Shown here: positions 1 through 64,000 of the stretch, piece by piece
Layout of the letters: every line of letters begins with the position of its first letter
Position numbering within the stretch: the stretch's first letter is position 1
Assembly: GCF_001889405.1 (NCBI RefSeq)
Contig: NZ_CP017921.1
Location: 1,440,057-1,504,056, forward strand
Source: Methanohalophilus halophilus
GTDB taxonomy: Archaea > Halobacteriota > Methanosarcinia > Methanosarcinales > Methanosarcinaceae
Direction of reading: 5' to 3'
Length of the DNA: 64,000 nt
The notes under the pieces: generated by a model
The model's input: only the letters and a program-made list of their open reading frames with translations
Databases searched by the model: none
What the model was told of the DNA's origin: nothing
Made by a program: the position numbers and the translations under genes

Positions 1-455
1 AATTTACTTTTTTCAATATTTCCCCATTCCTCCAGAGGAGGATGAAAACGTATCTCGTCCAGTCCTGCTTCCACAAGATTATTAATTATTTTTTCATCTA
101 CTGGTAAGGCAGTATAGAGATGAATATGGTACTTTTGTCCGAAAGTACTTTTCAGTAGGTGGATATAATGCAGGATTCTTTCAACTTCAAGGAGTGGTTC
201 ACCACCCGTAATTCCTGTTCCCAGGGCCTGCATACGCATGCTTTCTTCTATTACTTCATCGTCGCATTGCACTTTCTTTTCATTGGCATATACGGCATCG
301 CCTTTTCTCTCTTCTGATAGCGGGCAATAAAAACAATTCTTACCGCAACGACCGGTTATGTATAATACCATTTTTGCACCATCGCGGCACATTTTGCAAC
401 CGGTTGAAAGATAACTGTAAAAAGAGCCTGCTTCTGCTTGCTGGATATTTGCCAT
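1..455 (-). CDS. Radical SAM protein, 3' part beyond the window edge
   Basis: Translation of the minus strand from an ATG at 455 is open to the window edge (151 codons seen). Cys37, Cys41 and Cys44 form the CxxxCxxC motif that holds the SAM-binding [4Fe-4S] cluster, and a GGEP motif follows about 60 residues later, as expected of the radical SAM core. An extra CxxC (Cys20, Cys23) lies before the core. The family resembles archaeal pyruvate-formate-lyase-activating-like radical SAM proteins, but the substrate cannot be told. No clear ribosome binding site precedes the ATG. It is divergent from the ferredoxin gene at 535, with 79 bases between, which could make the two a redox pair; that is inference. 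Confidence 0.8.
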   Translation of the reverse strand, partial: MANIQQAEAGSFYSYLSTGCKMCRDGAKMVLYITGRCGKNCFYCPLSEERKGDAVYANEKKVQCDDEVIEESMRMQALGTGITGGEPLLEVERILHYIHLLKSTFGQKYHIHLYTALPVDEKIINNLVEAGLDEIRFHPPLEEWGNIEKSK

Positions 456-534
456 TGCTTTTGCATGAATATGTCAGTATATAACTTTTTCTTTACTCAT
501 CAGGGTTAACTAATATGAAGTCAGACAGCATTTC

Positions 535-717
535 ATGGTTTATGGGTCACATGTAGCCGTATTCGGCTGCAAAGGCTGTAGAAAATGTATATCTGTTTGT
601 GGTGAGAATGCAATTTTCTATAGTTGCGGACGCGTTCAAATAGACATGCAAAAATGTAATTCTTGCGGTCAGTGTGTTTCTCATTGCCCAAATAAGGCTC
701 TTTTGTTGATGGATTAA
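535..717 (+). CDS. Small 2[4Fe-4S] ferredoxin-type protein
   Basis: A 60-residue protein with two ferredoxin motifs: CKGCRKCISVC near residues 12-22 and CNSCGQCVSHCP in the second half, each CxxCxxCxxxC. This is the spacing of two [4Fe-4S] clusters and is about the size of clostridial ferredoxins. The first motif is followed by Gly-Glu where Pro is usual. It would carry electrons in the cytoplasm. The divergent radical SAM gene needs a reductant, so this protein may serve it (inference). A different-frame ATG at 515 gives only a 13-codon reading and is not the start. Confidence 0.75.
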   Translation: MVYGSHVAVFGCKGCRKCISVCGENAIFYSCGRVQIDMQKCNSCGQCVSHCPNKALLLMD

Positions 718-794
718 GCAACCGTTAATCCTGTAGGCAAATCACTATAAGTATTTCCATTATATTTTTATTTGATAGCAGGTATGATTGATAC

Positions 795-1187
795 ATGAAA
801 AACACATGCTATCCGGAATCTGTTGGTTACGTGAAAAGTACCTTTAAAGAACCTGTATTTGATGAAAAAATGTATTCATCAATTTCCTTTATTGAAATCT
901 ATCCTGATTTTGCAGAAGCCTTGGATGGAGTTGATGAATTTAAGAAAATCCAGATATTGTTTCAGTTTGACAAAAGTCAGGGTTATAAATTAAAGCAAAA
1001 GCGTCGAACCGATGGTAAATTGGTTGGACTATTTGCCACCCGCAGCCCCCATCGGCCAAATGGTATAGGGATAACAACGGTAAATCTGCTTTCAGTCGAT
1101 GGATTAACCCTGGAAGTAGAAGGTCTTGATGCTATAGATGGTACTCCTGTACTTGATATTAAACCATATGTCAGCAAATTTGACTGA
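795..1187 (+). CDS. trmO: TrmO/TsaA-family tRNA methyltransferase
   Basis: 130 residues, the length of the minimal TrmO/YaeB (former UPF0066, VirR) beta-barrel domain. The family signature LFATRSPHRPNGIG sits around residues 76-89 and is followed by NLL and a DGTPVLDIKPY motif, both typical. The E. coli member uses SAM to methylate the N6 of t6A37 in tRNA-Thr; in archaea the exact tRNA target is not settled. The gene lies just upstream of a tRNA gene but has its own stop 72 bases before it. The start ATG is preceded by a weak AGGT. Family assignment is firm, substrate is inferred. Confidence 0.9.
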   Translation: MKNTCYPESVGYVKSTFKEPVFDEKMYSSISFIEIYPDFAEALDGVDEFKKIQILFQFDKSQGYKLKQKRRTDGKLVGLFATRSPHRPNGIGITTVNLLSVDGLTLEVEGLDAIDGTPVLDIKPYVSKFD

Positions 1188-1259
1188 AATAATTTCCTGG
1201 GATTTGATTTTACCAATAAGTATAAATGATTGTTTTTACATTCAGGATGTGTCGGAAGC

Positions 1260-1337
1260 GGGCGTGTGGCCTAGCCAGGATATGGCGGCAGCCTCCTAAG
1301 CTGTAAGTCAGGGGTTCAACTCCCTTCACGCCCGCCA
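1260..1337 (+). tRNA. tRNA-Arg (anticodon CCT)
   Basis: A full cloverleaf can be drawn by eye. The acceptor stem pairs GGGCGTG (1260-1266) with CACGCCC (1327-1333), discriminator G at 1334. The anticodon stem GCAGC (1288-1292) pairs with GCTGT (1300-1304), leaving the loop CTCCTAA with anticodon CCT at 1295-1297. The T stem AGGGG/CCCTT encloses TTCAACT. The 3' CCA is encoded (1335-1337). The gene has no intron. A TATA-like TATAAAT lies at 1221-1227, the right distance upstream for an archaeal promoter. It reads AGG arginine codons. Confidence 0.95.
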
Positions 1338-1504
1338 TTTTCTTATTATGTAACTCATTATTGTGTATTTCTTTTTATACTCAAGTTTGTAAATTCTTCT
1401 ATTCTCTATTGTAATTAAATACTATGAAATACGAATTATATATTGTTATACAAAGAATACTATATGTATTTGTGCAATATCGATTAATTCATAGAGGTGA
1501 GTTG

Positions 1505-1780
1505 ATGAGAATAAGGATGTTGAATTCCAAATATGAGATTGAAACGCTTAAAGAAGATGAAGAAGTTGTACATCTGTCTTTCAGGCCGAGCAATACGGAT
1601 ATTATGCAGATTATCACCAGGTGTAAGGGTTTAAAGGCTCTGCAATTGCCTTCATCCTACAGGAAAACTTTGTCAGATGTGGCAATTAAATTCCTTGAAA
1701 TGGAAGATGTTGAGTTACTTGAAGGTGACCTGAAAAGTACTGGTATCTCAATGTATAAAGAAATCGATTCTGAAGAGTGA
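1505..1780 (+). CDS. DUF1699 family protein
   Basis: 91 residues matching my memory of the DUF1699 family of Methanosarcinales: a VHLSFRPSNTDIMQII motif, a SSYRKTLSDVAIKFLEM motif and an ELLEGD tail. The function is unknown. ATG 1505 is chosen over an in-frame upstream start at 1424 because GAGGTGA (1494-1500) is a good ribosome binding site for it and the extra 27 residues look like non-coding AT-rich sequence. It stands alone between the tRNA and the GNAT gene. Confidence 0.8.
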   Translation: MRIRMLNSKYEIETLKEDEEVVHLSFRPSNTDIMQIITRCKGLKALQLPSSYRKTLSDVAIKFLEMEDVELLEGDLKSTGISMYKEIDSEE

Positions 1781-1887
1781 TTATAGTTTTTATGATATTA
1801 TTGTAATTTTTATATTATTTATCCCTGTCACTTATATCTCCCAGACAGGGTTATTACAATTTTGACTCGATATTTTTATTTATCTTT

Positions 1888-2403
1888 TTGTTCATTCGTA
1901 CCATTCATGCTATTATTTTGGAGGAATCTAATATCCATAAGCAGTTACCGGGTCTAATTCGTAAGGCTGTAATTGAAGATGTAACTCCCATGAAAGACCT
2001 CATAAACAGCTATGCTAAAAAAGAAATTATGTTACCTCGCTCTGTCGGGGAACTGTATGAAAACATAAGGAACTTTTATGTTTATGAGGAAAATGGTGAA
2101 GTGATTGGTTGTTGTGCTCTTCAGGTTGTATGGGAAGATCTGGCAGAAATCCTTTCTTTTGCTGTTAAACCCGGGAGCACTGGAATGGGCATCGGCTCCA
2201 TGCTACTGGATGCCAGTATCGAAGAAGGCAAAAACATCGGCGTGAAAAGAGCATTTACCCTTACTTACGTGCCAGAATTTTTTGAAAGACAGGGTTTTTC
2301 AAAAGTTGAAAAAGCATCACTTCCTCATAAGGTATGGGTCGGTTGCATAAAATGTCCAAAATTCCCCGATTGTAATGAAATTGCCTTGCTCAGGTATTTG
2401 TAA
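1888..2403 (+). CDS. GNAT N-acetyltransferase, ArgA-like
   Basis: The GNAT fold is clear: a start like IRKAVIEDVTPMKDLINSYA, then LPRSVGELYENIRNFYVYEENGEVIGCCAL, an acetyl-CoA site GSTGMGIGSMLL, and PEFFERQGF. The C-terminal KVWVGCIKCPKFPDCNEIALL with three cysteines is typical of archaeal ArgA-type enzymes, which acetylate glutamate to start arginine synthesis; argB lies 3 kb away. That role is inferred. The start is doubtful: the first in-frame start is TTG at 1888, another TTG is at 1918, and neither has a ribosome binding site. A GGAGG at 1920-1924 lies inside the frame but no normal start codon follows it. The conserved domain begins near 1951. Confidence 0.85.
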   Translation: MFIRTIHAIILEESNIHKQLPGLIRKAVIEDVTPMKDLINSYAKKEIMLPRSVGELYENIRNFYVYEENGEVIGCCALQVVWEDLAEILSFAVKPGSTGMGIGSMLLDASIEEGKNIGVKRAFTLTYVPEFFERQGFSKVEKASLPHKVWVGCIKCPKFPDCNEIALLRYL

Positions 2404-2451
2404 TTTATTAATCATGATTTCCCTCTTGCATTTAATAAAGGAAGGCTATGG

Positions 2452-3393
2452 ATGATCAGGACCAGATTAAGGGATTTTGTACGCACAGACGAAGACTGTT
2501 TATTTTCGGTAGTCGATTACTTCCACCCCGATGGTATAAGGGGAATACTAAGGTATGCTCCGGATGAGGAGGGAAATCGCTTTGCAAACGGAAAGAAGTA
2601 CAGGAAATACGATTTCACCGATTCTTTTGATTACATGCGCAAGCATCACCCGGATTGGATAGCTGATGTACATATAATCCCACAGGAACGGGTTTCAGAA
2701 ATTCTCAGCCCTGTAGACCGGCTACCTGAATTAGTTGACTCGGATGAACGAATCAAAACAATTGTTAAGGTTCTTTCTGATTCCGGTATACCTATGAGCA
2801 AACAGGGAGTTACCGGTTCAATCCTCCCTGGTTTACAAAATGACATGTCTGATATTGATTTTGTGGTTTACGGGCCGGCCTGGTTTAAAGCACGGGATAC
2901 TATAAACAGAGCAAAAGTATCCGGTTGCCGTATTGAGGCAATCGATGAGAATATGTGGCAACGTATTTACAGAAAACGTTCTCCTGAAATTTCATATGAT
3001 GAGTTTCTTCTGCATGAATTGAGAAAAGGAAATCGTGGAATGGTGGATGGCACCTATTTTGATCTCCTTTTCACAAGAGATTGGAGCCAGATACATCACC
3101 CCCTGGAAAGGGGTACAGATACTGAGCATATACAAATAAAAGCTACTGTTACAGATGCAACATTTGCTTTTGATAATCCTGCATTGTATAAAATTGATCA
3201 TGAGGAGATCGATCATATCCTCTCATATACGCACACCTATTCGGGTCAGGCATTAGCAGGAGAACGAATAGATGCAAGGGGGGTGGTTGAGGAACTGGGG
3301 CATAAAAAAAGGCTTGTAGTAGGTACTTCAAGGGAGCCCCGGGGTGAATGGATTCGCTCCCTTACGTTGCTTGAGGAAGAAGGTTTATTGTAA
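2452..3393 (+). CDS. Predicted nucleotidyltransferase (NTP-transferase fold)
   Basis: 313 residues. A pol-beta-type signature, GSILPGLQNDMSDIDFVVYG, sits near residues 122-141, with the DID pair expected to bind catalytic metal. The N-terminal 100 residues (RLRDFVRTDEDCLFSVVDYFHPDGIRGILRY) and C-terminal part are conserved in archaeal proteins of this kind, but I cannot name a substrate. ATG 2452 has a GGAAGG site about 8 bases upstream; a second ATG at 2448 is out of frame. It runs up against the convergent DUF2098 gene with no gap. Confidence 0.75.
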   Translation: MIRTRLRDFVRTDEDCLFSVVDYFHPDGIRGILRYAPDEEGNRFANGKKYRKYDFTDSFDYMRKHHPDWIADVHIIPQERVSEILSPVDRLPELVDSDERIKTIVKVLSDSGIPMSKQGVTGSILPGLQNDMSDIDFVVYGPAWFKARDTINRAKVSGCRIEAIDENMWQRIYRKRSPEISYDEFLLHELRKGNRGMVDGTYFDLLFTRDWSQIHHPLERGTDTEHIQIKATVTDATFAFDNPALYKIDHEEIDHILSYTHTYSGQALAGERIDARGVVEELGHKKRLVVGTSREPRGEWIRSLTLLEEEGLL

Positions 3394-3705
3394 TCAGCCC
3401 CCTCCAGTGGACTGATATACATTCTCCAGGTTTCCTGAAGAGGTTTCCTCCTCCTGGCTGAGCAGGTAATCCTTGACATCGCTGGCACTGTATTCTTTTT
3501 CTCCCCTTTTTCCTACTTTTTCGCCTGATACTTTTAACGTATCGACCCTGTAGTAAAGCTCTGTGGTATTCATCAGGGCCCATGTGCCTTCATCATCTTC
3601 CTTTATATCAATAATCTCTCCCAGGGTTCCGGTATTGAGATATCTCGCCACCATGCCTTTTTCAAGGGGATGTCCATCGATGTCAGATGTTTCTACATGT
3701 TCCAT
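3394..3705 (-). CDS. DUF2098 family protein
   Basis: 103 residues. The core GMVARYLNTGTLGEIIDIKEDDEGTWALMNTTELYYRVDTLKV (residues 17-59) is the DUF2098 pattern, a small beta-rich domain found almost only in methanogens. The C-terminal 40 residues are charged and poorly conserved. The function is unknown. It lies 14 bases downstream of mptA on the same strand, so the two are probably cotranscribed; a link to methanopterin metabolism is only a guess from that. Confidence 0.8.
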   Translation of the reverse strand: MEHVETSDIDGHPLEKGMVARYLNTGTLGEIIDIKEDDEGTWALMNTTELYYRVDTLKVSGEKVGKRGEKEYSASDVKDYLLSQEEETSSGNLENVYQSTGGG

Positions 3706-3719
3706 TTATATTGCCTTCT

Positions 3720-4673
3720 TTAACTATTTGCAATCTCATCTTTGAGGTCACTGAAATCTGCAACCCTTTCTGCAAATGCATTATGCCTGTGTATGCTTTC
3801 CTCATTTATCTGCTTAATAGTTACGACAGCATCATCGGGCAGGTGGGGGAACTTTTCTACAACTTTCTGTGCCATTGTTCTCACACAGTCTTCGACGAAT
3901 TTTGGATTTCTGTGAGCGGTTTCTACCACAAAAGCTTCGTCCTGGCGCTTTAGTAATTCGAAGACACTTGTACTCATGGATGTTTCGATAATCTTTATTA
4001 TTTCTTCCAGGGACACTTCGACATCACAGTTTGTCTGGATAGATATTATACCCCTGCCGCGCTGATTGTGGGTGGGCATCGGCATCCTTTTGAGGAATAG
4101 GGATACGGTCTTCTCATCCACTCCAAGTTCTGTAAGTTCTTTCATGGCCTTATCCCGCATAATTTCCTGTGCACAGGGGCATGCGGTCATTCCTACAACT
4201 TCGGAACCAATAAGTTTCTTGACTTCTATGTTGTTTTCTTCATCACGGATTGCAATGGATTCTGCGAATATATCGACAACTTCCTGACATTGCATTTTGT
4301 TCACAGGTGCTTCACGTTTGATCACATACTCACTTTTCATTATCACTTCTGCCTGAGTGGCATATTCATGTCTTGTGAGAAGGTTCTGTGCAACATCGCC
4401 GCAAAGTTCTTCTATCTCATAAACAGGCATATTGACTGCCTTTTCGAGAACTTCGTCTATAGCTTCAAAATTACGTGAAAGGTTCGCTCCCTTTCTGTCA
4501 GAGGGCAGATCAACAAAAATATCAAAAGTAGATATAAGAACGATTGGCCTTTTATCTTTTCTCTTAATCTCTACCAGTTTTTTTACGTCGGTTACACCGA
4601 CTCTGGTGAGGTTAATCGGTACTTTTGGTTTATTTGCCTGAACATCTGGTAAGTCTAATACTGGGAGTTTCAT
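3720..4673 (-). CDS. mptA: GTP cyclohydrolase MptA (type IB, FolE2 family)
   Basis: 317 residues, normal for the family. MptA opens the imidazole ring of GTP to give 7,8-dihydroneopterin 2',3'-cyclic phosphate, the first step towards the pterin of tetrahydromethanopterin (sarcinapterin), the C1 carrier of methanogenesis. Family marks: [11 protein letters not shown] near the N-terminus, GMTACPCAQ with the metal-site cysteine, PMPTHNQRG, and a His-rich end ([11 protein letters not shown]). The archaeal enzymes are Fe(II)-dependent. It heads a likely two-gene unit with the DUF2098 gene and is divergent from mc1. Confidence 0.95.
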
Positions 4674-4918
4674 GTAAATGACCTCAAAACGGGTTATGTA
4701 AAATGAATCGGTGGGGTAATTTAAAACTATAATTGAAACTTATTCATAGCATGTAAATGTTTTGTTGACGAATTTATTGTATGTGTTTACTACTGTGCAT
4801 TAACCCTTTTGGTTGATTTTCGGCCAAATCATTATCAAAAGGCAACATTAAAAGTTAATTATATATATAACAACATTACAATTAATCAATAACCGGTAAC
4901 GGTGGACAAGGTGATCAA
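4674..4918. promoter_or_regulatory. Divergent promoter region of mptA and mc1
   Basis: 245 bases without a gene. On the plus strand a long TATA run at about 4859-4870 (ATTATATATATAA) is the likely mc1 box, giving a leader of about 30 bases that ends in AAGGTGATC before ATG 4919. A 7-bp inverted repeat, CCTTTTG (4805-4811) and CAAAAGG (4836-4842), lies upstream of that box and is listed as a finding. I see no small gene here. Confidence 0.5.
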
Positions 4919-5221
4919 ATGTCTAAGTCAGAACCGAGAAATTTTGTATTAAGGGATGAGAAAGGAAACGAACATGGGGTATTTACAGGAAAGCAACCAA
5001 GGCAGGCAGCTCTTAAAGTTGCAAACCGTGGTAAAGGCACCAAGAAAAACCCTGATAAAATCATGCTCCGTGAAAGGGGAACCAAGAAAGTACATATTTT
5101 CTATGGTTGGAAACAGGAAGTTGATGCTCCCAAGAACAAACCAGACTGGATGCCTGACAAAATCAACAAACCTTTTGTAAGAAAAGAAAAACCAGGCATA
5201 ATCAAACTTGAGCAAGTCTGA
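4919..5221 (+). CDS. Non-histone chromosomal protein MC1
   Basis: 100 residues, rich in Lys and Arg, matching the MC1 family (about 93 residues in Methanosarcina). The typical N-terminus NFVLRDEKGNEHGVFTGKQPRQAALKVANRG, the core IMLRERGTKKVHIFYGWKQEV and the DWMPDKINKPFV arm are all present. MC1 is a monomer that binds and sharply bends DNA and is a main chromatin protein in Methanosarcinales. A strong AAGGTGATC ribosome binding site precedes ATG 4919. The gene is monocistronic, with a hairpin terminator after it. The few extra C-terminal residues (KPGIIKLEQV) are a modest extension. Confidence 0.95.
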   Translation: MSKSEPRNFVLRDEKGNEHGVFTGKQPRQAALKVANRGKGTKKNPDKIMLRERGTKKVHIFYGWKQEVDAPKNKPDWMPDKINKPFVRKEKPGIIKLEQV

Positions 5222-5253
5222 TTATTTCTATTCCTTTTTTATTATACTCATAT

Positions 5254-5290
5254 AGGGGTAATCCCCTTATTTATCTATTTTTTCTTTACA
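5254..5290 (+). terminator. Hairpin plus T-rich terminator after mc1
   Basis: AGGGG (5254-5258), loop TAAT, CCCCT (5263-5267), followed by a T-rich run to about 5284. It lies 33 bases after the MC1 stop and before argB. Confidence 0.6.
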
Positions 5291-5325
5291 AAAGGTTTAA
5301 AACATTGTTTTCCTATGTAGCCTTT

Positions 5326-6213
5326 ATGTCAGAAGGCCACTATAAGAAGGAAAATATATTGATAGAAGCCCTTCCCTACATTCGTGATTTTTATGATTCT
5401 TTTATGGTTATAAAGGTTGGAGGGCACGCAATGGTAGATCCCGAAATAATGAGTGCAATTGTTGAGGACATTGTGCTACTCAGATTCGTGGGCATACATC
5501 CGGTTATCGTACATGGCGGCGGACCTGAAATTACTGAAAAAATGGAGCAGATGGGCAAGAAACCCGAATTTGTAGGCGGCTTGCGTATTACAGATGACGA
5601 GACTGTGGAAATTGCCCGTATGGTCCTTGTAGGCAGCATCAATACGAAAATTGTGTCCCTGATTGGTCAGCACGGTGCAAAAGGTGTGGGTCTTTCCGGT
5701 AAAGACGGGAAGATGATAATGGCACGCAAAAAACCTGCCCAGAAGATTATGATAGAGGATATTGAACATAGTGTGGACCTGGGGTGGGTTGGAGAGACCG
5801 AGATAATCAATCCGGAATTGATCCATATAGTTACAGAACAGGGCTATATACCTGTGATTTCCCCGATTGCTGTGGATAATGAGGGCAATGCCCTAAATAT
5901 CAATGCAGATACGGTTGCCGGAGATATTGCCAAATCCCTGCAGGCCAAGAAACTCATTCTAATGACTGATGTGGCAGGACTTATGAGGGACCCTTCAGAC
6001 ACTACCACAAGGATTTCACGGGTACTGGCACCCCAGGTAGAGGATCTGATTGATGAGGGAATTATTGGTGGGGGTATGATCCCCAAAATGCGCAGTGCAT
6101 CCACAAGTGTGGAAAACGGTGTAGAAAGGGTTCATATAATAAATGGAAGTGTGCCCCATTCCATCCTTCTGGAACTGTTTACAGATGGCGGGATAGGCAC
6201 TATGGTATTCTAA
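5326..6213 (+). CDS. argB: Acetylglutamate kinase
   Basis: 295 residues from ATG 5326. The enzyme phosphorylates N-acetylglutamate, the second step of arginine synthesis. Amino acid kinase marks: KVGGHAM near residue 32, VHGGGPEITEKMEQ, LSGKDG, a long NINADTVAGDIAKSL substrate region and GGMIPKM near the C-terminus. An in-frame TTG at 5305 would add seven residues but ATG 5326 fits homologues that begin with a few polar residues before ENILIEALPYI. No other arg gene adjoins it, though an ArgA-like GNAT lies 3 kb upstream. Confidence 0.95.
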   Translation: MSEGHYKKENILIEALPYIRDFYDSFMVIKVGGHAMVDPEIMSAIVEDIVLLRFVGIHPVIVHGGGPEITEKMEQMGKKPEFVGGLRITDDETVEIARMVLVGSINTKIVSLIGQHGAKGVGLSGKDGKMIMARKKPAQKIMIEDIEHSVDLGWVGETEIINPELIHIVTEQGYIPVISPIAVDNEGNALNINADTVAGDIAKSLQAKKLILMTDVAGLMRDPSDTTTRISRVLAPQVEDLIDEGIIGGGMIPKMRSASTSVENGVERVHIINGSVPHSILLELFTDGGIGTMVF

Positions 6214-6217
6214 GTTT

Positions 6218-7258
6218 TCAGGATTTGATGGGACAACCAAAGGTTAACCCGTCAAGTTCCAGTATCTTTTCCCATTCTTCCTTGCAATCACAGTTGAGAT
6301 TTTCCAATATTGCGATATCCTGCGTAAGGGAATAATCCCTGATTGCATCGGCAACCATGTGGCTGCATTCCCTGCAGTTATGAGGTCCACGCTTTGAACC
6401 GGCTCCGACGGGATCGGAGGTGATCACAAGATCGGGGTGCTTCTTTTTGGACTCGGTGAGTATTCTGACAATACTCCATAGCCAGGGTGGTCTGTATTGG
6501 TTTCTTTCCCAGAGGCGTTCCACAAAAGTTCCTCTCTGGACATTGCACAGGTTTATGGATACCGTGTCAACCAGATCGGCAATATCATCTACCGTATCTA
6601 TAATGTCATCCATTCCTTCGGTTTCTGACAAAAATGGTGGTTTGAGAAGCAGGTATGCCTTAACAGTAACATCATTCTCATGAGCAAGTTGTGCCGCACG
6701 GGAAAAACCTGCATAGGTAAATCCCTTGTTTATCGAACGTTTGCGTATCACATCATTGCTTGTCTCAAGACCAATAGCGACTTCAAAACCGGTGTCTTGG
6801 AGCACTTCTGTGCAGGAAGTAAGGGTATCTTCTGTTACAAATTCAGGCCGGGTTTCTACAATTACTTTCTTGATCCTTTTGTCTGCTTCCAGTTTATTCA
6901 GTAGGTTTTTTCTGACTTGTGCATCAATTTCCTTTTCATCCAGGAAACTGCCGGATGTGAATATTTTAACTATGAATTCCTGCAATCCGGAAGAACGCCC
7001 AAGTGCTTTTTCGTACTGCTGCAAGAGTTCTTCAGCTGACGGGGGTGTGGAGGCTCTGTCATAAACAAAACCACACATGGTACACCCTCCTTTTATCCCC
7101 CACCAGCATCCACTGGTCTTGAAAATAAGGGTAAGGGTATCTGTTACTTCTCCCTGAAGAAGATCTCTGCCTGTCCAGACAGCAGCAGGCTCATTGTTTG
7201 GAGCCTTTTTAATGCGTTGCTGCTGTCTAATTTCCAGTATTCTATCATTAAGATTCAT
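6218..7258 (-). CDS. raSEA: Archaeosine synthase radical SAM subunit (RaSEA)
   Basis: 346 residues of the family formerly known as TIGR01210/COG1244. Known members work with ArcS to turn preQ0-lysine at tRNA position 15 into archaeosine. The cluster motif is in [14 protein letters not shown] near residues 51-64, followed by [19 protein letters not shown], and [19 protein letters not shown] cysteine-rich C-terminus ([21 protein letters not shown]) suggests a further metal site. Its ATG overlaps the end of guaAB by four bases (ATGA), so the pair is translationally coupled. Confidence 0.9.
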
Positions 7259-8169
7259 TCGAACTCGATTGTAGCAGGTGGTTTTGGTGTTATGTCATAG
7301 ACAACTCTTGCTGCAGTGGGGATTTCCCCGGTTATGCGTGAGCTGATTTTCCTGAGGGTATTCCAAGGCAATTCCAGGGCTTCTGCGGTCATACCATCCC
7401 TCGAACCGACTGCGCGCACTGCAACGATCCAGCCGTGTACCCTGAGGTCGCCTTTTACGCCGGTCCCTTTGCCCAAGACCGCCGCGAATGTCTGCCAGGG
7501 GCAGAACTGTTCAAGCAGTTCTTCTTCCACAATCGCATTTGCTTCTCTTACAACATCGACCTTTTCTCTTGTAACTTCCCCGATTATCCTGACTGAAAGA
7601 CCCGGCCCAGGGAATGGCATTCTTTCACATATCTCTTCTGGCAGACCAAGCGCATGGGCGACTTCCCTCACTTCATCCTTGTAGAGGTCATCAATGGGTT
7701 CTATGATGTGTTTAAAATTAATGTGTTCGGGCAGTCCGCCTACGTTGTGATGAGATTTGATACCACCATCGGATTCAATCTTATCCGGGTATATGGTTCC
7801 CTGGATCAGACATTCTGCCTCAACATCGAGCGCTTCTTCTTCAAACACACGAATAAAAGTCTCACCAACAGCTTTTCTTTTTTCTTCAGGGTCCTTTATT
7901 CCCACCAAACTATCAAGAAAACGATCTTTTGCATCGATTATTTGGAGATTCATGTCACCGAATATTTCCTTTATTCTTTCGGTTTCACCTTTTCTCATAA
8001 GGCCCGTATCTATATAGATCGGTATCAGATTATCACCAATTGCACGGTGTGCAAGGACTGCACATACGGAACTGTCAACACCTCCCGAGAGGGCGATGAT
8101 AGTTTTGCCCTGCGCTTTGGCTTTAATTTTCTCGATTGCTTTTGGAATGAATTTTTCGGTTTTTACCAT
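7255..8169 (-). CDS. guaAB: GMP synthase subunit B (ATP-pyrophosphatase)
   Basis: 304 residues. In archaea GMP synthase is split, and this subunit adenylates XMP and accepts ammonia from the separate glutaminase subunit, which is not in the window. The PP-loop SGGVDSS lies near residue 28. Other marks are [32 protein letters not shown] and the C-terminal [11 protein letters not shown] 8169 is chosen over 8184 because GGAG lies nine bases before it; the longer reading only adds MEFPF. A TATA-like run (TATATAAATTAAAAA on the minus strand, about 8247-8262) is a plausible promoter. Confidence 0.95.
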
Positions 8170-8347
8170 GAAAGGAAACTCCATATGGTTTATGATGATT
8201 TGTGCTTACTAGGTATTTGGTATAACTTAATCGTATCGATGCAATTTTTAATTTATATAGATATGTTTTCCGGTTGGCAACTTTTGCAATTAATACTTTC
8301 AATCCGCTATTTACAGCTTTATATGCATTCAGCACAATCTATGTAGC

Positions 8348-10147
8348 ATGCGGCAAACCCTCTACGACTATTTTGGTTATGACAAATTTCGACCCCTGCA
8401 GGAAAATATTATTCAGGATGTGCTGGATAAAAAAGATGTATTTGTATTGATGCCAACCGGCGGTGGCAAATCTTTGTGTTACCAGTTGCCTTCCCTGCTT
8501 ATGGAGGGTGTTACTGTCGTTGTGTCCCCTTTGATATCCCTTATGAAAGATCAGGTTGACAGGTTGCTTTCACGTGGCATTGCCGCTGCCTACATGAACA
8601 GTACACTTGATAGTTCTGAAATGAGCCATGTTAAGGATTCTCTAATAAGGGGAAAGCTCGATCTTCTCTATGTGGCCCCCGAAAGACTGGCTATGCCGTC
8701 CACTCTTAAATTGCTTGCAAAAGCAAATGTAAATCTTTTTGCCGTTGATGAAGCACATTGTATATCCCAGTGGGGGCATGATTTCAGACCTGAATACAGA
8801 AAATTAGGTGCCCTGCGCTCCGGTTTTCCAGATGTTCCTCTAATAGCACTTACAGCTACTGCGACTCCTGCAGTTGCCCGTGATATAACAAAACAACTCA
8901 ATATGGTCAGGTCTGAAAAGTATGTAGCAAGTTTTAATCGGACCAACCTTTATTATGAGGTTAAATCAGGGGAGAATGCAGATCAACAAATCACATCATA
9001 CCTGCGCTCTCATCCTGAATCCTCCGGGATTATTTATTGCCAGACACGAAAATCCGTAGAAGGACTTGCTGGCAGACTGAAAAAATTAGGAGTCAATGCG
9101 GCATTCTATCATGCCGGGATGTCAGATGAACTGAGACACCGTGCTCAGGAAAAGTTCCTGAATGGTACTATAAGGGTAGTTGTGGCAACAGTTGCATTTG
9201 GGATGGGCATCGATAAGTCCAATGTACGTTTTGTCATGCATTATGACCTGCCAGCGGACCTGGAAAGTTATTATCAGCAAACCGGCAGGGGTGGCAGGGA
9301 CGGGCAACCCTGTGATTGTATCCTTTTTTTCAAGAGAGGGGATTGGTATAAACAGCAATACTTTATTGAACAGATGTCTTCTAAAAAAGAACGTGAAATT
9401 GCCCTTTCCAAGTTACGCCTAATGATGGATTACTGTGAAACAGTCACCTGTAGAAGGAAAATCTTACTCGAATACTTCGGAGAATCCACCGAAAAAGATT
9501 GTGGCTATTGTGACGTTTGCCTTAACCCGCCACAGCAGGTGGATGTTACAGAAGATGCATTAATTATTTTTAAGTGCATAAAGGAGTTGAACCAGAAATT
9601 CGGGGCAACACATGTTGCATCGGTAATTGCAGGTTCAAAGGCTAAAAAAATTGTGTCATGTGGTCACCACCGACTCCATTGTCATGGTAATGGTTCCCAC
9701 AATCCGCAAGATTACTGGAAAGACCTTTCTCATCGGCTCTCTTCCCTGGGATTTCTGGAAGTGAAAGGTGGAAGATATCCGGTCTTAAAATTAAATAAGA
9801 AAAGTCGTGCGACTCTCAATGATGGTGCTAATGTAATTGTACCTCAATCATCTGCTGCAACAAATTCAAAGAAAAAACCAGCCGGGCAAAGCAAGGTTTC
9901 TTCGAAGTCATCTACTGTTGATTGTGAATATTCGAAGTTATTTGAAAAACTGCGCAGACTCAGGTTGCAATTTGCAAAAAGGGATAATGTGCCACCCTAC
10001 ATTGTCTTTGCGGATACCAGTTTGAAGCAGATGGCTTCCAGCAAACCCCAAACTGCAAACCAGATGCTCACCATAACAGGAGTCGGTAAATGCAAACTTG
10101 AAAAATACGGTGATGCTTTTTTGTCAGAGATCAAAAGTTTTTGTTGA
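8348..10147 (+). CDS. recQ: ATP-dependent DNA helicase RecQ
   Basis: 599 residues, the usual RecQ length. Walker A PTGGGKS is at residues 36-42, the DEAH box at 134-137 followed by the RecQ-type CISQWGHDFRPEY, and the C-terminal helicase motif reads YYQQTGRGGRDG. Then come the four zinc cysteines (Cys near 396-417, ending CGYCDVC), a winged helix, and an HRDC-like domain at the end (ANQMLTITGVGKCKLEKYG). RecQ unwinds DNA 3' to 5' in recombination repair and is more bacterial than archaeal, so old transfer into methanogens is likely. A TATA box near 8319-8329 lies about 24 bases before the ATG, suggesting a leaderless mRNA. Confidence 0.95.
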   Translation: MRQTLYDYFGYDKFRPLQENIIQDVLDKKDVFVLMPTGGGKSLCYQLPSLLMEGVTVVVSPLISLMKDQVDRLLSRGIAAAYMNSTLDSSEMSHVKDSLIRGKLDLLYVAPERLAMPSTLKLLAKANVNLFAVDEAHCISQWGHDFRPEYRKLGALRSGFPDVPLIALTATATPAVARDITKQLNMVRSEKYVASFNRTNLYYEVKSGENADQQITSYLRSHPESSGIIYCQTRKSVEGLAGRLKKLGVNAAFYHAGMSDELRHRAQEKFLNGTIRVVVATVAFGMGIDKSNVRFVMHYDLPADLESYYQQTGRGGRDGQPCDCILFFKRGDWYKQQYFIEQMSSKKEREIALSKLRLMMDYCETVTCRRKILLEYFGESTEKDCGYCDVCLNPPQQVDVTEDALIIFKCIKELNQKFGATHVASVIAGSKAKKIVSCGHHRLHCHGNGSHNPQDYWKDLSHRLSSLGFLEVKGGRYPVLKLNKKSRATLNDGANVIVPQSSAATNSKKKPAGQSKVSSKSSTVDCEYSKLFEKLRRLRLQFAKRDNVPPYIVFADTSLKQMASSKPQTANQMLTITGVGKCKLEKYGDAFLSEIKSFC

Positions 10148-10158
10148 GGGCTTGTTTG

Positions 10159-10926
10159 TCAGGCCATGAAGTATAAAGTGAGTTTAAAGATCAGGTCGCC
10201 GTAAAATACAGCTGCTAAAAAACCGGCGGTTATCGGGACTATAAAAGGTAAACCCGGGGTAACCCACACCATGTTGTTGATAAGTCCCTTCTTTGAATAG
10301 CCCCTGAGTTCTTCAAGAGTTTCTCTATCGATTTCCTTACCGCTTCTCCTGAAATAGGTATGAAGGTTGCCATTTTCATCTTTTTCGTACTGCTGCATGA
10401 GTTTTACATGCCTGTTTTCAAGTTTTCCTATAGGTGCCCGGTAGCCTATAAACATAAAATAAGGTTTTTTGAGGGTGGTTTTAACGTCAGGCCGGCTCAG
10501 GTTATAGATAAAAAGCCCCAGGGGCACTATTATTGTCAGGAGTATTGAATTACCAAATACTGTAAAGGTAAAAAAGTTCATTATCGAAATACCTTCTGTG
10601 GGGAAATAGTTTCCTCCCATAGTAAATGCCGGATAGAAAGGAAACACAATGGACATTACCATCAACAATTTGGCGTCTGCACCACCGAATGCTCCCAGAT
10701 AGAACAGGACGTAGGAAAAAACAAAAATTAGTCCAAAGGAGATAGCCATTTGCATAAGATATGTAACCGGGCTGGATGAACTTGCAAGTTCATAAACTAT
10801 AAAGGGAGAAAAGGCCGCCAGCATAATTACCCATACCCTGTTGCCTACCCTGCGCTCCTTTATGTCCCTGTAGGAGGCATAGGAGAGAAATGCCAGGCAT
10901 AGCAGTATCTTGGCAATCACTATCAT
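10159..10926 (-). CDS. A24-family prepilin/prearchaellin peptidase
   Basis: 255 residues, about six membrane segments. The two catalytic aspartates of the GxGD aspartyl peptidases are visible: Asp21 in [10 protein letters not shown] and Asp84 in FGGADAK. The family removes class III signal peptides from archaellins and archaeal pilins at the inner face of the membrane (FlaK/ArlK, EppA, PibD). A soluble loop lies at about residues 150-220. The archaellin at 26290 is a possible substrate. The ATG at 10926 overlaps the stop of the upstream gene (ATGA) and has GGAGAAG before it; an earlier in-frame GTG at 10941 is less likely. Confidence 0.88.
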
Positions 10927-12206
10927 TTTTGCTTCTCCCACTTTTTGAGTTTAAGGATTTCGGAAAGTGTCCCTCCCCTACGTATTTCATCAAATAATCT
11001 TTCTTCAGTTTTTTGTACTTCCTTTGCTCGCCTTGCAATCTCGTATGCTCTTTCTGCAGGTACTACAACAACCCCGTTATCATCACCGATGATGTAATCG
11101 CCGGGTTTGACCTTTTGCCCCCCACAGTTGATCAGCGCATTAACTTCCCCAAACCCTTTGGGATCGCCTGCATTTGGTACATTTGAAGTGGCAAATACCG
11201 GAAGTCCGATTTTGCGTATCTCTTCTATATCTCTTACCGCTCCATCGACCACAACGCCTGCGATACCACGGTTTAGGCTGCTCTGGGTTGCCAGTCCCCC
11301 CCAGGGTGCGATATCAGAACTTCCATTATAAATTACTATTACATTGCCTTCTTTTGCTTCATCTATCGCTTCCACTGTTTTGGCCCAATCGCCCTCGAAT
11401 GTCTGCACCGTTATAGCCGGCCCTACCATTTTGGTATCATTTAGCATGGGCTTGATGTTTTTCATGGCACCTTGTCGGTGCATGGCATCTGAAATATTGG
11501 GAGTGGAAATTTCCATGAACAATTTGCGTATTTCTTCGTCCATATCGAGTTTTTGTGCCTGATCTAATTGTGGATTATCTACACTATGGCGAATCTTTTT
11601 GGAGGCTTCTGTTACATTATCAGAGCGAATTATATTGCCGCCCACAATAACAATATCAGCACCTGCTTCTACAGACAGGGCTGCAGTCTGCTCATCCAGT
11701 CCACCTGCTACAGCAATATCAGCCCTGATTTTGGAGGCAATCTCAAAAACAAGATCTACCGGTGTTTTCCCGGTCATCTGCTGGTCTATTCCCATGTGGA
11801 TATTAATGATGTCCACACCTATCCTGTCCAATTCTACAGCCCTTTGAACAGGTTTGGGGGTGCTAATGAGGTCTGCCATGAGTCGAACTCCATATTTTCG
11901 CGCGGCCAGGAGTGCATCTTTAATCGTTGAGTCATCGGCTGTTGCCATAACCATAACAATATCTGCACCGGCTTTTGCAGCCATTTCAACTTCAAGGCTT
12001 CCGGTATCTGCAATTTTCATATCTGCCACGATGGTGTGTGCGGGAAATTTTTTCCTGAGAGTACGAATTGCGTCCATGCCCTCGCTTTTTATGAGGGGAG
12101 TTCCGATTTCTATCCAGTCGATATCTCCCTTGACTGCTTCTTTAGCAATCTGCACAGCTCTATCTATTTCCAAAATATCAAGAGCAAGCTGGATTATGGT
12201 TTTAAT
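10923..12206 (-). CDS. 3-hexulose-6-phosphate synthase / RraA-like fusion
   Basis: The N-terminal half (to about residue 215) is a hexulose-6-phosphate synthase of the OMP decarboxylase fold, with [22 protein letters not shown] and a phosphate site AVAGGLD...IVIVGG. It condenses formaldehyde with ribulose 5-phosphate, or runs in reverse to make pentoses. The C-terminal half is an RraA/demethylmenaquinone-methyltransferase-like domain ([35 protein letters not shown]). This fusion is known in methanogens as a bifunctional HPS/ribonuclease-regulator protein. The frame continues 11 codons upstream of the first usual start (TTG 12173) to an ATT at 12206; those residues ([16 protein letters not shown]) complete the first beta strand, and AAGGTGATC precedes the ATT. 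An ATT start is therefore proposed. Confidence 0.85.
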
Positions 12207-12484
12207 AGGATCACCTTGTTAATTTTTATTTGTAATTATTGGTAATGATTTCTCCAGGCTGGAGAATAGAAGTGAATCACTATAAAGTTTTCCAGATTAG
12301 TCTTTGATGTTGTCTTGAAGACTTATCATTATGTCTACGGGCGGAATCAAATAGTAAGGAATATGATAATTGGCAATAAGTTTATACGCTATCCGCAAAT
12401 AATCGCATAGGAATAAAAAACGCCTGCAGTTGATTACTATGAAACTAATCTCTAAAGTTTTAATCTACAAGGAGCTGTATTTTG
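12207..12484. other. Intergenic region between the HPS fusion and pyrB
   Basis: 278 bases between divergent genes. AAGGTGATC at 12209-12217 (minus strand) serves the HPS fusion, and AAGGAG at 12469-12474 serves pyrB. The stretch is AT-rich with several TATA-like runs (for example around 12377-12384) and I see no hairpin, repeat or small gene that I would defend. Confidence 0.4.
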
Positions 12485-13414
12485 ATGTCATTTGAGCATA
12501 TGCATATCATTTCTATGAAGGAATTCACACGGGATATGATTGACCATGTTCTGGAGGTCGCCGAAGAAATGGAACCAATTGCCAGGTCAAAGTCAAGTTC
12601 CGACCTCCTAAAAGGCAAGGTGCTTGGTGTCCTGTTTTTTGAGCCCAGCACCCGTACAAGGATGTCTTTTGAGGCTGCTATGATGCGACTTGGCGGGGAA
12701 GTGCTAAGTCTTGGTTCGGTTGATGCAAGTTCTGTTGCAAAGGGTGAAACCCTTGCTGATACCATAAGGGTTGTAGCCGGTTACAGTAATGCCATTGTAC
12801 TGCGCCACCCAATGGAAGGTGCTGCACGACTGGCTTCTGAATTTTCTGCAGTACCGATACTCAATGCAGGCGATGGTGCCGGCCATCATCCTACACAGAC
12901 GTTTCTCGATCTTTACACTATCAAGCGCGAAAGCCATCTTGAAGGTTTAAAAGTAGCTCTTGCAGGAGATCTCAAATATGGCAGAACTGTACATTCGCTT
13001 TGCTATGCCCTTTCTCTTTATGGTGCCGAGATAACCCTTGTGTCCCCACCGGAACTTTCAATGCCTTCAGAGATTATCGAGGATCTGAAAAAGAAAAATA
13101 TTAAGGTAATAGAGGAGAGTTCCATTGAAGATGCCATACAGGATGTGGAGGTGCTTTATATGACACGGATACAGAAAGAACGTTTTCCTGATCCGGCAGA
13201 ATATCAGAAAGTCGCTAATCGCCTCCAGATTACACCTGAAGTATTGAAAAATGCGAAGAAGAACCTGCGGATCATGCATCCTCTCCCCCGAACAAACGAA
13301 ATCACCCCTCAAGTTGACAAAACGGCCCATGCTTCATACTTCGACCAATCTTTTTATGGTGTTCCAATAAGAATGGCTTTACTTTGTCTTGTTATGGGGT
13401 GTTTGAATGAGTGA
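12485..13414 (+). CDS. pyrB: Aspartate carbamoyltransferase catalytic subunit
   Basis: 309 residues, the normal PyrB length. It joins carbamoyl phosphate to aspartate in pyrimidine synthesis. The carbamoyl-phosphate loop FFEPSTRTRMSFE is at about residues 48-60, RHPMEGAA near 103, HHPTQTFLDLYTI near 138, and MHPLPRTNEI near the end. ATG 12485 is preceded by AAGGAG; the TTG just before it is in frame but unneeded. It overlaps pyrI by eight bases, so the catalytic and regulatory chains are made together. Confidence 0.97.
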   Translation: MSFEHMHIISMKEFTRDMIDHVLEVAEEMEPIARSKSSSDLLKGKVLGVLFFEPSTRTRMSFEAAMMRLGGEVLSLGSVDASSVAKGETLADTIRVVAGYSNAIVLRHPMEGAARLASEFSAVPILNAGDGAGHHPTQTFLDLYTIKRESHLEGLKVALAGDLKYGRTVHSLCYALSLYGAEITLVSPPELSMPSEIIEDLKKKNIKVIEESSIEDAIQDVEVLYMTRIQKERFPDPAEYQKVANRLQITPEVLKNAKKNLRIMHPLPRTNEITPQVDKTAHASYFDQSFYGVPIRMALLCLVMGCLNE

Positions 13415-13880
13415 CGTGTCGACAAAAGAAATTCGTGTACAACCCATATGTTCAGGGACAGTCATTGACCATATTACCGCCGGTCAGGCTCTCAACGTTC
13501 TCAAGATTCTGGGTATAACCGGAACTTCCTGGGGAATTGTCAGTATCCTGATTAATGCTCCCAGTTCATATGGAAAAAAAGATGTGGTCAAGATAGAGGG
13601 GCGTGAACTTCTGAGTAGTGAGGTGGATAAAATCTCTCTTATTTCTCCTGGTGCGACCATCAATATAATCCGGGACTATGATGTTCAGGAAAAGAATCAG
13701 GTGGGCATACCCTCGCATGTAGAAGGTGTTGTAAAATGTATCAATCCAAATTGCATTTCCAACAGTAATGAACCCATAGAATCTAAATTTGATGTGGATA
13801 CCGTGGAAGGTAAAATCGAATTACGTTGTGGCTATTGCGAAAGAGTGATCTGTGAAAATATTGCAGATCATCTCCTTTAA
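13407..13880 (+). CDS. pyrI: Aspartate carbamoyltransferase regulatory subunit
   Basis: 157 residues. The N-terminal nucleotide-binding domain (VQPICSGTVIDHITAGQALNVLKILGI) is followed by the zinc domain with cysteines in CINPNC and CGYC, the four ligands that dock the chain onto PyrB. It confers allosteric control by nucleotides. The start overlaps the end of pyrB. The stop lies one base from the convergent dapB stop, so no separate terminator space exists there. Confidence 0.97.
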   Translation: MSDVSTKEIRVQPICSGTVIDHITAGQALNVLKILGITGTSWGIVSILINAPSSYGKKDVVKIEGRELLSSEVDKISLISPGATINIIRDYDVQEKNQVGIPSHVEGVVKCINPNCISNSNEPIESKFDVDTVEGKIELRCGYCERVICENIADHLL

Positions 13881-13881
13881 T

Positions 13882-14673
13882 TTATAGTCCCAGGATATCT
13901 TCCATGGAATAAATGCCGGATTTTTTATCTTTTAACCATATTGCAGCTTTTACAGCACCTGCGGCGAATGCATCGCGAGAATGTGCCTGGTGTTTAATTT
14001 CAATCCTTTCGCCTTCTCCGGCAAAAAGAATCGTGTGGTCACCGGCAATATCTCCTCCACGGATTGCATGAATGCCAATTTCATTTTTACGAGGTGCGTT
14101 GCCCTGACGGCCAAATATGTACTCTTCACGCCCAACAGCTTTACCGATAACCTCTGCAGCCCTCATTGCAGTTCCACTTGGTGCGTCTTTTTTGCGGTTA
14201 TGGTGTGCTTCAATGACTTCTATGTCGTAATCGGGAAGGTATTTGGCCGCTTCCTCGATAATCTTGAAAAATACATTGACACCAACTGCATAATTTGGAG
14301 CAATAACGGCTGATACACCGTTTTTAAGGATACTTTCTTCTATTGTTTCCTTTTGTTCTTCGCTAAAACCGGTAGTCCCGATAATAAGGTTTACACCACT
14401 TGCGGCGACGATTGGTGCGTTGGAAGCAGTTGCTGCTGCAATGGTAAAATCAATCAGGACGTCGGTTTTGCTTTCTTTGAGGATTTCTCCAAGATCTTCT
14501 ACGCTGGTAATTGAAACCCCGAGGTTCCCTGCACCTGCCACATCTCCTGCATCTTCACCGAGCTTATTCAGGTCAAATGCAGAGGACAGTTCAATACCTT
14601 CGCTTCTGGTGATGTTCTGTATTATCAGGCCACCCATTTTCCCTGAGGCTCCGATTACTCCTGCCCGTATCAT
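13882..14673 (-). CDS. dapB: 4-hydroxy-tetrahydrodipicolinate reductase
   Basis: 263 residues. It reduces the DapA product with NAD(P)H on the way to lysine. The Rossmann start GVIGASGKMGGLI, the GTTGFSEEQ loop, and the catalytic EAHHNRKKDAPSGTA are all present. ATG 14673 overlaps the dapA stop (ATGA); an in-frame GTG nine bases earlier is possible but unneeded. It is the last gene of an rps17e-dapA-dapB operon. Confidence 0.96.
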   Translation of the reverse strand: MIRAGVIGASGKMGGLIIQNITRSEGIELSSAFDLNKLGEDAGDVAGAGNLGVSITSVEDLGEILKESKTDVLIDFTIAAATASNAPIVAASGVNLIIGTTGFSEEQKETIEESILKNGVSAVIAPNYAVGVNVFFKIIEEAAKYLPDYDIEVIEAHHNRKKDAPSGTAMRAAEVIGKAVGREEYIFGRQGNAPRKNEIGIHAIRGGDIAGDHTILFAGEGERIEIKHQAHSRDAFAAGAVKAAIWLKDKKSGIYSMEDILGL

Positions 14674-15545
14674 TTGAGACACCCAATTCCTCTTAATGCT
14701 TCTTCCAGTATCCTTTCATTCTCCGGCATGATGGGCGCCAGTGGTGCTCTCAACGGACCCGCAGGCATGCCTATCATTTCCATTGCACGTTTAACAGGTA
14801 TAGGATTGGTTTCAGTAAACAGGGCGCGTATTAGGGGTGCAAGTTCATAATGTTTTTTCCTGGCAGCTGCCATGTCGCCTGTAAGGGCGGCTTCTACCAT
14901 TTCGGACATTATATTTGGAACTACATTTGCAACAACGGAAATTACTCCTACTCCGCCCAGGGCGACAATAGGATAGGTCAGTCCATCCTCCCCGGAAATA
15001 ACGCTGAAATCTTCATCCACTGTTTTTTCGATTATCTCTGAGATTTTGGGAATACTTCCACTTGCTTCTTTGATCGCAACGATATTGTCAATCTTGGCAA
15101 GCTCGATAATTACTTCCAGTGGGATATCCTGTCCGGTTCTGGAAGGTACATTGTATAATATGATGGGGATGTCTGCTGCTTCTGCTACTGCAGTGAAGTG
15201 ACGGACCAGTCCTGCATTATTGGGCTTGTTGTAGTATGGGGATATGATGAGTGCTCCCCCGGCCCCGGCATCGGCAGCATGTTTTGTAAGTTCTACGGCT
15301 TCAACTGTATTGTTTGATCCGGTTCCCGCAATTACCGGTACATTGGCACATTCCACTGCAGTATTGATCACTTTTTTGTGTTCAACAGTAGAAAGGGTGG
15401 CGGATTCGCCTGTTGTTCCGCAAGCCACAACTCCGCTGACGCCTCCCTCTTCAGCATATCTTATGTTTTGTTTAAGACCACTGATGTCAATGGTATTGTC
15501 TTTTGTGAACGGGGTTATAAGAGCCGGTAGAACTCCTTCAAACAT
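14670..15545 (-). CDS. dapA: 4-hydroxy-tetrahydrodipicolinate synthase
   Basis: 291 residues, the standard length. It condenses pyruvate with aspartate semialdehyde. Seen: GTTGESATL near residue 43, YYNKPN, LYNVPSRTG with the relay tyrosine, and the Schiff-base lysine in AIKEASG. The substrate-making enzyme Asd is encoded 44 kb away in this window. It lies 19 bases after rps17e and shares four bases with dapB. Confidence 0.96.
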   Translation of the reverse strand: MFEGVLPALITPFTKDNTIDISGLKQNIRYAEEGGVSGVVACGTTGESATLSTVEHKKVINTAVECANVPVIAGTGSNNTVEAVELTKHAADAGAGGALIISPYYNKPNNAGLVRHFTAVAEAADIPIILYNVPSRTGQDIPLEVIIELAKIDNIVAIKEASGSIPKISEIIEKTVDEDFSVISGEDGLTYPIVALGGVGVISVVANVVPNIMSEMVEAALTGDMAAARKKHYELAPLIRALFTETNPIPVKRAMEMIGMPAGPLRAPLAPIMPENERILEEALRGIGCLK

Positions 15546-15564
15546 AAAAAAACCAGCTCCGGTT

Positions 15565-15759
15565 TCACTCGTGTCTCTTGTGATTGATCTTTCTTGTCAC
15601 GTAGCCTGCAACACGGTTTCTGATTACTTTACTTTCGATTGTGGTGTATTTCGTAACAAGGCTCTTGTTATCATCGAAATTAGATGTGAATACATTTCCA
15701 TGGTTTGTAAGCAGACGTGAGGTTATGTTCTTAATATTGTTTTGTCTAATATTTCCCAT
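15565..15759 (-). CDS. rps17e: 30S ribosomal protein S17e
   Basis: 64 residues, the usual size of archaeal S17e. [40 protein letters not shown] is the family pattern. ATG 15759 is chosen because GGAG lies about ten bases upstream; an in-frame start at 15774 would add only MELPI. It heads an operon with dapA and dapB, a linkage of a ribosomal protein to lysine synthesis that is common in euryarchaea. A TATA box (TTATAAATATCT, minus strand, 15821-15832) precedes it. Confidence 0.95.
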
Positions 15760-15860
15760 AATTGGTAACTCCATATAGTTGGATAGGGTATAGTTAATTC
15801 TTCTTTTTTGAACCAGCTTTAGATATTTATAACTTTTGGATATTGTAGTGTGTTATAAGT

Positions 15861-16154
15861 TCACTGCTGCAGGTCGGTTTTACCCATCATTCTTTCGGTT
15901 GCAGTTGCGTCATTGAACACTTTTTCCCTCGTACCTTTTTTATTCAGGAACATGCCAATCAGCACTAATAATAGTCCTATATTTGGATTTAGGGGTGTGA
16001 TAACAGCGCCTAACAGTACGATTGTGGATGCGGCAATTCCTTTCATAGCTCCTTTTCGATATGATTCGAAACTAGTGCGGCGATAGATTCTTATGTCTCG
16101 CAATGTCAGGAATAATACCACGAAATATGCTGCAATTGCAATATATACATACAT
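15861..16154 (-). CDS. Small membrane protein, function unknown
   Basis: 97 residues. A strongly hydrophobic N-terminal helix (about residues 1-18), a basic stretch with RDIRIYRRTSFESYRKG, then two more hydrophobic segments (about 40-54 and 58-72, the second with NIGLLLVLIGMFLN), and a polar tail with KTDLQQ. I do not recognise the family. AGGT lies eight bases before the ATG. It is divergent from purA and not tied to the rps17e operon, which has its own promoter downstream. Confidence 0.65.
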   Translation of the reverse strand: MYVYIAIAAYFVVLFLTLRDIRIYRRTSFESYRKGAMKGIAASTIVLLGAVITPLNPNIGLLLVLIGMFLNKKGTREKVFNDATATERMMGKTDLQQ

Positions 16155-16292
16155 GTGTTACCTAGATTGAATTTTTTGATTATAAATCTTCTTAAAAGGA
16201 TTGGTTTGCTTTTGTTCTGCCCTTGTATACTTTCTACGGCCATGGCTTCCCAGACAAAACATTATTATGGATATAATGCAATCCTGTCAACC

Positions 16293-17564
16293 ATGTTCAC
16301 GATTATTACCGGTGCCCAATTCGGTGATGAGGGCAAAGGCAAGGTAGTAGACCTGATGGCCGGTGACTATGACATTGTTGCCAGGTTTCAAGGCGGCGAT
16401 AATGCAGGTCACACTGTCAAGGTTAAGGATGAGATATATAAATTACATCTAATTCCCTCTGGTTTTCTTCTTGATAGCCGGGTGCTCATTGGACCGGGTA
16501 CGGTTCTGAATCCGGAAGTTATGGTAGAAGAGATACGGATGCTTGAAGAGGCTGGTGTGAAAGTATCTGCTGAAAAACTGGGTATTGATGGCAAGACAAG
16601 CATAATCATGCCTTATCACATAGAACTTGATGGTCTCAAGGAAGCTACCCGTTCGGAAAAGATCGGTACCACGAAAAGAGGTATTGGTTTTGCCTATATT
16701 GATAAGATTGCAAGGGATGAAGTTCATTTTTCCGACCTGATCGATGAAAAACGCCTTATGCAACGTCTTTCAGATCTTGCTTCCCATAAGGAAGAGGAAA
16801 TTAATGCAATGGGTGGTGATCCTTCCATTGTAACGGAAAGTTCTCTTGTGGACAGGTATATTTCCCTGGGCAGGGAACTAGCTCCTTATATTGCCGATGT
16901 TTCCTATGAGATTAATACTGCGCTGGATGAAGGTAAAAATGTACTTGCCGAAGGGGCACAGGGTAGTCATCTGGATGTAATTCACGGTACACAAAAATTT
17001 GTAACTTCTTCAAGTACCATTGCGGGCTCAGCATGTGCCAATCTTGGTGTAGGCCCGACTCGTGTGAATGAAGTACTTGCCATCGTTAAATCTTATATTA
17101 CACGTGTGGGAGCAGGTCCGCTCCCTACTGAACAGGAAGGTGATGCAGGCCAGCACCTGCATGATGTAGGCCATGAATTTGGTACCACTACAGGCAGATC
17201 AAGGCGGTGTGGATGGTTTGATATGCCTCTTGCTAAAAAGTCAGTCTACCTGAATGGTTATACTTCCATAGCTCTTACAAAATTGGATGTACTGACAGGT
17301 CTTGACCCTGTAAAAATATGTGTTGGCTATGAATTGGATGGTAAAGTGATTGGTTATCCGCCGGAAGATACTTCAAAACTTGCAAGATGTGTGCCTGTTT
17401 ATGAAGATATGGAAGGCTGGGATACAGATTTAACTTCTGTAGCTGGTTATGAGGACCTGCCCCAAAAAGCCCGGGAATACGTTGAACGCCTTGAAAAATT
17501 GATGGGAATCCCGGTTAAATATATCTCTGTGGGACCAGGAAGGGAACAAACGTTCATGAAATAA
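16293..17564 (+). CDS. purA: Adenylosuccinate synthase
   Basis: 423 residues from ATG 16293. It uses GTP to join IMP and aspartate, the first committed step to AMP. The P-loop GAQFGDEGKGKVVD is at residues 7-20 and NAGHTVKV follows; GTTGRSRRCGWFD and ALTKLDVL are the usual C-terminal marks. The frame is open upstream to 16155, but the first 46 codons lack similarity and lie over the likely promoter (TATAAAT at 16181). No clear Shine-Dalgarno site precedes ATG 16293, and the leader is about 80 bases. Confidence 0.95.
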   Translation: MFTIITGAQFGDEGKGKVVDLMAGDYDIVARFQGGDNAGHTVKVKDEIYKLHLIPSGFLLDSRVLIGPGTVLNPEVMVEEIRMLEEAGVKVSAEKLGIDGKTSIIMPYHIELDGLKEATRSEKIGTTKRGIGFAYIDKIARDEVHFSDLIDEKRLMQRLSDLASHKEEEINAMGGDPSIVTESSLVDRYISLGRELAPYIADVSYEINTALDEGKNVLAEGAQGSHLDVIHGTQKFVTSSSTIAGSACANLGVGPTRVNEVLAIVKSYITRVGAGPLPTEQEGDAGQHLHDVGHEFGTTTGRSRRCGWFDMPLAKKSVYLNGYTSIALTKLDVLTGLDPVKICVGYELDGKVIGYPPEDTSKLARCVPVYEDMEGWDTDLTSVAGYEDLPQKAREYVERLEKLMGIPVKYISVGPGREQTFMK

Positions 17565-17585
17565 AGGTTTGGAACGCTTTCGATC

Positions 17586-17711
17586 CAAAAACCATATATA
17601 TGAACCGATAGATTTAAGAGTCTTATTCCAGTGCATATACAGACGCGTTTCAAAGTGAATGTCAGTCGTAAACGTTATGCCTGATGCTATCTTTATTTGA
17701 AGGAGGATAGA
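17586..17711 (+). promoter_or_regulatory. Promoter and leader of the S19e-FtsY operon
   Basis: A TATA-like CCATATATATG at 17592-17602 would start transcription near 17625, giving a leader of about 85 bases. The leader ends in GAAGGAGGATAGA, one of the strongest ribosome binding sites in the window (AAGGAGG at 17700-17706), before ATG 17712. Confidence 0.5.
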
Positions 17712-18161
17712 ATGACTACAGCATATGATGTCCCTGCTAATGATATTATCAAAAAGACAGCAGAGAAACTTAAAGAAAATGAGAAGATCCAACCTCCGGA
17801 ATGGGCAGCCTATGTGAAGACCGGTGCACACAGAGAACTTCCTCCAGTGGAAGATGACTGGTGGTATACTCGCTGTGCTGCGGTCCTCAGAAGGATATAT
17901 ACTGACGGTCCGGTAGGTGTACAGAGACTTCGTTCCATATACGGAGGAAAGAAAGCAAAGCGTGTAACCCCTGCTAAGAAAGCAAAGGGTAGCGGTGCAG
18001 TTGCCCGTACAATAGCTCAGCAGCTTGAAGATGCCGGTTTTGTAAAGAAACAGAAGGCAGGTAGGGTTGCATCTCCAGCAGGAAAGTCTTTGCTTGACAA
18101 TACAGCTAATGAAATCAAGAAAGAACTGGTTTCTGAAATTCCCGAGATGCAAAAGTACTAA
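17712..18161 (+). CDS. rps19e: 30S ribosomal protein S19e
   Basis: 149 residues. Marks are [50 protein letters not shown] and [14 protein letters not shown], all highly conserved in archaeal and eukaryotic S19e. ATG 17712 follows AAGGAGG. It opens a conserved archaeal cluster with PDCD5, L39e, L31e, aIF6, LX, prefoldin and FtsY. In eukaryotes S19 is needed for 40S assembly. Confidence 0.97.
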
Positions 18162-18222
18162 ATGTAATTATAATCCGGGTTGGCTAATAAAGCCAGTTCT
18201 TCTTTAAAAGGGGTTTTATACC

Positions 18223-18573
18223 ATGGCAGATGATCTCGAAGCAATCCGCAGGAAAAGGCTTGAAGAAATGCAGAGGCAGCAAGCCTCCCAGCAAGAAAAC
18301 AATCCACAGGCTGCATACCAGCAGGAGCAAGCACAGGCAGAAAGGGAAGCAAAGATTCATGCTGTCCTTCGCCAGGTCACGACACCCGAAGCAAGGGAAC
18401 GCCTTACAAGGTTGAAAATGTCTCGCAAAGAACTGGCAGAACAGGTCGAATCCCAGATTGTGGGGCTAGCTCAGAGTGGCCGGTTGCAATCCACCATTGA
18501 TGATGAGAAAATGAAAGCCTTGCTTACCCGGATGCAACCCAAAAAACATGATCCCAAGATCACAAGACTGTAA
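18223..18573 (+). CDS. PDCD5-family DNA-binding protein
   Basis: 116 residues. MADDLEAIRRKRLEEMQRQ begins a charged helix, followed by a Gln/Glu-rich linker (residues 20-45) and the three-helix core LRQVTTPEARERLTRLKMSRKELAEQVESQIVGLAQSGRL. This is the archaeal homologue of human PDCD5/TFAR19, often annotated as a DNA-binding protein. The true role in archaea is unclear; its fixed place beside S19e points to translation or protein folding. AAGGGG precedes ATG 18223. Confidence 0.93.
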   Translation: MADDLEAIRRKRLEEMQRQQASQQENNPQAAYQQEQAQAEREAKIHAVLRQVTTPEARERLTRLKMSRKELAEQVESQIVGLAQSGRLQSTIDDEKMKALLTRMQPKKHDPKITRL

Positions 18574-18579
18574 TCGGAT

Positions 18580-19191
18580 ATGAAAGCAAGGGTGATGTTT
18601 AGTGGCGGGAAGGATAGTGCCCTATCTGCCATTTTACTGGATCCATATTTTGACGTTGAACTTGTAACGTGCACTTTTTCCCTCATTGATGTGGGAAATA
18701 TTGCACGTAAAGTGGCTGATGAATTGGGTTTTGATCATTCGGTTGTAGAACTTGAGCGTTCAGTTTTGGATGAAGCCCTTGAAATGGCAGTTGAAGACAA
18801 TTTCCCAAAAAATGCGATTAATCACATTCATTCACATGCTCTTGAAAAAATAGCAGCATGTGGTGGTGTAGATATGATCGTTGATGGGATAAGACGTGAT
18901 GACCGGGTGCCCAGGATGGATCTATCCAGACTACGCAGTATTGAGGATCGGTATGGGGTGCATTGTGCGTCCCCTCTGCAAGGGTTTGGCCGTGCTGCGG
19001 TTGATTTAATGGTTTGTGAGCATCTTGAAGTTGAAGAAGGATTGAGTGACAGAATTTCCAAGGCGGATTATGAAACTGAATTAAGGTATCTGATTCGACA
19101 GAAATACGATGATGAAAAGATCCTTTCCATATTTCCCAAACACGTTCAATCGAGAGTGTTGAGGAAAATTAAGGAAAAGACTACCAATTAA
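18580..19191 (+). CDS. PP-loop ATP-pyrophosphatase family protein
   Basis: 203 residues. The N-terminal MFSGGKDSALSAILL is an N-type ATP pyrophosphatase loop. The rest (VTCTFSLIDVGNIARKVADELGF, DGIRRDDRVPRMDLSRLRSIEDRYGV, SPLQGFGRAAVDLM) matches an archaeal family seen next to S19e and PDCD5 and often labelled alpha hydrolase or DUF7411. It should adenylate a substrate, perhaps a tRNA or translation factor, but that is not known. It starts only seven bases after the PDCD5 stop. Confidence 0.8.
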   Translation: MKARVMFSGGKDSALSAILLDPYFDVELVTCTFSLIDVGNIARKVADELGFDHSVVELERSVLDEALEMAVEDNFPKNAINHIHSHALEKIAACGGVDMIVDGIRRDDRVPRMDLSRLRSIEDRYGVHCASPLQGFGRAAVDLMVCEHLEVEEGLSDRISKADYETELRYLIRQKYDDEKILSIFPKHVQSRVLRKIKEKTTN

Positions 19192-19255
19192 AATTTTATA
19201 TCATTAATTGATTTATGAATGTAAATTTGAGAGCAACGTGGATCAGGTGAGACAA

Positions 19256-19411
19256 GTGAGCCATAACACGAAAGGACAGAAAATGAGATTGGCAAAAGCC
19301 CACGTCCAGAACCAGAGGGTTCCTACATGGGCAATTATCAAGTCAAACAGAAAGGTTGTCAGTCATCCCAAGAGAAGGCACTGGAGAAGGAACAGCCTTA
19401 AAGTGAAATGA
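19256..19411 (+). CDS. rpl39e: 50S ribosomal protein L39e
   Basis: 51 residues, exactly the archaeal L39e length. [24 protein letters not shown], then [11 protein letters not shown]. The protein lines the peptide exit tunnel. The start is a GTG at 19256, preceded by CAGGTGAGA (19244-19252). A TATA-like TTTTATAT just after the PP-loop gene suggests a promoter of its own. It is followed by L31e after a 10-base gap. Confidence 0.95.
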
Positions 19412-19421
19412 GGTGATGGCA

Positions 19422-19688
19422 ATGGCAGATGATATAGTAAAAGAACAGGTTTATACCATCCCGCTCAGGGATGCAAAACTGGCTCCAAAATGGAAACGCA
19501 CAACTCGTGCGATGACCCTGGTAAAGAAATATCTGGTCAGGCACATGAGGGCGTCTCCTAACCAGGTCAAAATTGATAGCAGTATCAATGAATTGGTCTG
19601 GAATCGTGGAGCTGAGAAGCCACCTTCCTCAATACGGGTACGGGCAGCAATGTTCGAAGACGGTGAGGTTCAGGCAGAATTGGCATAA
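19422..19688 (+). CDS. rpl31e: 50S ribosomal protein L31e
   Basis: 88 residues. [35 protein letters not shown] and [30 protein letters not shown] are the family pattern. Three in-frame starts crowd here (GTG 19413, ATG 19416, ATG 19422). GAGGTGATG at 19410-19418 reads best as the ribosome binding site, which makes 19422 the start. The protein sits near the tunnel exit and docks nascent-chain factors. Confidence 0.95.
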
Positions 19689-19725
19689 TTTGAATGCCGA
19701 TACAATTCCAAGTTCGAAATAATTT

Positions 19726-20376
19726 ATGATCCGAACCCTAAACATATATGAAAATCCCGTAATAGGGGTATTTGCAACCTGTACAGAGGATTTCGCCCTT
19801 GTGCCTCCGGGTACGAACGATAAGACATCTGGTATGCTGGAAGATATACTTGATGTGGAAGTAGTTTCCACTCTTGTAAATGGTAGTGTAGTCGTGGGTT
19901 CCCTTTCAAAAGGGAATTCCTCAGGATTCCTTATACCCAAAGGCTCAAGCCCCCTTCCTAAAAAAATAGACCTTCCAGTAGCAGAGGTTCCAGATAATCT
20001 ATCGGCAATAGGAAACATAGTGCTTGCCAATGATTCAGCAGCTCTTGTCCATCCGGATATCTCTGACAAAGCGATTGAAATAATCGAAAAGACTCTTTCA
20101 GTTGATGTCAGACGGGGCACGATTGCCGGTATCAAAACTGTGGGGATGGCGGGTGTGGTTACCAATCACGGATTGCTTGCCCATCCCATGATAAAACAGG
20201 AAGAAGTTTCCATTCTTGAGGACCTTTTTGGACTTAATGTGGAAATAGGTACTGTTAATTACGGATCCCAGGTAGTAGGTTCCGGTGTAATTGCCAACTC
20301 TTCTGGATATGTTGCAGGTTCGGAAACCACAGGTCATGAACTTGGAAGAATTGAAGATGCATTGATGTTTGATTGA
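19726..20376 (+). CDS. eif6: Translation initiation factor aIF6
   Basis: 216 residues, slightly shorter than the usual 220. The pseudo-fivefold repeat is visible through [56 protein letters not shown] and [15 protein letters not shown]. The factor binds the 50S subunit and blocks joining to 30S. No Shine-Dalgarno site is visible before ATG 19726. It lies between L31e and LX, a nearly universal archaeal arrangement. Confidence 0.96.
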
Positions 20377-20401
20377 TTTAACATATTATGCGGGTGATTT
20401 T

Positions 20402-20578
20402 ATGAGCGACTTTGTTGTAAAAGGCACATTCAAAGCGGGTCATATCTGGGAAAAGTTCACAAAAAATGTGGAAAGCCAGAATGAAAAGAACGCAGTTGAG
20501 AAAGTTTATTCCCTTTTTGGAAGCAAGAACGGTATCAAGCGCTACTTGATTAAGATAGACAGTGTCGAAGAGGCATGA
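20402..20578 (+). CDS. rplX: 50S ribosomal protein L18Ae/LX
   Basis: 58 residues, the normal LX length. [43 protein letters not shown] is characteristic. GGGTGAT (20393-20399) lies just before ATG 20402. An upstream in-frame start at 20369 would overlap the aIF6 end and is unlikely. It stands between aIF6 and prefoldin alpha. Confidence 0.93.
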
Positions 20579-20582
20579 TTAT

Positions 20583-21002
20583 ATGGCAGAAGAAGGTCAG
20601 CAGAATATCCAGAACCTGGCCCTTCAGCACAGGGACCTCCAGAAACGTGCCCAGACCATACAGCAGCAGACAAACATGTTGCAGATGTCGATTGATGACT
20701 GTGGGCGGGCAATAACGACCCTTGAGGATCTCCAATCATTTTCCAAAAATCCCGATACTCTTGTTCCTATAGGTGCAGGTTCTTTTGTAAATGCAAATAT
20801 AGCCAATGACAACAAAGTTGTTGTTGAGGTCGGTGCTGGGATTAGTGTAGAAAAGGATGTTGATGGAGCCATAATCACTCTTAATAAGCGCAAAGACGAT
20901 TTGCAGAAGGTACTGGAACAGATGAACCAGAACCTTTCACAGGTCAATCAGCGCATCCAGTCCATTGAGTCTATGGCAAAACAACAGCAGCCACAGCAAT
21001 AA
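20583..21002 (+). CDS. pfdA: Prefoldin subunit alpha
   Basis: 139 residues. Two long coiled coils (about residues 5-50 and 90-135) flank a beta hairpin with VPIGAGSFVNANI and VVVEVGAGISVEKDV, the prefoldin alpha pattern. With the beta subunit, which is not in the window, it makes the jellyfish-shaped hexamer that hands unfolded proteins to the thermosome. ATG 20583 lies just past the LX stop. The last residues are Gln-rich. Confidence 0.95.
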   Translation: MAEEGQQNIQNLALQHRDLQKRAQTIQQQTNMLQMSIDDCGRAITTLEDLQSFSKNPDTLVPIGAGSFVNANIANDNKVVVEVGAGISVEKDVDGAIITLNKRKDDLQKVLEQMNQNLSQVNQRIQSIESMAKQQQPQQ

Positions 21003-21020
21003 TTTTTATGGGGCATAACC

Positions 21021-22073
21021 TTGTTTAATAAGCTTAAGAACAAACTTTCGGGGTTTAAGCAAAATTTCAGTTCCAAAATTGAAGATAAAGCCACTCCTGT
21101 GGAAGAATCATCCGCTACTGAGCCTGAAGCTGCAGAAGGTATTGGTTTTCAGGAAAAAGAGGCGGTTGGAACTAAGGATGAAAATAAAACAGGGTTTGCA
21201 CATAAAGCCAAAGCTTTGGTCCTTGAACGGGAGTTTATCCTTGATGAAGCGGACGTCGAAGATATCCTCTGGGAATTGGAGATGTCTCTTCTGGAAAGTG
21301 ATATTGCAATTTCGGTTTCTGAAAAGATTGTTACCGATGTAAAACAAGAACTTGTAGGCAGCCGTAAGAAGATAGGTGGCAACACCAGCAAGATCGTAGA
21401 AGATGCATTGAAAAAGTCGATTAATGATGTCATGTCTGCTAATGTATTCGATTTTGATGAATTCATTGATAGTCATGAGAAACCTGTAAATATTGTTTTT
21501 GTTGGTATTAACGGAACAGGTAAGACGACTTCGATTGCCAAGATTGCTCATCGTCTTAAAAGTATGAATAAATCTGTTGTAATTGCAGCAGGGGATACAT
21601 TCCGTGCAGGGGCGATTGACCAGATTGCGGTACATGCTGAGCGCATCGGCGTAAAACTGATTAAACATCAGGAAGGGGGCGACCCTGCAGCTGTTGTTTA
21701 TGATGCCGTACAGTATGCAAAAGCCCATGATAGTGATGTGGTTTTGTCTGATACTGCCGGCAGGATGCATACCAATGTAAATCTGATGGCACAGCTCCAG
21801 AAGATATGCCGTGTAAGTGCTCCGGATCTCGTGCTTTTTGTAGACGAGGCGGTTGCAGGCAATGATGCTGTCGAAAGGGCTGAACAGTTCAATGAAGCAG
21901 TGCCAGTTGATGGTTCCATTCTTACTAAAACAGATGCCGATTCAAAAGGCGGGGCTGCAATTTCCATTGCATACATAACAGGTAAACCCATTGTTTTCCT
22001 CGGACTGGGCCAGGAATATGAGGACCTGAAAAAATTCGATCCTCACTGGTTTGTTGACCAGATTTTCAGTTAA
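21021..22073 (+). CDS. ftsY: Signal recognition particle receptor FtsY
   Basis: 350 residues. The order is an acidic, variable N-terminal region (about 1-75), the N domain (LDEADVEDILWELEMSLLESDIAISV), then the GTPase with G1 GINGTGKTTSIAK, the GDTFRAGAIDQ box, G3 DTAGR and G4 TKTDADSKGG. It receives ribosome-SRP complexes at the membrane. The start is a TTG at 21021 with GGGG upstream: the only nearby ATG (21008) is out of frame and stops at once, and the first residues MFNKLKNKLSGFK fit the family. It ends the operon that begins with S19e. Confidence 0.95.
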   Translation: MFNKLKNKLSGFKQNFSSKIEDKATPVEESSATEPEAAEGIGFQEKEAVGTKDENKTGFAHKAKALVLEREFILDEADVEDILWELEMSLLESDIAISVSEKIVTDVKQELVGSRKKIGGNTSKIVEDALKKSINDVMSANVFDFDEFIDSHEKPVNIVFVGINGTGKTTSIAKIAHRLKSMNKSVVIAAGDTFRAGAIDQIAVHAERIGVKLIKHQEGGDPAAVVYDAVQYAKAHDSDVVLSDTAGRMHTNVNLMAQLQKICRVSAPDLVLFVDEAVAGNDAVERAEQFNEAVPVDGSILTKTDADSKGGAAISIAYITGKPIVFLGLGQEYEDLKKFDPHWFVDQIFS

Positions 22074-22077
22074 AATC

Positions 22078-22851
22078 TTATCTGCACCCTTCTTTCAAAT
22101 CCTTTGTTATTTCTTTTAAGCGGGGAATTATATTGTCTCCGCTGGCTATTATATTTACAAGGGCAGAACCCACGATCACAGCATCAGCTCCTGCAGCGAC
22201 CATTTCTTCTACATGTTTTCTGTTTGATATTCCAAAACCTACGGCTTTTGGGAGGTTTGAATTGATTTTATCCAGAAGGCCTGCTACATTGGAAGAGATG
22301 TTTTCTCCTTCTCCGGTAACTCCGAGTTTGGATACAACATAAATAAAACCCGAACTTTTGCTGCCAATTGCATCCAGTCTTTGATCGCTGGTATTTGGTG
22401 CGACAAGGAATATATTATCAATTCCCTTCTCTTTGCAGATTTCTATCAGTTCATCTGCTTCATGCAATGGCAGATCGGGTATTATCAATCCCGAAATTCC
22501 CGCGTCAACACACTTCTTTACGAAATTTTCGCTACCCTGGCGATATATGAGGTTGTAATAGGTCATACAGATGAGGGGAACATTTACCTCCAGGCCTTTT
22601 ATCAACTCAAAATAGCGCTCTGTGTTCATGCCGGCCTCAATGGCACGACAGGTTGCGGCCTGTATGGTTGGCCCGTCTGCTACAGGATCGGAGAAAGGCA
22701 GACCCAGTTCTATTATATCCGCGCCGGCTTCAACAAGCGCATTTACAATAGAAGGTGTGGTGTCCGGATCGGGGTCCCCTGCACAGACATAGGCTATCAG
22801 TGCTTTTTCATTTTTGTCCTTAAGTTCTTCAAATTTTTGACTGATGCGCAT
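22078..22851 (-). CDS. trpA: Tryptophan synthase alpha chain
   Basis: 257 residues. It cleaves indole-3-glycerol phosphate to indole, passed to TrpB. AYVCAGDPDPDTT and ELGLPFSDPVADGPTIQAA carry the catalytic Glu and Asp, and the phosphate site is in VGFGISNRKHV and AVIVGSALV. ATG 22851 is preferred to the TTG at 22857 because the end of trpB supplies GGAGG seven bases upstream. Last gene of trpCBA; the stop nearly abuts the convergent ftsY stop. Confidence 0.96.
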   Translation of the reverse strand: MRISQKFEELKDKNEKALIAYVCAGDPDPDTTPSIVNALVEAGADIIELGLPFSDPVADGPTIQAATCRAIEAGMNTERYFELIKGLEVNVPLICMTYYNLIYRQGSENFVKKCVDAGISGLIIPDLPLHEADELIEICKEKGIDNIFLVAPNTSDQRLDAIGSKSSGFIYVVSKLGVTGEGENISSNVAGLLDKINSNLPKAVGFGISNRKHVEEMVAAGADAVIVGSALVNIIASGDNIIPRLKEITKDLKEGCR

Positions 22852-22853
22852 AT

Positions 22854-24026
22854 TCAATCCTCCATATCCATAATAGTCTGGAGATCCTTATCGCCCCTTC
22901 CGGAGAGATTGATGACGACTGTATCACCCAGTATGCCACTATCTGCCATTTTCATTACATATGCAATGGCATGTGAAGATTCCAGTGCAGGGATTATTCC
23001 TTCTAACCTGCTAAGTTCATGGAATGCCTCAAGGGCTTCCATATCAGTTATGTAACAGGGTTTCACCCTCCCTGTTTCTGAGAGTCGGGCAAGTTCGGGT
23101 CCCACACCTGCATAATCCAGGCCGGCTGCTACTGATGTGGATTCCAGTATCTGTCCGTCCCTGTTTTGCAGGACCTTTGTTCTTGCACCATGCAGGATAC
23201 CTTCCTCACCTGTTGCCAGGGATGCAGAATGATAGGCGATTTTATCGTCTTCCCTGAGCTTTTCGCCCCCTGCTTCTACTGCAAAGAGATTCACTTCATC
23301 ATCCAGGAAGGGATAAAAAATACCCATTGCATTACTTCCGCCGCCTGCACAGGCCACGATAGAATCCGGATATCTTCCTTCCACTTTCATGACCTGCTCC
23401 TTTACTTCCCTGCCGATAACGCTCTGGAAATCCCTCACAATCTTCGGGAACGGGTATGGTCCGACTACCGATCCAATGAGGTAGTGTGTATCCCCGACAT
23501 TTGTTACCCAGTCCCTCAATGCTTCATTTATTGCATCTTTCATTGTCTTTGAACCGGTGTCAACTGATACTACCTCGGTACCCATCAGTTTCATACGGTA
23601 GACATTTGGGAGCTGTCTCTTTACATCTTTTGATCCCATGTATACCATGGTTTCAAAACCCAGTTTTGCTCCTACCATGGCAGTTGCGGTGCCGTGCTGA
23701 CCGGCTCCGGTCTCTGCAATTAACCTTTTTTTGCCCATAAATTTTGCAAGAAGGGCCTGTCCCAGGGTATTGTTGAGTTTGTGTGCTCCTCCATGTACCA
23801 GGTCTTCCCTTTTGAGGTAGATTTTTAGACCATATTTCCTACTCATGTTCTTTGCATAATATAGGGGTGTACTTCTTCCGGCATAATTTTCAAGGTAGTC
23901 ATTAAGCTGGGAGGTAAACTCTGGGTCTGCCTTGTATTGTTCATACGCTTCTTCAAGCTCTTGAAGTGGCGGCATCAATATTTCCGGTACGTATTGTCCA
24001 CCGTAGTCTCCGTAATAATGGTTCAT
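22854..24026 (-). CDS. trpB: Tryptophan synthase beta chain
   Basis: 390 residues, TrpB1 type. [18 protein letters not shown] opens the protein, the PLP lysine is in [15 protein letters not shown], the [10 protein letters not shown] loop and the phosphate cup GGGSNAMG are present, and SGRGDKD ends it. It joins indole to serine. Its ATG overlaps the trpC stop by four bases. Confidence 0.97.
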
Positions 24027-24823
24027 ACTATCTCCTGATTCTTATTCGCTTCAATGAGTTGTTTCATTTTTTCTTCAAGGTTGCCTTCCATCAGGTAGGT
24101 TCCAACAAGCAACGCATCAGCACCTGCATTGATCATCCTTATCGCATCATCGGTACCCTTGACTCCGCTTTCACCTATTATCAGGTGTTTCTGGTTGTAT
24201 TTGCGGTCATGTTCTTTCACAATGGGAATGAGTTTTTCAGCTGTTTCCAGATTGATTTCAAGTGTTTCAAAACTGCGGTTATTTATCCCTATAAGGTTTG
24301 TGTCACATTCAAGTACATATTCAATCTCTTTTTCATTGTGCACTTCTACAAGAGGCTCAATGTTCCTTCTTCGAGCGATTTCTATGAATTCCGGTAGCCT
24401 TTTACCCAGTACCCCTGCAATCAACAATATGACATCACTGTTGGCTTCATACATTTGATTTTTGTCCACAATAAAATCTTTGCGCAAAACTGGTATGGAA
24501 GTATGTTTCCTTGCATTTTCAAGGTTTTCTATACTTCCCTCAAAGTAACAGGGTTCCGTAAGAACAGATAAGGCTACAGCTCCCGCATTTTCCATGTCAC
24601 GAGCAATTTGTGAGGCCATTTCCGGGTTTACATCAGCAAATTTTCCTGTTGGTGAAGCAGGTTTTACTTCGGCAATTATGGGTATATATCCTCTTTTACA
24701 GGCAAGCCCGATAGATTCGAAAATATCCCTTCTATCATTACATCTGGTGTGTGTGTTACTTTCAGAAAGTGCGTCTGCCCTTTCTTTTGATTTTTGGATT
24801 ATTTGTTCGATCTTCGGATGCAT
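24023..24823 (-). CDS. trpC: Indole-3-glycerol phosphate synthase
   Basis: 266 residues from ATG 24823. Catalytic lysine motifs [12 protein letters not shown] and VLRKDFIVD, the [11 protein letters not shown] loop and IGESGVKG with VGTYLM at the end are all seen. The start is ATG 24823, which has AGGTG five bases upstream; an in-frame TTG at 24844 is the alternative. It leads trpCBA. trpD, E, F and G are not in the window, so the pathway is split in this genome. Confidence 0.95.
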
Positions 24824-24834
24824 CTGAACACCTA

Positions 24835-24883
24835 TGTACTTCAATGTATTTGTATGTACATTGATGTTATAGGATTTAAATTT
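24835..24883 (-). promoter_or_regulatory. trpCBA promoter with a TGTACA-type box and dyad
   Basis: On the minus strand a TATA box (AAATTTAAATCC, 24872-24883) would place the transcript start near 24850. Over that point lies a 7-bp inverted repeat, CAATGTA (24842-24848) and TACATTG (24857-24863). Its right half contains TGTACA (24855-24860), and the variant TGTACT is at 24835-24840. TGTACA is the TRP box bound by the repressor TrpY in Methanothermobacter. The layout suggests similar operator control; that is inference. Confidence 0.5.
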
Positions 24884-24887
24884 ATTG

Positions 24888-25250
24888 TCAGGGCATACGA
24901 TCTATCATTGCCAGTGTCTTCTTTGCTTTGAAATAGAATTCCGTGCTATTATGGAGATAATCAGCTGCTATCATCCCTTTTTCAGTGATTGTGTATCCGC
25001 CACGTTTAACCTTATTTGCAAGTCCTGAAAGCAGGATTACCGTTTTCATCTTGCTGCCTATACTTCCCCTGTCTGCAATAAGGTCTGTGTATTTCCTGAT
25101 ATCCGAGAATTCGACAACTTCCCCTTCATTCATTTCCAGTACTTTGATAATGATTCTGTATTGTATGTCTCCCGGTCCATTGATTATCCCGAGTGACTGG
25201 TAAAATTCGGCCACAGCTTTTTCTGTTTTTATATCTATTCTTCCAGACAT
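24888..25250 (-). CDS. Winged-helix DNA-binding protein, archaeal
   Basis: 120 residues. The part from IQYRIIIKVLEMNEGEVVEFSDIRKYTDLIADRGSIGSKMKTVILLSGLANKVKRGGYTITEKGMIAADYL reads as helix-turn-helix plus a beta wing (VKRGGYTITEKG). No metal or ligand domain is visible. It is directly upstream of trpC on the same strand and downstream of a membrane protein gene by 13 bases. It could control trp or the membrane protein, but no evidence picks between them. Confidence 0.7.
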   Translation of the reverse strand: MSGRIDIKTEKAVAEFYQSLGIINGPGDIQYRIIIKVLEMNEGEVVEFSDIRKYTDLIADRGSIGSKMKTVILLSGLANKVKRGGYTITEKGMIAADYLHNSTEFYFKAKKTLAMIDRMP

Positions 25251-25263
25251 TCAAATCCTCTCT

Positions 25264-26037
25264 TTAAATGTCCAGTTTGCTGGTGGGGCTTTCTTCTATT
25301 TCAATTTCGTTTATTCCCAGCCTGTCCTTTACAGCCAGAGGTGGGAAATATGCCAGATAACAGAGTACGATTCCGGTGAGTATAAAGATACGTAGCCCTG
25401 CATGCATGCTGATACTGGTGGTAAACATATCCACAAGGATACAATCAATTACAAACGAGGTCGCAAGTAAAGAGGTTGTGATGTTGTACTTGCGTCGTTT
25501 CGGTAATTTTCTGATCAAAAGCAAAAACATCACTCCAAGGATCATTGCAGTGGGTATTACAAAAATACCGAAGATGTATACATAAGGTGCTATTCCTCCT
25601 TCCTGAATGAAAATACTTGCCCATTCGGTATGGGCCGGTATATTTGTCACATTATTGTTGAATATGTTGAGATAGAACCCGCCTACCAGGAAGAATATTG
25701 CGGAAAACGATCCACTTGCAAGTTTGTTACCTATCATAATATATATAACAAAAAAGACGACAGGCACTGTGAGGAATGCAAAGGGGACCAGTGACACTTT
25801 GTATAGTAGAAGGTCCATTGAATGCCAATTAGTGTAATTTGCAATCATGTGCAGGGAGGTTGTCAGGTAGATCAGACCTACTTGTAACCAGAATATGATG
25901 AAAGCAACAAGTGCAGGATTGCTGTTTTTTGATTGATCCATTCTTCTGGTATATAGCTCCCAGCTAAATCCGATAACTGCCATTGTTATGCACAGGCATA
26001 TTATTATGTTAAAGAAGGTTAAAGAAAATATTTTCAT
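25264..26037 (-). CDS. Seven-helix membrane protein, function unknown
   Basis: 257 residues with about seven hydrophobic segments (near 5-25, 40-62, 80-100, 108-125, 150-175, 190-210 and 215-235), an N-out or signal-like first helix, and a polar C-terminal tail with EIEIEESPTSKLDI. I do not recognise the family. Its close spacing to the winged-helix gene suggests one transcript. Confidence 0.65.
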   Translation of the reverse strand: MKIFSLTFFNIIICLCITMAVIGFSWELYTRRMDQSKNSNPALVAFIIFWLQVGLIYLTTSLHMIANYTNWHSMDLLLYKVSLVPFAFLTVPVVFFVIYIMIGNKLASGSFSAIFFLVGGFYLNIFNNNVTNIPAHTEWASIFIQEGGIAPYVYIFGIFVIPTAMILGVMFLLLIRKLPKRRKYNITTSLLATSFVIDCILVDMFTTSISMHAGLRIFILTGIVLCYLAYFPPLAVKDRLGINEIEIEESPTSKLDI

Positions 26038-26289
26038 TCCTCCGGATGGTATGTAATCTGGTTGTAATTACTTAATATATCCTATGCCTGAATTAATGTA
26101 GTTATATATTTTTATACAAATATTATATATATGTTGGGTTCATATACTGTTTGAAGTTTGGTGTTTGATATTTCCAACCGAATAATATTTATAGGTTTGA
26201 ATGATACTCATTATTATGAGTATAAGCCGTGTCCCCCAATATCTGAATAATCTGAAGTTCACGGCATATTTCCAAATAGGAGGCATTAC
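26038..26289. promoter_or_regulatory. Archaellin promoter region with a 20-bp palindrome
   Basis: 252 bases, very AT-rich. The likely archaellin TATA box is AATATTTATA at 26184-26193, which predicts a start near 26215. Exactly there is a perfect palindrome, ATACTCAT (26204-26211), TATT, ATGAGTAT (26216-26223). AGGAGG at 26278-26283 is the ribosome binding site. Other TATA-like runs at 26103-26132 may serve the divergent membrane protein. No small gene seen. Confidence 0.5.
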
Positions 26290-26955
26290 ATGAAAGCAAA
26301 CAGAACAAGCATGCTCAAAAGAGATACCAGTGCTCAGGTGGGTATAGGTACACTCATTATATTCATTGCAATGGTACTTGTCGCTGCAATCGCAGCAGCA
26401 GTTCTTATCCAGACCTCGGGTGTCCTGCAACAGAAAGCACAGGCTACAGGAGAAGAAGCAACCTCTGAAGTATCTTCCAACATGAAGGTTCTTGCAGCTG
26501 AAGGTATAAGGGACGATACTACTGATCTTTCAGATAATATTGATCTTCTTGAAGTTCAGGTGTCTGTTAGCGCAGGTGGCTCGGCAATGGATCTTGAACA
26601 AATGGTAATATCCATAAGTGATGGTGATACTACAAACACTCTGACTTATAATGATAGTGCCAATTTGTCGGATAGTTCTTTCAGGGCAGAGGAAATAAGA
26701 GATGAAGATGATTCATTTGATAATTCAACCAATCCTGTTATGAACAAAGGGGATCTAATCAGGCTCTATATATCAACTACCAATGAGGGGGATAAAATTA
26801 TTGATTCTCAAAATGTTAGCACTTCTAATCTTGTACTTGACCCAAGGACAGATGTACAACTAACATTTACCCCTGAATCCGGTACACCACAGCAGATGTC
26901 GTTTGTAACACCAAGTTCCTACGGTGTCGATAAAAGATTGTCCCTTTATCCCTAA
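26290..26955 (+). CDS. flaB: Archaellin (archaeal flagellin)
   Basis: 221 residues. A short basic class III signal (MLKRD) leads to the mature start TSAQVGIGTLIIFIAMVLVAAIAAAVLIQTSG, the long hydrophobic helix that packs in the filament core. Cleavage by an A24 peptidase is expected between Asp12 and Thr13. The rest is a Ser/Thr- and Asp-rich beta domain with N-glycosylation sequons (NLSD, NSTN, NVST). AGGAGG lies seven bases before the ATG. The other archaellum motor genes are not beside it; a candidate signal peptidase is at 10159. An archaellin-like pilin is the alternative. Confidence 0.92.
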   Translation: MKANRTSMLKRDTSAQVGIGTLIIFIAMVLVAAIAAAVLIQTSGVLQQKAQATGEEATSEVSSNMKVLAAEGIRDDTTDLSDNIDLLEVQVSVSAGGSAMDLEQMVISISDGDTTNTLTYNDSANLSDSSFRAEEIRDEDDSFDNSTNPVMNKGDLIRLYISTTNEGDKIIDSQNVSTSNLVLDPRTDVQLTFTPESGTPQQMSFVTPSSYGVDKRLSLYP

Positions 26956-27000
26956 TAAGGGTTAATTGACCAATCTTTCTTTTTCTCTTTTTTCTCTCCT
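26948..27000 (+). terminator. T-rich terminator after archaellin
   Basis: A short CCCT/AGGG hairpin (26949-26960) overlaps the archaellin stop. It is followed by pyrimidine-rich sequence with several T5-T6 runs between 26977 and 26996, the usual form of archaeal termination. Confidence 0.45.
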
Positions 27001-27075
27001 GTACTACCCAACCCTCAATTAAATTGATATATTCTGAAATCAACCTTAATTAGTGAATAAATTAAGGGGGATTAT

Positions 27076-27318
27076 ATGTCAAAAGTGATTCTTTTATATG
27101 CAAGCTGGTGCCACAATTGTCCTAAGGCTGAAAAGATCTGGAGAGACCTCAAAGAGGAACATGATTTTGAATATGAAGAGGTCGATGTAGAATCTGAAGA
27201 GGGGCAAAAAACAGCTCAGGAATATTCTGTGATGGCTGTGCCAACTACTGTGATCGATGGAGAGGTAGCTTTTATAGGTATTCCTTCCAAAGATGAAGCT
27301 CTTGAAAGCATCAAGTAA
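27076..27318 (+). CDS. Thioredoxin/glutaredoxin-like protein
   Basis: 80 residues, the size of the small methanogen thioredoxins. The active site is SWCHNCPK (CxxC with His-Asn in place of the usual Gly-Pro), and VMAVPTTVIDGEVAFIGIPS carries the cis-proline and following loop. AAGGGGG lies before ATG 27076. The thioredoxin reductase gene starts 21 bases later, so the two are very likely electron partners. Confidence 0.9.
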   Translation: MSKVILLYASWCHNCPKAEKIWRDLKEEHDFEYEEVDVESEEGQKTAQEYSVMAVPTTVIDGEVAFIGIPSKDEALESIK

Positions 27319-27339
27319 TCTTTAAACGTCGGGATACTG

Positions 27340-28242
27340 ATGTATGACTTAATAATTTTGGGTGCAGGACCCGCAGGAGTTACTGCTGCAATATATGCAG
27401 TCAGATACGGACTGGATACTCTGCTTGTTGATAAGGACAGCATGAGTGGCCTGATAAGTAATGCAAAAACGGTCGAGAACTATACAGGTTTTCCCTCGAT
27501 CGGTGGAATGGAACTGATGGAAAAATTCCTTGACCATGCAGAACAAGCCGGGGTCAAATTTAAAGAAATGGAACTCAACTCCGTGACTGAAGAAGGTGAT
27601 CACTTTATTGTTTCTTCCAGTGAGGAAGAACTACAAAGTAAATCACTCATTGTTGCAACAGGTTCTTCTCCGGGGGAACTGGATGTACCGGGTGAAAAGG
27701 ATTTCCTGGGCAGAGGTGTTTCTTACTGTGCTACCTGTGACGGTCCCTTTTTCTCCGGCAAAGAAGTAGCAGTGATTGGTGGCGGGGAATCGGCTGTTAC
27801 AGATGCTATATTCCTTTCCGATATTGCTTCAAAGGTGTACGTCGTTCATCGCCGCGATAAATTGAGAGCATCCCAGATCCTTCAGGACAGGGCATTTGAC
27901 CGTCCAAATATTGAATTTGTATGGGATAGTGTTGTGGATGCAATAGAAGGCAAAGATGTTGTTGAATCCCTGCAAATACATGATGTAATTACTGAAGAGA
28001 CAAAAAAACTTCCTGTAAAAGGTGTTTTTATCTATATAGGCTTTAATCCCAACACCGATTTTGTTAATGTGAAAAAGAACGATAAAGATTTCATAATCAC
28101 TGATGAATCGATGGCAACATCTGTCAGAGGCATATTTGCCGCCGGTGATTGCAGACAATCTCCCCTTTACCAGGTAATCACCGCAACCTCGGACGGCGCC
28201 ATTGCGGCTTATTCTGCTTTTAAGTACATCGAAGGCATCTAA
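27340..28242 (+). CDS. trxB: Thioredoxin reductase
   Basis: 300 residues. FAD site GAGPAGVTAAIYAVRYG at residues 7-23, redox pair CATCDG, the second nucleotide site GGGESAVTDAIFLSDI, and GIFAAGDCRQSPLYQVITATSDGAIAA near the end. The HRRDKLRA motif is of the kind that binds the 2'-phosphate of NADPH, so this is probably an NADPH enzyme, not the F420-dependent type. It reduces the thioredoxin-like protein just upstream. Confidence 0.95.
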   Translation: MYDLIILGAGPAGVTAAIYAVRYGLDTLLVDKDSMSGLISNAKTVENYTGFPSIGGMELMEKFLDHAEQAGVKFKEMELNSVTEEGDHFIVSSSEEELQSKSLIVATGSSPGELDVPGEKDFLGRGVSYCATCDGPFFSGKEVAVIGGGESAVTDAIFLSDIASKVYVVHRRDKLRASQILQDRAFDRPNIEFVWDSVVDAIEGKDVVESLQIHDVITEETKKLPVKGVFIYIGFNPNTDFVNVKKNDKDFIITDESMATSVRGIFAAGDCRQSPLYQVITATSDGAIAAYSAFKYIEGI

Positions 28243-28311
28243 GGAGGTTTTTTCTTTGCTTTTCGATAAGTATTATATTTTTTGAAATCTATTAGTATGT
28301 AAGGTGGAATT

Positions 28312-28704
28312 ATGATATGCTTGAAAATATGTAAAGACTCTACTGCAGAGGACCTGGAGCCAATTGCATCTGCGGTTCATTCTCTTCTGGGTATTCCGAC
28401 TACCATTCGCAGTGTAAATGGTAAGGGTATCCGAATGGAAAGAGGGGAAGTTGTAGATTGGGATTATACAGGGCCTATACTTGAAAAAGTCCTGGAGGAC
28501 AAGATTACCATCCGTACAGTCCCCAAAGAAGGTGTATATAAAGGAAAGGCGGTTGCAGTGACACCCATAAAGACCCCGGACGGAGAAATCGTCGGTGCAA
28601 TAGGGGTTGTGGATCTTGTAGCAGCTCTGGATATACTTTCTGTTTTCCGGGAATACCCCGATATAATAGATGAAGTGGAAGAAGCCAAAAAAAGGCACAC
28701 TTAA
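28312..28704 (+). CDS. DUF2111 family protein
   Basis: 130 residues. The pattern LEPIASAVHSLLGIPTTIRSVNGKGIRMERGEVVDWDYTGPILEKVLE and GVYKGKAVAVTPIKTPDGEIVGAIGVVDLVAALDI matches DUF2111, a family of methanogens. The second half looks like a PAS or GAF-type sensory beta sheet (GEIVGAIGVVDL), but no ligand is known. It stands alone between trxB and rio2; AAGGTGG precedes the ATG. Confidence 0.8.
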   Translation: MICLKICKDSTAEDLEPIASAVHSLLGIPTTIRSVNGKGIRMERGEVVDWDYTGPILEKVLEDKITIRTVPKEGVYKGKAVAVTPIKTPDGEIVGAIGVVDLVAALDILSVFREYPDIIDEVEEAKKRHT

Positions 28705-28730
28705 TTATTCTTTTTTTATTTTGTGATACA

Positions 28731-29636
28731 ATGATTGCCGATGTACTCAAGCTATTTCCTGATATAACCTCCAGGGACTTTCGTATTCTTACAGGTATTG
28801 AAGTAGGCATGCAGGACCATGAATGGGTGCCTTTTGATGAACTTGTGAAATATACACGTATCGACCACCAGAATCTGGCCTATCTGTTAGGTGAATTGAT
28901 TGAAAAAGAGCTTGTCTTGGCAACAACAAGACCCTATGAAGGCTACAGGCTGTATTTCAATGGTTATGATGCTCTGGCTATCAATGCACTGGTAAAACGG
29001 GGTAGTATCTGTGCACTTGGCGATGAAATCGGTGTGGGTAAGGAATCGGTCGTTCATGAGGGTATGAAAGAACCTGAATTGCCCATAGGTGATCCTGAAA
29101 CAGTGATCGTCAAATTCCACAGGGAAGGGCGCACCAGTTTCAAGGATGTTAAAAGGTTGCGTGGGCACCTGGTTAATAGAGAACACTTTTCCTGGATATA
29201 TGCCGCCCGTCTTGCAGCCGGACGTGAGTACGAAATAATTTCCCGTCTGTATCCTGATATTAGCATTCCCAAACCTATTGACGGTAACAGGCATGCTATC
29301 GTAATGGAACCTGCCAAAGGAGAACTTTTGTTCAAGGTCCGCCTGGAAGATCCCGATATATTTTTTGACATGATAATGGAGCAGGTCAAAAAAATCTATT
29401 GCAATAATGTAATTCATGCCGACCTGAGTGAGTACAATGTTTTTGTCAATCCCGAAGGTGTGCAGATTATCGATTGGCCGCAGTATGTAACTCCTTCTCA
29501 TCCTCATGCAGAGGAGCTCCTAAGGCGTGATATTTCGAACATAGCTGCTCATTTCAAGAAAAAATATAACCTAAAAAAGGATGTCGACGCATTATACGGG
29601 CATATAGTATCCTGTACCGATAATATTAAAGATTAA
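28731..29636 (+). CDS. rio2: RIO2 atypical serine/threonine kinase
   Basis: 301 residues. An N-terminal winged helix (residues 1-85) is followed by the RIO domain: GVGKESVVHEG as the ATP loop, VIVKFHREGRTSFK with the catalytic Lys, HADLSEYNVFV and IIDWPQYV. The YNVF and IDWPQ motifs are diagnostic for RIO2. In eukaryotes Rio2 acts in late 40S maturation. Two other late small-subunit factors or relatives (Tsr3, S19e) are also in the window. Confidence 0.96.
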   Translation: MIADVLKLFPDITSRDFRILTGIEVGMQDHEWVPFDELVKYTRIDHQNLAYLLGELIEKELVLATTRPYEGYRLYFNGYDALAINALVKRGSICALGDEIGVGKESVVHEGMKEPELPIGDPETVIVKFHREGRTSFKDVKRLRGHLVNREHFSWIYAARLAAGREYEIISRLYPDISIPKPIDGNRHAIVMEPAKGELLFKVRLEDPDIFFDMIMEQVKKIYCNNVIHADLSEYNVFVNPEGVQIIDWPQYVTPSHPHAEELLRRDISNIAAHFKKKYNLKKDVDALYGHIVSCTDNIKD

Positions 29637-29656
29637 TACAAACAAAAATACAGGTA

Positions 29657-31639
29657 ATGACATCAAATGCCATTTATGGTATAGACGTTGCCAGGGGGTC
29701 GCCACGTTCCGGTCAGGTTCCACGTTATGCAGTTGCTATCCTGAAAGATGGTTCAGTTTACAGGCATTCGATGCTGAAAATGCATCGTATTTTCAGGATG
29801 ATAAAAGATGATCGTCCAATGATAATAGCTGTAGACAATATCTATGAACTGGCAAAAGATAAGAAGGAACTGATTCATTTCCTGGAAAAACTCCCTTCGG
29901 GTGTAAAACTCGTACAGGTCACAGGTGGCTTGAAGCAGGTTTCCCTGCCCTTTCTTGCCCATAAGTATGATATTTCAATAAATCCCCGTGATCCCGGCGA
30001 TGAAGCAGAAGCATGTGCAAGACTGGCTGAAATGGGTGTAGGAGTGGAAGTATCCCTTTTTGAGGATAAAACAAAGATAAAGGTTAGCAGGGCACGCTCT
30101 CTTGGCAGGGGAGGGTGGAGCCAGAATCGTTACCGACGTAAGGTTCACGGAGCTGTGAAAGTAAAAAGCCGTGAGATCGAGTCGATACTTAAAGGGGCGG
30201 CAAAGGAGCGCAACTTCAATTTTACAAGCAAAGCCGTCAAGGGTTTTGGAGGTTATGTTAGGTGTGAATTTACCGTTAATGCACGCAAGTGCGATGTACC
30301 CATCCATTCCTCATCCGGTTCGGATGTGCAGGTAAATGTCCGGAGCCTTGTGAGGGATAAGATACAGTACATACCTTTGAAAAGCAAGGAACGTAAGGCT
30401 ACTATTGTGGGTGTTGACCCGGGCACGACTGTTGGCCTCTCCATACTTTCCCTTGAAGGTGATGTTCTGCATTGCGTCAGTTATCGGGGTATTTCCCATG
30501 ATGAAGTGGTGAAACTTATTTCTGAATACGGCAAACCAGCAATAGTTGCAACCGATGTATACCCGATGCCTGCAGCAGTGGAAAAAATCAGACGCAGTTT
30601 CAGTGCTGTCAGTTATTCCCCCGGTGGCCCCATCCCATCGGAAGAGAAGATTGAACTGGCAAAACCTCATGGTTACTCCAATGACCATGAAAGGGATTCT
30701 CTTTCCGCTGCCATATCAGCTTACAAAAAATACAGGCAGCTTTTCCTGAAGATTGAAAGCAAGGCTCCTCCTTACATGGATATCGATAAGATAAAAGTCG
30801 AAGTCATCAAAGGTTCATCCATAGAAGAGGCTATTAATTCTTTGAAAGAACAGAATCAAGCAACTAAGGCCCAAAAAAGTGTAGCAGAAAGTTCTGGCTC
30901 TTTTTCTGAAGGTATTGATGATGAAACCTATCGAAAAATGACAGAGAAACTCAAACGCAGGGATTTGGAGATTGCTGAATTACAGGAATATGTGAAAGAG
31001 CTCATTGATCAACGCAGGTCAAGGGATAGTACAATATCCAATCTTGAATCAAAAATTCGGCAAATGCGTGAAACTGAACACCTTAAGTTACAGAAGGAAA
31101 AAGAGATTTCAATTCGTAATAAGAAAATTGATAATCTTAAAAAGGATATCAAACGTCTGAATAAGAGGCTACATGATTCTAAGGCTCAGGTAAAACGTCT
31201 TAAAAGTATAAAAAAGATGGAAATCAGGGGAGAAGGCATTCCTGTAAAGGTCATTTCCTCCTTTAGTCGTGAAGCCATTTTGAATGTAGCAGATGTATAT
31301 GGCCTAAAAAAAGGTGATGTCGTTTATTTCCAGGATCCCAGTGGGGGCAGTGCTTCAACTGCTTCTTTGCTTGCAGATTATTCACCAAAAGCGCTGATCG
31401 TGCCTGCAGGAATATCTTATGCGGCAAAAGAGGTATTTTTTGAAAAAAGTATTCCTGTACTTGAAAATCTGGATATACAAAAAGAGGGTGATTTTGCGGT
31501 TGTGTCTCCTGATGTTTTGAAAATTGCAATTGAAAACTGGTTTGGCAAAGCTGATCACTGGAAAAAGGAAAAAGAGGAAGAGAAATTAAAATCCCTTGTG
31601 GACGAGTATCGCAGTGAGCGTCGTCGCGGTATAACCTGA
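29657..31639 (+). CDS. DUF460 (COG2433) RNase H-fold protein
   Basis: 660 residues. Two parts look like RNase H-type folds: the N-terminal IYGIDVARGSPRSGQVPRYAVAIL, and the middle TIVGVDPGTTVGLSILSLEGDVL followed by IVATDVYPMPAAVEKI and HERDSLSAAISAYKKY, which resembles the RuvC/YqgF acidic set. A charged coiled coil runs from about 425 to 520, and a basic C-terminal domain ends it. The family is widespread in archaea; nuclease action is predicted, not proven. It follows rio2 by 20 bases. Confidence 0.85.
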   Translation: MTSNAIYGIDVARGSPRSGQVPRYAVAILKDGSVYRHSMLKMHRIFRMIKDDRPMIIAVDNIYELAKDKKELIHFLEKLPSGVKLVQVTGGLKQVSLPFLAHKYDISINPRDPGDEAEACARLAEMGVGVEVSLFEDKTKIKVSRARSLGRGGWSQNRYRRKVHGAVKVKSREIESILKGAAKERNFNFTSKAVKGFGGYVRCEFTVNARKCDVPIHSSSGSDVQVNVRSLVRDKIQYIPLKSKERKATIVGVDPGTTVGLSILSLEGDVLHCVSYRGISHDEVVKLISEYGKPAIVATDVYPMPAAVEKIRRSFSAVSYSPGGPIPSEEKIELAKPHGYSNDHERDSLSAAISAYKKYRQLFLKIESKAPPYMDIDKIKVEVIKGSSIEEAINSLKEQNQATKAQKSVAESSGSFSEGIDDETYRKMTEKLKRRDLEIAELQEYVKELIDQRRSRDSTISNLESKIRQMRETEHLKLQKEKEISIRNKKIDNLKKDIKRLNKRLHDSKAQVKRLKSIKKMEIRGEGIPVKVISSFSREAILNVADVYGLKKGDVVYFQDPSGGSASTASLLADYSPKALIVPAGISYAAKEVFFEKSIPVLENLDIQKEGDFAVVSPDVLKIAIENWFGKADHWKKEKEEEKLKSLVDEYRSERRRGIT

Positions 31640-31642
31640 TAT

Positions 31643-32194
31643 TCAGGGCCATTTCCTGTCAAAGAAAGGGTTCTTACCTGAAACGCTTAATGGAATGCCC
31701 AGAACGACATCTGCTTCAATCAAGCCCAGAGAACGTGCAGCGCTTCCTGCCGAGTACATTATGCGGTTATCTATACACAGGTCCTTAGCTTTGGCCACAG
31801 CAGATCCAATAGCAATACCCAGGTCTATGTTCTTGAAAGCACAGTTAGGACCCGCGTAATCTCCTTCTATCCTTTTTTGCTCTTTCATATCTGCACATGT
31901 TGCAAAACCGCAGGCAGCACAGTTCAATTTAAGAGGCTCGGCATGTTTGATTCCTATAGCTATAAAGGCATCTGCCTGTCTGACATTTGCTGCATCCCTT
32001 TTCAGGAACTGGAATCCATCACCCTTTTCATCAGCGATCTTTTCCATTTCGGTTGCGATATCTTCCATGTCTTTTCTATCGGCCAGGGCAGTTACTATAT
32101 CATCAATTCCCTTGCCCTTAGGGGCAGTTCTGGCTGCTGCTAATACGATCCTCGCCATTTCTGCTACTACTTTTTTTTCCGGATTTTGTTCCAT
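31643..32194 (-). CDS. DUF2148 ferredoxin-like protein
   Basis: 183 residues. Cysteines in LNCAACGFATCADMK and GPNCAFKNIDLGIAIGSAVAKA give a CxxCGFxxC...C set that probably holds an Fe-S cluster, similar to the CdhE/RnfB type motif. The rest (IVLAAARTAPKGKGIDDIVTAL, VVLGIPLSVSGKNPFFDR) is typical of DUF2148 (COG4739) and recalls nitroreductase edges. Function unknown. Its end nearly touches the convergent DUF460 gene. Confidence 0.8.
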   Translation of the reverse strand: MEQNPEKKVVAEMARIVLAAARTAPKGKGIDDIVTALADRKDMEDIATEMEKIADEKGDGFQFLKRDAANVRQADAFIAIGIKHAEPLKLNCAACGFATCADMKEQKRIEGDYAGPNCAFKNIDLGIAIGSAVAKAKDLCIDNRIMYSAGSAARSLGLIEADVVLGIPLSVSGKNPFFDRKWP

Positions 32195-32278
32195 GTATAA
32201 CGGATTGATAATACTGGTCTTTAATTGTTTCGGATATTGCGCGAAAGTGTAATATTCAATGCCGGGATTGTTGGCACT

Positions 32279-32896
32279 ATGTCACGTGCGGCCCTGATAC
32301 TTGCAGGAGGAAAAGGAAAGCGTTTTGGTTATAAAGAAAAGGCCCTGATAGAGATTGAAGGGACGCCTGTAATCTGCCGGATAATCAATACACTCGAGCC
32401 GCTTGTAGATGAAGTAATAATATCCCTGCGGGATAAGCACCAATATAATTTGCTTGCTCCACTTACTGGGGAATTGCCGACGACTTTTGACAAATATGAA
32501 GATGTCGGCCCCCTTTCAGGCATGCTGGCAGGATTGAAAGCTGCCTCCCATGAATATATTTTTGTCACAGCCTGTGATATGCCCTTTCCTGAACCGAAAA
32601 TAGTTGAGTTGCTCTTCTCAAAGTCCAAAGGCCACGATTGTGCTCTCATAAAAAGAAAAAACGGAAGTTACGAGCCCCTTTGTGCAGTTTTCCGGGCTTG
32701 CCTGCTGATTCCCCTTATTGAAAAATCGATACGGGATAACAGGTATTTCATTCTGTCACCAGTATTTGAAATGAATGATATGGTTGAAGTGGATATAGCG
32801 GAAATAGAAAAAATAGATCCATCCCTTGCCTGCCTCCAAAATATTAATACTCTGGATGACCTCAGGGCAGTCAGGAATGGTTTCAACGGGTCATAA
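32279..32896 (+). CDS. mobA: Molybdenum cofactor guanylyltransferase
   Basis: 205 residues from ATG 32279. The nucleotidyltransferase start AALILAGGKGKRFGYKEKALIEI, the GPLSGMLAGLKAA motif and TACDMPFP are MobA marks. It adds GMP to molybdopterin for formylmethanofuran dehydrogenase and similar enzymes. The frame is open back to 32225, but the extra residues precede the conserved GTP loop and have no role. It overlaps the convergent beta-CASP gene by 14 bases. Confidence 0.9.
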   Translation: MSRAALILAGGKGKRFGYKEKALIEIEGTPVICRIINTLEPLVDEVIISLRDKHQYNLLAPLTGELPTTFDKYEDVGPLSGMLAGLKAASHEYIFVTACDMPFPEPKIVELLFSKSKGHDCALIKRKNGSYEPLCAVFRACLLIPLIEKSIRDNRYFILSPVFEMNDMVEVDIAEIEKIDPSLACLQNINTLDDLRAVRNGFNGS

Positions 32897-34124
32897 GGGT
32901 TTCACCGGTTGCAGGGGCATAAGCCTCAACACCGATTTCATCCATTATCCATTGTGCGAACCCTTCCGCATCATCTCCATGCATTGTGTACACAGTTTCA
33001 GTTCCCCTGTCACAAAAGTCCCTTACAAGTCCTTTTAACTCTTTATCCCCGCAATGGGCCGAAAAATCGTATTGCTCCAGTTTGCACCTGAGATGTTGTA
33101 TTCGGTCATTAATTTCAAGGAAACCACTGTCAAGAGCAAGTCTGCCATTTGTTCCTTCGACCTGGTATCCTGTAAGCATTACTTTTGTTTTCGGGTCGTC
33201 AGCTTTCTTATCAAGATAATAGAGTACAGGACCGCCATTAAGCATTCCCGCAGTTGTTACTATGACCGAACCTTCCAGAGGAATTTTATTTCTCTTATTT
33301 CCTTTTACAATAGTAGCAAAACCAAATGCCTGTTCCAGTTTTTTTGGATCTTTTAGATATTCTGGATGATTCAGCATCTCATCTGTCATTGCCACTCCCA
33401 TGCCATCCACAAAACAGGGAATCTTTTCCGAATGGAGTAACATCATAATCTCCTGTGTCCGCCCAATGGCAAAAGCAGGGATAATGACCGTGCCGCCGAT
33501 ATCAATTGTATCGATAATAGAATCAATAAATGCTTTCTCGGTTTCCTGGCGGGGTGGGTGGTCTTCTCCGAAGTATGTGCTCTCTGTAATCAATATATCC
33601 GCATCAGGCATTGTGTCAGCTTTTGATACAAGTCTCGAATCACTGGTACTTATATCACCGGTATAAAGCAGACTTTCCCCTTTTTTATCCTCGAGGTATA
33701 TCGATGATGCACCCGGTATGTGCCCAGCACTGTAAATCCTGGCAAGATAGTCGTTTGTCCTGACTTCTTCTCCAAAATGTTTTCGTCTTGTAATCTGGGA
33801 AAGTTTCTGCAAATCTCCTTCATCATAAGGTTCGGGTAATCCCCTTCTTTCTGATATTTTGAGGGTGTCTTTGCCCAGGACTTCAGTAAATCTGGAGGTC
33901 ATATGTGTCATGTACACCTCAGGGCTCAGGTCCATGAGGTTGGGAACCGCTCCACAATGATCAAGATGGCCGTGGGAGACAAAAATGCTTTTCGGGAAAA
34001 TGCCATCTACAGGATAGTCCGGTAGGTCTCCCGGCTTGATGCCGTAATCTATCAGGATCTCTTCATTCACCAGAATTGCAGATCGTCCTACCTCCCTGCA
34101 ACCCCCTTTAAAATCAATACGCAT
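32883..34124 (-). CDS. Beta-CASP ribonuclease, aCPSF2-like
   Basis: 413 residues. The metallo-beta-lactamase motif SHGHLDHCG is at residues 50-58, with later metal ligands in SAGHIPGASS and YTGDIS. The beta-CASP part has IPAFAIGRTQEIM, VTTAGMLNGGPVLYYL, and FSAHCGDKEL. There are no KH domains, which separates it from aCPSF1 and fits aCPSF2, an archaeal RNase of RNA decay and maturation. ATG 34124 follows GGGGGAG; the longer reading into the topA gene is spurious. It lies 13 bases after topA. Confidence 0.92.
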   Translation of the reverse strand: MRIDFKGGCREVGRSAILVNEEILIDYGIKPGDLPDYPVDGIFPKSIFVSHGHLDHCGAVPNLMDLSPEVYMTHMTSRFTEVLGKDTLKISERRGLPEPYDEGDLQKLSQITRRKHFGEEVRTNDYLARIYSAGHIPGASSIYLEDKKGESLLYTGDISTSDSRLVSKADTMPDADILITESTYFGEDHPPRQETEKAFIDSIIDTIDIGGTVIIPAFAIGRTQEIMMLLHSEKIPCFVDGMGVAMTDEMLNHPEYLKDPKKLEQAFGFATIVKGNKRNKIPLEGSVIVTTAGMLNGGPVLYYLDKKADDPKTKVMLTGYQVEGTNGRLALDSGFLEINDRIQHLRCKLEQYDFSAHCGDKELKGLVRDFCDRGTETVYTMHGDDAEGFAQWIMDEIGVEAYAPATGETLMTR

Positions 34125-34137
34125 AGTTTTCTCCCCC

Positions 34138-36351
34138 TTAATATGCAACTGCTTCCTGCCATCGGATAATTTTACCCAGAGGTATGTTTGTAGTTTTTGA
34201 AATTTCATTTGCATCTGAATTTTCAAGTTCATCGACAGTTGAAATACCTGCAGAATTTAGCTTTTCCTGGGTAACTTTCCCGATACCCGGAATATCACTG
34301 ATCTTTTCCGGTCGCGGAGTAGCAGCCTTTTCTTTTTTTTGTTCTTCTTTCCATTCAAGGTAGTTACAATAGGGACACCCCAGATCCCATGCTCTTTTCT
34401 TCTGCCCCTTTACTTTTATGTGGTACAGGCTGTGTTTATCACAGGTTTTATCGGTAACAAGGATATGTCCGCTTTTTGGGAGGGGCAGGGAGAATGTGCA
34501 GTCAGGGTATCCCTCGCATCCAATAAATCTTGAACCCCGGCGTGAGCGACGTACGATCAGGTCACAACCACAATCCGGGCATTTGCCGATGATCTTGTCT
34601 TTTCTCAACCCTTCCCTGAGGGATTCGGATATTTTTTCACGGTTATCTTCCAGTTCCTTAAAGACATCTGTCAGCATGTCCCTGGATTGCTGCAGTACAT
34701 TTTCTTCAGGTGTATTACCCTCTGCAATACGGTCCATATCCTCTTCGAGAGTACTGGTCATGTCTGGTCTGGTAATCGTGGGGGCATAATTTTCCAGACC
34801 TTCCACCACTGCATACGCTGTCTGGGTCGGCTGGAGGGGATTGCCATGCACGTATGCTCTTGAGTAAAGTTTGCTTATAATCTCATGACGTGTGGCTTTT
34901 GTTCCCAACGCCATGTCTTCCATCATTTTTATTAGCCTTCCCTGGCCATATCTGCCCGGTGGATTCGTTTCCTTGTCAAGCATTTCTTTATCATTAACAG
35001 GAAGTATCTCCCCTTCTTCCAAAGCAGGGAATAATCGATCTTCAGGAGCATTGTAGGGGTAATACCATCTCCATCCTGGCTTTACAAGCCGGGAGCCATT
35101 TGCCCTGAATTCCTCTTCATTGATATCAAAACTGACCTTCATGGTCTCCCATTCTGCATTTTCGGCAAAAGTGGCAAAGAAACGCCTGACTACCAGTTCA
35201 TACAGCTTCCATTCATCTTCCTTAAGCTGGGATTTCTTCGCAACAGATGCAGGAAAGATTGGTGGATGGTCTGTGGTTTCCTTCTTTCCCTTTGTGGGTT
35301 TGAGCTCTTTTTTTGCCAACAGTTTTTTTGCATATTCACTGAAATGGCCTTTAGAGAACATTTCTATCTGTTCCCTCAGGTCAATTGTTGAAGGATAAAC
35401 AGTATTGTCAGTCCTGGGGTATGAAATATAACCGTTGGTATAGAGGGATTCTGCTATTCTCATGGCATTGGCAGGGGTAAACCCTATCGAGTTAGCAGCC
35501 CTTATGAATTCGGTTGTATTGAATGGCGTGGGTGGCTTGTCTTCTTTAGTGGAAGTTTCCAGGGAGGAGACCAGTGCTTCATTGTTAATAACTCCAAATA
35601 CCCTGTCTGCTTCTTCCTTTTCCCAGAAGCGGGTTTTCTTATGCCTGATCTTGAAATTTTCTCCGTTTTTAGCCAGGTCCACATATATTTCCCAGTAAGG
35701 GGTAGGTACAAAAGCCTCTCTCTCTTTTTCTCTGTCCACAATGAGGGCAAGGGTTGGTGACTGTACACGTCCAACTGATAGGAATTGCTTTCCAAGTCTT
35801 CTGGATGCCAGGGAAATAAAACGTGTGAGGCTGGCTCCCCATACCAGATCAATCACCTGTCTTGAATGTCCTGCATCTGCGAGATTGAAATCTATTTTTG
35901 TAGTGTTTTCGAATGCTTCCTTAATAGATACAGGTGTAATTGCACTGTATACTGCCCTTTCATATTCGATGTTTTCGTTCACTCCTTTTACGATATTGAG
36001 AGCTTCAACACCAATAAGTTCACCTTCCCTGTCGTAGTCAGTGGCAATCGTAACCTTTGTTGCTTTTTTACCGAGTTTTTTCAGGGCGCTCACAATTTTT
36101 GCGTGGGTAGGTGTAACAATAAGTTCTGCGTCTACGAGTTCTTTTGCTTCAACCTTCTGCCAATTATTGTATGCGGGAGGGAAATCGAGCTGGACGATAT
36201 GTCCGCTAAGTCCGATAGCTATGGTTTTTTCATCGTTCCCAAACTCATAGGAGTCAATACCGCTAATCCTTTTTTTCTGCGGCTTTTTTGGACTGAGAAT
36301 AGATGCAATTCGTCTTGCTGCAATTTGTTTTTCGGCTATTATCAGGTGCAT
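34138..36351 (-). CDS. topA: DNA topoisomerase I (type IA)
   Basis: 737 residues. The TOPRIM start HLIIAEKQIAARRIASIL with ATDYDREGE, the catalytic tyrosine in SYPRTDNTVYP (about residue 311), and the GRLIKMMEDMALGTKATRHEII motif are clear. Two zinc fingers follow: the first with CPDCGCDL...CEGYPDC, the second with CDKH...CPYC. A helix-hairpin-helix end (ISDIPGIGKVTQEKLNSAGI) binds DNA. It relaxes negative supercoils. The downstream beta-CASP gene probably shares its transcript. Confidence 0.96.
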   Translation of the reverse strand: MHLIIAEKQIAARRIASILSPKKPQKKRISGIDSYEFGNDEKTIAIGLSGHIVQLDFPPAYNNWQKVEAKELVDAELIVTPTHAKIVSALKKLGKKATKVTIATDYDREGELIGVEALNIVKGVNENIEYERAVYSAITPVSIKEAFENTTKIDFNLADAGHSRQVIDLVWGASLTRFISLASRRLGKQFLSVGRVQSPTLALIVDREKEREAFVPTPYWEIYVDLAKNGENFKIRHKKTRFWEKEEADRVFGVINNEALVSSLETSTKEDKPPTPFNTTEFIRAANSIGFTPANAMRIAESLYTNGYISYPRTDNTVYPSTIDLREQIEMFSKGHFSEYAKKLLAKKELKPTKGKKETTDHPPIFPASVAKKSQLKEDEWKLYELVVRRFFATFAENAEWETMKVSFDINEEEFRANGSRLVKPGWRWYYPYNAPEDRLFPALEEGEILPVNDKEMLDKETNPPGRYGQGRLIKMMEDMALGTKATRHEIISKLYSRAYVHGNPLQPTQTAYAVVEGLENYAPTITRPDMTSTLEEDMDRIAEGNTPEENVLQQSRDMLTDVFKELEDNREKISESLREGLRKDKIIGKCPDCGCDLIVRRSRRGSRFIGCEGYPDCTFSLPLPKSGHILVTDKTCDKHSLYHIKVKGQKKRAWDLGCPYCNYLEWKEEQKKEKAATPRPEKISDIPGIGKVTQEKLNSAGISTVDELENSDANEISKTTNIPLGKIIRWQEAVAY

Positions 36352-36431
36352 TGAGAATCAGGTTATAAGTTGTTTTTTCTATTATCTATAAATATTTCTG
36401 TCAAAAGAGTCATTGCATATAAATGTATCTT

Positions 36432-36908
36432 TCAACAAATATCAATAATGTAGTCTGAATTTATCTGTTTAAATGCTATATCTACTGCTTCTTTTGCCGA
36501 ATGGGCAGGGATTGTTCCTTCAATATCCCACTTTGAACAAAGTCTGATGACTGGCTTGCCGTTTTTAATAGACAAAGCAATCTCTGATAATGTACCATAT
36601 TCCCCACCAACTGCTATAGCCGCATCGCATGAAGCCGCAATGATTGCATTTCTTGCGTGTCCCATGTCCGTTACTATGGCGATGTCAACATAAGGGTTTG
36701 CTTCATTTGCAGAAGGCCCGGGAAGTATTCCAATAGTTTTGCCCCCTTCTTTCTTACATCCCCTGCAGGCAGCTTCCATAACACCTTCCATGCCACCACA
36801 AAGAAGGTATGCTCCCCTTTTTGCAATCTCCCTGCCCACATCTTCTGCAAGGCTGTCGATTTCACTGTCGCAGGATCCGGCCCCGATAACTCCAATCTGT
36901 ATCTCCAT
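36432..36908 (-). CDS. TIGR00725/LOG-type Rossmann protein
   Basis: 158 residues. IGVIGAGSCDSEIDSLAEDVGREIAKRGAYLLCGGMEGVMEAACRG and AAIAVGGEYGTLSEIALSIKNGKPVI carry the GGxxGVMxAA and GGxxGTxxE motifs of the lysine-decarboxylase-like (LOG) fold. Some relatives free nucleobases from nucleoside monophosphates; the substrate here is unknown. It is 14 bases downstream of tsr3 on the same strand. Confidence 0.85.
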   Translation of the reverse strand: MEIQIGVIGAGSCDSEIDSLAEDVGREIAKRGAYLLCGGMEGVMEAACRGCKKEGGKTIGILPGPSANEANPYVDIAIVTDMGHARNAIIAASCDAAIAVGGEYGTLSEIALSIKNGKPVIRLCSKWDIEGTIPAHSAKEAVDIAFKQINSDYIIDIC

Positions 36909-36922
36909 ATTTTGCCTCCGTC

Positions 36923-37429
36923 TCAGATGTATTCATTCTGGATTTGTATAATATCTTCACTATTGTTTGCTTTACTATAATCTTCCAGAGGTTCTCTGTT
37001 AAGTTCCAGAAAAGTATGTCCCCATCGGAATTTTGACAGAATATTTTCCGCTTGATCTTTGTTTCCCAGAATATACAAAGCCGCTGCAAAAGCTTCGACC
37101 GAATTTAATTTAAAGGGTTTGCCAAAATTCACCGGATTTGAAGCTAGTAGATAGGGCAACGCACGATGCTGTAACTTGCGACGCAACAGTTTAGGAAAAA
37201 TTTCTTCCACAGTATTCCATGAACAGTCAAGGACAATAATGTCTGAAATCTCACAGTCTGCAGGTGAAAGAGCTTTTTCTGCCATTGGGTCAAGTAAGAT
37301 GGATCCCTTTGGGAGTGAATGTATTTTTTCATGCAGTCGGACCAGATCAAATTTTTTGAGTCTTTTACCTGTGCATTTTTTAGGATCACATTGACGGGCG
37401 TGATAAATATGGAGTCTGAATTCTTTCAT
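36923..37429 (-). CDS. tsr3: rRNA aminocarboxypropyltransferase Tsr3
   Basis: 168 residues. [58 protein letters not shown], and the [34 protein letters not shown] core are the DUF367/Tsr3 pattern. In yeast Tsr3 moves the aminocarboxypropyl group of SAM onto a hypermodified pseudouridine of 18S rRNA; archaea make the matching 16S mark. No strong Shine-Dalgarno is evident. The gene is followed by the LOG protein. Confidence 0.94.
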
Positions 37430-37464
37430 TCAGGCTATATTATTCATTAATGATACATATTGTT

Positions 37465-37605
37465 TGTTCAAAAAAGCTTGTGATCCGGCCGGTTTCCTGC
37501 CGGCCAGAATCAACAAAGGTGGTTGTATGATATTTGCTCCCGCAGTTTACGGGGCCGGGCAGACTTGCTAATCTGTCCCTCTATAAAATGAGGGTTGTTC
37601 TATTA
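37465..37605. ncRNA. Candidate structured RNA between tsr3 and a phosphatase gene
   Basis: A locally GC-rich stretch in an AT-rich gap holds four hairpins. I: TTG+TGAT+GGCCGG (37478-37492) with CCGGCC+ATCA+CAA (37500-37516). II: CCCG (37539-37542) with CGGG (37550-37553). III: GGGCAGA (37557-37563) with TCTGTCC (37572-37578). IV: CCCTC (37577-37581) with GAGGG (37590-37594); III and IV compete for two bases. Stems II and III gain G-U pairs only if the plus strand is transcribed, and a T-rich run follows IV. On the minus strand a TATA-like run precedes it and a T6 follows hairpin I, so strand is open. No open reading frame fills it. Confidence 0.45.
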
Positions 37606-37713
37606 TTTAAATGTTAACGGCGAATACTTTGTATAATTCCATTTCTCTTTTTGCATATTTGGGATGTCTGTTTAGTATAATTAGGCTTTTTCGGAAGCCG
37701 GAGTATTTTACAA

Positions 37714-38532
37714 TCAAAGATAATACCTGGTTTTGTCAATAATCCTTGTACCATCTTCCGTTTTTCCATATGTGTATATTTCAAGTTGATCCGTTTTGAT
37801 AAGGCATACAGCACCCTTTGCAGGAGTGCCATGGTTATTCAGCGTTGAATGTATTGAAAGTAATCTATTCCCAAACCACCATTTATATCCTGTATCCAGT
37901 GAACTATGGGCACGAATAATCATTTGCAGGTCATTAAGGTGGAGGAATCCTTCCACAATATCGGGGCCAAAGGTCCGTATGTCTCTTCCTCTTATGGAGA
38001 AGTTCAGGCCAGGTATCTCAGACGGGTCATTCCAGAGATAATTAAATGAATTTTGTTTTGTGATAGCTGTTGTTTTCCTTATATCTTCGATACCGCCGTG
38101 GACACAGAATATTTTTTTGTTTATTAAAGCTGCCACAGGCATTTCTTCAAACACGATATTAGCAAAATTGAACAGGTCACTATCTTCCAGCTCATCAAAG
38201 AATTCCCTTTTCTCGTTCATCTGCTTTGTTTCATGATTCCCTCTCAGGAGGAAGACATTTTTCGGTGAGGCAATCTTTAATTCCAATAATCTTGAAAGGA
38301 CTTCTGCAGAATTTCTTCCACGATCCACATAATCTCCCAGGAATATTATATTTGCAGGTTCTAGCTCTTCTTTGAGTGAAATAATCGTGTTCAGGGCCTC
38401 AAGGTCTCCATGCAAATCTCCGATTATCATTGTGGGAAGTTCTTTTATTCTTATTACTGCATTTTCTTCCCTGAACAAGTTTCTCGCATGTGTTAGGTTG
38501 GCCTGAAATTGTTTGTTCTGGTTCATATCCAT
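37714..38532 (-). CDS. PPP-family serine/threonine phosphatase
   Basis: 272 residues. Metal ligand motifs are complete: GDLHG (38-42), GDYVDRG (66-72), GNHE (98-101), FCVHGGI, and a late RAHSSLDTGYKWWF. It resembles the PP1/PP2A group more than the bacterial PrpA type. It should remove phosphate from Ser/Thr proteins in the cytoplasm. The candidate structured RNA lies just downstream. No ribosome binding site stands out. Confidence 0.92.
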   Translation of the reverse strand: MDMNQNKQFQANLTHARNLFREENAVIRIKELPTMIIGDLHGDLEALNTIISLKEELEPANIIFLGDYVDRGRNSAEVLSRLLELKIASPKNVFLLRGNHETKQMNEKREFFDELEDSDLFNFANIVFEEMPVAALINKKIFCVHGGIEDIRKTTAITKQNSFNYLWNDPSEIPGLNFSIRGRDIRTFGPDIVEGFLHLNDLQMIIRAHSSLDTGYKWWFGNRLLSIHSTLNNHGTPAKGAVCLIKTDQLEIYTYGKTEDGTRIIDKTRYYL

Positions 38533-38608
38533 TCTCTTCGAGATTTCTGTAGAGGAATATTTAAATTAATTCTGGTTGATATAGGCTAATATTGATGTGA
38601 GGCAAAAA

Positions 38609-38953
38609 ATGGGTTTGATCAAAGGTGCCGTCATAGGCTTGATAGTTACATTTGTACTTTATTTAGTTCCGTTTGTAAACATGCTTTCTCCATTTATAGG
38701 AGGTTTTGCAGGAGCTTATTCCGAGGTGCGTTCTGCATGGGATGGCTTTTTAGTAGGCATATTAATGTTCATATTGATGGTAATTCCCGGTTTCATTCTT
38801 GCAGGGTTTGTGGGCTCACTTTTTCAAAATATCCCGGGTTTGATGGCAATTGTTACAGGGCTTGGTGCAGGTATGTTCGTCCTGATTATGTTGCATACCG
38901 GTATAATTGGTATTATTGGGGCAGTTCTTGGTGGACTGCTGGCTCATGATTAA
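38609..38953 (+). CDS. DUF5518-like membrane protein
   Basis: 114 residues, almost all hydrophobic: four segments with glycine-rich packing (KGAVIGLIVTFVLYLVPF, LSPFIGGFAGAY, GFLVGILMFILMVIPGFILAGFVGSLF, IIGIIGAVLGGLLA). The GGFAGAY and GAVLGGLLA motifs are typical of small archaeal DUF5518 proteins of unknown function. ATG 38609 follows GTGAGG; an in-frame GTG at 38597 would overlap that site. It lies 20 bases upstream of sfsA. Confidence 0.7.
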   Translation: MGLIKGAVIGLIVTFVLYLVPFVNMLSPFIGGFAGAYSEVRSAWDGFLVGILMFILMVIPGFILAGFVGSLFQNIPGLMAIVTGLGAGMFVLIMLHTGIIGIIGAVLGGLLAHD

Positions 38954-38973
38954 AGAGATGTCCGATTATTGGT

Positions 38974-39702
38974 ATGTATATGGTTGAATCAGAAAAACAG
39001 GTAATGTATGTTGGTTGGGATGTCGAAGCCGTCTTCATCAGCCGTCCCAATCGATTTGTTGCGATTGTAGATATTCTGTTACCTGATGTGCAAAATGTGG
39101 CGGTTCATGTACATGACCCTGGACGACTGGTAGATTTGCTTTACAGGGGAAACCGCTTATTACTGAAAAAGGCTACAAATCCCGGTCGCAAAACAGAGTG
39201 GGATCTCATTGCTGCAAAAAAGGGTAATGAATGGATACTTGTCAACTCTGCATATCACCGCAAGATTGCCGAATGGGTATTATCAGATCCTGATATTAGT
39301 CCCCTGGGGCAGGTGGATTCAATTTTTCCTGAGCAAAAAATTGGTGATAGCAGACTGGATTTTCTTGTTTTAAAAAGAGACAAACGTATTTGGGTGGAAG
39401 TTAAAGGTTGCACCTTTGTTAGGGATGAAATAGCCCTTTTTCCAGATGCTCCTACAACAAGGGGTAAACGCCACCTTGATGAACTTACACTGGCAAAGAA
39501 GAATGGGGATAATGCAGCGGTTCTATTTCTGGTTTTCAGGGCCGATGCAAAATATTTTTCTCCTAATCGGCTAATGGATCCGGGATTCTACGGGTCATAT
39601 CAAAAGGCCAAAAATGCAGGAGTAGATTTTTATCCACTTCTGTTTAACTACCGGGAAGGGAATATTTATTTTAATAAAACACTTCTTTCACATGAAATCT
39701 GA
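38974..39702 (+). CDS. sfsA: SfsA family protein
   Basis: 242 residues. HVHDPGRLVDLLYRGNRLLL, SRLDFLVLKRDKRIWVEVKGCTF and the signature LFPDAPTTRGKRHLDEL are SfsA. The C-terminal half has a PD-(D/E)xK nuclease fold (DF...EVKG), and nucleic acid binding is likely. The sugar fermentation role found in E. coli is unlikely to apply in a methanogen. Confidence 0.93.
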   Translation: MYMVESEKQVMYVGWDVEAVFISRPNRFVAIVDILLPDVQNVAVHVHDPGRLVDLLYRGNRLLLKKATNPGRKTEWDLIAAKKGNEWILVNSAYHRKIAEWVLSDPDISPLGQVDSIFPEQKIGDSRLDFLVLKRDKRIWVEVKGCTFVRDEIALFPDAPTTRGKRHLDELTLAKKNGDNAAVLFLVFRADAKYFSPNRLMDPGFYGSYQKAKNAGVDFYPLLFNYREGNIYFNKTLLSHEI

Positions 39703-39899
39703 AGCGTCTACATATCATACTGGATATAATTGGTAATGTGTAAGTTGTATGTTCTTTTCAACACGCTCAGGAATAAGTATATACAAGAATAATTACTTAT
39801 TTGAGAATAATTATGTATATGCCAATCATGAGTATATATTTTATGTGTAACAAACCATAAATACGGTGTTTGCTCATCTACTTTCTACTATATGGGAAT
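39703..39899 (+). promoter_or_regulatory. Upstream region of the FetAB-like exporter with repeats
   Basis: An AT-rich gap. AATAAGTA (39772-39779) and TACTTATT (39794-39801) are an 8-bp inverted repeat, and AGAATAATTA occurs twice as a direct repeat (39786-39795 and 39804-39813). TATA-like runs occur at 39778-39783 and 39832-39840. The repeats could be operators for a metal-responsive regulator of the downstream transporter. No small gene seen. Confidence 0.4.
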
Positions 39900-40544
39900 A
39901 TGCTGATGTATATGGATAAAAATATTATTGAATACAGGGACCTTAGCATTATTCATTCGCATCAGAAGGTTCTGGAGAATTTCAATCTTACAATAAAAAA
40001 AGGTGAAAAACTTCTAATCAGGGGGAAATCCGGGACCGGTAAATCCACCCTTTTTTTGTGTCTTCTGGGATTGATACGTCCTTCAAAAGGGGATGTTTAT
40101 TTTGATAATTTGCCGGTAAATGGTAATTCTGTTTCTTTTGTGCGTACAAAAGTAGCCTATGTTCCCCAGGATGTTGATGTTGGAAGGGATAGTGTAAACG
40201 AGTTCTTTGACACTATTTTCTCCTATAATGCCGTTGGTTTTTCTCCGTCTTTTGAAAAAATTCATAGATTGTTTGAATGGTTTGAACTTGATGTTTCCAT
40301 TCTCAAAAAAGAATTCAAATCTCTCTCAGGAGGGGAAAAACAGCGTATTGTACTTATTTTGTCTCTACTTCTGGAAAGAAATGTGTTTTTGCTTGATGAA
40401 CCCACTTCTTCCCTCGATTCTTCATTAAAGTCAAAGGTAGTTGACTATTTTGTCAATGACCCTTCATTAACGGTAATTGTCATTTCACACGATCCTCAGT
40501 GGGAAAGAGAAGGTTTGCGTGTTGTGGATATTCCAAACATATGA
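39900..40544 (+). CDS. ABC transporter ATP-binding protein, FetA-like
   Basis: 214 residues. Walker A GKSGTGKST near residue 46, Q-loop in YVPQDVDV, signature LSGGEKQRIVLILSLLL, Walker B VFLLDEPTSSLD, and H-loop SHDPQWE. It pairs with the permease gene nine bases downstream. The E. coli FetAB (YbbL/YbbM) pair exports iron and helps resist oxidative stress. Three in-frame ATGs (39900, 39906, 39912) crowd the start and none has a strong ribosome binding site. Confidence 0.88.
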   Translation: MLMYMDKNIIEYRDLSIIHSHQKVLENFNLTIKKGEKLLIRGKSGTGKSTLFLCLLGLIRPSKGDVYFDNLPVNGNSVSFVRTKVAYVPQDVDVGRDSVNEFFDTIFSYNAVGFSPSFEKIHRLFEWFELDVSILKKEFKSLSGGEKQRIVLILSLLLERNVFLLDEPTSSLDSSLKSKVVDYFVNDPSLTVIVISHDPQWEREGLRVVDIPNI

Positions 40545-40553
40545 GGTGCGTAG

Positions 40554-41354
40554 ATGGCAGAAATTAATTTAATTCAAAATATCGGTGTTTCCGGATTCAT
40601 ATTCTGTGCCTTGTTGCTTATTCTTCCCTTTATGGTAAGTTATTATTTCAAATTGGGTATCATAAAGAAAAGTGTCATTATCGTATCCAGGATGTCTTTC
40701 CAGTTATTCCTGATAGGTCTTCTGCTTACCGTAGTTTTTGATATAAATAATCCGCTTATTAACGTTTTATGGATATTTGTAATGCTGTTCTTTGCCACAT
40801 ATACCATACTTGAAGGAACGGATTTCAAGACAGGACCTTTTCTTCCCACAATGCTAATCCTTTTTTCAATTGCAAACATACTGGTTCTGTTTTATTTTAC
40901 CGGTTTTATCATAAAACTTGATGATATCTTTGAGGCTCGCTACCTCATACCCATTGCAGGTATGCTTATGGGTAACTCCTTGCGTGCAAATATTGTTGCA
41001 TTGAACGATTTTTATCATGATGTAAAGAACAATGAGCAACGTTACCTGTACAGGCTTTGTGTTGGTGCCTCCAGGAAAGAAGCCTTATTTCCCTATATGC
41101 AAAGGAGCATGCTATCTTCTCTCAAACCAACTCTTGCCAACATGGCAACTATGGGTATAGTATTCCTGCCGGGCATGATGACCGGTCAGATATTGGGGGG
41201 AGTGAATCCCATACTAGCTATCAAGTACCAGATAACCATAATGGTAGCTATTTTTGTAACTACTGTATTGGGTGTCCTGGTTTGTGTGATTGTAGTTGTG
41301 GAGAAAGGCTTTGATGATTATGACCTGATGGTCGAGGACATAAAAAAAGTATAA
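40554..41354 (+). CDS. ABC transporter permease, FetB/UPF0014 family
   Basis: 266 residues, seven or so membrane segments. The family marks are in YLIPIAGMLMGNSLRANIVALNDFY, the coupling region GASRKEALFPYMQRSMLSSLKPTLANMATMGIVFLPGMMTGQILGG, and the long last helices. Members of TIGR00245 (YbbM/FetB) are linked to iron efflux. GAGGTGCGTAG lies before ATG 40554. The substrate here is inferred from E. coli only. Confidence 0.9.
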   Translation: MAEINLIQNIGVSGFIFCALLLILPFMVSYYFKLGIIKKSVIIVSRMSFQLFLIGLLLTVVFDINNPLINVLWIFVMLFFATYTILEGTDFKTGPFLPTMLILFSIANILVLFYFTGFIIKLDDIFEARYLIPIAGMLMGNSLRANIVALNDFYHDVKNNEQRYLYRLCVGASRKEALFPYMQRSMLSSLKPTLANMATMGIVFLPGMMTGQILGGVNPILAIKYQITIMVAIFVTTVLGVLVCVIVVVEKGFDDYDLMVEDIKKV

Positions 41355-41574
41355 TTAACAGGCGCTGTGGAAATCCCCATTTGAATAATTACTGAAACAG
41401 TGATAGTCTGTCTATCTTATGAATTAATAATTTGAACTTGACCACTTTCACTGATTTCTGTATTTTTAACCTTCAGTTCTTCCCCATATCTCCTTTTTTA
41501 AATACAGAAGGTCATTTTACAATTTTTGTAATTATGGGTATTTTCATCAAATTCATCCTTCAAGTGAAAGGAAT
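41355..41574. other. Intergenic stretch after the FetB-like gene
   Basis: 220 bases, AT-rich. I see no convincing hairpin, promoter or small gene. A plus-strand reading over 41432-41764 is hydrophobic shadow of the basic protein on the other strand. Confidence 0.4.
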
Positions 41575-41712
41575 TTATTTTCCTTTCCTTTTTTCCTTGG
41601 CAAGTTTTTTTTTGGCATCTTTGTTGCCGCTGGCTGCTAATTCTTCCAGTTTTGCCAGTTTTTCTCTCTTTGCACCTTTTTTTCTGTCTATATCTTTTTT
41701 CGACATTGCCAT
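41575..41712 (-). CDS. Small basic protein, 45 residues, unknown
   Basis: The minus strand encodes MAMSKKDIDRKKGAKREKL, then AKLEELAASGNKDAKKKLAKEKRKGK: about 16 Lys, 3 Arg and no aromatic residue. GAAGGT lies eight bases before ATG 41712; a second ATG at 41706 is also possible. The composition (alternating Lys with Leu, Ala, Glu) suggests one or two helices that bind nucleic acid or the ribosome. I do not recognise a family with certainty. It is too small for most gene callers. It is bounded by gaps on both sides, so it would be monocistronic. Confidence 0.6.
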   Translation of the reverse strand: MAMSKKDIDRKKGAKREKLAKLEELAASGNKDAKKKLAKEKRKGK

Positions 41713-41788
41713 AATCAAATACCTTCGTTGCATTTTCCTTATGCAGCAGTATTATTCGGTTTAAACACTATTTATGAGTTTCTATGAC

Positions 41789-41918
41789 ATTGGCTTTGCA
41801 GAAAATTTATACTTCACGTATAAACCACAGAGAACACAGAGAAAGCAAAGATTTTCTTTGAACACTGTGTTCTATGTGATTATATTTGTATTCTCATGAG
41901 GTTTTCTACAAAGCCAAT
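41789..41918. mobile_element. MITE-like foldback element, 130 bp
   Basis: Terminal inverted repeats of 17 bp with one mismatch: ATTGGCTTTGCAGAAAA (41789-41805) and TTTTCTACAAAGCCAAT (41902-41918). Inside, CACAGAGAACACAG (about 41826-41839) pairs imperfectly with CTGTGTTCTATGTG (41865-41878), so the whole element can fold on itself. It has no coding capacity. This is the form of a non-autonomous transposon end pair or MITE. No target duplication is obvious at the flanks. No full-length parent is in the window. Confidence 0.5.
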
Positions 41919-42028
41919 TAATATTAAATATATATTAAACATCTTATATATACAATTCTGGCACTAATTATATATGATTATAACTTTATCTGAGGTCCGG
42001 GCACATTTGATTCTATAAGGGGTAAAAT

Positions 42029-42889
42029 ATGATTATTGACATGCATACACATTCTTTCTATTCCGATGGTACACTTTCACCTGAAGAGCTGGTTAAGGAA
42101 GCTTCTGAAGTGGGACTGAAGTCTATATGTCTTACGGATCATGATACACTGGATGGTGTTCTTTCTGTTGATGACACTACGTCAAGATATGGTATTGAAT
42201 TAATTCCGGGAGTGGAATTGACAACCAGATATGCGGGAATGGAGTTTCATATACTGGGTATGGGCATTGATGTTGGGAATACCAAATTAAAAACTGTGCT
42301 TGCAAAGATGGCTGGTGAAAGATTTGAGAGGGCAAAAGAGATATCCTCTCTTCTGGGAGAGCATGGTTGGGAAGTCGATGTATCTTCCCTTTCCTATTCA
42401 AAAGGTACGGTTACCACACATGATATTGCAAAAGCGGTCACAAACAGGGAGATTTCAGCGTTTGATTTTCATAATGAATGGCTAAGTTCGGATTCCCCAT
42501 GTGTTGTGGGTACTTCTTCGATGCCTGTTAAAGATGCTATTTCTATGATACAAAAGGCAGGTGGCAAAGCAGTCTGTGCTCATCTTCTGAGAACACTTGG
42601 AGAACACGGTCAGGTTGATAATCTTTTGAAAATCGCTTCAGATATGGTCGATATGGGTATTGATGGATTTGAAACATTCTACGGGCAAAGCCGCATGTTG
42701 AATGTATCTGTAATGAATTCAATAGCTGATCGCTATGGTCTTTTAAAAACAGGTGGTTCGGATTATCATGGACCAGGTCATAAAGGCAGATGCCCTCTTG
42801 GTCAGTATTACTCTTATGGGTTTGGTTATGATCAGGAGAAAGTGTTGCAGAGTGTCCGGGTAAGACCACTGCTTTCCTGTATCCCATAA
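42029..42889 (+). CDS. PHP-domain phosphoesterase
   Basis: 286 residues. Metal-site motifs DMHTHSFYSDGT (4-15), LTDHDTLDG (about 36-44), GVELTTRY and KTGGSDYHGPGH are all present. It resembles the RNase AM/YciV-type PHP proteins that remove phosphate from nucleoside 3',5'-bisphosphates or trim RNA 5' ends. Substrate is inferred. AAGGGG precedes ATG 42029. The gene ends three bases from the convergent HD gene. Confidence 0.9.
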   Translation: MIIDMHTHSFYSDGTLSPEELVKEASEVGLKSICLTDHDTLDGVLSVDDTTSRYGIELIPGVELTTRYAGMEFHILGMGIDVGNTKLKTVLAKMAGERFERAKEISSLLGEHGWEVDVSSLSYSKGTVTTHDIAKAVTNREISAFDFHNEWLSSDSPCVVGTSSMPVKDAISMIQKAGGKAVCAHLLRTLGEHGQVDNLLKIASDMVDMGIDGFETFYGQSRMLNVSVMNSIADRYGLLKTGGSDYHGPGHKGRCPLGQYYSYGFGYDQEKVLQSVRVRPLLSCIP

Positions 42890-42892
42890 AAA

Positions 42893-43405
42893 TTAAAGTT
42901 GCCTTATTCCAAGTTCTTCGGCAAGGGCATGGACTCTTTCTATGGCCTCTTTGCCGACACCTTTTTTCTTCATTCGGTTGATGCGTTCCTCTGTGGATAT
43001 GCGTTTTGTTCCCTTCACAAGATTATCCGCATGAGCAACTACTTTTTCTTCCATGGAGAGGGGTATATAATCCTGTGGCGGAAGTCCCATTTCTTTTGCT
43101 TCATCCTCAGGGATACCTGCACCAATATGGTTCTTTATAATATCTATTAGTTTTTCATCAAGGCCCAGTTCAGTAGCACGCCGGCTACCGGCATCTGCAT
43201 GCATGATGCCGTGTGTGGTACCTCTTCCGATATCATGTAAAAGCCCGCCGATTCTGACGAGTTCGATATCGACATCATAGCCCCTTTTTTGAAGCCTTAC
43301 TGCAATCTCTTCGGATGCCCTTGATACTTCAATGCAGTGCTGGATTACTTTTTCGGAGCACCCTTCGTTTTTGAGTAACAGTATTGCATCCCTGTAAGAG
43401 ATCAT
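42893..43405 (-). CDS. HD-domain protein (TIGR00295 type)
   Basis: 170 residues. The HD motif is in GGLLHDIGRGTTHGIMHADAG, with His of HCIEVSRASEE before it and EKVVAHADNLVKGTKRIS after it. The set fits a metal-dependent phosphohydrolase of the HDIG type, close to archaeal TIGR00295 proteins. It lies three bases after tfe and may share its mRNA. Confidence 0.88.
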   Translation of the reverse strand: MISYRDAILLLKNEGCSEKVIQHCIEVSRASEEIAVRLQKRGYDVDIELVRIGGLLHDIGRGTTHGIMHADAGSRRATELGLDEKLIDIIKNHIGAGIPEDEAKEMGLPPQDYIPLSMEEKVVAHADNLVKGTKRISTEERINRMKKKGVGKEAIERVHALAEELGIRQL

Positions 43406-43408
43406 TGC

Positions 43409-43903
43409 TCAACTTTCCTGCAAGGCAGTAAGTCTTTCTTTGAGTGTATCAACCATTTCCGTATTTTCCTGGAAGGTCAGGTCTTCCCCACATACCGGAC
43501 AAAGAAAATGGCAGTCAGCTGCATTGTTGAACAGGATCCTTATGCATCCTTCCGGGCAGACGTAAAAGACGTTATCCTCTTCAAAATCCAGGCGGGCCTG
43601 AAGGTTCTTAACGAGTTTTTTCTTCTCTTTTGTCAGCTGGGTGTCAATGTCATCCAGGTCAAGTTGCCACAGGTATGTCAGCCAGCCGCTGCTAGAATCC
43701 CTTTCACGGCGACATATAGCGAGTTTATTCTCGTTCATTATGAATAGGTTTCTTCGAACAATATTCAATAACACGCCCGTAGCTTCTGCTATTTCCTCGT
43801 CGGTGACTTCACCTTCGGGCATGTTCTCAATCATTGTGATTCCTTCTTCTCCAAGCAGCTGTATCAGGTATCCTCGTACTACAGGGTCATTTAAATCTAT
43901 CAA
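43409..43903 (-). CDS. tfe: Transcription factor TFE (TFIIE alpha homologue)
   Basis: 164 residues. The N-terminal winged helix (VVRGYLIQLLGEEGITMIENMP, EVTDEEIAEATGVLLNIVRRNLFIMNENKLA) is followed by a linker and a zinc ribbon with CPEGC and CPVCGEDL. TFE helps TBP and TFB open weak archaeal promoters. Length and order match other euryarchaeal TFE. An acidic linker is seen at about residues 85-115. Confidence 0.96.
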   Translation of the reverse strand: MIDLNDPVVRGYLIQLLGEEGITMIENMPEGEVTDEEIAEATGVLLNIVRRNLFIMNENKLAICRRERDSSSGWLTYLWQLDLDDIDTQLTKEKKKLVKNLQARLDFEEDNVFYVCPEGCIRILFNNAADCHFLCPVCGEDLTFQENTEMVDTLKERLTALQES

Positions 43904-43986
43904 TTGATCGCCTCATGGAAAGGAATTAGTAATAAGTAGAGTTTACGTTGTCTACCTTTCATGTTATTTATAGTTATGGGGTTGCA

Positions 43987-45126
43987 TTATAGTATTTTAT
44001 TCAGCATTTTCGCCTGGTCTTTCATATGTCCAATTACATCGTTTCTGGAATTTCCCTTTGCCAATATCGAGACAAGCGGATCATCCGGGAATGCTTCATA
44101 CCCGGATTTCGGGATGTCTGCAAAACTTCCCTTTCCAAAGACTTCAGATATTTGTTTGCTGATAGTAACCGGTTTTTCAGAAGCATACAATATGGTTCTT
44201 CCACCCCACCGCTGGTATTTCGGTCTTTCGGGCAAAATCCCCTTAAATGCATCCACATGTGCCTGGAATATGTTGGTTCCTGTTGCAATTTCCACACTAT
44301 CCAGGCTTCCCTGGAACCTGGCGTTTATTTCCAGTATCACAGGTCCCTTCTCCGTAATTATAAAATCCATTCCGTTGGAACCTTTCAGTTTGAAGTGTTC
44401 ACATAGTTTTTCGCAGATTTCAATCATTTCATTTTCATGGGGTGTCTGCATGGGGGTAATATTTCCACAATAGGCAAACGGCATTTTTGTAAGCCAGCTG
44501 ATTCCAATGAGTTGCTCATTAACACCAATCGCAGTAGCCTGTATTCCATCACTTATCATGGAAACACTTGCTGCTGTGCCGTGTACGACTTCCTGCAGAA
44601 TAAGTTCACCCGGTTTGAAATTTCCGGCTTTGCATAGTTTGTCAACCTGATATTCCAATTCATCTGCGCTGGTTACGATTTTATTGAAAATCCCGCCGCC
44701 CCCAATTGCTGGTTTGAGTATCATTGGGGTGTTTATTTGCGGAGGATTCATAGCTACATGGGTTTCAGGATGGGGGATACCAAGTTTTTGTAATTCTTCT
44801 GCAAAACGTTTTTTATTCGATACAATTCCCATCTGTCCTACAGAATTATTCAGGACCGGGCAATCAAAGATTTCCCTCTCAATATTTTCAAAACCCGAGC
44901 CCAGGACAACTCCGTCAAAATCCGTTTCGAAATTATCCATTATCCGGATAATCTCTTCATTTTCCACTTCATGGATGTCTTCTTCCATCAAAGCATGGCA
45001 TTTGCAGGTATTATATTCCAGATCCCGGTCACAAAAAGCATCTATTGCATATACATTATATCCTGCACCCTTGGCAGAATGGGCAATATTCCTGCTGCTG
45101 TACCCGATTACCAGGATATTTTTCAT
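43987..45126 (-). CDS. ATP-grasp family protein (COG2232 type)
   Basis: 379 residues. An N-terminal Rossmann-like preATP domain (NILVIGYSSRNIAHSAKGAGYNVYAIDAF), an ATP-grasp central part (MILKPAIGGGGIFNKIV, LILQEVVHGTAASVSMI) and the metal-binding end of the fold EINARFQGSLDSVE. ATP-grasp enzymes join a carboxylate to an amine or thiol. The substrates are not known. It overlaps the nmd3 stop by four bases, a pairing also worth noting for a role in translation or modification. Confidence 0.85.
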   Translation of the reverse strand: MKNILVIGYSSRNIAHSAKGAGYNVYAIDAFCDRDLEYNTCKCHALMEEDIHEVENEEIIRIMDNFETDFDGVVLGSGFENIEREIFDCPVLNNSVGQMGIVSNKKRFAEELQKLGIPHPETHVAMNPPQINTPMILKPAIGGGGIFNKIVTSADELEYQVDKLCKAGNFKPGELILQEVVHGTAASVSMISDGIQATAIGVNEQLIGISWLTKMPFAYCGNITPMQTPHENEMIEICEKLCEHFKLKGSNGMDFIITEKGPVILEINARFQGSLDSVEIATGTNIFQAHVDAFKGILPERPKYQRWGGRTILYASEKPVTISKQISEVFGKGSFADIPKSGYEAFPDDPLVSILAKGNSRNDVIGHMKDQAKMLNKIL

Positions 45127-46190
45127 GCTTTTATCTCTTCAGGTATCGGTATCATGCCATATTCGGTTTTAAGTACCGGAATTTCTTCTCCCTCTCTGGC
45201 AGTCAGGAAGAAGGGTTTCTTGAGAGTCACTGTCTGGTAGTTTGTGGGATCAAGTATCATTATGGCATTATCTTCAATTGCCACCAGCACAGCCCGTTTT
45301 GCATCTGCAAATGTTCCCAGGAACTCGGCCTTTTCGATATCTTCTATGGATGCGATAACTTTTTTGCCGGTTTGCAGGTCTATGCATTTGGCTTTTTTAT
45401 CACAATTTTTTATTTGCAACACCTGATTATTAAAATAAAGGATATCCCCGGGAACATACTTTGGCAGGCGTACCGCATATGATACACGATAGAGCTCCTT
45501 GCCATCCCGCTGGCTGAACAGGGACGGGGATTCCTGATGCTCTCCTCCAAGTTTGGATGTTATAATTTTACAGATCTGCCTGCAGGCACCGGATGAGCCG
45601 ATATAGTAATCTGTTCCTTCCTTTGATGAAGACATGTTTGAAATAAAAGCCAGCCTGTCCCCTTTTTTCTCCATCCTGCTCAGGGCATCACGGACCAGGT
45701 GGTCACATTTTTTCTTTTCATCATCCGTAGGGTTCCTGTTACTTGCCCTAAGCTGGATGATTCCTTCATAGTAACCGGCAGCTATTCTGCTGCATGCATC
45801 ACAGACACCACGTTGGACACGGACCTCAGTTGTAAGTTTTTCTTCCAAAGGCATGCCGTAGATTTCTGCCTGAATATAAACATTAACAATATACTGGTAG
45901 GGAGTCAGTTTTTGAGGTTCAAATCCAAGTTCAATTATGTCTGCATTTTCATGAAGCAACAATTCGCTTTCAACTTTCTCGAGTACTGTATTTGTATCGT
46001 GTTTTGTATCTGTCCACTGGCCTCTTTCGTATTTGGAGCCACATCTGGCACAGATCTGGGTGCTTATGACCGGATCTAATTCGGCAAGTTTAAACTGCTT
46101 GAAAAAGCAATTCTTGCACACATTTTCATAAAGATTGTGAGTAGTATTGCCACATTTAGGGCATATGAGTTCTTTCATTAGACGCTGCAT
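45123..46190 (-). CDS. nmd3: NMD3-family 50S export/maturation factor homologue
   Basis: 355 residues. CxxC pairs in the N-terminal half (CPKCG, CKNC, CARCG, CDAC) build the two treble-clef zinc sites; the IQLRASNRNPTDDEKK segment and the eL22-like and OB-like C-terminal parts (PGDILYFNNQVLQIKNCDKKAKCIDLQTGKKV) follow. Eukaryotic NMD3 takes the 60S subunit out of the nucleus; the archaeal one should act in late 50S assembly. There is no ribosome binding site. TATA-like runs near 46205-46228 suggest a leaderless or very short-leader mRNA. ATG 46178 is another possible start. Confidence 0.93.
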   Translation of the reverse strand: MQRLMKELICPKCGNTTHNLYENVCKNCFFKQFKLAELDPVISTQICARCGSKYERGQWTDTKHDTNTVLEKVESELLLHENADIIELGFEPQKLTPYQYIVNVYIQAEIYGMPLEEKLTTEVRVQRGVCDACSRIAAGYYEGIIQLRASNRNPTDDEKKKCDHLVRDALSRMEKKGDRLAFISNMSSSKEGTDYYIGSSGACRQICKIITSKLGGEHQESPSLFSQRDGKELYRVSYAVRLPKYVPGDILYFNNQVLQIKNCDKKAKCIDLQTGKKVIASIEDIEKAEFLGTFADAKRAVLVAIEDNAIMILDPTNYQTVTLKKPFFLTAREGEEIPVLKTEYGMIPIPEEIKA

Positions 46191-46495
46191 TTGATGTTGT
46201 GTTGTATATTAGTCTTTTGGATATATTGTTGAGATTTCTGTTTCAATATAACCTTCGATCATCCTATTTTTATATTAATTGCTTTAAGGATAGTCTCTTT
46301 TTCTTATAAAGGACAATCTATGTTACCCATGTGGATTACATATGTTATCCTAAAACTTTTTTTTATATACTATGAATATACTCGAGATAACAAGTGTATT
46401 TGATTTGTCAACGGGTAAAGTGAATTAATTATTGGCTATATAAGCCCTAAAAACTTGAACAAATTTCACTGCCCGATAATGGTGGTTGTATATCA
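46191..46495. promoter_or_regulatory. Control region upstream of the DUF2162-ExbB-CobN cluster
   Basis: 305 bases between divergent genes. ATGTTACCC (46320-46328) and its near-inverse GGATTACAT (46333-46341) form an imperfect 22-bp dyad, and a third copy, ATGTTATCC, follows at 46342-46350. Two TATA-like boxes lie downstream: TTTTATATAC around 46361-46370 and CTATATAA at 46435-46442. GGTGG near 46481-46485 is the ribosome binding site of the first gene. The repeated ATGTNAYCC half-site looks like an operator. Confidence 0.5.
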
Positions 46496-47173
46496 ATGAG
46501 TGCAGTATATTTAACAGTCATAGGAATTCTGCTGGCAATAGCTATATTTGCAGTTAAGGCCGGAGTGGGATGTGGATGTTCGACTATCAATCGCAGGCAG
46601 TTATTTGCCATTGCAGGGATGTATTTTGTATTGTCCGTAATCATAGGCTTGATTCTTAATTACATCGACATATCCTATCTGCTGAATGCTTCCCAGGTTG
46701 GAATGGGAATGCATGTGTTAATGGCTCTCTTGCTTCTGGGTGTAGGTATCTATACTTCCAAAAAATGGAATTGTGGGGTGGATGTATCCCATAAGACTTT
46801 CCTTGTGATCTCCCTGCCCTGCCCCGTATGCCTTGCAGCTCTTTTCATGTCAATCATGCTGCTTTCCAATACCGTTGAGATCAGCAGTGCACTTCTGGGA
46901 CTTGGGGTTGGTGTCACCTTTTTCTTTTCCATCATTTCCTCTTCCCTGATTGTCAGGAGGCTTAAAAAGGATCCAACAACCCTGGGCAATGCCATGACGT
47001 TTTTGGGCCTGTTCTACTTGATGGGTGCAGTAATCGCCCCTGCCTACATGCACGCAAAACAAATGGGTCTTCCGACTTTCAGCGGACCCGAATTTGATAT
47101 AATACCCTTCATCGGCTTTGCAATTCTCATAACGGCTGGCTTTGCACTTAATCGTATCAAAACCCAGTATTAA
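46496..47173 (+). CDS. DUF2162 predicted membrane transporter
   Basis: 225 residues with six membrane segments (about 4-24, 35-55, 70-90, 100-122, 130-150 and 160-225 with two). Cysteines in VGCGCSTI and LPCPVCLAALF lie at helix edges and could bind a metal. The family is known only from genomes, mostly methanogens, and is usually called a predicted transporter. It opens the cluster that continues with ExbB/TolQ, DUF2149 and two CobN proteins; the gap to the next gene is 21 bases. Confidence 0.85.
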   Translation: MSAVYLTVIGILLAIAIFAVKAGVGCGCSTINRRQLFAIAGMYFVLSVIIGLILNYIDISYLLNASQVGMGMHVLMALLLLGVGIYTSKKWNCGVDVSHKTFLVISLPCPVCLAALFMSIMLLSNTVEISSALLGLGVGVTFFFSIISSSLIVRRLKKDPTTLGNAMTFLGLFYLMGAVIAPAYMHAKQMGLPTFSGPEFDIIPFIGFAILITAGFALNRIKTQY

Positions 47174-47194
47174 TTAAAGGAGTGATAATAAAAA

Positions 47195-47818
47195 ATGGCA
47201 ATAGATTCTTCTTTGTTCCAGATAATGTATACAGTTTCTTCGTCACTATTGTATCCTGTAATAATATTGCTTTTGTTAGCAGTGGTATCATCTCTGGCTT
47301 TGATTGGTGAGTTCATTTCCGAATATTCCAAGAGGCATCGCAATGTTACACAACTTGAGAATATAGGTAAATGGGTACAGGATTCCGTTAAATCCTCGGA
47401 TTTTGATTCTGCCGCTACACATCTGGGTGAGCTGAAGCAAAATTCCCTTGTCATGTCATTTGCCCGGGATGCTGCCGCCCATCTTGGCAGCAGCGCTGCT
47501 ACTTCTATTGACTGGCTTTCCGAGGAGTATGAGGTGCGAATGACCAAGAACCTGGAGTATACCAAGATCCTTTCCACGGTTGCTCCGATGATAGGCCTGA
47601 TGGGAACGCTTATTCCCCTCGGTCCGGCTTTGATAGGACTTGCGGAAGGTAATATCCTGCAGCTTGCACATAACCTGATGGTTGCTTTTGCTACCACAGT
47701 TCTGGGTCTGTTTGCCGGAATCGTAGGATATGTCCTGACCGTGGTACGTAAAAGATGGTACTGGCAGGATATGGCTGATATCAATTATCTGCTTGAGTGC
47801 ATGGAGGGTGAGGAATGA
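47195..47818 (+). CDS. MotA/TolQ/ExbB proton channel family protein
   Basis: 207 residues, three membrane segments. The first is at about 10-35; the second and third form LSTVAPMIGLMGTLIPLGPALIGLAEGN and LMVAFATTVLGLFAGIVGYVLTVVRKRW, the ExbB/TolQ signature. The cytoplasmic loop between TM1 and TM2 (about 40-125) has the usual large size. ExbB pentamers with an ExbD dimer use the ion gradient to do work on partner proteins. AAGGAGTGATAA precedes the ATG. It overlaps the DUF2149 gene by four bases. Confidence 0.93.
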   Translation: MAIDSSLFQIMYTVSSSLLYPVIILLLLAVVSSLALIGEFISEYSKRHRNVTQLENIGKWVQDSVKSSDFDSAATHLGELKQNSLVMSFARDAAAHLGSSAATSIDWLSEEYEVRMTKNLEYTKILSTVAPMIGLMGTLIPLGPALIGLAEGNILQLAHNLMVAFATTVLGLFAGIVGYVLTVVRKRWYWQDMADINYLLECMEGEE

Positions 47819-48174
47819 AAAAACGAAAATACAGGCGAAGCGGTCTGCTTTATGAAGGGGATGAGCAGAATCCCCTAACTGGTGTGGCCAACCTTTTCGA
47901 CATAGCCATGGTCTTCTCCGTGGCCCTGCTGGTGGCCCTGGTAATGTCTTTCCAGTTGCCGGAATTGTTGTCTCCAACGGATGACGTGACCATTGTAAAG
48001 AATCCGGGGGAGGAAAACATGAAGATCATCGTCAAGGAAGGTCAGGACATCGAAGTACTGAACATGACCGAACAAATCGGAGGCGGGTCAGGTGAAGCGC
48101 TGGGTACAGCCTACCAGCTGGCAGATGGACGGGTTGTGTACGTTCCCGAGGGTAAAAATGAATCGGGAGGATAA
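47815..48174 (+). CDS. DUF2149 protein, ExbD/TolR-like in form
   Basis: 119 residues. A basic cytoplasmic N-terminus (KKRKYRRSG), the phrase NPLTGVANLFDIAMVFSVALLVALVMSF with one membrane helix from about residue 28, then an outside domain of about 70 residues with VTIVKNPGEENMKIIVKEGQDIEVLNM. Asp29 at the start of the helix matches in position the proton-carrying Asp of ExbD and TolR, and the gene follows an ExbB-like gene with a four-base overlap. The ExbD role is my inference from topology and context; by sequence it is DUF2149. Confidence 0.8.
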   Translation: MKKRKYRRSGLLYEGDEQNPLTGVANLFDIAMVFSVALLVALVMSFQLPELLSPTDDVTIVKNPGEENMKIIVKEGQDIEVLNMTEQIGGGSGEALGTAYQLADGRVVYVPEGKNESGG

Positions 48175-48264
48175 CCCGTTTTATTTTTTGTTATATAAAA
48201 ACAAGTTTATTGATTATATGTAAGGAGAAATTGTAGATAACATTCAGTTGAAAATATTGTGGTG
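48175..48264 (+). promoter_or_regulatory. Gap before cobN-like gene 1
   Basis: After the DUF2149 stop come a T-rich run (48178-48189) and TATA-like TTATATAAAAA (48190-48200), with a second weak one at 48212-48222. The first giant gene may therefore have its own promoter besides readthrough from the upstream genes. Confidence 0.4.
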
Positions 48265-48333
48265 ACATCCCGACCTGTGGGCTGGCGGGCTTTGGGTCGG
48301 GATGTGCTGCATACTATCGAGGCGATAATATGC
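48265..48333 (+). promoter_or_regulatory. Structured 5' leader of cobN-like gene 1
   Basis: A perfect 11-bp stem, ACATCCCGACC (48265-48275) with GGTCGGGATGT (48295-48305), closes a 19-base loop. Three bases later a second hairpin (48309-48333) has GCATA pairing with TATGC, which contains the start codon, and TATCG pairing with CGATA around the loop AGG, which is the core of the Shine-Dalgarno GAGGCGAT. The site of initiation is thus closed in a small stem. The same layout occurs before the second gene. The pair is a candidate riboswitch or protein-bound leader. Confidence 0.6.
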
Positions 48334-51300
48334 GATTTGGAAAAGTGTGTTTATTAGTTTTAAGTGTATTGATTATGCTGGCAGTGGCAATGCCGGCGGT
48401 ATCGGCAAATGAACAAGTAACAAAGGTCACCTACATTTCCTACAGTGCAAATGATGCCCTTCAGACAGCCAGTGAGACCAATGATCACAGTGATCTGATT
48501 GAGTATACCTTCATCGATTATTCTGATTCAGGTATAAGCCAGGAAATGATAAATGCCTCAGAAAGTGGTTTCCTTGAAACCCAGGATGTTATTGTTTGTC
48601 AGGGTATATATGATGCTTTCACTGATAACACTACAGTGAACACCACTCTCAAATCAGCGCATGACAAGGGTACTGCCATCTACAGCATAGACCCTATGGG
48701 AGCCTATACCCCTCCATCCTACTTCGATTATCATTCTGATGGTACTACCAGTGACCCGGTTGCCACCTATTACAACAATATGGGAACTGAAGGTGAAGGT
48801 CTGGAAAATGCGGAAAACCTGCTGACCTATCTCACAATGAAGTCAAAGGTCACCTACATTTCCTACAGTGCAAATGATGCCCTTCAGACAGCCAGTGAGA
48901 CCAATGATCACAGTGATCTGATTGAGTATACCTTCATCGATTATTCTGATTCAGGTATAAGCCAGGAAATGATAAATGCCTCAGAGAGTGGTTTCCTTGA
49001 AACCCAGGATGTTATTGTTTGTCAGGGCATATATGATGCTTTCACTGATAACACTACCGTGAACGCCACTCTCAAATCAGCGCATGACAAGGGTACTGCC
49101 ATCTACAGCATAGACCCTATGGGAGCCTATACCCCTCCATCCTACTTCGATTATCATTCTGATGGTACTACCAGCGACCCGGTTGCCACCTATTACAACA
49201 ATATGGGAACTGAAGGTGAAGGTCTGGAAAATGCGGAAAACCTGCTGACTTATCTTGCAACCGAATCACCCAAACTGGTGGAAAATGCTCTGAATAACGC
49301 AAAAGTAGACAGCAGTAAATACCTGTTTGTCCTGGGTACCGAGTTTAATGAGAATGCCCTGAACAATGCTACACTGGATGCCAACATATCCTCCGAATTG
49401 GACATAACCGTTTTCACCAGGGACAATCCTGCACCCGAAGACTTCGATTTCTCCGAATACGGAGTGATCTTCATCGAGTCACAGAATGAGTCCGTGATTA
49501 ATAATTGGACTTCCAGTATAAAATCTGCCAAAGCAGGCGGCGCAATGGTTATGGGTTACAATCTTTCATCCAATATCACCGTGCCCAATGTTGACTTGTA
49601 TTCGGATGAATATACAGACATCGAGAGATATTGGATACAGGGCGAGAATGCCAACATGCAATCCATGCTCAGGTTTATGGGGCAGGAATTCAGTGAGCTA
49701 TGGGCTGGTGAGACAGTCTCAGAACCTGAAATTATACATTCAGTAATTAATGTGACTTACATAATAAACTCCGATAACAGTATCTCCCATCTCAACAATG
49801 TCCTTTCAGAGAGGGCTGTAATAAACGATCGTTTCAATGTCACTGTTATGGACGGTGCAGAAGCGGCTGCAAATTTGACGGATGTTTCCGATCAGGATGT
49901 CATAATTCTTTATATGATAGGTGCCACACAGATTACGGAAATCAAGGATGTGCTGCTGGACGCCAAAGACAATGGTGCTCAGATAGGAATGTTTGGTATG
50001 GATGATGGTTATGGTATTGCCACCTTTGATATGACAAATCCACCTTACAGCTTTATGAAGGAGTATTTGTACAACAATGGTTACTCCAACATGGAACACT
50101 GGATACGGTCTGTAGGTTCCACTCTTGAAGGTGCCTATATTGCATATTCTGAAGCCTTCCAGCCATCTATACCTGACCATGGCATTTATCATCCAGATGC
50201 CTTCCCCCGAGTATTTGAAAACAGCAGTGAATATCTTGAATGGTATAAGGATTATGGATACAATGAATCCGCACCAACCGTTGGTATAATAGCCAGTTAC
50301 AATATTGAAAAGAATTCTCTTGCTTTCAATACGGAAGATCAGATAATCAGGAATCTGGAATCCAAGGGTTGCAATGTAATTTTTTCAACTTACAAGGTAA
50401 TTACAGACGACACATCTGAGTATTTTGTAAATAATGGTACGGTTCTCGTGGATTCCATGATATCGCTGAAAGGGTTTAATTTCCAATACAATGATCCCGC
50501 TATGGGAATCGAGTCCATGAATGAGTATAATGTTCCTGTAATAAAGGGATTACTCGACCGTTACCATACACCTGATGAATACAATGCAAGTGTGCATGGA
50601 TTGAGCACTTCATCCTTATCGTATCAGGTAACTATGCCGGAACTTGAGGGTTTGATTGATTACATATGGTTAGCAGGCAGGGTTCAGGATTCAGAAACCG
50701 GACAATATTACTACAAACCTCTGGATTCGCAGGTTGATTGGATTAGTGACCGTGCCATCTCCTGGGCAGAACTTGGCAACAAGGACAATTCGGATAAGAA
50801 GGTCAGCATCATCTATTACAACCACGAAGGTGGTAAGAATAACATTGGTGCCAGTTACCTGGATATAGCTTCCAGTTTCGAGGTGCTGCTTGATGAAATG
50901 AATACCAGTGGTTATGATACAGGCAATGGCAGTATTCCAAACAGCAGTGAGTTCATCGATCTGTTCATCGAGAGTAGGAATGTCGGTTCCTGGGCCCCGG
51001 GTGAGCTAGAAAAGGTTGTTGAATCAGGCAATGTCACGCTTGTCCCTGTGGACGAGTACATGGAATGGTATAACACCCTCCCACAATCCGTAAGGGATGA
51101 TGTTGAAGCCAGGTGGGGTGAAGCTCCGGGTGACATAATGGTGTACGATAATAAATTTGTCATACCCACAGTCCAGATGGGTAATATCAATTTCATACCC
51201 CAGCCCACCAGAGGAGACCTCTCGGATGAATCGGTGACCTATCATGACAAGGATCTTCCACCTACTCACCAGTATCTGGCCACATACTTCTGGATCAATC

Positions 51301-53837
51301 AGGACTATGATGCAGATGCAATGATCCATTTCGGAACCCATGGCACACAAGAATGGTTGCCGGGTAAGGAAGTGGGATTATGGCGCTATGATTATCCTTC
51401 CATAATGGTGGCTGATACTCCTGTAGTATACCCCTATATTATGGACAATGTGGGAGAAGGTACTCAGGCCAAACGCCGGGGTAATGCGGTTATCATAGAC
51501 CATTTGACCCCTCCGATAACAGATTCTGGTCTGTATGGGGAACTTGCCGAGATGCATGATAAGATTCATGAATATGAAGAGGCAGCAACTGCTAATGATA
51601 CTGTGAATATGGCTCTTTATCGCAACAGTACAATTGAAAAATATGAAAACCTTTCAATGGAGTACGATCTAGAAGTAACCTCGGAAGAAATGCGTTCCAT
51701 GAATGAAACGGAATTTGAGAACTTTGTCACAAATGACGTGCATAACTACCTTCATGAACTGCAGGGGACCCTTATGCCTCTTGGGCTCCATGTTTTTGGT
51801 GTTGCTCCGGATGATGAAAAACTTGTCTGTATGGTCAAATCCATGCTTCGCAGTGATTTCATCGATCACATAGTAAATGTCATTCCTCATGACACCGGGG
51901 ATGAAGAGGACTGGGAGAATACGTCCAATTACTACGCCAATGATTTGTTGAATGCCACCTTGATCGATGGTACAAATATATCGCAGGCCCAGATGGATGT
52001 TCTGGGCCTTACAGATTCCAACATTACGGCAGACCTGAATACGGCACTTAATTATTCTGCAGCTCTACAAAATACCACACGTGAAATCGACCAGGCACTC
52101 CGTGCTCTGGATGGAGGCTACATTGAAGCAGGGCCTGGAAATGATCCAATCAGGAATCCGGATGCAGTGCCTACGGGAAAGAACTTTTACAGTTTTGATC
52201 CGCGAGATGTTCCGGATGAAGAAACCGTTGAGTTGGGTGCCATACTTGCCAATCAAATGCTTGAACAGTATAAATCAACTCACAACGACACGTATCCCAA
52301 AAAAGTAACCTACGTCCTGTGGGCGGTTGAGACAATGCGTCATGAAGGCTTGATGGAGGCACAGATATATTCCCTTCTGGGTGTTGAACCGACCAGGACC
52401 TATGGACATGTAAGTGGTTTCAAGGTAATTCCGCAGGAGAATATGACTCATCCGAGAATAGATGTTGTAGTGACTCCTTCCGGTCTTTACAGGGATACTT
52501 TCCCGAACCATCTTCAGTTGATAGATGATGCAGTGCGTACCGTTGCAGCTCTTAATGAAACCAATGAAACCAATTATGTGAGATGGAATTCCCTGAAAAT
52601 GGAAGAGGCATTGCTTGAAGCAGGATATAATGAAAGCACTGCCCTCGCATTGTCCCGTTCAAGGATATTCAGCGAGTCGCCTGGAGCCTATGGAACAGGT
52701 TTGCCGGGGGCTGTGACTGCAAGTGATACCTGGGATAGTGAAGATGAACTGGCGGACCTCTATATTTCCCGTATGTCCAACATTTATGGGCAGGATGTAT
52801 GGGGAGACAGCTACCAAGATGTCTTCAGGATGAATCTCCAGGATGTGGAAGTTGCGATGCACAGTGATTCTTCCAACCTGTACGGAATAATTGATAACGA
52901 TGACTTTTATCAGTACCTTGGAGGGCTCAGTCTTGCAGTGAGATCCGTTAGTGGAGATAATCCTGAGATGTATGTTGCCGATTTCAAGAATGTGGATAAT
53001 CCGCAGGTAATCACTTATGAAGAGGCATACAGGAAGGATATCCGTTCAACACTTTTCAATCCCAAATTCATCTCCGGCATGATGGAATACGATTATGCAG
53101 GTGCCAGGGAATTCATGAACACTGTCGAGCATATCTGGGGGCTGGATGTAACAACACCTGATATGGTCACGGATTCAGACTGGGATGAGATCTATGATGT
53201 CTATGTGAAAGACAAATATGATCTGGGTGTTGACGACTTTATGAAATCAGGTGACAATGCTTACGCCTACCAGTCCACTCTTAAGAGGATGATAGAAGCC
53301 GAGCGGAAAGGTTACTGGAAAGCATCTGATGAGGTTCTCCAGAATCTGGTAAAGGAATATACTGAATCAGTTGTTGAGAACGGTGTGACCTGTTGTCACC
53401 ACACATGTGGTAACCCCACACTGGACGGATATGTTGAAGGCATGATGTCTGTTGCAGGTGTGAGTGCTGAAAGCCAGGAAGCCTACAAGAAGTTGATGGA
53501 TGAAGCCACCCAAAGTCCTGAATCATCTACTTCTTCAACCTCCACCAGCGGTGGTATCGGTAGCGCACAAATCGTGAATACTTCCACTACAGGCACTTCC
53601 TCCAATCAGACAACTTCCACCTCTGATGGTGGCTATGGTGAATCCGCACAGCAACCTACACCTGATTCTGCGGAATCCAGCAGTGATTATGTGGAAGGAT
53701 ATGAGATGACCAAGGAAAATCCCAGAAATGATAATTCCGGTGGCTCATCCTTCTCCGGTGCTGACATCGTGGGAACCGTACTGGTGCTTGCAGCAGTAGG
53801 TGCCATGTATATTGGTTTCAGGAGAAGACAGCTGTAA
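48330..53837 (+). CDS. cobN: Secreted, membrane-anchored CobN-family protein 1
   Basis: 1835 residues against about 1300 for cytoplasmic CobN. Signal peptide 1-26 (cut after AVSA), two near-identical 141-residue modules (about 32-172 and 173-313), two diverged relatives of them (to about 620), then the CobN/BchH-type core from about 645 (YNHEGGKNNIGASYLDI, ARWGEAPGDIM, HFGTHGTQEWLPGKE, AKRRGNAVIIDHL, SGLYRDTFPNHLQLID). TCCHHTCGNP sits near residue 1688, followed by a Ser/Thr/Gln-rich linker and a membrane helix with RRRQL at the end. The core therefore faces outside. CobN inserts Co or Mg into tetrapyrroles with ATP; with no ATP outside, this one more likely binds or exchanges metal or tetrapyrrole, perhaps driven by the ExbB/DUF2149 pair. 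Role is inferred. Confidence 0.88.
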   Translation: MRFGKVCLLVLSVLIMLAVAMPAVSANEQVTKVTYISYSANDALQTASETNDHSDLIEYTFIDYSDSGISQEMINASESGFLETQDVIVCQGIYDAFTDNTTVNTTLKSAHDKGTAIYSIDPMGAYTPPSYFDYHSDGTTSDPVATYYNNMGTEGEGLENAENLLTYLTMKSKVTYISYSANDALQTASETNDHSDLIEYTFIDYSDSGISQEMINASESGFLETQDVIVCQGIYDAFTDNTTVNATLKSAHDKGTAIYSIDPMGAYTPPSYFDYHSDGTTSDPVATYYNNMGTEGEGLENAENLLTYLATESPKLVENALNNAKVDSSKYLFVLGTEFNENALNNATLDANISSELDITVFTRDNPAPEDFDFSEYGVIFIESQNESVINNWTSSIKSAKAGGAMVMGYNLSSNITVPNVDLYSDEYTDIERYWIQGENANMQSMLRFMGQEFSELWAGETVSEPEIIHSVINVTYIINSDNSISHLNNVLSERAVINDRFNVTVMDGAEAAANLTDVSDQDVIILYMIGATQITEIKDVLLDAKDNGAQIGMFGMDDGYGIATFDMTNPPYSFMKEYLYNNGYSNMEHWIRSVGSTLEGAYIAYSEAFQPSIPDHGIYHPDAFPRVFENSSEYLEWYKDYGYNESAPTVGIIASYNIEKNSLAFNTEDQIIRNLESKGCNVIFSTYKVITDDTSEYFVNNGTVLVDSMISLKGFNFQYNDPAMGIESMNEYNVPVIKGLLDRYHTPDEYNASVHGLSTSSLSYQVTMPELEGLIDYIWLAGRVQDSETGQYYYKPLDSQVDWISDRAISWAELGNKDNSDKKVSIIYYNHEGGKNNIGASYLDIASSFEVLLDEMNTSGYDTGNGSIPNSSEFIDLFIESRNVGSWAPGELEKVVESGNVTLVPVDEYMEWYNTLPQSVRDDVEARWGEAPGDIMVYDNKFVIPTVQMGNINFIPQPTRGDLSDESVTYHDKDLPPTHQYLATYFWINQDYDADAMIHFGTHGTQEWLPGKEVGLWRYDYPSIMVADTPVVYPYIMDNVGEGTQAKRRGNAVIIDHLTPPITDSGLYGELAEMHDKIHEYEEAATANDTVNMALYRNSTIEKYENLSMEYDLEVTSEEMRSMNETEFENFVTNDVHNYLHELQGTLMPLGLHVFGVAPDDEKLVCMVKSMLRSDFIDHIVNVIPHDTGDEEDWENTSNYYANDLLNATLIDGTNISQAQMDVLGLTDSNITADLNTALNYSAALQNTTREIDQALRALDGGYIEAGPGNDPIRNPDAVPTGKNFYSFDPRDVPDEETVELGAILANQMLEQYKSTHNDTYPKKVTYVLWAVETMRHEGLMEAQIYSLLGVEPTRTYGHVSGFKVIPQENMTHPRIDVVVTPSGLYRDTFPNHLQLIDDAVRTVAALNETNETNYVRWNSLKMEEALLEAGYNESTALALSRSRIFSESPGAYGTGLPGAVTASDTWDSEDELADLYISRMSNIYGQDVWGDSYQDVFRMNLQDVEVAMHSDSSNLYGIIDNDDFYQYLGGLSLAVRSVSGDNPEMYVADFKNVDNPQVITYEEAYRKDIRSTLFNPKFISGMMEYDYAGAREFMNTVEHIWGLDVTTPDMVTDSDWDEIYDVYVKDKYDLGVDDFMKSGDNAYAYQSTLKRMIEAERKGYWKASDEVLQNLVKEYTESVVENGVTCCHHTCGNPTLDGYVEGMMSVAGVSAESQEAYKKLMDEATQSPESSTSSTSTSGGIGSAQIVNTSTTGTSSNQTTSTSDGGYGESAQQPTPDSAESSSDYVEGYEMTKENPRNDNSGGSSFSGADIVGTVLVLAAVGAMYIGFRRRQL
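48421..49254. repeat. Two-copy 423-bp tandem duplication in cobN-like gene 1
   Basis: Copy one (48421-48831) and copy two (48844-49254) are in frame, 423 bases apart, and nearly identical at the DNA level, including silent positions; I found only a few differences (for example near 48637/49060). This marks a recent duplication or ongoing conversion. Each encodes KVTYISYSANDALQTASETN through EGLENAENLLTYL. Confidence 0.9.
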
Positions 53838-53842
53838 GTTCT

Positions 53843-53875
53843 GAGCACCCTTTTCGGGTGCTCTTTTTCTTTATT
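53843..53875 (+). terminator. Strong hairpin terminator after cobN-like gene 1
   Basis: GAGCACCC (53843-53850), loop TTTTC, GGGTGCTC (53856-53863), then TTTTTCTTTATTT. It has the shape of a bacterial intrinsic terminator, six bases after the stop. It implies that gene 2 is transcribed from its own promoter. Confidence 0.8.
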
Positions 53876-53910
53876 TCATAAATATGGGATATGTTATGAA
53901 TCGAAGAACA

Positions 53911-54005
53911 ATTTAAATTTATCATGATAAAGTATATGTGCACATCCCGGTTCTGCGACCAAACAGGAAACCGGGATGTGGCATACTATCGAGGCGATAA
54001 TATGC
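53911..54005 (+). promoter_or_regulatory. Promoter and structured 5' leader of cobN-like gene 2
   Basis: TATA-like ATTTAAATTTA (53911-53921) predicts a transcript start near 53940. At that point begins a perfect 12-bp stem, CACATCCCGGTT (53941-53952) with AACCGGGATGTG (53969-53980), loop 16 bases. It is followed at once by a second hairpin (53981-54005) identical over 25 bases to that of gene 1, again with AGG in the loop and the ATG in the stem. Relative to gene 1 the top three pairs of the long stem change from A-T, C-G, C-G to G-C, T-A, T-A, all compensated. Confidence 0.6.
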
Positions 54006-57000
54006 AACATACAAAAATGAGTCTATTAGTTTTAAGTGTATTGATGATGCTGGCAGTGGCAATGCCGGCGGTATCGGCTTCCGAAAATATGATAAATATC
54101 AATAATGTTACCAGTAATGAAAATGGTACTTTTGTTATGTCTGACATCCCTTATGGTGAATATGAATTATATGCCACCAATTATTCTGAGAGTAGGGGTA
54201 GCTGGAAATGGTACAAAGGAAAGGTTGGCATTGAGATAAATGGTTCAGACCTTTCCAATGTACTTCTTGAAATAGATGATGATTCACCAGTCGATGAAAA
54301 CCGTATAAATTCCTATCTGGATGGCCATAATATATCTGGTCGCACCTACAGTACCGGCATGGGCAACGAATACAACAAATCCAGTGATATTGTCCTTCTC
54401 ACCAGTGATTCATCAACTTTTGTCGCGAACACCACCAGTAATGCCAATGGTAATTTTGTTATGTCTGACATCCCCTATGGTGAATATGAGTTATATGCCA
54501 CCAATTATTCTGAGAGTAGGGGTAGCTGGAAATGGTACAAAGGAAAGGTTGGCATTGAGATAAATGGTACAGACCTTTCCAATGTACTTCTTGAAATAGA
54601 TGATGATTCACCAGTCGATGAAAACCGTATAAATTCCTATCTGGATGGCCATAATATATCTGGTCGCACCTACAGTACCGGCATGGGCAACGAATACAAC
54701 AAATCCAGTGATATTGTCCTTCTCACCAGTGATTCATCAACTTTTGTCGCGAACACCACCAGTAATGCCAATGGTAATTTTGTTATGTCTGATATCCCCT
54801 ATGGTGAATATGAGTTATATGCAACCAATTATTCAGAGAGTAGGGGTAGCTGGAAATGGTACAAAGGAAAGGTTGACATTGAGATAAATGGTACGGACCT
54901 TTCTAATGTACTTCTTGAAATAGATGATGATTCCCCAGTCGATGAAAACCGTATAAATTCCTATCTGGATGGCTATACCTTATCTGGTCGCACCTACAGT
55001 ACCGGCATGGGCAACGAATACAACAAATCCAGTGATGTATTGTTGTTGAAAAAACTCTCTTCCTCTGCTCCGCCTTTAGTAAATGTTTCCATAATAACGG
55101 GCTATTCAAGCTACGAACCCCAGTTAGAAAGTCTGGTAGGCAGAATCAACAATGATTCAACTCTTAATTTAAGTGTGTCATATCATTTACCATCTACAAT
55201 TGATGATGAAACCGATTTGAGTAACGTGGATGTAATTTATGCAAAAATGTTTACTGATAGCGCTGATAAGATCGAAGATGAGGTGAATTCAGCAATATCT
55301 AATGGAACAATAGTTATCACAGATAATGCTGCCTTGAATGAAAATATTCCAGATAAGTTCTCGGAGGAAGATGAGGTAGTTATCAGAGAATACCTTGAAG
55401 ATTACTGGAAATACGGGGCAACTGAGGAGTCTAATTTTGATAATCTAATATATTATCTTGCCAGAACATTTATGGACAGGGATGATCTTGATGTCAAAGC
55501 TCCTGATGGTTCTCCAAAAGCCATCTATCATCCCAATATGACTGAAAAATCCTATTTCACTCCGAATGCCACAGAATATTTTGACTGGTATCGCAACAGG
55601 GAAGAGGGGCATTCCTTTGATGAAAATTCTTCGACCGTTGGGCTCATGTTTTACAGTTCCTATTATCCGGAACGTATGGATCCTTTTGATTCCCTCATAG
55701 ACAAACTTGAATCAAAGAACATTAATGTGGTTCCTTGCTACGGATCAAGCAGTGATCATGTGGATTCCTTTTTCAATCATACACCTGAAACCAAAGTGGA
55801 CCTTATTCTATCGTCCACCTACCGCAGCCAGTATTTTGATGTTGAAAACCTGGGTGTGCCGGTGATGAATACGGTTACCAACGGTTACATGAATCTGACC
55901 GAATGGAAAGAGACAAGTTCCCCCTTGCCGAATACCTATATGATAAGGCTATACAGGCCTGAAACCTGGGGCTGGATAGATCCGATAATGATTGCTTCTA
56001 CAGAAACCGATTCCCAGGGTAATGAAATATATGAACCTGTTGATAGTCAGGTTGAGTGGCTTGTTGATCGGGCAGAAGCTCAGACGAATCTTTCTGCAAA
56101 AGACCACTCGGATAAGAAGGTCGCAATCCTCTACTATAACCATGGTGCAGGAAAGAACAATATTGGTGCCTCCTATCTGGAAGTTGTACCGAGTATCAGC
56201 AATCTGCTTGGGGCAATGGCAAACGAAAGTTATGATGTAGAAAACTCGAGCATCCCCAACAAAACCGAACTTGTAGACCTTTTTGTAACACAGGGTACCA
56301 ATATCGGTACGTGGGCACCCGGTGAACTGGAAGATCTTGTAGAAACAGACAAGGTGGAATTAATTCCCGAGCACACTTACAAAAAATGGTTTGATGCTCT
56401 TCCTGAAGAACGCAAAGAGGAAGTAACGGATAGATGGGGTGAGGCTCCCGGGGAAATAATGGTCTATGAAGATGATTCGGGTGACCGCTTCGTTGTAATT
56501 CCAAAGATAGAGATCAGTGACAATGTTATCCTTGCACCCCAGCCAACACGAGGCTGGCTGCAGGACAATGACGCCCTCTACCATGCCTCGGATCTCCCTC
56601 CGCATCATCAGTACATAGCCTTTTACCTATGGATGCAGAATGAATTTAATGCAGATGTTATGGTAAACATGGGCAGACACGGTACTGTTGAGTGGTTGCC
56701 GGGTAAGGAATTTGGCCTTTTCAGGGAAGAATGGCCGGCTCTTATGACCGGAGATATACCGGTTGTCTATCCTTATGTAATGGATGGAATGGGAGAAGGT
56801 ATGCAGGCCAAACGCAGAGGCAATGCAGTGATTATAGACCACCTGATCCCGCCTGTGGTGAGGTCTGGAAGCTATGGTAATTATTCTGAGTTAAATGATA
56901 AGATTACTCAGTACAATGCACTTTCCAGTGATCCTGATATGCAGGAAAAACGTTTTAACGAAATCGTAAATCTGACATATGAGTTACATTTGGATGAACG

Positions 57001-59245
57001 AGTCAATATGACACCTGCAGGGTCAGAGGATGATGAAATGAGAGATCATTTCCTAGACGAACTCGATGATGTTCTCAGGGAGCTAAGGACGACTTCGATG
57101 CCCTATGGTCTTCACATCCTGGGCAATGCACCAGAAGGTGAGCAACTCAGTGAAATGGTCTGTTCCATGCTTGGTCAGGATTTCAAGGATGAGGCCGCTC
57201 TCTACAATACTTCAGAGGATGCACCGGTGCTACTTCTGGACCTTATCCTGAATCAGGAAATAAGTTTCAACGAATCACAGGAGCAGGTACTTGGAGCTGG
57301 CAACACGTCAGCGACAATGGATGATTATCTTTCTACTGCGACAGAATATGCCGACAAGTTGTCTCAGAGTGAAAATGAAACATCACAGGTACTCAATGCT
57401 ATGGATGGCAAATACGTCAAATCCAACCTGGGAGGAGACCCCATACTTCGTCCAGACGCCCTTCCTTCTGGAAGGAATTTCTATGCCTTCGATGAACAGC
57501 TAATCCCGACAAAACAGGCATGGGAGCTTGGAAAGAAGATGGCCAATGAGACCCTGGAAGCGTATACTCCAGAAATTGAAGGTGATTATCCACAGAAGAC
57601 AGCCTTCATTCTATGGGCAGGTGAATCTACCCGTCACGAAGGTGTGATGGAGTCTGAGATCCTGTACCTGCTTGGTGTCAGGCCAGTCTGGGACGATGAT
57701 GGTGACGAGGTTGAGGATGTCGAACTGATCCCGTCCTCTGAGCTGGGAAGACCACGCATAGACGTACTTATACAAATATCCGGGCTTTACAGGGATACTT
57801 TCCCGCATAAAGTGGAACTGATAGACAAGGCTGTCTATCTTGCCTACAACGCACCGGATAACGGCTATGATGGCACTAAGGATGAAGAGCGACCTGCAGC
57901 TGAATATATTTCCTACGACCCGGTGGAAAATACTAACTACGTGAGAGAGAACACCAACAATATCTATGATGGTTTAAACGCTACATTGCAAAACGAAACT
58001 GCCTCAATGAACATTGCTTTGCTTAGAATCTTCGGACCTGAGGATGGTTCCTACGGAACGGGTATGGCCAATGCAGTTTCGGCAAGTGATACCTGGGAAA
58101 ACAACACCGAACTTGCCGACCTCTACATGGACAAGATGAGCAATGCTTATGGTGAGTATGTCTGGGGAGAAAGTATGGAGGAAATTGCCAGCCAGTGGGA
58201 TGTGGCGGATAATTCGATCGACAATGAAGAGGTATTTAATGACAATTTGGAAGATGTCGGGGCAATTTTTCACAGTCGCAGTTCTAACACCTATGGTGCA
58301 ATGGACACGGATGATTTCTTCCAGTATTTCGGAGGTTTGAGTCTGGTGGTCAGTGAAGCTTCCGGCACGACACCGGAAACATACGTAATGAATCTGCAAA
58401 ACCCAGATGCTGAAAAGATAGAGACACTGAGCACCTATCTTTCCAGGGAAATTGTTACGAGGTACCTGAATCCTGGCTGGATTGAAGGCATGCAACAGCA
58501 CGGCTTTGAAGGTGCCGGAATGATGGGTAGTTTCCTTGAGAATCTCTGGGGATGGGAAGCCCTTAATCCGGACTTGATAGATGACTATGTCTGGGATGAT
58601 GTGTATGACACATATTTCACAGGAGATAACAGTGAATGGATAAAAGGAACCAATTCCTATGAATACCAGTCCATGACGGCCAGAATGCTTGAAACTGCCC
58701 GTAAGGGTGGCTGGGATGCATCGGATGAACAACTCAAGTCCCTTGTGAGCGAGTATGTGGAAACTATAGCTGAAACTGGTGATGTCACTTGCTGTCATCA
58801 CACATGTGGTAACCCTGCTTTGAAGGAATATGTAGATGGTTACCTGTCCATGCCAGGTGTTGTCGATGAATCAACTGCCGAACAATACAGGGAGATAATG
58901 GATGAAGCTATACAACCTGCAAATTCACAGGTTTTGAAGTCTTCATCTTCCAGTAGTGGTGGTGTAGGCAGTGCACAGATTGTGAATGCTTCAACCACAG
59001 GTACTGCTTCTAATCAGACAACTTTCACTTCTGATGGTGGCTATAGTGAATCCGCACAGGAACCGACACCTGATTCTGCAGAATCCAGCAGTGATTATGT
59101 GGAAGGATATGAAATGACCAAGGAAAATCCCAGAAACGAGGAATCCGGTATCTCATCCTTCTCAGGTGCTGACATCGTGGGAACCCTACTGGTGCTTGCG
59201 GGTGTGGGTGCAATGTATGCTGGTTTCAGAAGAAGACAGCTATAA
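54002..59245 (+). CDS. cobN: Secreted, membrane-anchored CobN-family protein 2
   Basis: 1747 residues from ATG 54002; the frame is open to 53924 but those codons lie in the leader. Signal peptide 1-26 is almost the same as in protein 1. Residues about 35-348 hold three 108-residue repeats resembling the carboxypeptidase-regulatory (transthyretin-like) beta sandwich (NGNFVMSDIPYGEYELYATNYS). A Rossmann-like module (about 355-455) precedes the CobN core (YNHGAGKNNIGASYLEV, DRWGEAPGEIMVYED, NMGRHGTVEWLPGKEFG, AKRRGNAVIIDHL, SGLYRDTFPHKVELID). TCCHHTCGNP lies near 1597, then the same linker, membrane helix and RRRQL end as protein 1. Many N-glycosylation sequons are present. It is likely a partner or alternative receptor to protein 1. 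Confidence 0.88.
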   Translation: MQHTKMSLLVLSVLMMLAVAMPAVSASENMININNVTSNENGTFVMSDIPYGEYELYATNYSESRGSWKWYKGKVGIEINGSDLSNVLLEIDDDSPVDENRINSYLDGHNISGRTYSTGMGNEYNKSSDIVLLTSDSSTFVANTTSNANGNFVMSDIPYGEYELYATNYSESRGSWKWYKGKVGIEINGTDLSNVLLEIDDDSPVDENRINSYLDGHNISGRTYSTGMGNEYNKSSDIVLLTSDSSTFVANTTSNANGNFVMSDIPYGEYELYATNYSESRGSWKWYKGKVDIEINGTDLSNVLLEIDDDSPVDENRINSYLDGYTLSGRTYSTGMGNEYNKSSDVLLLKKLSSSAPPLVNVSIITGYSSYEPQLESLVGRINNDSTLNLSVSYHLPSTIDDETDLSNVDVIYAKMFTDSADKIEDEVNSAISNGTIVITDNAALNENIPDKFSEEDEVVIREYLEDYWKYGATEESNFDNLIYYLARTFMDRDDLDVKAPDGSPKAIYHPNMTEKSYFTPNATEYFDWYRNREEGHSFDENSSTVGLMFYSSYYPERMDPFDSLIDKLESKNINVVPCYGSSSDHVDSFFNHTPETKVDLILSSTYRSQYFDVENLGVPVMNTVTNGYMNLTEWKETSSPLPNTYMIRLYRPETWGWIDPIMIASTETDSQGNEIYEPVDSQVEWLVDRAEAQTNLSAKDHSDKKVAILYYNHGAGKNNIGASYLEVVPSISNLLGAMANESYDVENSSIPNKTELVDLFVTQGTNIGTWAPGELEDLVETDKVELIPEHTYKKWFDALPEERKEEVTDRWGEAPGEIMVYEDDSGDRFVVIPKIEISDNVILAPQPTRGWLQDNDALYHASDLPPHHQYIAFYLWMQNEFNADVMVNMGRHGTVEWLPGKEFGLFREEWPALMTGDIPVVYPYVMDGMGEGMQAKRRGNAVIIDHLIPPVVRSGSYGNYSELNDKITQYNALSSDPDMQEKRFNEIVNLTYELHLDERVNMTPAGSEDDEMRDHFLDELDDVLRELRTTSMPYGLHILGNAPEGEQLSEMVCSMLGQDFKDEAALYNTSEDAPVLLLDLILNQEISFNESQEQVLGAGNTSATMDDYLSTATEYADKLSQSENETSQVLNAMDGKYVKSNLGGDPILRPDALPSGRNFYAFDEQLIPTKQAWELGKKMANETLEAYTPEIEGDYPQKTAFILWAGESTRHEGVMESEILYLLGVRPVWDDDGDEVEDVELIPSSELGRPRIDVLIQISGLYRDTFPHKVELIDKAVYLAYNAPDNGYDGTKDEERPAAEYISYDPVENTNYVRENTNNIYDGLNATLQNETASMNIALLRIFGPEDGSYGTGMANAVSASDTWENNTELADLYMDKMSNAYGEYVWGESMEEIASQWDVADNSIDNEEVFNDNLEDVGAIFHSRSSNTYGAMDTDDFFQYFGGLSLVVSEASGTTPETYVMNLQNPDAEKIETLSTYLSREIVTRYLNPGWIEGMQQHGFEGAGMMGSFLENLWGWEALNPDLIDDYVWDDVYDTYFTGDNSEWIKGTNSYEYQSMTARMLETARKGGWDASDEQLKSLVSEYVETIAETGDVTCCHHTCGNPALKEYVDGYLSMPGVVDESTAEQYREIMDEAIQPANSQVLKSSSSSSGGVGSAQIVNASTTGTASNQTTFTSDGGYSESAQEPTPDSAESSSDYVEGYEMTKENPRNEESGISSFSGADIVGTLLVLAGVGAMYAGFRRRQL
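54103..55044. repeat. Three-copy 324-bp tandem repeat in cobN-like gene 2
   Basis: In-frame copies at about 54103-54426, 54427-54750 and 54751-55044 (the last slightly shorter). Copies are almost identical in DNA, with small changes such as GTTGGC to GTTGAC in the third. Each codes for a beta-sandwich module of 108 residues. Copy number is likely to vary between strains. Confidence 0.9.
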
Positions 59246-59274
59246 GGAAACAAAGACAAAAAAAGAACAGAGAA

Positions 59275-59310
59275 GGATATCCTTAATCACAGGATATCCA
59301 CTTTTTTCAT
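59275..59310 (+). terminator. Hairpin terminator after cobN-like gene 2
   Basis: GGATATCC (59275-59282), nine-base loop, GGATATCC (59292-59299), then AC and TTTTTT (59302-59307). It closes the CobN cluster before the convergent asd gene. Confidence 0.75.
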
Positions 59311-59360
59311 AAAAATATTTAAAAGAAAACTGTTCTAGATCCCTTCTAACTAAATTATTT

Positions 59361-60356
59361 TCACTCAAGTTTTTCGGCAATCTGTACTGCATTCAGGGCA
59401 GCACCTTTGAGGATCTGGTCACCGCAGACAAAGAATTCCAGGCCGTGGTCACCGAATACGATGTTCTGCCTTATCCTGCCGACCTCCACATCGCATTTCT
59501 GGGTGGCTGTCAATGGCATCGGGTACACATTGTTCTCGATATCATCCTTCAATTCAACACCTTCAACCGATGACAACAGTTTTTTGGACTCATTCGGTGA
59601 AATCGGTTTTTCAGTTTCGATAACAATGCTTTCCCCGTGGACTCTCAGGGTCGGGATTCTCACACAGGTACAACTGATCGGGATATCGGGCTCCTCAAAT
59701 ATTTTGTGGGTTTCCCAGACTACCTTCATCTCCTCGCGGGTGTAATCATTCTCCTGAAAACTGTCAATATGTGGAATTGTGTTGAAAACTATGGGGTGGA
59801 CAAAGGCCTCATGGTTTACCTCTTTATCTTCAAGATAGTTCTTTGTCTCATTGATTAATTCATTCATCCCGGCAGCTCCGGCTCCGCTGGTTGCCTGGTA
59901 GGTACTGATGATTACCTTCTTCAGGCCATATTCTTTATGGAGGGTATAAAGGGGGATGGCTGCAATTGCGGTTGTACAGTTGGGGTTTGCAATCAGTTTT
60001 GAATCCCCGATGGCATGGGCATTGATCTCCGGAACCACAAGGGGCACGTTGTCATCATACCTGAAAGCACTACTGTTGTCGATTACATGGCATCCTGCAT
60101 CGGTTGCTTTTCTGGCATTTGCCTTGCTCCACGAGCCACTGATTGCGAAAAAGGCAATATCAAGTTCGGAGTAATCTGCCATTTCCGCATTCCCGATGGT
60201 AATTTCCCCGAAAGGAGTCTCCATTACCTTGCCGGCGCTCCTCTGTGATGCGTAGAGTTTCAATTCTTCTACGGGGAACTTCCTGTTATTTAATACTTCG
60301 ATTATTTCTCTGCCTACCGCACCGGTAGCACCCATAATTCCAATCTTGTAACTCAT
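59361..60356 (-). CDS. asd: Aspartate-semialdehyde dehydrogenase
   Basis: 331 residues, bacterial-type length. The NADP site KIGIMGATGAVGREIIEVL, the catalytic cysteine in NPNCTTAIAAIPL, the TYQATSGAGAAGMNEL loop and the ENNVYPMPLTATQKCDVEVGRIR motif are present. It makes aspartate semialdehyde for lysine, threonine and methionine, and feeds DapA. It stands apart from dapA-dapB, and its short leader carries a hairpin. Confidence 0.95.
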   Translation of the reverse strand: MSYKIGIMGATGAVGREIIEVLNNRKFPVEELKLYASQRSAGKVMETPFGEITIGNAEMADYSELDIAFFAISGSWSKANARKATDAGCHVIDNSSAFRYDDNVPLVVPEINAHAIGDSKLIANPNCTTAIAAIPLYTLHKEYGLKKVIISTYQATSGAGAAGMNELINETKNYLEDKEVNHEAFVHPIVFNTIPHIDSFQENDYTREEMKVVWETHKIFEEPDIPISCTCVRIPTLRVHGESIVIETEKPISPNESKKLLSSVEGVELKDDIENNVYPMPLTATQKCDVEVGRIRQNIVFGDHGLEFFVCGDQILKGAALNAVQIAEKLE

Positions 60357-60377
60357 TTTATATCGTCCATTAGTTGT

Positions 60378-60430
60378 CGGGAGTTTTAGAATCTCCCGAA
60401 TATTTTTAATATTGGTTAAATATATACAAA
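60378..60430 (-). promoter_or_regulatory. asd promoter and short leader hairpin
   Basis: On the minus strand a TATA-like TATATATTTAACC at about 60413-60425 predicts a start near 60395. The mRNA would then begin with a hairpin, CGGGAG and CTCCCG (60378-60398, nine-base loop), about 20 bases before the ATG. No Shine-Dalgarno site is clear. Confidence 0.4.
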
Positions 60431-60572
60431 TTTTAAATCTGGAATAAATTCTGCCTGAAAACGAATCTGCAATTCACCTATGATTCTGCTTTCTGCTATA
60501 TAATATATACATAGAATAATAGTATTATCATCAGAAGAATTTGCAAAAACTCCTCTTTTTTGTCCTTACTTA

Positions 60573-61682
60573 TCAGATTTCGATAAGTTCATACTCCCGA
60601 CTTCCAAGTCCGAGTTCTTCTCCGTAACTTAACTGGATATCTCCCATGCTGTTCTTCCAGACACCTGTAAACTTGTCCCCTCCGGGTTCCATATTCTCTT
60701 CCAGTTTGGATGCAGTAAATCCTTGCTGCTTGTTTACAAGGTCCAGGCTTGCCTGGTCGATGGCCACAGGGTCTGTAGAGGCCAGGATACCGATATCCGG
60801 TACAAGAGGTGTATCACTCCAGGGCACACAATCACAGTCGGGTGTGATGCGGACAAGGAAATTCATATAACCTATTTTATCCTGCCTTTTGGCAACAGTA
60901 CCAAGGGCATATTCGGAAATCATTTCCATGAAGTCGGGTATATTGGCATAATTAAAATCAATTGCCTCGACCGGGCAGACTGTCATGCATTCTCCGCATC
61001 CTATACACTTGTCATCATCGATATTGGATGTATTATCGCTATTGATCTCCATTGCATCGCAGGGGCATACTTCCACACAGGTTGCGCATCCGTTACAGCT
61101 TTCTGCATCAATTTGTGGATGAAGACCCTTGTGCTGCTCCATTTTGCCGGCTACGGATCCTCCTCCCATTGCCAGGTTTTTGATTGCCCCACCAAAACCT
61201 GCAAGTCCATGGCCTTTGAAATGGGACATCACAATCATACTCTGACAATCCAGCAATTCGGATGCAATTTTCACACTGTTAAAATGTTTGCCCTTGATTG
61301 GTACCTGACGGAAACTGTTGCCCAGCAATCCATCTGCAATTATCAATGGTGCCCGGGTGACCTCGTAACCAAATCCATGTTCAATTGCTGTTGTAAGATG
61401 GTCTATAGCATTGTGACGATATCCTGAATACAGGGTATTTGTATCGGTAAGATAGGCCTTTGCACCCGAAGAATGGATCTTATCCACAACCTGTCTCACA
61501 TTAACAGGGCTTATGAAGCCTTCATTTCCCCTTTCCCCGAAATGCAGTTTAACAGCTGTGAGTTCTCCTTCATTGACGATGCTATCCAAACCCGCTGCAT
61601 CGTAAAGCCTTTTGATCTTCTGGATTGTATTCTCACAATCTCTGCTTACTTTCAGGTCGACAAAAAAGACTTTGCTTTTCAT
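60573..61682 (-). CDS. DUF362 protein with two [4Fe-4S] ferredoxin motifs
   Basis: 369 residues from ATG 61682. The DUF362 part has KLHFGERGNEGFISPVNVRQVVDKI, SHFKGHGLAGFGGAIKNLAMGGGSVAGKMEQH and DPVAIDQASLDLVN. Between them lie CNGCATCVEVCPCDAM and CIGCGECMTVCPVEAI, two full [4Fe-4S] sites (about residues 190-235). The family is widespread in anaerobes and probably moves electrons, with no proven reaction. An in-frame GTG at 61706 is an unlikely start. It is separated from cdhE by a terminator. Confidence 0.9.
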   Translation of the reverse strand: MKSKVFFVDLKVSRDCENTIQKIKRLYDAAGLDSIVNEGELTAVKLHFGERGNEGFISPVNVRQVVDKIHSSGAKAYLTDTNTLYSGYRHNAIDHLTTAIEHGFGYEVTRAPLIIADGLLGNSFRQVPIKGKHFNSVKIASELLDCQSMIVMSHFKGHGLAGFGGAIKNLAMGGGSVAGKMEQHKGLHPQIDAESCNGCATCVEVCPCDAMEINSDNTSNIDDDKCIGCGECMTVCPVEAIDFNYANIPDFMEMISEYALGTVAKRQDKIGYMNFLVRITPDCDCVPWSDTPLVPDIGILASTDPVAIDQASLDLVNKQQGFTASKLEENMEPGGDKFTGVWKNSMGDIQLSYGEELGLGSREYELIEI

Positions 61683-61721
61683 GAATGTTAAATCTATATT
61701 CAGCACTAATAAATTTGGTGC

Positions 61722-61760
61722 AAAAAAAGAATTGAAGCATCCGTATTTAATGGATGCTTC
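61722..61760 (-). terminator. Strong terminator at the end of the cdh operon
   Basis: On the minus strand GAAGCATCC (61760-61752), nine-base loop, GGATGCTTC (61742-61734), then AATTC and TTTTTTT. It lies just after the cdhE stop and shows that cdhE is the last gene of the operon. Confidence 0.85.
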
Positions 61761-61765
61761 TCCGT

Positions 61766-63178
61766 TTATTTATCCTGTGGTGGCCAGTTTTTCTCCAGCC
61801 ATCCTGGAAGTCTGCCGGAGTCTGCTGGTCCAATGAGTACCTTTGAACCCACCTTGTCCTCGACATCACCCTGCAGGCGTGCAGACAGGCCGGGCAGGAT
61901 GACGGTGTTGTAGCTTGTCTTTTCCTTCAGGTCAAACTTGGCATTTTCCAGAGTCTTCTTGATCTTGTCTGCCGTCAGCTGTCCACCGGCAACAGCGGCC
62001 TCCACACCTATACCCTCAGTATCCGCTACCACGATGTAGCAGTCTATCTTGTTGGAAGAAATATCACTCTCAACAGTATAGTAGGTGAGGGCGAAGTTGG
62101 TGGTCACTATAATTGGTGAATCGGCAGTAGGTGAACCGACCTCCCATACACCCGGATCAACAGTTACAGGTTTTCTTGGGTCCGTGTAAATAGTATCTCT
62201 CAGATGCATCTCCGGCAGCAATGCATAAGGCTCTATGCTATGCATTATCATAATGTCGCCGTACTTTACAGTGAGCACGGAGGCTACCACAGTTTCCCAG
62301 TAGGATGCACTGACATCATCATCGTAGGCCATCCATGCAGTCAGGGGAACGGCCATTATCGGATAGGCAACTTCGCCATCCCCGCCTATGCCTGCTCTTC
62401 TGATCTTCAGGAAATTTTCGAACGTTGTCTTCATTTCCTTGCCTGTGGGGAATGTTCCCGGGTCAAGTACAAGTTCCTCTATTCCCATTTCTGCAAATGT
62501 CTTTGCCATTGACTTGAGCAGGTCCAGGTCATTCGGTGTGAACAGGGTTACAGGCACCTCGTATTCCTTTGCAAGACCAGCAACTTCCTTCCAGTTCTCC
62601 TGATTGGCTGCATACATTAGTGGCTTTTTGTCTGCTGCTACTTCCAGGGCGGCTTTTAATACTGCCGTATCAAAAGAACAGAGTACAAGAGGTAATTCTG
62701 TAAGTCCGATTACCTTTTTCACGGTGTCGGCAAAAGTTTCGGGCTTGCCGGATACACAACGTACCGCCACCATATCGAGTGTAAGGAATTCTCCCACATA
62801 GAATTTCTTGAAAGTCTGGATGGTATTGATTCTTTCCTCAAGTTCCTTGTCATCCATAGTGTCGGTGACATCGTATGCATAGGCCGTCTTGTTGAAAAAG
62901 GTCAATTTATGACGGAAAAGGACATCATCTCCACCAATGGTGACTGATTTTTCGCCAGTGCCAATGGTAACTTCCCTGATCTCCGGGGCAAGCAGCTTTT
63001 CCAGTTCCTCGAGTTTCTTGGCATATTTGTCTTCCTCTACCATGGGCAGACAGTCTTCGGCACTTTTGGAACGGTCGATAAGATGTGAGGCAAAGGCCAT
63101 GCATGTATCTTCACCGCACCTGCCACAGTTTGTTCCCGGCAGGTATTTGTAAGCATCAAGGGGGCTATTAATCTTCAT
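61766..63178 (-). CDS. cdhE: Acetyl-CoA decarbonylase/synthase gamma subunit
   Basis: 470 residues. This is the large subunit of the corrinoid iron-sulfur protein, which carries the methyl group between tetrahydrosarcinapterin and the acetyl-CoA-forming A-cluster. The N-terminal cluster motif is GTNCGRCGEDTCMAFASHLIDRSKSAEDCLP (residues 15-45), followed by a TIM barrel and the C-terminal corrinoid-binding part. ATG 63178 lies two bases after the cdhD stop; GGAGG in the end of cdhD serves as its ribosome binding site. An upstream in-frame start at 63238 would run into cdhD and is rejected. Confidence 0.96.
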   Translation of the reverse strand: MKINSPLDAYKYLPGTNCGRCGEDTCMAFASHLIDRSKSAEDCLPMVEEDKYAKKLEELEKLLAPEIREVTIGTGEKSVTIGGDDVLFRHKLTFFNKTAYAYDVTDTMDDKELEERINTIQTFKKFYVGEFLTLDMVAVRCVSGKPETFADTVKKVIGLTELPLVLCSFDTAVLKAALEVAADKKPLMYAANQENWKEVAGLAKEYEVPVTLFTPNDLDLLKSMAKTFAEMGIEELVLDPGTFPTGKEMKTTFENFLKIRRAGIGGDGEVAYPIMAVPLTAWMAYDDDVSASYWETVVASVLTVKYGDIMIMHSIEPYALLPEMHLRDTIYTDPRKPVTVDPGVWEVGSPTADSPIIVTTNFALTYYTVESDISSNKIDCYIVVADTEGIGVEAAVAGGQLTADKIKKTLENAKFDLKEKTSYNTVILPGLSARLQGDVEDKVGSKVLIGPADSGRLPGWLEKNWPPQDK

Positions 63179-63179
63179 T

Positions 63180-64000
63180 TTATACCTCCGCAGTGATCCA
63201 GTTGGTGATGTCCGGGGTCTTTGCTTCAATATTGCCATACAGGGTCTGTGTAATCTCCTTGAGCACCTGTACGGATGTTGGATGCATCATCATGAACATG
63301 TCATTGCCTGCAAGGGCAAGGGACAGTCCTGTAACGATTTCCCAGATGGGACCCCTATATTCTCTGGGTCCCCAGTCAGAATCTTCCTTAAGGGGTGATT
63401 CTTTCATCCAGGATTCACGTGCACCCCAGGCATTGGTGGTACCTGAAGACATCGGGAAGTTTAGTTCATCGTCACCCATAAGGGCGGACAATCTAATCCT
63501 TTCCATGTTACTGTAAGCATAGTCAAGACCGTATCCCAAGGCTGCTGTTGTCGGATCCATCACAATGCTGTCACGTGGGACATTACACTGCTTCATGAGT
63601 TTACGGTTGAGTTCTTTCTGAGCATTGATTTCAAGCTGGGTCCAGGAAAGGACTGCATGACCGTAATCCGTTGCTGCCTTTGCCACCCTTTCATAATCCA
63701 GGTTAAGACTTGCGGATGCAAGCAGTGCACGTTCTCCTTCGGCAACCTCTGCGGCTTTTTCGAGTACTTCAGGGTCTTTCTGTGGATTTCCTGAACCACC
63801 GATTACGATAGGCACATTAACTGCCTGTAATACATCCTCTACTACCTTTGCAGCCTCCTTTGCAGGAGTATCATTGATAAGAGGGTCTGTAGAAATCAGG
63901 TGAATTGTAACCATATCCGCATTATACTCATTGACAACCTTTTTTGCCCATTCTGCAGGGTCTCCCATAACGTCTTCGTAATTGGATTTGACAGATTTTG
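63180..64000 (-). CDS. cdhD: Acetyl-CoA decarbonylase/synthase delta subunit, 5' part missing
   Basis: 273 codons seen; the frame stays open through the window edge at 64000, before an internal ATG at 63968 that is not the start. The protein is the small subunit of the corrinoid iron-sulfur protein. Seen are [73 protein letters not shown] and a TIM barrel running to the C-terminal [15 protein letters not shown]. The gene order cdhD-cdhE matches other Methanosarcinaceae cdh operons. Confidence 0.94.

Follow-up and report, generated by a model that had tools for sequence, protein, structure and literature searches.

Targets are known for few archaeal intergenic sRNAs, and in the methanogen family considered here the characterized ones that we found all come from Methanosarcina. 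In M. mazei, a single-stranded linker of the 191-nt sRNA162 masks a ribosome-binding site by base pairing, and this sRNA has been reported from M. mazei, M. acetivorans, and M. barkeri alone (PMC3510493). Two other sRNAs of M. mazei are sRNA154, which is expressed under nitrogen starvation and was described as conserved in Methanosarcina, and sRNA41, which acts on mRNAs of the acetyl-CoA decarbonylase/synthase (PMC5867862).

Here we describe a locus of Methanohalophilus halophilus, located in an analyzed stretch of 64,000 nt (the window), where a sequence-only reading had noticed a GC-rich island with four hairpins between tsr3 and a phosphatase gene. Judged from this sequence and those of its relatives, the hairpins belong to a genuine small RNA gene of salt-loving, methane-producing archaea that had not been catalogued before and that lies here on the minus strand. 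We propose, with a probability of about 0.58, that it is a free-standing sRNA gene with its own TATA promoter, and that the linker of its RNA would pair with ribosome-binding sites of the GGUGG type.

The island lies in the 284-nt gap between two genes that are both on the minus strand, and its GC content (48% at 37465-37605) indeed exceeds that of the flanks (39% and 31%). On the minus strand the island folded with -44.4 kcal/mol (z -3.95), and none of 200 shuffled sequences was as stable. The hairpins described before, including the GGCCGG/CCGGCC stem, were found and go beyond chance on this strand. Hairpin III (37557-37579) and hairpin IV (37577-37594) share the bases 37577-37579, as the overlap claimed for them requires. 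Hairpin IV, however, overlaps DNA close to the promoter, most of it lies before the predicted transcription start, and its pairing was not conserved in diverged relatives. The fold of the plus strand had a z of only -1.26, with 24 of 200 shuffled sequences as stable. G-U pairs in stems II and III had been taken to favor the plus strand, but these positions are U-G pairs on the minus strand and C-A mismatches on the plus strand; the argument therefore favors the minus strand. The sense strand also had the more extreme z in all 18 homologues, although in the four most diverged species of the sister genus neither strand was strongly non-random in the fold test. An RNA from the plus strand was rejected, since its z was weaker than that of the minus strand in every comparison.

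The gap was 91-94% identical in five other Methanohalophilus genomes. Beyond these, there were a few short matching pieces, which in several genomes lay just upstream of tsr3. Because a plain MAFFT alignment across Methanohalophilus and its sister genus, which may be Methanococcoides, misaligned the 3' hairpin, the covariance model R1 was seeded with six sister-genus sequences only. R1 recovered all eight Methanohalophilus loci, with E values of 1e-4 to 0.06, and also four diverged loci of the sister genus outside its seed, with E values of 1e-6 to 1e-9, and every one of these loci was intergenic and upstream of tsr3. The refined model R2, trained on 17 of the 18 genomes that it matched (G005, with E 1.3e-8, was outside the training), gave E <= 1.3e-8 in 18 of 186 searched genomes of the order, and the remaining 168 had no hit at E <= 0.01. 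The RNA was present upstream of tsr3 in 8/8 Methanohalophilus species and 10/11 species of the sister genus. Weak model matches in G030, G010, and G096 were promoter-like or due to chance and were discarded.

In the 17-sequence alignment A5, which was fitted to the structure of the model and is biased towards it, though individual folds show the hairpins as well, 94.6% of pair cells were standard. Two-sided changes occurred in 16 of the 25 pairs of A5, a number that none of 500 shuffles reached (mean 9.9), and when the partner was slid by one to three columns, pairing dropped to 34-46%. Five of the seven pairs of stem-loop 1 (helix 2 of A5) had such changes. Covariation in A5 thus points to the conserved secondary structure expected of a trans-acting intergenic archaeal sRNA, and the pairing looked for among relatives near tsr3 was present in the 17 aligned homologues.

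Table 1. Coordinates of the predicted RNA gene, its neighbors, the candidate target site, and a second RNA of the sister genus. Positions are those of the window unless a locus is named.
Feature	Sequence	Position	Strand	Remark
tsr3		36923-37429	minus	Pfam Ribo_biogen_C and Fer4_RLI
U6 run		37470-37475	minus	presumed terminator after the 3' stem-loop, from sequence
Predicted small RNA, ~111 nt		37470-37580	minus	predicted start ~37580, end at the U6 run
3' stem-loop		37477-37517	minus	terminator-like; two-sided changes in 10/16 pairs, 17 genomes
Linker	AAAUAUCAUACAACCACC	37518-37535	minus	predicted unpaired by folds
Linker core	AUACAACCACC	37528-37518	minus	in the open linker
Stem-loop 2	GGCCCCGUAAACUGCGGGAGC	37536-37556	minus	Methanohalophilus type only
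Stem-loop 1	GGGACAGAUUAGCAAGUCUGCCC	37557-37579	minus	two-sided change with pairing retained in diverged G006/G002
Promoter block	TTCGCCGTTAACATTTAAATAATAG	37600-37624	minus	hardly varies in 8 Methanohalophilus and 6 sister-genus genomes
TATA box	TTTAAATA	37611-37604	minus	archaeal TATA consensus
PPP-type phosphatase gene		37714-38532	minus	upstream of the RNA gene
Candidate target site	GGTGGTTGTAT	46481-46491	plus	ribosome-binding site of DUF2162 gene, start codon 46496
Second RNA	14-bp stem GAGUUCUUUAAGAA/UUCUUAAAGAGCUC	L290:1439-1524 (G009:C1)		also L293-L296, L303

When the regions upstream of tsr3 were placed side by side, a near-invariant promoter block, a variable stem-loop region, a near-invariant motif, and a variable 3' hairpin followed one another. 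The distance from the start of the block (TTTACGCCGTTAACATTTAAATA) to the ACCACC motif was 90-99 nt in the compared genomes. From its agreement with the archaeal TATA consensus, the block probably functions as a promoter. The 5' end of the RNA would then be at the foot of stem-loop 1, as predicted from the TATA-to-start spacing in the two groups compared by hand. Transcription from this promoter would yield an RNA with two 5' stem-loops, an open AUAC(A/U)ACCACC linker, and a terminator-like 3' stem-loop followed by a U run; the fold of 37469-37580 had -42.7 kcal/mol. In G067, a transposase-like reading frame was directly upstream of the RNA gene (L190:820-1506), and the promoter block was degraded while the RNA was retained. 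Matches to the promoter pattern in Methanosarcina were dismissed, as the ones inspected resembled coding or unrelated sequence, with no ACCACC motif downstream.

The C-rich linker was the most constant part of the RNA. Its core ACNACCACC was almost invariant, and every column of the linker block was invariant among six close genomes. The motif read AUAC(A/U)ACCACC in 14 genomes; the other four, which are the most diverged, had GUAC(U/C)ACCACC. A point against our proposal is that an alternative fold in Methanohalophilus can place CCACCU in a hairpin loop.

We suggest that the linker would pair with GGUGG-type ribosome-binding sites of mRNAs encoded in trans, and that translation would be blocked where the site is paired. 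By likeness to the linker of M. mazei sRNA162, masking of ribosome-binding sites is most likely the mode of action, and the effect on the target would be repression rather than activation. In Methanohalophilus, one target may be the mRNA of a DUF2162 transporter encoded 9 kb away, whose ribosome-binding site is covered by an exact 11-nt complement of the linker core. Besides the RNA itself, its own genome contains three exact complements GGTGGTTGTAT, one of which is this site. The predicted duplex (-22.4 kcal/mol) was the best among the 63 ORFs of the window, while 3 of 60 shuffled linkers did equally well. The block TGGTGGTTGTATATCAATG of the leader before the DUF2162 gene (46460-46520) was kept in four Methanohalophilus genomes and nearly kept in a fifth, and the leader around it diverges in those genomes. 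The target site was absent in G002, G006, and the sister genus. Because of this absence and the 3/60 shuffles that match, we treat the DUF2162 gene as a hypothetical target. Sites of GGTGGTTGTAATCGATG near the DUF2162 gene of the sister genus were rejected, since they are antisense within a neighboring gene and are not ribosome-binding sites.

The DUF2162 gene is the first of a DUF2162 / MotA-ExbB / DUF2149 / CobN-like cluster, which resembles a metal or tetrapyrrole uptake system. In the literature searched, no paper dealt with DUF2162, and the one that named Methanohalophilus together with sRNA concerned RNA half-lives in Methanosarcina. In Methanohalophilus, the GGTGGTTGT site in front of a gene that resembles cysS (cysteinyl-tRNA synthetase) was retained as a weaker second candidate target. 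At G000:C1:1583539 (L246:1040), AGGTGGTTGT spans the ribosome-binding site of this gene and is complementary to 10 nt of the RNA linker, and four other Methanohalophilus genomes also have GGTGGTTGTTTGAATG.

A second intergenic RNA, conserved and structured, was observed in six genomes of the sister genus, upstream of a superoxide-reductase (desulfoferrodoxin-like) gene, and had no match in Rfam. Its tail GGUGGUAGUAU (AGUGGUAGUAU in one genome) is complementary to the sister-genus linker AUACUACCACC. Since this RNA was found by searching for complements of the linker, the coincidence is weaker than it looks. A diverged form of its promoter and stem was found beside phage-terminase-like genes at G072:C5:95410 (L305:1501-1612), without the GGUGGUAGUAU tail. 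It is quite doubtful that the two RNAs form a circuit, in which the second RNA would titrate the linker motif of the tsr3-linked RNA or be titrated by it; if so, they would be an archaeal RNA-sponge pair.

In the main rival explanation, the tsr3 mRNA would carry the RNA as a structured 5' leader or attenuator that controls the Tsr3 rRNA-modification enzyme in cis. The RNA is on the strand of tsr3 and directly upstream of it in 18/18 genomes, a constant neighborhood that suits a cis role, and in Methanohalophilus the U run is followed by the tsr3 start codon after only 40 nt, with no well-placed TATA box seen between them. In the sister genus, however, the end of the RNA is a long way upstream of tsr3, the sequence in between is divergent, and a TATA-like element of its own (AAAAGTATAACC) precedes tsr3, similar to that of genera lacking the RNA. 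Moreover, the most constant part is the exposed motif and not an expression platform beside the tsr3 start, so that we consider a leader rather unlikely. In another alternative, the RNA would act as a sponge, decoy, or scaffold and not on ribosome-binding sites, its ACCACC linker binding a protein or another RNA. In the sister genus the single-stranded stretch is long and conserved (GAGGAAAAACGAAUACUACCACC), which is consistent with this, as is the second RNA, whose tail is exactly complementary to the linker core. However, no protein preferring an ACCACC-type motif was found in the searches made, and neither Methanohalophilus nor the diverged sister-genus species yielded a match for the second RNA. 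Such a role is therefore unlikely.

The adjoining rRNA-modification gene tsr3 and an ACA at the base of the 3' hairpin of the Methanohalophilus RNAs could also fit a guide RNA of the H/ACA or C/D type, a function that the sequence-only reading had offered. This ACA is not conserved in the sister genus, no C/D boxes were recognized, with the C box RUGAUGA in none of the 17 homologues, the hairpin folds contain no pseudouridylation pocket, and no Rfam guide family reached threshold. A modification guide is thus extremely improbable. Other known RNAs were likewise not recognized: in Rfam 15 no family reached the gathering score and nothing relevant appeared at loose E-values, and ARAGORN found a single tRNA in the window, at 1260, in agreement with the earlier view that the island is not tRNA, 5S, SRP, or RNase P RNA. 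An mRNA for a small protein was considered as well, because an ATG frame (MSLRKNEYYH...) crosses the linker in some members of the sister genus. Nearly every difference in this frame there alters an amino acid, with a single silent one observed, whereas the stems co-vary, and Methanohalophilus has no such ATG frame; no coding frame is conserved, as is expected of an archaeal sRNA. An untranslated remnant of the phosphatase gene is contradicted by homologues without a phosphatase upstream. These two origins and a chance cluster of hairpins are, taken together, very improbable. The phosphatase gene is not upstream of the RNA in the sister genus, G006, or G002, and no homologue of it was found in G006 or G002; its upstream place in the sister genus is taken by a divergent membrane-protein gene adjoining sfsA.

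The free-standing sRNA gene is thus our preferred reading. The suggestion of a new, possibly regulatory small RNA gained good support from the promoter block, the co-varying stems, the exposed motif, the presence in 18 genomes, and the lack of an Rfam match. As far as sequences can tell, it is most likely a new small-RNA family of an already known kind, the trans-acting intergenic archaeal sRNA. With its promoter, ACCACC core, and named candidate target, the family is comparatively well defined, and specific tests become possible with one RNA, one 11-nt pairing, and one operon.

Compared with the sRNAs of Methanosarcina, the tsr3-linked RNA differs from all three in its distribution: neither R1 nor R2 (cut-off E <= 0.01) found a homologue in Methanosarcina genomes, which places it outside the sRNA162 family and sets it apart from sRNA154 and sRNA41. 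As in sRNA41, for which masking of ribosome-binding sites on polycistronic mRNAs has been proposed (PMC5867862), the gene is intergenic. The intergenic sRNA154 also exposes a sequence complementary to ribosome-binding sites (PMC5867862), but in a loop, whereas the motif of the tsr3-linked RNA is in the linker. The closest resemblance in layout is with sRNA162. Its linker is its most variable part, while the linker core is the most constant part of the tsr3-linked RNA, but both are intergenic RNAs of the same methanogen family, composed of stem-loops with a single-stranded linker before the last one.
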